Positions 1-20,634 of a stretch of DNA of 20,634 nucleotides are shown one piece after another. The DNA comes from a virus. The stretch lies in the IMG/VR virus record IMGVR_UViG_3300023179_003186, positions 1-20,634 of that record; one strand, 5' to 3'. The position numbers and the translations under genes are program-made. The stretch's first letter is position 1, and each line of letters begins with the position of its first letter. The notes beneath the pieces were generated by a model. That model saw only the letters and a program-made list of their open reading frames with translations. It was not told the DNA's origin and did not search any database.

Positions 1-39
1 CGCACTACGTCTCCGAGATTGCAATTCTTGTTTATTTTG

Positions 40-99
40 GACATTTTCCACCCGATTGTGGGAAATTGTCATTGCAACAAGACAACATCCCGATACACT
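40..99 (+). promoter_or_regulatory. Leader with imperfect hairpin and possible sigma70 promoter
   Basis: No gene is visible in positions 1-134. An imperfect stem pairs 40-51 with 58-70, with one bulge and one G-T pair, around a 6-nt loop. Just after it, TTGCAA (72-77) and TACACT (94-99) are separated by 16 nt and resemble a sigma70 -35/-10 pair. It would drive the operon beginning with the sigma-like gene at 135. The promoter reading is inference. Confidence 0.3.
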
Positions 100-134
100 A
101 CACCACATCAGTTTCATTCCATAGGAGGCAAACC

Positions 135-581
135 ATGACTGATTATAGCGAGGCGTATCAACTAGCCAAAGTTTTCGCGATTGTAGCAGCGAAGAAGTAC
201 CGAATTGACATCGACGATGCAATTTCCGATGGATACTTGGCGGTTTCAGAGAAAATCACCAAGTTCGACCCGGAAAAGGCCAAACTCACAACGTATATTT
301 ATATGGTGGTAACACGCCAAATCATCACGACTTTGCGATCTCGCAAAGTGCGATCCTGCGTCAAGAGCAATTCTGAGGTAGTGTGCGATGGTGCGGTGGC
401 TATCCCCGAAGAAAATTCCGACGACGATTCGTCGGTGGTGGTTCGACTTGCCTTGGATCTTGCCGCTAGCGGCAAGAAACACAAGACGATTCGCAAGAGC
501 GTGGAGAACGCTCTTGTCGAAGCGGGTTGGGGCAAGAATCGAATCGCCGAGGCGTTCGATTCTGTTTTGGAAAGGGTTTAG
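135..581 (+). CDS. Sigma70 region 2-like protein (phage sigma factor candidate)
   Basis: The 148-residue product has an N-terminal half resembling sigma-70 region 2. Around residues 24-70 it has an acidic DIDDAISDGYLAV segment, then KFDP and TTYIYMVVTRQI, which match the usual 'DLxQEGxLGLxxAxxKFDP...FxTYAxxWIRxxI' pattern. A basic segment (TLRSRKVRS) follows. A clear region 4 is not visible; the last 40 residues may be a degenerate helix-turn-helix. ATG 135 is preferred over an upstream in-frame TTG because a perfect AGGAGG lies at 123-128. Such a protein could redirect host RNA polymerase to phage promoters, or act as a short sigma-like adaptor. It heads the operon, two bases before csrA. 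The region 2 resemblance is seen; promoter redirection is inference. Confidence 0.65.
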   Translation: MTDYSEAYQLAKVFAIVAAKKYRIDIDDAISDGYLAVSEKITKFDPEKAKLTTYIYMVVTRQIITTLRSRKVRSCVKSNSEVVCDGAVAIPEENSDDDSSVVVRLALDLAASGKKHKTIRKSVENALVEAGWGKNRIAEAFDSVLERV

Positions 582-583
582 AC

Positions 584-778
584 ATGGCAGGACTATCACT
601 TACTCGTGGCCCCAGTGAATCAATTTTCATTGGCAACAACATCAAGATCACCGTAGTTTCGATTGGGCGTGGCAATCGGATTCGCCTCAAGATTGAGGCT
701 CCGAAAGAAACCCCGATCATTCGAGAAGAACTCTTGGAACTCAAGAAGGCCGGTAAGGCACAAGGAGTGCGAGGATGA
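584..778 (+). CDS. csrA: CsrA-family mRNA-binding regulator
   Basis: The 64-residue product matches CsrA/RsmA in length and layout. It has an N-terminal beta strand (LSLTRGPSESIFIG), the central ITVVSIGRGNRIRLKIEAPKE segment and the strand-plus-basic-residue motif PIIREE that forms part of the RNA-binding surface. In CsrA the conserved arginine near residue 44 binds GGA in hairpin loops; here it corresponds to the R of IIREE. CsrA dimers control translation and stability of mRNAs with GGA near the ribosome-binding site. The gene starts two bases after the sigma-like gene and overlaps the next gene by ATGA. The N terminus reads MAGLSLTR instead of the usual MLVLxRK, a mild divergence. Family assignment is firm; whether it acts on host or phage mRNAs is unknown. 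Confidence 0.88.
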   Translation: MAGLSLTRGPSESIFIGNNIKITVVSIGRGNRIRLKIEAPKETPIIREELLELKKAGKAQGVRG

Positions 779-906
779 TCGGATTCTTACAACTGGATTG
801 GCAAGAAGTCGGGTTCTGTACGTTCTTTGTGCTGTCCTCTTTCGTTCTTGGTTATATCGGCCTACGAGCCCTTGAGTGGTTTATTGGCTACTTGTTTGAG
901 GAATAG
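775..906 (+). CDS. Small single-pass membrane protein
   Basis: This is a 43-codon frame beginning MIGFLQLDWQEVG. One hydrophobic stretch, roughly residues 13-40 (FCTFFVLSSFVLGYIGLRAL followed by WFIGYLF), should span the membrane. Its ATG overlaps the csrA stop (ATGA), and its TAG is one base before the ATG of the helicase gene. That tight fit between two genes is the main support that it is real. No family is recognised. It could be a small inner-membrane accessory or a translational-coupling peptide. Confidence 0.6.
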   Translation: MIGFLQLDWQEVGFCTFFVLSSFVLGYIGLRALEWFIGYLFEE

Positions 907-907
907 G

Positions 908-2299
908 ATGGCGAAACATAAACTGTTCCCGTACCAAGAACAAGGCGTGGACTTTATGGCTAAAGTCCACGGCGGAATTCTACTTGCAGACGCACCCGGC
1001 TTGGGAAAAACCTGCCAAGTCTCGACTCTGGCGGCCCGCCAGAGTCTCTGGCCTATGTTAATCGTCTGTCCAGCTTCCCTAAAGGGAAACTGGCAGCGAG
1101 AACTTAAGATGTGGGCCGGAGCAGACTCGCTGGTCATCGAAGGCAAGTCGCTTGCGACTTTGCCCGACGACCTGCCGCCTGCTGTCATCGTCAACTACGA
1201 CATCCTCTACGATCAGCGGCCCTTACTGGGCCGCTACCAGTGGAAGTGCATCGCTTTCGACGAGATACACAACCTCAGCAATCGAACTAGCAATCGAACC
1301 AAGGCGGCTAAGTACCTTAGCCGCATGACGACCAAGGTAATCGGAATGTCCGGCACGCCGGTTATGAACCGACCTGCCGATTTCTGGCCTATTCTGAACA
1401 TCATCCGACCTGAGCTATTTCCAAGCTGGCAGGCTTACGCGACTCGCTACTGCGATCCGCGAAAGACGCATTGGGGATGGGAATACAAGGGAGCCAAGAA
1501 CCTTGAGGAACTGCACGAGAAGATCAAGCCGTTTATGCTCAGAAGGCTCAAAGAGGACGTACTTGATCTCCCAGAAAAGAAAATGATCGTCATACCTCTG
1601 CACTTGGACGACCGGAGCGAACTCGATGCCGCCGAGGAAGATTTCCTCGGGTGGCTTGCACAGAACACCAAGTACGGCAGTGTTAGCTCCGCGCAGAGAG
1701 CCGAAGCTGTCACACGGCTTGGCGTTCTGCTAAGACTTACTAGCAGGCTAAAGGCTCGCGCCGTAGTGGATTGGTCACGAAAGTTCTTCCGTGACAATCC
1801 CAAAGAGAAGTTGATTCTTTTTGCGGTTCACACGCAGATGGTCGATGTTCTCAAGCGTAGAATCTTGCCGGAGCAGAACGTCGTCGTCATCGACGGTTCT
1901 ACTCCGACCAAGAAACGCCAAGGCATTGTGGATCGGTTCCAGACCGATCCACAATGCAAGCTGATGGTAGCCAACATTAAAGCGGCGGGAGTAGGCTTGA
2001 CGCTGACAGCGGCAAGCACGATTGCTAATGCCGAGATGTGGTGGACACCAGCGGTAATGGCTCAAGGTGCGGATCGCGTTCACCGCATCGGCCAAAAAGA
2101 GGATTGCGACATTTACTACTTGGTCGTCCCAGAGACGGTCGAAGAACGTATCTGCCAAGCGATCCAAACCAAACAACAAGTTGCAAACAGCATCATCGAT
2201 GGCCGACAGGCCGCGACGATGCCTGTACTAGATTTACTCTTATCCAAGACAGGAGGACTATTAAGTGGTAAAGCACGACCTAACAAAGCCAAAGGTTAA
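908..2299 (+). CDS. SNF2-family (SMARCAL1-like) DNA helicase/translocase
   Basis: The 463-residue product carries both RecA-like lobes of an SNF2 ATPase. Lobe 1 has a Q-motif-like start (LFPYQEQGVDFM), motif I DAPGLGKT (28-35), motif Ia (IVCPASLKGNW), motif II DEIH (118-121) and motif III SGTP (148-151). Lobe 2 has the GVGLTLTAAS motif and the SNF2 motif VI QGADRVHRIGQ (386-396). Such enzymes translocate on duplex DNA and remodel forks; phage homologues often sit in replication/recombination operons. ATG 908 is chosen because it follows the small membrane gene by one base and leads directly into the conserved N terminus. The gene contains some of the strongest internal inverted repeats (946-971, 1024-1046, 1923-1957). 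The precise substrate is unknown. Confidence 0.92.
   Translation: MAKHKLFPYQEQGVDFMAKVHGGILLADAPGLGKTCQVSTLAARQSLWPMLIVCPASLKGNWQRELKMWAGADSLVIEGKSLATLPDDLPPAVIVNYDILYDQRPLLGRYQWKCIAFDEIHNLSNRTSNRTKAAKYLSRMTTKVIGMSGTPVMNRPADFWPILNIIRPELFPSWQAYATRYCDPRKTHWGWEYKGAKNLEELHEKIKPFMLRRLKEDVLDLPEKKMIVIPLHLDDRSELDAAEEDFLGWLAQNTKYGSVSSAQRAEAVTRLGVLLRLTSRLKARAVVDWSRKFFRDNPKEKLILFAVHTQMVDVLKRRILPEQNVVVIDGSTPTKKRQGIVDRFQTDPQCKLMVANIKAAGVGLTLTAASTIANAEMWWTPAVMAQGADRVHRIGQKEDCDIYYLVVPETVEERICQAIQTKQQVANSIIDGRQAATMPVLDLLLSKTGGLLSGKARPNKAKG
1923..1957. repeat. 15-bp perfect intragenic inverted repeat
   Basis: GCATTGTGGATCGGT (1923-1937) is followed after a 5-nt loop by its exact complement (1943-1957), inside the second RecA-like lobe of the SNF2 helicase gene. 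It is one of the two longest perfect stems found. Confidence 0.95.
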
Positions 2300-2555
2300 G
2301 GCATTGACGGTCAACCGACTGCCAGAACGATTGGTTGTCGGAATCAAGACGCTGGCAATCCAACTGGATTGCACAGTCGAGGATCTGATGACTGTCATTT
2401 TGGAAAGAGCTTTGACCGATGGTCAAAAGCTCTTTGTACCGGTACAACGGCTCAAGAAAGCCAGGAAACAGGAGATTGAGGATCGCAGGAAACTGCGAGC
2501 CTCAATGGAACAACTACAACCGAAACTCAAACAACTGGAAACTCAAAATGGCTAA
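2265..2555 (+). CDS. Hypothetical protein, possible ribbon-helix-helix plus coiled coil
   Basis: The product has 96 residues. GTG 2265 is chosen because a perfect AGGAGG lies at 2251-2256; the gene overlaps the end of the helicase by 35 bases. Residues 15-50 (KALTVNRLPERLVVG, then IKTLAIQLDCTVEDLMTVIL) read like a short beta strand followed by two helices, as in Arc/CopG DNA-binding proteins. The C-terminal third is highly charged and probably a coiled coil (KKARKQEIEDRRKLR). The DNA encoding it contains a 13-bp stem closed by a GAAA loop at 2476-2505. The DNA-binding role is inference. Confidence 0.6.
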   Translation: MVKHDLTKPKVKALTVNRLPERLVVGIKTLAIQLDCTVEDLMTVILERALTDGQKLFVPVQRLKKARKQEIEDRRKLRASMEQLQPKLKQLETQNG

Positions 2556-2871
2556 TCCAAGAAAACCGACAGTCAGAAGCGGCGCAGCTAGAGTAGTGGA
2601 ACGAATCTGCGAAAAGCTGCTACCTTGGCACAAGATTACTTGGGTCGAGATTTACTCAGTTCCCATTACCTACGTTTCGATAGACATCTGCGGAATGGAA
2701 GTGGCGGTTCGTCCGGATGGAGACGCATACCGAGTGCAGTTGATCGACGCTTGGGACAACGATCACTCTGAATCGACCCGAGAACACATCGAGAAGATCC
2801 TCAACGGATGGACTCGCGACGACAAAGGAAACCTCCACCCACCTGCGCATCATGCCACTACTGCCACCTGA
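2548..2871 (+). CDS. Hypothetical protein
   Basis: This is a 107-residue protein of unknown family. It has a basic N terminus, a mixed alpha/beta core rich in aromatics (WHKITWVEIYSVPITYVSID) and a histidine-rich tail. Its ATG lies inside the end of the previous gene (8-base overlap) and its 3' end overlaps the next gene by 20 bases, which fits translational coupling within the replication operon. No motif allows a function to be given. Confidence 0.6.
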   Translation: MANPRKPTVRSGAARVVERICEKLLPWHKITWVEIYSVPITYVSIDICGMEVAVRPDGDAYRVQLIDAWDNDHSESTREHIEKILNGWTRDDKGNLHPPAHHATTAT

Positions 2872-3472
2872 ACCAGACCAACCCAAAACGGAATCCCCTG
2901 CTGTCCGGCTTCGCCGGAAGCATATCAAGGTCAGCGGGGGCCAGTACAGTTCGTTGAAGGACTTCAACGAACTGCTCAAGACCTACAGCTATGCCGACAT
3001 CGACAAGATGCTGACATGGCTGAGGAAACAGCCTGAGGCGGTCAAGAACATTTCCAGTTCGTTGTTGCGACACAAGTACAAAGAATTGCTCGCTCAGCAG
3101 AAGATAGCCTTGGATGACTATCCTGTCTCCGATACGGCCAAGGAAGTCCTTGGCCGTTTGGAAAACACAATCGAACCTCAGTACATCCAGCATTGCATGG
3201 ATACCTATGATGCTTTTGTTTCATATCTGAAACAAAAGACCGGAGTAGCCGAGACGCTGGTGACTCACTTGCCACCGGCAAGTGAGTTTGCGTTCTTGTG
3301 GTTCGAGCGAATCTGCGGAACCTTCTCTCAGAAGTTCCGCAAGTTCGAGGTCAACCACCCTAAGTTCCAGCAATTCCTGCATGGAATCGCTAAGAGCCAA
3401 GGTGAATCGTTACCCTTCGTCCGATTGATGAACGAGTACAATGACACCAACGGATCTGCTTCAAAGGCATAA
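2852..3472 (+). CDS. Hypothetical replication-operon protein, possible helicase loader/initiator
   Basis: The 206-residue protein lies directly upstream of the primase and three genes after the SNF2 helicase. Residues around 45-80 (YSYADIDKMLTWLRKQPEAV, then SSSLLRHKYKELLAQQ) resemble the C-terminal signature of phage replication initiation/helicase-loading proteins, where a helix is followed by a 'W...L...L..K...L' segment. The rest is helical with no ATPase motif. Position and that resemblance suggest a helicase loader or initiator accessory, but this is inference. The gene is unusually dense in perfect inverted repeats: 2947-2974, 3134-3157, 3213-3238, 3263-3287 and 3314-3341 all fall inside it. 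Confidence 0.6.
   Translation: MPLLPPEPDQPKTESPAVRLRRKHIKVSGGQYSSLKDFNELLKTYSYADIDKMLTWLRKQPEAVKNISSSLLRHKYKELLAQQKIALDDYPVSDTAKEVLGRLENTIEPQYIQHCMDTYDAFVSYLKQKTGVAETLVTHLPPASEFAFLWFERICGTFSQKFRKFEVNHPKFQQFLHGIAKSQGESLPFVRLMNEYNDTNGSASKA
2947..2974. repeat. 13-bp perfect intragenic inverted repeat
   Basis: CAGTTCGTTGAAG (2947-2959) and its exact complement (2962-2974) are separated by GA, inside the putative helicase-loader gene. A realistic hairpin would open the inner pair and expose a GGAC loop. Confidence 0.95.
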
Positions 3473-4307
3473 CATATCGGTCGCAGGCCCAGACGACCCC
3501 CACTATCGTCTGGGCTGGACAAATACCAAGTGCCCCTTCTGCCACGGGCAGAAAAACCACTTGGGTATCAAGAACGACTTTTCTCGCGCCAACTGTTACA
3601 AGTGCGGAAAGAAAGACGTTCTTTACGCACTTCGCCTACTTACCAGGGAAAACCTCGATGAACTCAAGCAAATCCGAGCCTTCGCTGCACCGGATATTAG
3701 CAGCAGCCTTGTCAGGTATGGAGAATACACACCCCCTACAGGTCTTGTTGCCCTTAGCCAACGAGATCGAGCGTATTTGCTCAATAGGGGATTGGACGCT
3801 GATCGAATTGCAAAGCGATATGCTTTACAATCAATCGGGCCATTCTCAGGTGTACCCAGGGGAATTTTCATTCCGATTACGTTTCACGGCAGGCCCGTCT
3901 CTTGGACGATCCGATTCCGAGAAGCCGTAGACGGGCAGCGGTACAAGACCGCTGCCGATGACCAGAAAAGTATGTCCGAAAAGGACATACTTTTCGGCGC
4001 AGAAACTTGTACGAATACGATCATTGTGGTAGAAGGGTTCTTCGACATGGCGAACATCGGAGACGGAGCAGTCTGTACCTTCGGTCTAGCCTACACGCAA
4101 GAACAGGTTAGATTGATGGCAGGCTATCCTCGTAGGATAATCTGCTTCGACAATTCGTCGGACGCTCAGCAAGTCGCTTCGCGACTTGCTGGCGATTTAG
4201 CAGTGTTTCCAGGGGAAACACTGCAAGTAACTCTGGACGCAGACGACCCTGGGTCGGCAAGGCCAGAGGAGATCAAGGAACTACGGGAATTTGCGGGGTT
4301 GGCATAA
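3441..4307 (+). CDS. DNA primase (zinc finger plus TOPRIM)
   Basis: The 288-residue product has a DnaG-type architecture. An N-terminal zinc ribbon is formed by CPFC (31-34) and CYKC (52-55), preceded by a helical DLLQRHNI segment. A C-terminal TOPRIM fold has IIVVEGFFD (194-202), whose glutamate is the general acid/base, and the aspartate motif CFDNSSDAQQVASRLAGDL near 235-253. Primases lay RNA primers for the replisome; phage versions lack the DnaB-binding C-terminal domain, as here. Canonical TOPRIM has DxDxAG; this protein reads FDNSSD then AG twelve residues later, a slightly divergent metal site. It overlaps its upstream neighbour by 32 bases and its downstream neighbour by one (TAATG). 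Confidence 0.85.
   Translation: MTPTDLLQRHNISVAGPDDPHYRLGWTNTKCPFCHGQKNHLGIKNDFSRANCYKCGKKDVLYALRLLTRENLDELKQIRAFAAPDISSSLVRYGEYTPPTGLVALSQRDRAYLLNRGLDADRIAKRYALQSIGPFSGVPRGIFIPITFHGRPVSWTIRFREAVDGQRYKTAADDQKSMSEKDILFGAETCTNTIIVVEGFFDMANIGDGAVCTFGLAYTQEQVRLMAGYPRRIICFDNSSDAQQVASRLAGDLAVFPGETLQVTLDADDPGSARPEEIKELREFAGLA
3965..3995. repeat. 13-bp perfect intragenic inverted repeat
   Basis: GAAAAGTATGTCC (3965-3977) and its exact complement (3983-3995) flank the loop GAAAA, inside the primase gene just before the TOPRIM motif. Confidence 0.95.
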
Positions 4308-4666
4308 TGAGTAACAAATGGCAAATTGGACCGGTCAAGCTGGCCAATGGCGATGACGCTTTTATTGATGCGATCAACGAGGAACAAGAGCATTATCGAT
4401 ACACTGGTAGGGTGATGGGTCAAGAAGGATTCGTCCCTGTTGGTTGGCACTCCGACGGCAGATTGATGTGGGCTACAACGGATCATCCAGGCAACCTTGC
4501 ACCTCCACCAAAAAAGAAGTTGCGGGTAAAGTGCTGGTTGGTTGTTTATCAAAACGGAAATACATGCAGATATATTGTTGAAGCAGATGCACTTGTCGAA
4601 GCAAATCGCTTGGGTTTCGCACTCATCGAGATCAATCGAGAAGTCGAGGAAGGGGAAGGGCTATGA
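4307..4666 (+). CDS. Hypothetical protein
   Basis: This is a 119-residue protein of unknown family. It has a central Pro/Lys linker (LAPPPKKK), then a beta strand-rich segment (KCWLVVYQNGNTCRYIVEA) followed by a helix and an acidic tail (EEGEGL). The C-terminal half, 'strand-strand-EAD-helix', resembles small phage proteins found beside primases and helicases, but no function can be given. Its ATG shares one base with the primase stop codon, and its own stop overlaps the next gene. Internal inverted repeats are scarce here compared with the flanking genes. Confidence 0.6.
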   Translation: MSNKWQIGPVKLANGDDAFIDAINEEQEHYRYTGRVMGQEGFVPVGWHSDGRLMWATTDHPGNLAPPPKKKLRVKCWLVVYQNGNTCRYIVEADALVEANRLGFALIEINREVEEGEGL

Positions 4667-4962
4667 GCGACGAAGAAATACAATATGCGAAGGATGCCTC
4701 TCGAGTTCCCACAGTCAAAATATGCGACCCTTTAGAAATCGGCGCACAATATGCACAAGCCGATAGGGATTTTCGCAAGTTTGTGGACAAAGCACAAGCA
4801 GGTGAACTATCGCTCACCTGCACCTTTTTATGGGACGGCAATGAGCTTATCCGAGTCAAGGTAGGCGACCGAATACAGCACCCTAACGGGTGCTGTATCG
4901 ACATCACCGAAACTGGATTCAAAGTCAACGCTACTCTTGATACCGTCGAATTTGGGAAATAG
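4663..4962 (+). CDS. Hypothetical protein
   Basis: This is a 99-residue soluble protein that overlaps the preceding gene by ATGA. The first 60 residues are helical and charged. The last 40 are beta-rich (IRVKVGDRIQHPNGCCIDIT), suggestive of a small barrel. No known motif is recognised. An 11-bp perfect stem with a TAAC loop (4873-4898) lies in the beta-rich part. It is cotranscribed with the primase and helicase. Confidence 0.58.
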   Translation: MSDEEIQYAKDASRVPTVKICDPLEIGAQYAQADRDFRKFVDKAQAGELSLTCTFLWDGNELIRVKVGDRIQHPNGCCIDITETGFKVNATLDTVEFGK

Positions 4963-4964
4963 TC

Positions 4965-5207
4965 ATGCCTATTGAAATGTTACTTATCGTAGCTCAGGCA
5001 GTATGTATGTGGGACTACACACAGAAAGTAGGAACAAAACGACGCTGCATCAACCTCGGGATGAATGTCGTGGGGTTTGCGATTGCTTTTGCATACATGC
5101 TAGAGCGTGTCGATAGAGTAAACGATTGGTTGTTCCCAGTTGTACTAGGTCTGTATCTAGCATTGTACATCAGACAGATCCTCGAAGAATTGGATCACCG
5201 CAAATGA
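4965..5207 (+). CDS. Small membrane protein with two or three transmembrane segments
   Basis: The 80-residue product has hydrophobic segments at about residues 3-16 (IEMLLIVAQAVCMW), 29-46 (LGMNVVGFAIAFAYML) and 55-72 (WLFPVVLGLYLALYIRQIL), separated by short charged loops, and ends in a charged tail. It starts two bases after the previous stop and overlaps the helicase start by ATGA. It has no recognised family. A membrane protein directly coupled to the replicative helicase could tether replication to the membrane, but that is speculative. Inverted repeats are nearly absent from this gene. Confidence 0.6.
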   Translation: MPIEMLLIVAQAVCMWDYTQKVGTKRRCINLGMNVVGFAIAFAYMLERVDRVNDWLFPVVLGLYLALYIRQILEELDHRK

Positions 5208-6583
5208 AAGTAGTCAGACACGACGGCAGTGACGAACGACACGCAGTCTGTGCCCTAGTCCACTCCACCGAAGTCCTCGCGGCGGTTTCCGCCGCTTGGG
5301 ACAACGAAGCCTTCGCGAGCAAGTATGCCAACATACTTGCTCGCTGGTGCGTTGACCACTTCGTCAAGTACGGCGATGCCCCCGGAATCGGGGGCATCAC
5401 CGCCAAGTTCGATACTTGGAAAGACATCGCAGACTCGACCGTTGTGGACACGATGGCAGACTGGCTAGCCAGTCTGCCTGCAACGTCGGACATGACCCCC
5501 GATTACGCCATCGACCTGATCCGCAACATCGTCCAGCGCAACAGTCTCAAGCGACTTGGCAATGCGATCATCAACCTTGCCGAAACCGGCAAGGTTGAGG
5601 ATGCCCTGAACATCCAGGCCCAGTGGAAACGACCGAAGATCGGCCAAGAGGAATCCGGAGTATTCCCACTGGCCGATTTGTCCATAGTCGAACGAGCTTT
5701 CGAGCAATCCACCAAGAAACCTCTGATTGAATTCCCCGGCGCGCTCGGGGAATTCTTCGGCGACGTTATGTCTACTGACTCGTTCGTATCCTTACTAGCC
5801 CCAGAAAAAACGGGTAAAACTACAGTCTTGATGGACTTGGCGTGGAGATCCGTAGACCAAGGGAGAAGAACGGCGTTCTTCTCCTGCGGGGATATGAGCC
5901 AAGATCAGGTCATCTTACGACTGCTTCCGAGGCTTTGCAGGCGACCGCTGAAAGGCGGTCGCTTTATGATTCCTAAGGAACTGGCCTACGAGAACAAGGA
6001 GCCGAAGATCGTAAGGGAGCCGAAATCGGCTCCCCCGATCACCAAGGAAGATGCGATCAAGGCATTTTCCTCGTCGGCGGGGGCAGATCCGAAACGATTC
6101 AGACTGCTCACACACCCTGCCGGTACGATCACTGCCAAGGATATTTCCAACCAAGTCAGCCGATGGGCTGACGAAGGTTGGGTTCCCGAGGTTATCGTCA
6201 TTGATTACGCAGACATCCTCGGCGCACCGCCGGGATTCAAGGAAAAGCGAGAGCAGATCGACGAGACATGGCGAGAACTTCGAGCTTTGTCTACTCGTAT
6301 GCGTTGCTTGGTTCTGACTGCATCACAGTCAGATACCGAGGGGTATTCGGCGTGGCTCCTGACGAAAAAAAACTTCTCGGATTCCAAGACCAAGGTGGCG
6401 CACGTCACCGCGATGATCGGCCTGAATATGACCGAATCCGAAAGGCGGCAGAATATCTGCCGCTACAATTACGTCGCACTCCGCGAAGCGGAATTCATGC
6501 AAGATAAACCGGCCTACGTTGCCGTGGCCGGTTGTACCAAAGTCGGCAGACCTAGCCTAATATCATGTTGGCCCAATGACTAG
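5204..6583 (+). CDS. Replicative DnaB-type DNA helicase
   Basis: The 459-residue product has a helical N-terminal domain (about 1-170) and a RecA-like ATPase domain. Walker A APEKTGKTT lies near residues 198-206, followed by the DnaB-family segment TAFFSCGDMSQDQVILRLL; Walker B VIVIDYADIL is near 330-339, and ASQSD near 375 matches the sensor-like H3 motif. DnaB-type hexamers unwind DNA 5' to 3' ahead of the polymerase and recruit primase. ATG 5204 is chosen because of its ATGA overlap with the membrane-protein gene. The Walker A has PEKTGKT instead of the usual PSxGKT, so it is somewhat divergent, like phage gp41-type helicases. The gene holds at least six perfect stems of 10 bp or more. Confidence 0.85.
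   Translation: MKVVRHDGSDERHAVCALVHSTEVLAAVSAAWDNEAFASKYANILARWCVDHFVKYGDAPGIGGITAKFDTWKDIADSTVVDTMADWLASLPATSDMTPDYAIDLIRNIVQRNSLKRLGNAIINLAETGKVEDALNIQAQWKRPKIGQEESGVFPLADLSIVERAFEQSTKKPLIEFPGALGEFFGDVMSTDSFVSLLAPEKTGKTTVLMDLAWRSVDQGRRTAFFSCGDMSQDQVILRLLPRLCRRPLKGGRFMIPKELAYENKEPKIVREPKSAPPITKEDAIKAFSSSAGADPKRFRLLTHPAGTITAKDISNQVSRWADEGWVPEVIVIDYADILGAPPGFKEKREQIDETWRELRALSTRMRCLVLTASQSDTEGYSAWLLTKKNFSDSKTKVAHVTAMIGLNMTESERRQNICRYNYVALREAEFMQDKPAYVAVAGCTKVGRPSLISCWPND
5315..5344. repeat. 13-bp perfect intragenic inverted repeat
   Basis: GCGAGCAAGTATG (5315-5327) and its exact complement (5332-5344) flank the loop CCAA in the DnaB-type helicase gene. Four further stems of 10-12 bp follow within the next 420 bp. 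Confidence 0.95.
5456..5477. repeat. 22-bp uninterrupted palindrome
   Basis: GCAGACTGGCT (5456-5466) is followed directly by its exact complement (5467-5477), inside the DnaB-type helicase gene. Such a loopless palindrome favours cruciform or quasi-palindrome-repair origins over RNA function. Confidence 0.95.
5571..5598. repeat. 12-bp perfect intragenic inverted repeat
   Basis: TCAACCTTGCCG (5571-5582) and its exact complement (5587-5598) flank the loop AAAC in the helicase gene. Confidence 0.95.
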
Positions 6584-7352
6584 CTCCTCACGTCGCTATC
6601 CTATCGACCAAGTGGTCGAACCAAAGCTCGAAGCCCTTCGCTGGTTCGTCCTATGCGTAGAGTTAGGCAGTGCCCAAGCTGCCAGCAAGAAGCTCAAGAT
6701 AGGCAACACGGCGATCATCCCTAACAGCAACCGGAAGATGGAAGCCATCTTCCAGGTCAAACTACTCGATTCTTTTCGCAAGCCCACGCCTGACGGCATG
6801 GTCTTGTACAAGCACGCCAAGAAGGTGCTTGCGGCCCACCGCAAGCTCCTGCGAGAGATGAAAAAGCTAGGAGATGCTCAAAAAGTACGGCCACAAGTGG
6901 CCGTACACGTCGAACGCTGGTTGGGGATTGTCACCCCCAACCTTGCGGATCTTTTGTCGGACGAGTACCAAGTCACCAAGATAGTCTCCTACGACAGTTT
7001 TAGCGATTGGCTCGCGAAGCGAGACAAGCCGGGGCATGACATATTTGTCTCGGCGCACGAAAACGCGAAGGGCGAAGCCATCCAAACATTACCGATAAGC
7101 CTGTTCGGAACAGACCCGCATAGGCTTATCACTGGCGAGTGGTATGGATATCTATCGGAGACGCAAGAAGGGGTAGCCGAGGTCAGCAACCCTATCGAGA
7201 TGGCTTATGCCATCTCGAATGGTATTGGTTCTGGCTATCTACCTGCATCATGGATTCCCTGCGAATTAGCAGGGAATCTACCTGTTCTGGAAGAAAATAC
7301 CGGAAAAACTATCAAGGTGGCCGCCTTTAGGCGGCCACCGGACGTAGAATAG
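6576..7352 (+). CDS. LysR-like transcriptional regulator
   Basis: The 258-residue product has an N-terminal winged helix-turn-helix of LysR type. Residues 20-90 run LRWFVLCVELGSAQAASKKL, then a TAIIPNSNRKMEAIF segment, then LLDSF and TPDGMVLYKHAKKVL, matching 'LRxFxxVAExGSxxxAAxxL...xxSxxIxxLExxLGxxLFxR...LTxxGxxLxxxAxxIL'. A helix (residues 90-105) follows, then a divergent effector-binding-like domain ending with AISNGIGSGYLPASW, which resembles the 'GxGIxxLPxxx' strand of the LysR substrate-binding fold. The length is short of the usual 290-310. It overlaps the helicase by 8 bases, so it is part of the replication operon. LysR regulators are rare in lytic phage genomes; ligand and targets are unknown. 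A 10-bp perfect stem (7316-7339) lies at its 3' end. Confidence 0.7.
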   Translation: MTSSSRRYPIDQVVEPKLEALRWFVLCVELGSAQAASKKLKIGNTAIIPNSNRKMEAIFQVKLLDSFRKPTPDGMVLYKHAKKVLAAHRKLLREMKKLGDAQKVRPQVAVHVERWLGIVTPNLADLLSDEYQVTKIVSYDSFSDWLAKRDKPGHDIFVSAHENAKGEAIQTLPISLFGTDPHRLITGEWYGYLSETQEGVAEVSNPIEMAYAISNGIGSGYLPASWIPCELAGNLPVLEENTGKTIKVAAFRRPPDVE

Positions 7353-7451
7353 GGTCGATGCTAGGGTAGCTCCCTAGATGATCTGGTGCAATTCGGGATA
7401 GCACCAGCTAGAACGGGGTGCAGCTTTCGCGGTCGCACCAGAAGCCCGACC
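7353..7451 (+). ncRNA. Structured non-coding segment, possible four-way junction RNA
   Basis: No open frame fits here. GGTCG (7353-7357) can pair with CGACC (7447-7451) and enclose three hairpins: CTAGGG/CCCTAG (7361-7377, loop 5), CTGGTGC/GCACCAG (7383-7407, loop 11) and GGTGC/GCACC (7417-7439, loop 13). The result looks like a cloverleaf without a T-loop sequence. It ends two bases before the tRNA-like element at 7454, so the two may be one transcript. An alternative pairing of CCCG (7445-7448) with CGGG (7453-7456) competes. The fold was drawn by eye and is inference. Confidence 0.35.
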
Positions 7452-7453
7452 AC

Positions 7454-7571
7454 GGGTCAGTAGATCAGAGGTAGATCAGCGACCATTCGGAGTTGAAACG
7501 ATTCCGAACGGCGAAGCAGCAATGCGTAGCCGTCTGAGACGAGGACGTAGGTTCAAATCCTACCTGACCCC
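7454..7571 (+). tRNA. tRNA-like RNA with non-canonical middle (element 1)
   Basis: A perfect 7-bp acceptor stem forms from GGGTCAG (7454-7460) and CTGACCC (7564-7570). It is followed by T8-A9 and a textbook D arm, GATC-AGAGGTA-GATC (7463-7477). The T arm is GTAGG-TTCAAAT-CCTAC (7547-7563). No CCA is encoded. Between D and T arms lie 69 nt, against about 22-40 in ordinary tRNAs, and no 5-bp/7-nt anticodon arm with T33 can be drawn. Instead there is a stem TTCGGAG/TTCCGAA with a 9-nt loop (7486-7508) and a stem ACGGC/GCCGT (about 7508-7534) enclosing a GCAATGCGT segment. It could be a degenerate tRNA, an intron-bearing tRNA or a tRNA-mimic RNA. Confidence 0.55.
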
Positions 7572-7573
7572 TT

Positions 7574-7602
7574 GCAACCTAGCCCGCCGTGGGCTAGGTT
7601 GC
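7574..7602 (+). terminator. 12-bp perfect hairpin after tRNA-like element 1
   Basis: GCAACCTAGCCC (7574-7585) and its exact complement (7591-7602) flank a GCCGT loop, three bases after the tRNA-like element. There is no T-tract directly after it (TGATTCTAGGTTTATTTA follows), so it may be an RNA-processing or 3'-protecting hairpin and not a classical rho-independent terminator. From here to the gene at 7637 only a weak ribosome-binding site (AGAGGG) is seen. Confidence 0.5.
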
Positions 7603-7636
7603 TGATTCTAGGTTTATTTAGAAAGAGGGTATTCCG

Positions 7637-7873
7637 ATGCGGAAACCAACAATTTTCGCGGCGATGGTCATTGCCGCCTCGTTCGCAGTCCAGTCGTTCG
7701 CAGGCGACACCCAAACGGTCTTTGACCGTTTGGGCCGACCGGTAGCGAAGGTCGCAACCTGCGTCGGCGGGACTTGCTCGCAAGTCTACGACCGAGTTGG
7801 CCGACCTGTTGCCAAGATCGTCAAGACCGCTGGTAAAGTCGTTGTCTACGACCGATTGGGGCGACGACGCTAA
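7637..7873 (+). CDS. Small exported protein with three YD-like repeats
   Basis: The 78-residue product starts with a signal peptide: MRKPT, a hydrophobic core (IFAAMVIAASFAVQ) and a likely cleavage after SFA at residue 22. The mature part consists of three copies of a short unit: VFDRLGRPVAKV, VYDRVGRPVAKI and VYDRLGRRR. The YDxxGR core is the hallmark of YD/RHS repeats, here reduced to the bare motif. Two cysteines (residues 41 and 46, CVGGTC) could form a disulfide. AGAGGG precedes the ATG. It overlaps polA by one base (TAATG), so an exported peptide is coupled to the DNA polymerase. Function is unknown; a superinfection-exclusion or envelope role is only a guess. Confidence 0.65.
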   Translation: MRKPTIFAAMVIAASFAVQSFAGDTQTVFDRLGRPVAKVATCVGGTCSQVYDRVGRPVAKIVKTAGKVVVYDRLGRRR

Positions 7874-9234
7874 TGAAACCGGCATCCCCCCAAGCCTACG
7901 CCCTGATGCACCAAGGCTCATTGGCTCTATCGATGATGGAAAGCGTTGGTATGCCAGTCTGCGCAGAGCGTCTGGATACTGCGATTGCCGACATCGGCAA
8001 TCGCATCAAGGGGATGGAAGCGGAATTGCGGTCGATGCCTGAGTACGAGGAGCAGCGAAAGCGATACGGAGCCAAGACAAAACTTGGCTCCCGAGAGCAA
8101 TTAGCCGACATCTTGTACAACGTCATGGGATTCCCCGGGGGAGTCGTCAATCCAGAGACAGGTAAACTGTCTCTGGATGACGAGGATCTCCGGGAAATCG
8201 ATACGCCATACACAAAGCTATTCCAACGCACACAGAAGTTGGAAAAGCTGCGTGGGACGTATCTGGCCCCATTCAAGCGAGAACTCTGCAACGGCAGAGT
8301 TCACGCTTTTTTCAATCTACACAAGGTTACGACGTATCGGTCAAGTTCGGATTCTCCGAACTTGCAGAACATCCCGATCCGAGATCCCGACATCGGGAAG
8401 GTGATTCGGGGGATTATCAAGCCTAGCGATCCGAACAACGTGATTGTGGAGATCGACTATTCAACCCTAGAAGTGGTGATAGGCGCATGTTTGCATCGAG
8501 ATCCTTCGATGATGGAGTACCTAACCACTGGATTCGATTTCCACAGAGCCACTGCTCAGGATTGTTTCTTCCTTGGAGAAGATGTTCCTAAGCCCTTGCG
8601 ACAGATGGCAAAAGTCACAAATTTCAGTTTGATCTACGGAGACTATTACGCTGCCATTGCTAAAAAGCTCTGGAAAAGTGCAGAGTCAGCAACATATAAC
8701 GATGTTCCAGTCCATGAATATCTCAAGACGAAAAACATTCGATCACTGGGCACAGAACACAATATGCCCCCAGATACTTTTACATACCACATGAAAGGCG
8801 TTTGTGATAGGTTCTGGTCGCAACGATTTCCGGTTTTCGCCAAGTGGCGAAACGACACCTGGGAAGGGTATTTGCGAAACGGCTGTCTATACACAAAGAC
8901 TGGATTCAGAATTCACGGAGTCTACAAGCGAAACGAGATTCTGAACGTAGAAACCCAAGGATGTGCGTTTCACTGCCTTCTCAAAAGTGTTATTGAGATC
9001 ACCAAAGAGATTCTCAAAAGACGCATGGGAACCCGATTGATTTGCCAGATTCACGACTCTATTCTGGCAGAAGTACCTAGACAGGAAGTCGATGATTACA
9101 TAGAAATGGCAAATGCCATTATGACGCATAAACTGGCCGCACAGTGGCCTTGGATAGTTTTACCCCTCAGCACCGAAGTAGAAGTAGGAGAAGATTCATG
9201 GGCGAGCAAGAAAGCCTACCACAAGGCAAGCTAG
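7873..9234 (+). CDS. polA: Family A DNA polymerase without 3'-5' exonuclease domain
   Basis: The 453-residue product covers only the thumb, fingers and palm of a Pol I-type polymerase. A TYRSSSDSPNLQNIP segment (motif 1/2 region) precedes motif A DYSTLE (D195, E200). Motif B is RQMAKVTNFSLIYG (243-256), with F251 at the position that discriminates against dideoxynucleotides. Motif C is IHDSI (D395), in which the usual glutamate after HD is serine. The N-terminal 150 residues are too short for, and lack, an exonuclease domain, so proofreading must come from elsewhere or be absent. ATG 7873 shares a base with the previous stop. The 5' half is rich in perfect inverted repeats; the part after about 8440 has few. 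Confidence 0.9.
   Translation: MKPASPQAYALMHQGSLALSMMESVGMPVCAERLDTAIADIGNRIKGMEAELRSMPEYEEQRKRYGAKTKLGSREQLADILYNVMGFPGGVVNPETGKLSLDDEDLREIDTPYTKLFQRTQKLEKLRGTYLAPFKRELCNGRVHAFFNLHKVTTYRSSSDSPNLQNIPIRDPDIGKVIRGIIKPSDPNNVIVEIDYSTLEVVIGACLHRDPSMMEYLTTGFDFHRATAQDCFFLGEDVPKPLRQMAKVTNFSLIYGDYYAAIAKKLWKSAESATYNDVPVHEYLKTKNIRSLGTEHNMPPDTFTYHMKGVCDRFWSQRFPVFAKWRNDTWEGYLRNGCLYTKTGFRIHGVYKRNEILNVETQGCAFHCLLKSVIEITKEILKRRMGTRLICQIHDSILAEVPRQEVDDYIEMANAIMTHKLAAQWPWIVLPLSTEVEVGEDSWASKKAYHKAS
8150..8178. repeat. 12-bp perfect intragenic inverted repeat
   Basis: ATCCAGAGACAG (8150-8161) and its exact complement (8167-8178) flank GTAAA in the polymerase gene. Confidence 0.95.
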
Positions 9235-9803
9235 ACAAATTACCTCCAATCATAGGATTACGGGGGGAGATTGGCTCCGGCAAGGACACCGCAGCCTCAT
9301 GGCTTGCATACCATTTCGGCTATGGAATCATGGGGTTTTCCGATCCTGTGTACGAAGCCTTGTACCGACTCAATCCCCCGGTGTTGGTTGCCCACCACCG
9401 GTGTATTTATCTACAAACCCTCGTCGATAAAGACGGTTGGGACACGATCAAACGGCGGTATCCCGCCGTTCGACAAATGCTCCGTACCATCGGTACGGAA
9501 AATGGCAGGGATGTATTCGGTGATTACTGCTGGGTGAACATCGCCAAGCAGCGTATGCGGGAAAAAAATCTCCCGAGGTGTGCTTTTCGTGACGTTCGGT
9601 TTTCCGAAGAAGCAGAGTTCATTAAAGCCAACGGCGGCGAGATTTGGGAGATCCAGGGGCGAGTCTCCGAGGAAGTCGCAACCCTGCCTGCACACCGAAG
9701 CGAACAACAGCAATTCGCTGTTGATCGCATCGTTCTGAACGACGGATCACTCCCCCAATTCCAACGTCGAATCACCGAGATTATGAAGGGATTTCTAAAG
9801 TAA
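9198..9803 (+). CDS. Deoxynucleoside monophosphate kinase
   Basis: The 201-residue product has a P-loop GEIGSGKDT (23-31), the form with Asp after Lys that is typical of phage dNMP kinases (T4 gene 1 type). Later segments GFSDPVYEALYRL, MLRTIGTENGRDVFGDYCW and FRDVRFSEEAEFIKANGGEI match the LID/substrate regions of the family. It phosphorylates dNMPs to dNDPs to feed replication. ATG 9198 is chosen over an upstream in-frame ATG (9144) because GGAG at 9187-9190 lies just before it and the P-loop follows at a normal distance. It overlaps the 3' end of polA by 37 bases and the clamp loader by one (TAATG). Confidence 0.85.
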   Translation: MGEQESLPQGKLDKLPPIIGLRGEIGSGKDTAASWLAYHFGYGIMGFSDPVYEALYRLNPPVLVAHHRCIYLQTLVDKDGWDTIKRRYPAVRQMLRTIGTENGRDVFGDYCWVNIAKQRMREKNLPRCAFRDVRFSEEAEFIKANGGEIWEIQGRVSEEVATLPAHRSEQQQFAVDRIVLNDGSLPQFQRRITEIMKGFLK

Positions 9804-10705
9804 TGGGCCTTTATCAAAAGTACCGACCATCCACCCTGGCCGATCTTGTCGGCCAGGAAGCCGTTGTCAACCAGTTGAAGTCAATGCTTGCCAAGCAAGC
9901 ATTGCCTCACGCACTCTTGTTTTCCGGCCCTAGCGGAACAGGCAAGACGACCTTGGCGAGAATACTCGCCAAGGAACTTGGAGCATCCGGCGTTGACATT
10001 ATCGAGAAGAACGCAGCTAGCGACAACGGAGTTGACGCTATCCGCGAGATCGAGGGCCGATTGCAGATGCGTGGGCTCTCTGGGGGCAAGCGGATTTACA
10101 TCATCGATGAAGCCCACCAAATCACTTCCCAAGGTCAGCGAGCGATGCTCAAGATGACCGAGGACACTCCGGCACACGTCTACTTCATTCTGTGTACGAC
10201 CAACCCAGAGAAGCTGGAAAAGCCGTTGCAGACTCGCTTGACACATTTGAAGCTCGGCGATGTCAGCATCGCCGACTTGAACACGTTAGTAAATCGAGTG
10301 GCAACTGCCGAGGGAATCGACTGTATCGCTACGATGATCTCGCAGGCTGCCAATGGCAGTCCAAGGCAAGCCTTGGTACTGCTAGAGCAGATTGCCAACG
10401 CTCCGAAGGAGCGTTGGCCGGAGATCCTCGGCAACCCTGAGGAACTCAAACCAGACGTATTCAAGCTGGTTCAGGATCTATACGCTGGTAGGAAAATCTT
10501 CCCGACCCACAGTCTAGTCTTGAAGGATCTCCCCGAAGGGGAGATCGAGCGACTACGTTGTGCGATTATGTCCTACGGCGCGACCATGATTTTGAACGGA
10601 AAATCAGTCGCAACCTTGGTCAAGATCATGTCTCAGTTTGAGAATCCATTTTTTTCTTCCCGCAAACCCGGATTTATTCTTGCTTTGGTCAGGGCTTCGG
10701 CGTAG
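9803..10705 (+). CDS. Clamp loader AAA+ subunit (DnaX/RFC small subunit-like)
   Basis: The 300-residue product begins with the signature YQKYRPSTLADLVGQE. It has Walker A GPSGTGKTT (42-50), Walker B IYIIDEAH (98-105) and sensor 1 CTTN (131-134). The arginine-finger motif reads LQTRLTH where bacterial/archaeal loaders have SRC/SRF. The four-cysteine zinc module of bacterial DnaX is absent, so it looks more like an RFC small subunit or T4 gp44. It should load the sliding clamp encoded at 19581. No second loader subunit (delta, delta' or gp62-like) is recognisable in the window. Several perfect stems lie inside (9882-9904, 9951-9974, 10394-10418). Confidence 0.9.
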   Translation: MGLYQKYRPSTLADLVGQEAVVNQLKSMLAKQALPHALLFSGPSGTGKTTLARILAKELGASGVDIIEKNAASDNGVDAIREIEGRLQMRGLSGGKRIYIIDEAHQITSQGQRAMLKMTEDTPAHVYFILCTTNPEKLEKPLQTRLTHLKLGDVSIADLNTLVNRVATAEGIDCIATMISQAANGSPRQALVLLEQIANAPKERWPEILGNPEELKPDVFKLVQDLYAGRKIFPTHSLVLKDLPEGEIERLRCAIMSYGATMILNGKSVATLVKIMSQFENPFFSSRKPGFILALVRASA

Positions 10706-10749
10706 AACCTAGCACAGTCGGATTAACAATTTTCACTTAGGAGGCAGCA

Positions 10750-11169
10750 ATGTCTGACCAAACAAACTTGTCGGTAGATCGCAACCGTCTTGATTCGGAT
10801 CTCGAAGCACTCCCTCAGGACATCCTGCTGTGGAATCGCGCCGCGACCGAGGATGCTACTTCGCTCCTGGTTGCCGAAAACCATTTGAAACTTGTCGAAG
10901 CTAAACTCAGCATCGACATTCGACAAAACCCCATCAACTATGGGGTCACAAAAACGACTGAGGACACCATTAAGGCATTGATCCTCGTTCAGCCCGGCTA
11001 CATCGAAGCACAACAGGCAGTAGTCGCGGCTAAAACCAAGTTGTCCGAGAGTCGCGCGGTTTGCGATGCTCTCGACGCGAAGCGTTCCAGTTTGAAGTAT
11101 TTGACCGAGTTGACCATCGCTGGTTTCCTCGGTTCCACCACCATCCAACCAAAGGGAGTGAAGAACTAA
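10750..11169 (+). CDS. UvsY-like recombination mediator candidate
   Basis: The 139-residue product is largely helical. After DRNRLDSDLEALPQDILLWN come two long heptad-like segments (about residues 35-60 and 82-115), which probably form a coiled coil. Its length equals T4 UvsY (137 residues). The layout of basic N-terminal helix, 'LxxVEAKLxxxIR' helix, and a C-terminal helix with KRSSLKYL matches proteins that sit beside ssDNA-binding proteins in phages. It starts after the only real gap (44 bases) in this block, with AGGAGG at 10738-10743, and is one base ahead of the gp32-like gene. UvsY loads UvsX onto gp32-coated DNA; both partners are in the window. Assignment is by context and shape, not by a diagnostic motif. 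Confidence 0.5.
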   Translation: MSDQTNLSVDRNRLDSDLEALPQDILLWNRAATEDATSLLVAENHLKLVEAKLSIDIRQNPINYGVTKTTEDTIKALILVQPGYIEAQQAVVAAKTKLSESRAVCDALDAKRSSLKYLTELTIAGFLGSTTIQPKGVKN

Positions 11170-11170
11170 C

Positions 11171-12304
11171 ATGGCGTTGTCATCAAAGAAAACCCGAGAT
11201 AAAGCAGCAGAAGGTCGTGGCGGCGGTGTCCTGAGGATTCCTCAGGGCGAAAAGCCGCTCAAGATCGACAAGGCAGGTACGATCAAGATGGTGATCTTGC
11301 CGTACACTGTGCCTCAGGGTGCGAAGCACCCTGTCGCAAAGGACGGCGAGTTGCACTATGCTCGCGACTACTACGTCCACAACAACATGGGTTCAGACGG
11401 CAAAGGTTATGCCATCTGCCCTAAGTTGACCAAGGGCGGTAAATGCCCAATCTGTGACGGCATCAGTGCCGCCATTGATTCGGGGGAACTGACCAAGGAG
11501 ACGGCCAAGAAGTTCTACGCCAAGCAACGCACACTGTACACAGTGTGGTTGCCTGAGCAGAACCAAGTCGTGCTGTTTGACCACAGCTACCACCTGTTCT
11601 CCAAGCAGTTGAACACGACCGTTTCGGCCAAGGTCGCGATCCCAGGTCGCGAGTGGATTGACTACTTCGCTGATCCAGTCGAAGGTGCGTATATTTACGT
11701 CACCTTCGCCGAGAAGCCGCTTCCTGGCAATAAGTGCTACGAAGCCGTCTCGTTCGATTTCGACCGACACGGCGGCGTTCCCGATGCGATCTTGGCCCAA
11801 GCTCTGCAACTCGATAACCTGCTGGTTATCGAGAGTGCAGAAACCTTGAAGGCCAAGTTCTATGACGAAGATCCGGAGGATCTTTCGGCTGTCCCTGCTG
11901 AAACCGAGGCTCCCGCCACGGTTTCTGCTGAGATGAAACCAGTTCCGGCTCCAAAGCCGTTGGATATTCCGAAACCTGCTGTTCCTGAGTCAAAGGTGCA
12001 AAGACCCACGGTCACGACGACCCAACCACCAGCACCGGCGACTACGACGGCAGATTCCTGGCCTGCCAAGGGTTCGGTGGTTTACCACCGAACCTTGGGC
12101 CAAGTGACAGTCCACAAGAACGCCGGAGGGGTCATCAGCGTCTTTGACAAAGAGGATGAACCCCACAAGGTAAACTTGGCAGACTTGTCGCGAGAGCCTG
12201 TGGCACAAGCGACAGAAACCACGCCTGCGGCATCGCCGGAACCAGTACCAGCTTCCGCTGGTTCGGGTGATAGCGAAGCGTGGGATTCGGATTGGCCTGA
12301 GTAA
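11171..12304 (+). CDS. gp32-like single-stranded DNA-binding protein with extra C-terminal domain
   Basis: The 377-residue product has a basic N terminus (KKTRDKAAEGRGGG), which in T4 gp32 mediates cooperativity. It then has a zinc site H70-x12-C83-x8-C92-x2-C95, almost the same spacing as T4 gp32 (His-x12-Cys-x9-Cys-x2-Cys). The OB-fold core extends to about residue 235, with YFADPVEGAYIYVTFAEKP and FDFDRHGG segments. A long Pro/Ala/Thr linker (about 240-295) follows, then a small beta-rich segment (GSVVYHRTLGQVTVHK..., about 300-335) not present in T4 gp32. It ends in an acidic tail (SGDSEAWDSDWPE) like those that recruit partner proteins. It coats ssDNA at the fork and for UvsX. The extra domain is unusual. 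Confidence 0.85.
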   Translation: MALSSKKTRDKAAEGRGGGVLRIPQGEKPLKIDKAGTIKMVILPYTVPQGAKHPVAKDGELHYARDYYVHNNMGSDGKGYAICPKLTKGGKCPICDGISAAIDSGELTKETAKKFYAKQRTLYTVWLPEQNQVVLFDHSYHLFSKQLNTTVSAKVAIPGREWIDYFADPVEGAYIYVTFAEKPLPGNKCYEAVSFDFDRHGGVPDAILAQALQLDNLLVIESAETLKAKFYDEDPEDLSAVPAETEAPATVSAEMKPVPAPKPLDIPKPAVPESKVQRPTVTTTQPPAPATTTADSWPAKGSVVYHRTLGQVTVHKNAGGVISVFDKEDEPHKVNLADLSREPVAQATETTPAASPEPVPASAGSGDSEAWDSDWPE

Positions 12305-12316
12305 AACTCAGGCCCA

Positions 12317-12434
12317 GGATCGGCGGCGTGGTGGGACACGCAACCCCGTCTATTGGTTGGCAACTCACTGGCGAAATGCGTGACGGCGATGATGGTGATG
12401 TATGCTGACGCAGGTTCAAATCCTGCCCGATCCT
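12317..12434 (+). tRNA. tRNA-like RNA with non-canonical middle (element 2)
   Basis: A perfect 7-bp acceptor stem forms from GGATCGG (12317-12323) and CCGATCC (12427-12433). The T arm is GCAGG-TTCAAAT-CCTGC (12410-12426). A 5-bp D-arm-like stem GCGTG/CACGC with a GTGGGA loop lies at 12326-12341, but T8 is missing. No anticodon arm of normal geometry is found; the nearest candidate, AACC/GGTT, has a 9-nt loop (12342-12358). CCGTC (12346-12350) can also pair with GACGG (12382-12386). Length, acceptor/T arms, an AATGCGT segment and a GACGYAGG entry into the T arm are shared with the element at 7454, so the two are related or built alike. No CCA is encoded. It starts 12 bases after the gp32-like stop. 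Confidence 0.5.
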
Positions 12435-12437
12435 TTT

Positions 12438-12463
12438 GTCGGGACTTGTAAACAAGTCCCGAC
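12438..12463 (+). terminator. 12-bp perfect hairpin after tRNA-like element 2
   Basis: GTCGGGACTTGT (12438-12449) and its exact complement (12452-12463) flank two A residues. TTTT precedes it and GTTTTCG follows, so it could terminate in either direction or form the 3' end of the tRNA-like transcript. Its position right after a tRNA-like element repeats the arrangement at 7574-7602. Confidence 0.6.
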
Positions 12464-12471
12464 GTTTTCGC

Positions 12472-12477
12472 TACAAT
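12472..12477 (+). promoter_or_regulatory. Possible -10 element
   Basis: TACAAT lies 45 bases before the ATG of the small basic gene and just after a hairpin terminator. No good -35 is present; the best candidate at 12446 (TTGTAA) is 20 nt away and inside the hairpin. A phage-specific or sigma-like-dependent promoter is possible. This is a weak call. Confidence 0.25.
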
Positions 12478-12521
12478 AGGGTTTTGGCCCGTTTTGCAAC
12501 ACTAGGCAATAGGAGAAACCC

Positions 12522-12677
12522 ATGCCACTGAAAAAAGGTTACAGTCAAAAGACGATCTCGGAAAATATCCGCAGAGAGAAGAAAAAGCATCCAGAAATGA
12601 GCAACAAGCAGGCGGCTGCGATTGCTTACTCGGTTGCTGAAAAAGCCAAGGCGAAAGCCAAGGGCAAGAAGAAATAA
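12522..12677 (+). CDS. Small basic conserved phage protein (MPLKKGYS family)
   Basis: This 51-residue protein starts [20 protein letters not shown] and ends in a Lys/Ala-rich tail. The N-terminal [16 protein letters not shown] motif followed by a 'KQAxAIAYS.A' helix is a widespread small phage/prophage protein of unknown function. AGGAG precedes the ATG by 8 bases. It stands alone between two hairpin-bounded non-coding stretches, so it is probably its own transcription unit. With about a third of residues Lys or Arg it likely binds nucleic acid, which is inference. Confidence 0.75.
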
Positions 12678-12679
12678 CG

Positions 12680-12811
12680 GTTGGCCTGCCGCGCGGATTC
12701 TGATTTCTCCGCAAGATAGGCTGGTGCGAGGTAAGTGCCGGGCTTCATCTGTCCCATAACTACCTAGTTCGTGTGGCAAGTGACCCAAAACCTCCAACTT
12801 GCGCACCGGAC
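12680..12811 (+). ncRNA. Structured non-coding stretch before terminator
   Basis: No gene fits between 12678 and 12878. Complementary arms suggest a multibranched RNA: GCGGA/TCCGC (12693-12712), a long-range GGTGCG/CGCACC (12723-12728 with 12802-12807), and inside it AGGTA/TACCT (12729-12765) and GCAAGT/ACTTGC (12776-12802). GTTGG (12680-12684) could also pair with CCAAC (12794-12798). The stretch ends right before a strong terminator, as expected for a small RNA or long 3' UTR. The fold was drawn by eye. Confidence 0.35.
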
Positions 12812-12818
12812 AAATACC

Positions 12819-12858
12819 CCACCCACCGCTTACTGAGTCAGGCGGTGGGTGGTTTTTT
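12819..12858 (+). terminator. Rho-independent terminator
   Basis: CCACCCACCGC (12819-12829) pairs perfectly with 12842-12852 around a 12-nt loop and is followed directly by six T residues (12853-12858). This is the clearest intrinsic terminator of the window. It separates the small basic gene and its structured 3' region from the nucleotidase operon. Confidence 0.9.
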
Positions 12859-12878
12859 CATGTTTTTACAAGGGCAAA

Positions 12879-13412
12879 ATGATGGTTGTTAACGTTGATT
12901 GCGATGGAGTTTTGGGTGATTGGGTTAAGCAGGTGCATCTATGGGCCGATAAGCCTCTCAAGCCTTGGAAGGCTTGGGACGGCTTCTCGGAATACGGTAT
13001 AACCCAAGACCAGCTTGACGACATGATGTCGTTCGTATCGTTTTGGGATTCGATGGAACTCTTGCCAGGGGCCAAGAAGCTCTGGGCCGAAGTCGGCAAA
13101 CTTGCCGACTCGGTATACATCTGCACTCGACCGTTCCCACATCCGAATTGCTTGTACGGCAGGGCCGTATGGTTACAAAGGGAGTTGGGCATCAGCATCC
13201 GGCAGACGATCTACATGCACGACAAGTACGAACTGGCTCGCCCAGGGGCGATCCTGATCGACGATAATGTCGATAATTGTCGGCTTTTTGAGGCGGAAGG
13301 CGGTCGCGCAATCTTGTATCCTCAATCGTACAACAGTACGATTGAGATGAAAGACAAAACAGAGTTCGTCCTCGGTCAACTTCGTACCATCAAGGAGATC
13401 CTCAATGGCTAA
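12879..13412 (+). CDS. 5'(3')-deoxyribonucleotidase (HAD superfamily)
   Basis: The 177-residue product begins MMVVNVDCDGVLGDW. The DxD pair (D7, D9) is the HAD nucleophile/acid motif in the form seen in 5'(3')-deoxyribonucleotidases. Motif II is ICTRPF (Thr/Arg), and ILIDDNVDNC near the C terminus is the acidic motif IV. A cap insertion with YGITQDQLDDMM lies between motifs I and II. The enzyme dephosphorylates dNMPs and balances nucleotide pools, perhaps removing an unwanted nucleotide. ATG 12879 (or 12882) is chosen; a GTG at 12849 lies inside the terminator and is unlikely. It is the first gene after the terminator and overlaps the recombinase by 8 bases. Confidence 0.82.
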   Translation: MMVVNVDCDGVLGDWVKQVHLWADKPLKPWKAWDGFSEYGITQDQLDDMMSFVSFWDSMELLPGAKKLWAEVGKLADSVYICTRPFPHPNCLYGRAVWLQRELGISIRQTIYMHDKYELARPGAILIDDNVDNCRLFEAEGGRAILYPQSYNSTIEMKDKTEFVLGQLRTIKEILNG

Positions 13413-14475
13413 AAAGAAACCACTCGAAATCCTCGAAGAAGCAGCAACCACCAAGCGAAAGGAACAGAAGTTCCTTTCGCTTGGATGCCCCTTGCTGAAC
13501 CTCGCCGTATCCGGCGATTGGCGTAAGGGAATCATGGCAGGAACCTACGTTTTCTACGTCGGCGATTCGTCCAGCGGCAAGACGCTGGCGACCTTGACGT
13601 TGTTGGCCGAAGCGGCCAACAACCCTGATTTCGACGATTACGAACTGTGGCATATCGATGCCGAAGTGGGCAACCACTTCGACTTCGAGAAGTTCTTCGG
13701 GTCGAAGGCGGCCAAGCGGATTCAAGTTCGTAGACCGTCACCAGGAAAGCCGATGCTATTAGAGGAAGTCTACGATTGGCTAGAGTCTTTGAGTAAGGCT
13801 GGGAAGAAGTACGTCGCAGTAATCGACTCGATGGACTCCCTTTCCACAGAAGCCAAAGAGAAACAAATCGCAGACAACGCCAAACTACGAGCCGAAGGCA
13901 AAGAAACCAAAGGTAGCTACGGCGATGCTAAAGCTAAGCTCAATAGCCAATACTTGTCGCGAGTCCTGGCGCAGATCGCTGATTCCGGCTCCATTCTTCT
14001 GAGCATCTCGCAGACTCGGGACAACATCAATGCAAGCCCCTACGAACCCCAACAAACGCGAGGCGGCGGCCACGCGATCAAATTCAACGGCTCTGTTGAA
14101 ATTTGGACGTATCCAGGGAGTGCCATGACGAAAGAGGTCAATGGAACCAAACGGAACATCGGAATGATTCCGATATTCAAAGTGGAGAAGAATCGAGTGA
14201 ACGGCAGGAAGCGAGTTGTTCGCATCCCAATCATGCCGGACTTTGGTATTGATGCCACAGGCGCGGCGGTAGACTTTTTGGTGACAGAGAAGGCGTGGAC
14301 AGCCGACAACGGTAGGATCACTTCCACACTGTACGACAAGACCTACAACCGAGAGCAACTCATTCGCAAGATCGAAGATGATGGCCGAGAACAAGAGTTG
14401 TTCGAGGCGATGCAGGCTTGTTGGGACTCTATCGAGTCCCAACTGACAGTAACCCGTAAGAAAAGGTACGAATAA
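13405..14475 (+). CDS. uvsX: RecA/UvsX-type recombinase
   Basis: The 356-residue product has a RecA core: Walker A GDSSSGKT (53-60), the acidic LWHIDAEVGNHF strand, Walker B VAVIDSMDSL (137-146), and loop 1/2 regions LSISQTRDNINAS and TRGGGHAIKFNGSVEIW. These match phage UvsX/RecA-like strand-exchange proteins, including the GG(R/H)A(L/I)KF motif of loop L2. It should pair with the gp32-like and UvsY-like proteins for recombination-dependent replication and repair. It overlaps the nucleotidase by 8 bases and is one base ahead of a small helical gene. A 15-bp perfect stem (13451-13484) lies near its start. Confidence 0.88.
   Translation: MAKKKPLEILEEAATTKRKEQKFLSLGCPLLNLAVSGDWRKGIMAGTYVFYVGDSSSGKTLATLTLLAEAANNPDFDDYELWHIDAEVGNHFDFEKFFGSKAAKRIQVRRPSPGKPMLLEEVYDWLESLSKAGKKYVAVIDSMDSLSTEAKEKQIADNAKLRAEGKETKGSYGDAKAKLNSQYLSRVLAQIADSGSILLSISQTRDNINASPYEPQQTRGGGHAIKFNGSVEIWTYPGSAMTKEVNGTKRNIGMIPIFKVEKNRVNGRKRVVRIPIMPDFGIDATGAAVDFLVTEKAWTADNGRITSTLYDKTYNREQLIRKIEDDGREQELFEAMQACWDSIESQLTVTRKKRYE
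13451..13484. repeat. 15-bp perfect intragenic inverted repeat
   Basis: CCAAGCGAAAGGAAC (13451-13465) and its exact complement (13470-13484) flank the loop AGAA, about 45 bases into the recombinase gene. Confidence 0.95.
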
Positions 14476-14476
14476 G

Positions 14477-14692
14477 ATGGACGAACTGATTGAGCAGATC
14501 CGATCTGCGGCAATGAACGTAGAGCAAAAGGTCTTAGTTGGGGATGCCCTGACAGCCGACGAAAAGACTGAGTTGTTGGTCAAGGTCAAGACTGATCTCG
14601 CAAACCTGCGAGATCAGTTCTATGAGATCGGACATCAACTCGAAGGCATCGCCATCACCCGCGCAGCGTTGGCAGAAGCTCGGAGGCAATGA
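14477..14692 (+). CDS. Small helical hypothetical protein
   Basis: The 71-residue acidic protein is almost entirely helical (two long amphipathic helices around LTADEKTELLVKVK and QFYEIGHQLEGIA), probably a coiled coil. It lies one base after the recombinase and overlaps the next gene by ATGA. No family is recognised. Its DNA holds a 12-bp perfect stem (14591-14618). Confidence 0.6.
   Translation: MDELIEQIRSAAMNVEQKVLVGDALTADEKTELLVKVKTDLANLRDQFYEIGHQLEGIAITRAALAEARRQ
14591..14618. repeat. 12-bp perfect intragenic inverted repeat
   Basis: ACTGATCTCGCA (14591-14602) and its exact complement (14607-14618) flank AACC in the small helical gene after the recombinase. Confidence 0.95.
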
Positions 14693-15024
14693 TGACCCAA
14701 ACACCATACAAACTAACCGACGAGTACCGCAAATTGCTCGGTCGGTTCGTGGCTAAGTTGGTGGAATACCTTGAAGCCAACATCGCTTACGACAAGAACG
14801 AATACTATGAGATTCACCCGCGATACCTTGGTGGTCATGCTGTGCGTGTCAGTTTATTTGTCGTTGGTCTTAAAGGTCTGTATCGTCTTGACGTAGCCTT
14901 TGCAATGGAAGATTGTGTTTCAGAGGATGAAGCCAGAGCCGAAATCGGAATCAAGGTCATGTTGGAAAAAGCCTTGTACGGCCTTAGGAAACGACCGCTG
15001 CCCACTCCGGAGACTATGCGATGA
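14689..15024 (+). CDS. Hypothetical protein
   Basis: The 111-residue protein has a helical N terminus (YRKLLGRFVAKLVEYLEANI), a beta-rich middle (HAVRVSLFVVGLKGLYRLDV) and a helical C terminus. GGAGG at 14682-14686 precedes two consecutive ATGs (14689, 14692); the first overlaps the upstream stop. It overlaps the 5' nuclease by ATGA. No known family is recognised. It sits between the recombinase and the 5' nuclease, so a role in DNA metabolism is likely but unproven. Confidence 0.58.
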   Translation: MMTQTPYKLTDEYRKLLGRFVAKLVEYLEANIAYDKNEYYEIHPRYLGGHAVRVSLFVVGLKGLYRLDVAFAMEDCVSEDEARAEIGIKVMLEKALYGLRKRPLPTPETMR

Positions 15025-15869
15025 CCGACGATGCTCGCTACGCGATCATCGACGTAAGCAACCTCGCTTACGCTCGGTGGCACACCATCCCGCCTCAGTT
15101 TTGGCGGGATGATCCAGGTACGCTGTTCAAGGCGTTGCATCAGTCCTGCAACAAGTTGCAGGACGATCTGTGCGTAGACACCCTGATTTTCTGCTTTGAC
15201 GGCGGGTACGATTTTCGCAAGAAAATCGACCCTGCGTACAAGCAACCTCGCAAAGAGGCGAGGTTGCAAGCACCCGAGGATGAAAAGGAACTCAGGCAGA
15301 TCCTATTTGACCAGATTGCAGCGTTTCGTGAGATTCACCTACCAACCATCGGGGCCAGGAATATCTTCTGGGCCAAGGGGTTCGAGGCTGACGATCTGAT
15401 TGCATCCTGCGTATTAAATCTGCCAAAGGCTCGAAAGGTCTACATCGTCAGCAATGACGAGGATCTCTACCAGATGATCGAGGGCAGTCGGGTGGTAGTC
15501 TACCGCCCGACTTCCAAAACGATTGTCAACGAGGAGGATTTCCGAAGGAAACACTCCGAGATGCCTCCATGCCTGTACGCTTCCGCAAAGGCGTGGGCAG
15601 GCTGTTCGTCCGACAATGTTGTCGGACTAACAGGCATCGGTATGGCTAAGGCCGCAAAATTTTTAATGGGAAAAGGCAACCCAGAGTTCCGAAAACGCTT
15701 CACCGACAGCGTAGAAGTGTACAACAAGAACATTCAGCTTACGAAACTCCCAGCACCGCAAACCCCAGCGTGCCGTCCTGTTCCACAGGACGTTCCGCTG
15801 GATTGGTCAGTGATGGGCCGAGTGTTCGACAGCATCCCTCAACGAACCCCGAAAGGCATAAAGAAATGA
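15021..15869 (+). CDS. 5'-3' exonuclease / FEN-type nuclease (RNase H-like)
   Basis: The 282-residue product has the acidic signature of the T5 FEN/T4 RNase H family: D11 (IIDVSNLAY), D60 (FCFDGGYDFRKKID), FEADDLIAS (E122, D124, D125), SNDEDLYQM (D146, D148) and GCSSDNVVGLTGIGMAKAAK (D198 plus a helix-hairpin-helix at 202-213). In phages this enzyme removes RNA primers and flaps from lagging-strand fragments. Because the polymerase here has no 5' nuclease domain, this gene supplies that function. It overlaps both neighbours by ATGA. Confidence 0.9.
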   Translation: MTDDARYAIIDVSNLAYARWHTIPPQFWRDDPGTLFKALHQSCNKLQDDLCVDTLIFCFDGGYDFRKKIDPAYKQPRKEARLQAPEDEKELRQILFDQIAAFREIHLPTIGARNIFWAKGFEADDLIASCVLNLPKARKVYIVSNDEDLYQMIEGSRVVVYRPTSKTIVNEEDFRRKHSEMPPCLYASAKAWAGCSSDNVVGLTGIGMAKAAKFLMGKGNPEFRKRFTDSVEVYNKNIQLTKLPAPQTPACRPVPQDVPLDWSVMGRVFDSIPQRTPKGIKK

Positions 15870-16111
15870 GCATCCGATTCACCAGGAAACAGTGGCTAGA
15901 CTCCAACGAAAAGCCGGAAGATCGGCGAACCGCCGAGGAGAAAAAGGCTGACAAGCAGAAGAACAGGACAACCCAACTGCGTAAGCACCCTCGACGAGTT
16001 CGCTTCCGCGAACTCGTCCAGGCCGTCGAGAATAAGTGGCCTGGATATCAACACATCAAGGACGAGCGAGTGCTGCAAGCAGTCGCGAGGAGGGCAGGCA
16101 ATAATGGATAG
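15866..16111 (+). CDS. Small basic hypothetical protein
   Basis: The 81-residue, strongly charged protein has a middle rich in Lys, Arg, Glu and Gln (about residues 17-50) and a helical C terminus. ATG 15866 is chosen for its ATGA overlap with the 5' nuclease. It overlaps the next gene by 8 bases. The composition suggests a nucleic-acid-binding or partly disordered protein. An 11-bp perfect stem with a TTCC loop lies at 15993-16018. No family is recognised. Confidence 0.58.
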   Translation: MSIRFTRKQWLDSNEKPEDRRTAEEKKADKQKNRTTQLRKHPRRVRFRELVQAVENKWPGYQHIKDERVLQAVARRAGNNG

Positions 16112-16466
16112 CACAACACCTGCCTTCATCACGGGGAGTAAGGCTTTGGCATCGGATTCGGGAGAATCCGATGTTGATTTGGTTGTCCTCGTAGATCAAG
16201 AAACCAAAGAAAAGTTGATCGGACTATCCGACCTCGGAAAACTTCCATGTAGGTACGGTGGAAAGACTGGCTTGAATCTGATACTCTGCACCAGCAGTTT
16301 TGAATACGTTGTTTGGAGGGGGGCCTTGCGAGTGTGTGCAGACACACAGAACGACCTTGGCAGGAAACTAACCAAGCTTGAACGACTTGCGATTTATGTC
16401 AAAGTCTTTGCTGATTTTGGATTCCAAGACTACTTTGAGGGGCCAGAACCCTCATGCAAACCATAG
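16104..16466 (+). CDS. Minimal nucleotidyltransferase-fold protein
   Basis: The 120-residue product has the nucleotidyltransferase signature FITGSKALAS (GS at 11-12) followed by ESDVDLVVLV (D23, D25), the two metal-binding aspartates of Pol beta-type folds. A later segment YGGKTGLNLILC could supply the third strand. Nothing resembling a second domain is present. Such short proteins occur as MNT-type antitoxins/AMPylators and as phage proteins of unknown use. The third aspartate is not evident, so activity is uncertain. It overlaps the upstream gene by 8 bases; the next gene starts 11 bases later. Confidence 0.65.
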   Translation: MDSTTPAFITGSKALASDSGESDVDLVVLVDQETKEKLIGLSDLGKLPCRYGGKTGLNLILCTSSFEYVVWRGALRVCADTQNDLGRKLTKLERLAIYVKVFADFGFQDYFEGPEPSCKP

Positions 16467-16477
16467 GAGGTCGAATA

Positions 16478-16672
16478 ATGGATAGTAATGAACTCACGAC
16501 GGATGCCGTCATATTGTTTTTGGAGCGAGAGATTGCCCAAGTTGAGAATTCTCGGTACGGTGAGGACGAGCGGCGATCCCCAGGGATTACGGCTTATTTA
16601 TACCAAGCACTCGAAAGAAGAAAAAAAGAAATCGCACACCAACCGGTTCCATCGGAGGCGAACAATGCCTAA
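16478..16672 (+). CDS. Small duplicated protein, copy 1
   Basis: The 64-residue acidic protein is helical and begins MDSNELTTDAVILFLEREIA. From residue 19 on it is identical to the protein at 18814. AGGAGG at 16465-16470 precedes ATG 16478; the bases GGAGGTCGAATAATGG around the start are also identical in the second copy. It overlaps queD by 8 bases. No family is recognised. Its importance is structural: its 3' three quarters form one arm of the direct repeat that brackets the Que cassette. Confidence 0.7.
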   Translation: MDSNELTTDAVILFLEREIAQVENSRYGEDERRSPGITAYLYQALERRKKEIAHQPVPSEANNA

Positions 16673-16673
16673 G
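16532..16673 (+). repeat. 142-bp perfect direct repeat, left copy
   Basis: This is identical base for base to 18868-19009. It covers most of the small gene at 16478 and the first nine bases (ATGCCTAAG) of queD. Recombination with the right copy would remove 2,336 bp carrying queD, the dpdA-like gene, queC and queE, and leave one intact small gene followed by the resolvase gene. Confidence 0.97.
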
Positions 16674-17021
16674 GTTCTGGTTTTCAAAGAGTTCGTATTT
16701 TATGCAGCACACAGCGTAAGTTGCTTTGGGATCGAACACAAATGCAACCGAATTCACGGTCACACTTACTACCTGAAAGTGGTAGCGAGTTCGGATATAC
16801 AACAACCTTACGAATTCGGAGCCTTAGAGAAAGATTGCTTAGCAATTATCGGAAGCCTCGATCATAGCAACCTAAATGACCATTCCGAAAAAATGGGTGG
16901 GGAAGCGACTACTGAAAGAGTCGCTTCTTGGATATTCGGTGAATTACGAAAAGCGGGTTGTCCCGTTTTTCGGGTAGAGTTACGAGAAACTAATAGTTCA
17001 GGAGTAGTGGTGGAACAATGA
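16665..17021 (+). CDS. queD: QueD, 6-carboxytetrahydropterin synthase
   Basis: The 118-residue product matches QueD in length and active site. Zinc ligands are H16, H31 and H33 (AAHSV and IHGHTYYL), and the catalytic cysteine is C27, the same numbering as E. coli QueD. LDHSNLND holds the catalytic Asp/His pair, ATTERVASWIF follows, and the C-terminal VELRETNSSG carries the catalytic glutamate. It converts dihydroneopterin triphosphate to 6-carboxytetrahydropterin, the second step to preQ0. GGAGG at 16654-16658 precedes the ATG. It overlaps the dpdA-like gene by ATGA. Confidence 0.93.
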   Translation: MPKVLVFKEFVFYAAHSVSCFGIEHKCNRIHGHTYYLKVVASSDIQQPYEFGALEKDCLAIIGSLDHSNLNDHSEKMGGEATTERVASWIFGELRKAGCPVFRVELRETNSSGVVVEQ

Positions 17022-17647
17022 AGATTCTTTTAGATACATCAGCAAAGCGGGCAGCAGCGGCGAACTTGCCAAACGATTTAGTCATCGGCCAACTGATAAC
17101 GCCTTTGACGGGATTCAAGCGGTGGGCAGATGTGTTTGCCATAGACAACGGAGCGTACACCCGATTCGATGCTCAGGGTTTCAAGAATTTGCTGACCCGA
17201 GAGTCAGGTGCATCCCAACAATGCCTGTTCGTGTGTTGCCCAGATGTTGTCGGCAATGCTCGGCGCACCCTCGAAATTTTCCAAAGAAAGTACAAGTATA
17301 TTCCAGCATCGTTCAAAGCAGCTTTGGTCGCGCAGGACGGTTTGGAGGACTTAGAAGTGCCTTGGCATGAACTTGAGTGTCTATTCATCGGCGGTCGAGA
17401 TCCTTGGAAGGATTCGCAATGCGCTCAGGATTTGGTCAAGACTGCTATTGTTCTGGGAAAGCATGTTCACATAGGCCGAGTGAACACCCCAGAACGGTAT
17501 GATCTGTTTGCTAAGTTAGGCGCACATACCTGCGACGGCTCGGGCATCGCTCGTTACCCAGATGTTAAATTGCCGAGTATGCAACAGGCTCACGACAAGT
17601 TTGTTGCTGATAGCCAAAAAATAGAGGAGGGCGAAGATTGTGAGTAA
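17018..17647 (+). CDS. dpdA: DpdA-like transglycosylase (7-deazaguanine insertion into DNA)
   Basis: The 209-residue product resembles the short phage TGT-paralog family. It has AIDNGAYTRFD (D43), VCCPDVVGNARRTLE (D76, candidate nucleophile region), AALVAQDGLED, LFIGGRDPWK, VHIGRVNTPERYDLFAKLGA and CDGSGIARYP. In phages this family exchanges guanine in DNA for a 7-deazaguanine base. The placement between queD and queC strongly supports that role. At 209 residues it is shorter than DpdA of bacterial Dpd clusters and closer to the small phage DpdA types. No four-cysteine zinc site as in tRNA TGTs is seen. It overlaps queD by ATGA and queC by 8 bases. The exact DpdA subtype is uncertain. Confidence 0.7.
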   Translation: MKILLDTSAKRAAAANLPNDLVIGQLITPLTGFKRWADVFAIDNGAYTRFDAQGFKNLLTRESGASQQCLFVCCPDVVGNARRTLEIFQRKYKYIPASFKAALVAQDGLEDLEVPWHELECLFIGGRDPWKDSQCAQDLVKTAIVLGKHVHIGRVNTPERYDLFAKLGAHTCDGSGIARYPDVKLPSMQQAHDKFVADSQKIEEGEDCE

Positions 17648-18245
17648 CTGCGTATGTTTACTTTCAGGTGGGATGGATTCAACCACACTCGTCACTAAAT
17701 TAGTAAGGGATGGATTCTCGCCTACCTGTGTTAGTTTTGATTACGGTCAGCGACATAGAAAAGAGATTCGATATGCCGCTAGAACCGCAGATAAATTGCA
17801 GCTACGGCATTTGATACTCGAAGCCCCTATACAAAGCCACAGCGCGCTCCGAGGGCACTCAGAGATTCCTCAGAACCTATCTCCTGCTGACTCCGGCCAA
17901 TCCCCAACGGTTGTGCCGGGTCGTAATCTAGTTTTGATTTCCTTGGCTATGACCGTAGGATGCGGGCCTGTCTATGTCGGGTGTAATGCCGACGATGCGG
18001 CAGTGTATCCGGATTGTAGACCTGAGTTCATTAAGCACTTATCATTGGCCACACAAGCAGCTTACGGTAGATCGGTAGAGGCTCCGTTTGTTGCCATGTC
18101 CAAGGTGGATATTTATCGACTTTATGTTGAATTGGGATTGAAATCAAACGATTCGTGGTCATGCTACAACGGCAAGGGCACTCCTTGTGGAGTTTGCGGG
18201 CCTTGTATTGCTATCAGAGGAGCAAAAGAAACATGCCAAAAATAG
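17640..18245 (+). CDS. queC: QueC, 7-cyano-7-deazaguanine (preQ0) synthase
   Basis: The 201-residue product has the PP-loop ATPase motif LLSGGMDSTT (8-17), the SFDYGQRHRKE motif, VPGRNLVLIS, the DAAVYPDCRPEF segment and the C-terminal zinc knuckle CYNGKGTPCGVCGPC. QueC converts 7-carboxy-7-deazaguanine to preQ0 with ATP and ammonia. The start is GTG 17640, with GAGGAGG just upstream at 17624-17630 and an 8-base overlap with dpdA. No QueF (preQ0 reductase) or amidotransferase domain is fused to it, so preQ0 is the predicted end product. It overlaps queE by 13 bases. Confidence 0.94.
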   Translation: MSNCVCLLSGGMDSTTLVTKLVRDGFSPTCVSFDYGQRHRKEIRYAARTADKLQLRHLILEAPIQSHSALRGHSEIPQNLSPADSGQSPTVVPGRNLVLISLAMTVGCGPVYVGCNADDAAVYPDCRPEFIKHLSLATQAAYGRSVEAPFVAMSKVDIYRLYVELGLKSNDSWSCYNGKGTPCGVCGPCIAIRGAKETCQK

Positions 18246-18814
18246 GGATAGCTAAGATATTTGAATCCTTCCAAGGTGAAGGAATACATGCCGGTGAGTA
18301 CACTCTGTTTATCCGAACTTCTGGGTGTTCGGTAGGTTGCCCGCAATGCGACACAGATTACCGGCGAACTGGATGGTTAGATATAGATGCAGTTAGCCGC
18401 CAAATGGAGACATTTGGGGGTAAGTATCTTTGGGTCACAGGAGGCGAGCCTACCGATTGGCCTGACATCAATGTCTTAGCTGAACTGGCGCACAAACATG
18501 GCTTGACTCCAATCATGGCTACTTCCGGTGTGCGATTCGTAAATGGTCTATGGGAAAAATACTGTAGCCCGCACAAAGCGAAGCTGCCGTGTTTAACTTG
18601 GTACGATCAAATAAACCTAGTTCCTGGTTTGAACGGATTGTCTAAGGAATCTTGTGTGGAGTACATACAAGAATGGCACTACAAGGTAGCTTACGTCACG
18701 CCTCTCTACGGGGACTCACAATCGTTGACTGTGTGTAAAGAATTGGTCAAGGAGTTTGCAAAAAAGAACGTGCGATTGGGCCACCAATCGCACAAAGTAT
18801 GGGAGGTCGAATAA
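18233..18814 (+). CDS. queE: QueE, 7-carboxy-7-deazaguanine synthase (radical SAM)
   Basis: The 193-residue product has the QueE start IFESFQGEG, the radical-SAM cluster motif CSVGCPQCD (C32, C36, C39), TGGEPTDWP and the PCLTWYDQINLVPG segment. It rearranges 6-carboxytetrahydropterin to 7-carboxy-7-deazaguanine. It is slightly shorter than most QueE (about 210-220). ATG 18233 is chosen because the conserved IFESFQGEG begins nine residues later. The stop shares a base with the next ATG (TAATG). A 10-bp perfect stem with a GCCA loop (18770-18793) lies near its 3' end, the only strong stem in the cassette. Confidence 0.92.
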   Translation: MPKIGIAKIFESFQGEGIHAGEYTLFIRTSGCSVGCPQCDTDYRRTGWLDIDAVSRQMETFGGKYLWVTGGEPTDWPDINVLAELAHKHGLTPIMATSGVRFVNGLWEKYCSPHKAKLPCLTWYDQINLVPGLNGLSKESCVEYIQEWHYKVAYVTPLYGDSQSLTVCKELVKEFAKKNVRLGHQSHKVWEVE

Positions 18815-19008
18815 TGGCGAATACTCAATCGGATGCGGACGCTGTAGTATTATTTTTGAAGCAGGAAATTGCCCAAGTTGAGAATTCTCGGTACGGTGAG
18901 GACGAGCGGCGATCCCCAGGGATTACGGCTTATTTATACCAAGCACTCGAAAGAAGAAAAAAAGAAATCGCACACCAACCGGTTCCATCGGAGGCGAACA
19001 ATGCCTAA
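18814..19008 (+). CDS. Small duplicated protein, copy 2
   Basis: This is a 64-residue protein beginning MANTQSDADAVVLFLKQEIA. From residue 19 on it is identical in protein and DNA to the protein at 16478; the first 18 residues are diverged but clearly related (ADAVVLFLKQEIA versus TDAVILFLEREIA). GGAGG at 18802-18806 precedes the ATG. The divergence of the first 54 bases alongside perfect identity afterwards suggests an old duplication followed by recent gene conversion, or acquisition by recombination inside the gene. It overlaps the resolvase-like gene by 8 bases. Confidence 0.7.
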   Translation: MANTQSDADAVVLFLKQEIAQVENSRYGEDERRSPGITAYLYQALERRKKEIAHQPVPSEANNA

Positions 19009-19009
19009 G
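18868..19009 (+). repeat. 142-bp perfect direct repeat, right copy
   Basis: This is identical to 16532-16673. It ends in ATGCCTAAG, the first three codons of the resolvase-like gene, just as the left copy ends in the first three codons of queD. The repeat boundary therefore lies inside the next gene on both sides, which keeps the downstream start codon and ribosome-binding site intact after recombination. Confidence 0.97.
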
Positions 19010-19597
19010 AAATCAACCGCACCTATTACCCCTAAAAAGAAACGCAAGGGCGATCCGAAGAAAGGCTCCGCTTTCGAGCGAGAGTTCGCTCGAAAGCTAT
19101 CCTTGTGGTGGAGTGAAGGAAAAGCCGACGATTGGTTCTGGCGGCTTGGTGGCTCGGGTGGCCGAGCCACCAACCGGGCAAAGTCGGGTAGGAACACAGC
19201 CAACGGATATGGGGACATTGCAGCGCAATGTCCCGAAGCACAGAAGTTGCTGAACATAGCGACTTTTGAGCTTAAACGAGGATTTAATCGCATCAGCTTG
19301 CAAGACCTGCTCGATAAGCCAAATGGGCCGAATCAAATGCGGGATTTCATCGAGCAAGCGAAGCGTTCCGCTTCTCTTGCGGGTACTCCGTTTTGGGTTC
19401 TGGTATTTAGGCGGGATCTGCGGGAAGAACTGATCGTCACCAATATGGCAGCCACTTGCGGTTCCCATAAGTATTGTGCAATGTGGTACAGTGATTACGA
19501 TGACGCAATCATTATTCGTTCTGGGGTAGAGTTTTGGAGCGAAGCTAGGCGAAAAGCATTACAGGATATGGTGGCCCAATATGAAAATCCAGCGTAA
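19001..19597 (+). CDS. Holliday junction resolvase-like PD-(D/E)XK nuclease
   Basis: The 198-residue product has a Lys-rich N terminus, then KGSAFEREFARKL (E26/E28), FWRLGGSGGRAT, NGYGDIAAQ (D72) and TFELKRG (E90, K92). The order 'E ... GDI ... ExK' is the active site of Hjc-type junction resolvases and related PD-(D/E)XK nucleases. It could resolve branched DNA made by UvsX-dependent recombination. ATG 19001 is chosen because GGAGG at 18990-18994 precedes it and it mirrors the queD start. Three strong inverted repeats lie inside (19070-19097, 19146-19173, 19212-19234). It overlaps the clamp gene by 17 bases. The family call rests on motif order; a restriction-like nuclease is the alternative. 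Confidence 0.68.
   Translation: MPKKSTAPITPKKKRKGDPKKGSAFEREFARKLSLWWSEGKADDWFWRLGGSGGRATNRAKSGRNTANGYGDIAAQCPEAQKLLNIATFELKRGFNRISLQDLLDKPNGPNQMRDFIEQAKRSASLAGTPFWVLVFRRDLREELIVTNMAATCGSHKYCAMWYSDYDDAIIIRSGVEFWSEARRKALQDMVAQYENPA
19070..19097. repeat. 12-bp perfect intragenic inverted repeat
   Basis: GCTTTCGAGCGA (19070-19081) and its exact complement (19086-19097) flank GAGT in the resolvase-like gene, 60 bases past the right direct repeat. Confidence 0.95.
19146..19173. repeat. 12-bp perfect intragenic inverted repeat
   Basis: TTGGTGGCTCGG (19146-19157) and its exact complement (19162-19173) flank GTGG. The arms encode the conserved GGSGGRAT motif of the resolvase-like protein, so structure and protein motif are superimposed. 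Confidence 0.95.
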
Positions 19598-20588
19598 AGA
19601 ATTCCTTCGTCACCTAGAGTCCTGCGCCCCTGGCTTGTCCTCTACCGAGAACATTGAGCAGTCCGACTGCTTTCTGTTCTCCAACGGGAAGGTCTACGCC
19701 TTCAACGACGAGGTACTCTGCCAACAGGATACCATTGTCAATTTCCGCTGCGCGGCTCCTGCGAAGCCGCTTTTGGAAACCCTGCGTAAGCTCACCGAGG
19801 ATGAGATCGACGTTGAGTACAAAGACGACCGATTGGTAATCAAGTGTGCCAACGTCCGTCAGATCAAACTCAATGTTCACCCCGAAGTCATCCCCCACTA
19901 TGAAGCGGTGGATGCCGCAGGCGAGTGGGCAGACGTTCCACCGGTGTTCGCAGACGCATTGGCGATGGCCGCCGATTCGGCGGCCAAAGACTCCGAAGCA
20001 TGGGAACTGACCTGCGTTGAACTCAGCCCCCGTGGCCTACAGGCCACGGATGCGTTCCAGGCAATCCGCTACAAGCTGGATTGCCCAATCAGCAAGCCGA
20101 CGCTTATCAAGCGTTCGGCTTGCGGTGCGGTAAACGGCCTGGGCGTTGCCGCCCTGGCCGAATCGGAAGGTTGGTTGCATTTCAAAACGTATACCGGACT
20201 GCAAGTTGCAGTCCGGACGTACAACGGATCGTTGCCGGATCTTTCGGATGCGTTTCGATCAGAATCGGAGGCTAGCGTTAGGCTACCCTCTTGCCTACTC
20301 GACGCATTGCAGAAGGCAACTGCGTTCCTCGCTGACACCGGAACTGGGAAGCAAGCCCAGTTCCGGCTCAAGCCTGGGAAAATTATGGTGCGTGGACAGA
20401 ACGAAAGTGGGATTTATGAGGAAGTCCGAGACGTACAATACGATGGGCCTGCCAGAGCGTTTGGGATCAACCCAAAGTATGTCCAAACGCTTCTCAAGCA
20501 TGACTATCCGGTTTCGCTGACGCAGACTGCTTTGCGTATTCGTGGCGAATCCTTTGTGTTCCTTACTTCGATGGAGACGGTGGTATGA
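19581..20588 (+). CDS. DNA sliding clamp (DnaN-like processivity factor)
   Basis: The 335-residue product resembles a beta clamp. It has an N-terminal KEFLRHLESCAPGLSS segment, repeated strand-strand-helix units, LTCVELSPRGLQATDAFQAI (matching the 'AxDGxRL' strand) and a C-terminal FGINPKYVQTLLKH with a final beta hairpin. Three-domain clamps are about 365 residues; 335 is somewhat short but enough for three compact domains. It should be loaded by the AAA+ protein at 9803 and serve the family A polymerase. Several perfect stems lie inside (19966-19986, 20194-20216, 20338-20366). It overlaps the next gene by ATGA. Confidence 0.75.
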   Translation: MKIQRKEFLRHLESCAPGLSSTENIEQSDCFLFSNGKVYAFNDEVLCQQDTIVNFRCAAPAKPLLETLRKLTEDEIDVEYKDDRLVIKCANVRQIKLNVHPEVIPHYEAVDAAGEWADVPPVFADALAMAADSAAKDSEAWELTCVELSPRGLQATDAFQAIRYKLDCPISKPTLIKRSACGAVNGLGVAALAESEGWLHFKTYTGLQVAVRTYNGSLPDLSDAFRSESEASVRLPSCLLDALQKATAFLADTGTGKQAQFRLKPGKIMVRGQNESGIYEEVRDVQYDGPARAFGINPKYVQTLLKHDYPVSLTQTALRIRGESFVFLTSMETVV

Positions 20589-20634
20589 GCGAGTTCAAAG
20601 TTGGCGACGAGGTTTGGGTTAAATGCAAGGTAAC
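20585..20634 (+). CDS. Start of a protein with SH3-like N terminus (partial)
   Basis: This frame begins MSEFKVGDEVWVKCKV and runs off the window end. Its ATG overlaps the clamp stop (ATGA). 'FKVGDEVWVKCKV' is typical of small SH3/KOW-like barrels in phage proteins. No more can be said from 16 residues. Confidence 0.6.
   Translation, partial: MSEFKVGDEVWVKCKV

Follow-up and report, generated by a model that had tools for sequence, protein, structure and literature searches.

The window (the whole stretch of viral DNA that was analysed, 20,634 nt, IMG/VR record IMGVR_UViG_3300023179_003186) contained two tRNA-like elements of the same length, each flanked by hairpins (Table 1). Element 1 lay directly behind a hairpin RNA, here called module X, and element 2 followed the end of an ssb-like gene.

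Table 1. Positions of the two elements, their parts and the adjoining hairpins in the window.
Feature	Position	Strand	Sequence or structure	Basis or remark
Module X, hairpin RNA directly 5′ of element 1	7353–7452	+		z −3.2; found in relatives; compensatory pairs
Element 1, tRNA-like RNA without anticodon arm	7454–7571	+	117 nt plus discriminator C	Rfam tRNA 43.3 bits; fold z −5.0
Element 1, acceptor 5′ strand	7454–7460	+	GGGTCAG; 7/7 pairs with 7564–7570; then T8-A9 at 7461–7462	
Element 1, D arm	7463–7477	+	GATC-AGAGGTA-GATC	Rfam tRNA alignment
Element 1, core in place of anticodon arm and variable region	7478–7546	+	10-bp hairpin 7486–7508; hairpins 7510–7531 and 7532–7546	
Element 1, T arm	7547–7563	+	GTAGG-TTCAAAT-CCTAC	Rfam tRNA alignment
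Element 1, acceptor 3′ strand	7564–7570	+	CTGACCC	Sequence
12-bp hairpin just 3′ of element 1	7574–7602	+	Terminator-like, without T run	Sequence
Hairpin adjoining element 2 on its 5′ side, at end of ssb-like gene	12294–12314	+		
Element 2, constant-shell family member	12317–12434	+	GGATCGG CG GCGTGGTGGGACACGC ... GCAGGTTCAAATCCTGC CCGATCC; core 12342–12409	
Intrinsic-terminator-like hairpin directly 3′ of element 2	12437–12464	+		

Anatomy of the Two Elements

The cmscan search of the window assigned element 1 to the tRNA family RF00005 with 43.3 bits (gathering score 29, E = 2.3e-6). The alignment skipped the anticodon arm and read the middle as a 60-nt insert, and ARAGORN called no tRNA at this position. 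The seven acceptor pairs were all Watson-Crick, the D loop contained G18 and G19, and a C preceded the T stem. All elbow contacts of a tRNA were possible as read from the sequence, namely T8:A14, G15:C48, G18:T55, G19:C56, and T54:A58. The original prediction, which had described canonical acceptor, T8-A9, D and T arms and had named ARAGORN and a covariance model as checks, was thus borne out on this point. It had also held that the 69-nt middle could not form a 5-bp/7-nt anticodon arm with T33 and made other stems instead. Both statements agreed with our analysis: the sole hairpin of that size in the middle, GGAGT-TGAAACG-ATTCC (starting at 7489), had G33, and the core formed one long and two small hairpins. 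The segment GCGAC, which would be the 5′ half of an anticodon stem after position 26, had no 5-bp partner, and no intron-split anticodon stem (27–31) with halves around the insert was found. No tmRNA was detected by ARAGORN or Rfam, the latter giving only T-arm fragments below the gathering score.

The whole of element 1 folded at −45.0 kcal/mol (z = −5.0), and none of 200 shuffles was equally stable; the core alone gave z −2.6 against shuffles. A search for terminator patterns gave no match at the hairpin 3′ of the element. A weak, partial match to RAGATH-28 (RF03052) at 7444–7517 was rejected, as it scored 23.3 bits (E = 0.038), far below the gathering score of 45.3, and was not repeated in other arrays. 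The core of element 1 had a single match in the viral contigs, which resembled coding sequence and was attributed to chance.

Element 2 had a core of its own, enclosed by the ends GGATCGG CG GCGTG-GTGGGA-CACGC and GCAGG-TTCAAAT-CCTGC CCGATCC. Its tRNA match of 26.8 bits was below the gathering score of RF00005. The model of the constant-shell family described below (R1) matched it with 55.9 bits, element 2 being itself among the 40 training sequences. It had both marks of that family, the 5′ shell GGATCGG CGGCG and the complementary T arm and acceptor. Element 1 matched the same model only in part (12.6 bits, E = 0.21) and did not have the shell sequence. Judged by its sequence, it is a related variant that shares the anatomy of the family and not its sequence, with its own acceptor, a unique core and a canonical tRNA D arm.

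A Family with a Constant Shell and Exchanged Cores

Relatives were obtained via the polymerase and ssb-like genes, and most of them had such elements, with different middles, in the two intergenic positions that they occupy in the window. Element 2 belongs to a family of RNAs whose tRNA-like shell (GGATCGGCGGCGTGG...GCAGGTTCGAATCCTGCCCGATCC) is near-constant and whose enclosed core is different in nearly all phages. Searches of viral contigs returned 55 stretches with the 3′ shell, mostly such elements, and at least 119 with the 5′ shell, which were real in part. Only elements with a complete acceptor and T arm were kept for the catalogue. It comprised 87 distinct sequences that fell into 60 core clusters, a few short tRNA-like genes of the ordinary kind among them; 54 clusters were left when the short T8 forms were removed. 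The elements were mostly collected by fixed acceptor patterns, so that part of the shell was preset and the diversity of the acceptor is underestimated. A generic scan for an acceptor plus T arm was dropped, since it gave many chance matches inside genes.

Family members ranged from 65 to 189 nt. Positions 8–9 were CG instead of the tRNA TA in 66 of 74 distinct shells, and many T loops deviated from TTCRA. With the covariance model of the shell, most phage elements scored 33–65 bits and the weakest listed 26–32, most of the scored members being in the training set and several outside it. The top score among 31 bacterial control loci, picked for the 5′ shell word, was 28 bits. The middles also varied in a second shell family (GCCCCGGAAGTTATTGCGG...TCGGGGC), whose elements often lay directly after those of the first. 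Single-linkage clustering by shared proteins joined 74 of the 86 loci into a single component, which says little about lineages.

Several short or composite forms were observed. In the minimal members of 65–68 nt (L058, L087, L263, L272, L148, and L026:6697), the 5′ shell paired with a conserved AACATCGWGTATCCC segment and formed a two-arm RNA. Genes of 67–70 nt with an anticodon-like stem and a 6-nt loop (L003:9351–9417, also L120, L148, L263, and L274) were tRNA-like and are possibly intermediates between tRNAs and the core-bearing elements. The tRNA-like element at L173:8888–9031 held in its core an apparent 5′ half of a normal tRNA.

The exchange of cores was seen at one locus, the slot behind the ssb-like gene. 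L015 and the window had ssb genes with 96.6% identity and, over the next 120 nt downstream, 97% identity, whereas the cores shared 42% identity in a gapped global alignment, on par with unrelated cores in the same comparison. The L015 element was 177 nt long and that of the window 117 nt. In L025, whose ssb gene was 98.6% identical to that of the window, the same core was kept. The difference between L015 and the window is core replacement, not decay. One core was also found at two sites of a single genome (L017).

Genomic Context

The elements were located between genes, at gene ends, and in arrays, often beside real tRNAs. Up to six model matches per array were found in phages of 119 and 205 kb: the former (G001) had a run of elements within about 2 kb, and the latter (G002) had two arrays, with hairpins in the array spacers. 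A strong hairpin abutted the 5′ end of 45% of the distinct elements compared with 7.6% of shuffles. In L053, a tRNA-Thr next to an element had an acceptor and T arm identical to those of the element.

Module X ended in GACCA or CACCA directly before element 1. In L007 and L033 it preceded other tRNA-like elements, and in place of element 1 an ordinary tRNA-Arg stood behind the same module in L009 and L010. Two array phages encoded predicted stop-reading tRNAs, at L232:938–1012 and L237:641–713 (TCA, assigned as SeC, and CTA, assigned as Pyl), a hint that stop codons may be suppressed or recoded.

Co-variation and Folding

Compensatory changes were found in the acceptor (GGATCAG/CTGATCC), the T stem and the D stem of the family. 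The D and T loops changed together: T loops of the TT/TC type accompanied canonical-like D loops in 18 of 20 cases, and other T loops accompanied other D loops in 29 of 36. The association was significant by Fisher's test (p = 4e-7; p = 1e-5 with one member per core cluster), for D-loop classes that were defined only after inspection of the data, and in a label-free permutation of the exact loops (p = 0.011). A core type of about 140 nt occurred with four different T loops, the D loop changing alongside. Such co-variation is what a tRNA elbow would require.

Some core families had compensatory pairs, few of them in one family set. Taken alone, the cores were slightly more stable on average than shuffles (mean z −0.6), and by this measure some of them may be filler.

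Distribution and Comparison with Known RNAs

The family was seen only in uncultivated viral contigs and was not found in 84,980 bacterial and archaeal genomes or in 50,697 annotated phages. A GTDB scan with a 22-base pattern of the 5′ shell gave 31 bacterial or archaeal matches, none of which had the T arm and acceptor. BLAST against the annotated phages recovered no whole element, only tRNA 3′ halves that mostly belonged to ordinary tRNAs. No Rfam family covered the elements at gathering or relaxed thresholds. Literature searches found no description, with the reservation that a report in a subscription journal could be missed. An antisense or guide role was discarded, as a comparison of the cores with 2.27 Mb of DNA from related phages turned up only what seemed to be further copies.

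The tmRNA likewise has tRNA-like ends without an anticodon arm around a long insert, but it exceeds 300 nt, and its insert is a single, conserved one that contains a tag reading frame. Adenovirus VA RNA and the herpesvirus tRNA-miRNA RNAs are viral small RNAs that combine tRNA-like features with variable functional parts, as the elements do; however, they belong to eukaryotic viruses, differ in sequence and structure, and have no constant tRNA shell. Phage-encoded tRNAs resemble the elements in neighbourhood, arrays and, for the tRNA-Thr of L053, an identical acceptor and T arm, but they decode, which elements without an anticodon arm cannot do. The closest anatomy is that of the engineered tRNA scaffold, in which the acceptor, T and D arms are kept and the anticodon stem-loop is the insertion region for an arbitrary RNA, and which in E. 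coli is stable and is processed and protected like a tRNA (PMC3753655). That scaffold is man-made, whereas the phage elements are natural and carry many exchanged inserts, with processing that we infer. No natural family among those compared fitted, and the system appears to be new in kind; a cautious placement may be that of a variant among tRNA-like noncoding RNAs.

Possible Role of the Elements

The explanation that we put first, with about an even chance of being right, is that the elements are natural tRNA scaffolds bearing interchangeable RNA cores. Within a phage transcript, the two ends of the element would fold together as the acceptor, D-arm and T-arm portion of a tRNA. Host tRNA enzymes would then excise the RNA, with RNase P acting at the 5′ end and, at the 3′ end, RNase Z or RNase E plus trimming and the addition of CCA. 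The product would be nuclease-resistant, and a core of about 15–150 nt would stand where the anticodon arm was, as the working part. Cores would move as cassettes between phages through recombination in the conserved shell. Excision and display of the core are proposed because the anatomy equals that of the engineered scaffold, and stability and a cargo function are proposed as well. Recognition as a tRNA is not certain, because the T loops often depart from TTCRA and most members have C8-G9. Fast turnover of the cores and their restriction to phages suggest a role in conflict with the host, for example by binding a defence or RNA enzyme or serving as its decoy. A more specific form of the proposal, an exchangeable-cassette system with a constant, host-matured tRNA-mimic chassis that shows rapidly swapped cores as defence inhibitors or regulators, is tentative and in our estimate less likely than not; its logic would be comparable to that of collections of anti-defence proteins.

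If transcribed and processed, the elements would mirror in nature what the engineered scaffold does in the laboratory and would form a new class of small RNAs in phages; their structured cargoes, available by the dozen, could be tested directly. The purpose of phage tRNA arrays would then appear broader, some unclassified phage tRNA-like genes would be explained, and new RNA-based counter-defences could come to light. The constant shell is a simple handle for mining more members.

The main rival, to which we give a limited share of the probability, is mRNA punctuation: RNase P would cut at G1, the upstream mRNA would keep a protective 3′ hairpin, and the core would be filler. An acceptor plus T arm is a minimal substrate of RNase P, the elements lie at gene ends (element 2 between the post-ssb hairpin and a terminator), abutting upstream hairpins are enriched, and the low mean z of the cores fits as well. 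However, punctuation does not account for successive elements in arrays without a gene between them, or for core families that are common to different phages and have compensatory pairs. Cores of up to about 140 nt in compact genomes are also unlike filler.

It is unlikely that the whole RNA is a sponge or decoy for tRNA-acting enzymes, such as the CCA-adding enzyme, Cas12a3 or anticodon nucleases, with the missing anticodon keeping it from translation. The original prediction had offered a substrate or decoy of CCA-adding or tRNA-cleaving defence enzymes as an example of what the mimic might be. The preserved acceptor, T arm and elbow and the occurrence in phages only are consistent with this. 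The defence enzyme Cas12a3 binds the acceptor and T arm (PMC12851939), and phage tRNAs counter defences that target tRNA (PMC10264068; PMC11555353). However, a decoy for the shell leaves the diverse, swapped cores unexplained, and anticodon nucleases require the anticodon loop.

Mobile cassettes at the DNA level, in which the palindromes of the shell are recombination or transposition ends and the likeness to tRNA is incidental, are quite improbable. Exchange of whole cores between near-identical flanks and the core at two sites in L017 would agree with them, but the co-variation of the D and T loops, the compensatory stem changes and the arms shared with the tRNA-Thr of L053 speak for RNA. 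An unsystematic look beside the elements revealed neither a transposase nor an integrase.

Decaying tRNA genes, already disfavoured, have a very small probability. The continuum to real tRNAs, the real tRNA in the same slot of L009 and the T loops off consensus were weighed against a shell that is constant across dozens of phages, co-variation and arrays; the near-constant 5′ sequence also differs from the usual tRNA D arm. The original prediction had taken element 1 for a functional mimic of a tRNA whose middle had been replaced, unless relatives had an ordinary tRNA of which this copy was a mutated form. The tRNA-Arg of L009 and L010 differs in its acceptor, D and T arms, and the preference for mimicry over decay was upheld by the large family, constant shell, exchanged cores and loop co-variation. 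The comparison with related phages that it had proposed revealed the exchangeable-core family, which it had not foreseen. The other alternative it had offered, a tRNA whose intron sits in an unusual position, has hardly any probability: Rfam takes the middle as an insert, but element 1 has no split anticodon stem, there are about 60 core clusters, and the 65-nt members have no anticodon arm.

Elsewhere in the window, a 174-nt direct repeat with 95% identity was present at 16500–16673 and 18836–19009, and its copies lay ahead of genes for a QueD-like (PTPS) protein and a PDDEXK endonuclease. At 16488–18814, genes for QueC, a QueD-like (PTPS) protein and a radical-SAM (QueE-like) protein adjoined a phage protein gene (17018–17647, phrog_15826) whose product may be DpdA-like, as judged by eye. 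From these predicted genes, 7-deazaguanine modification of the DNA is possible.
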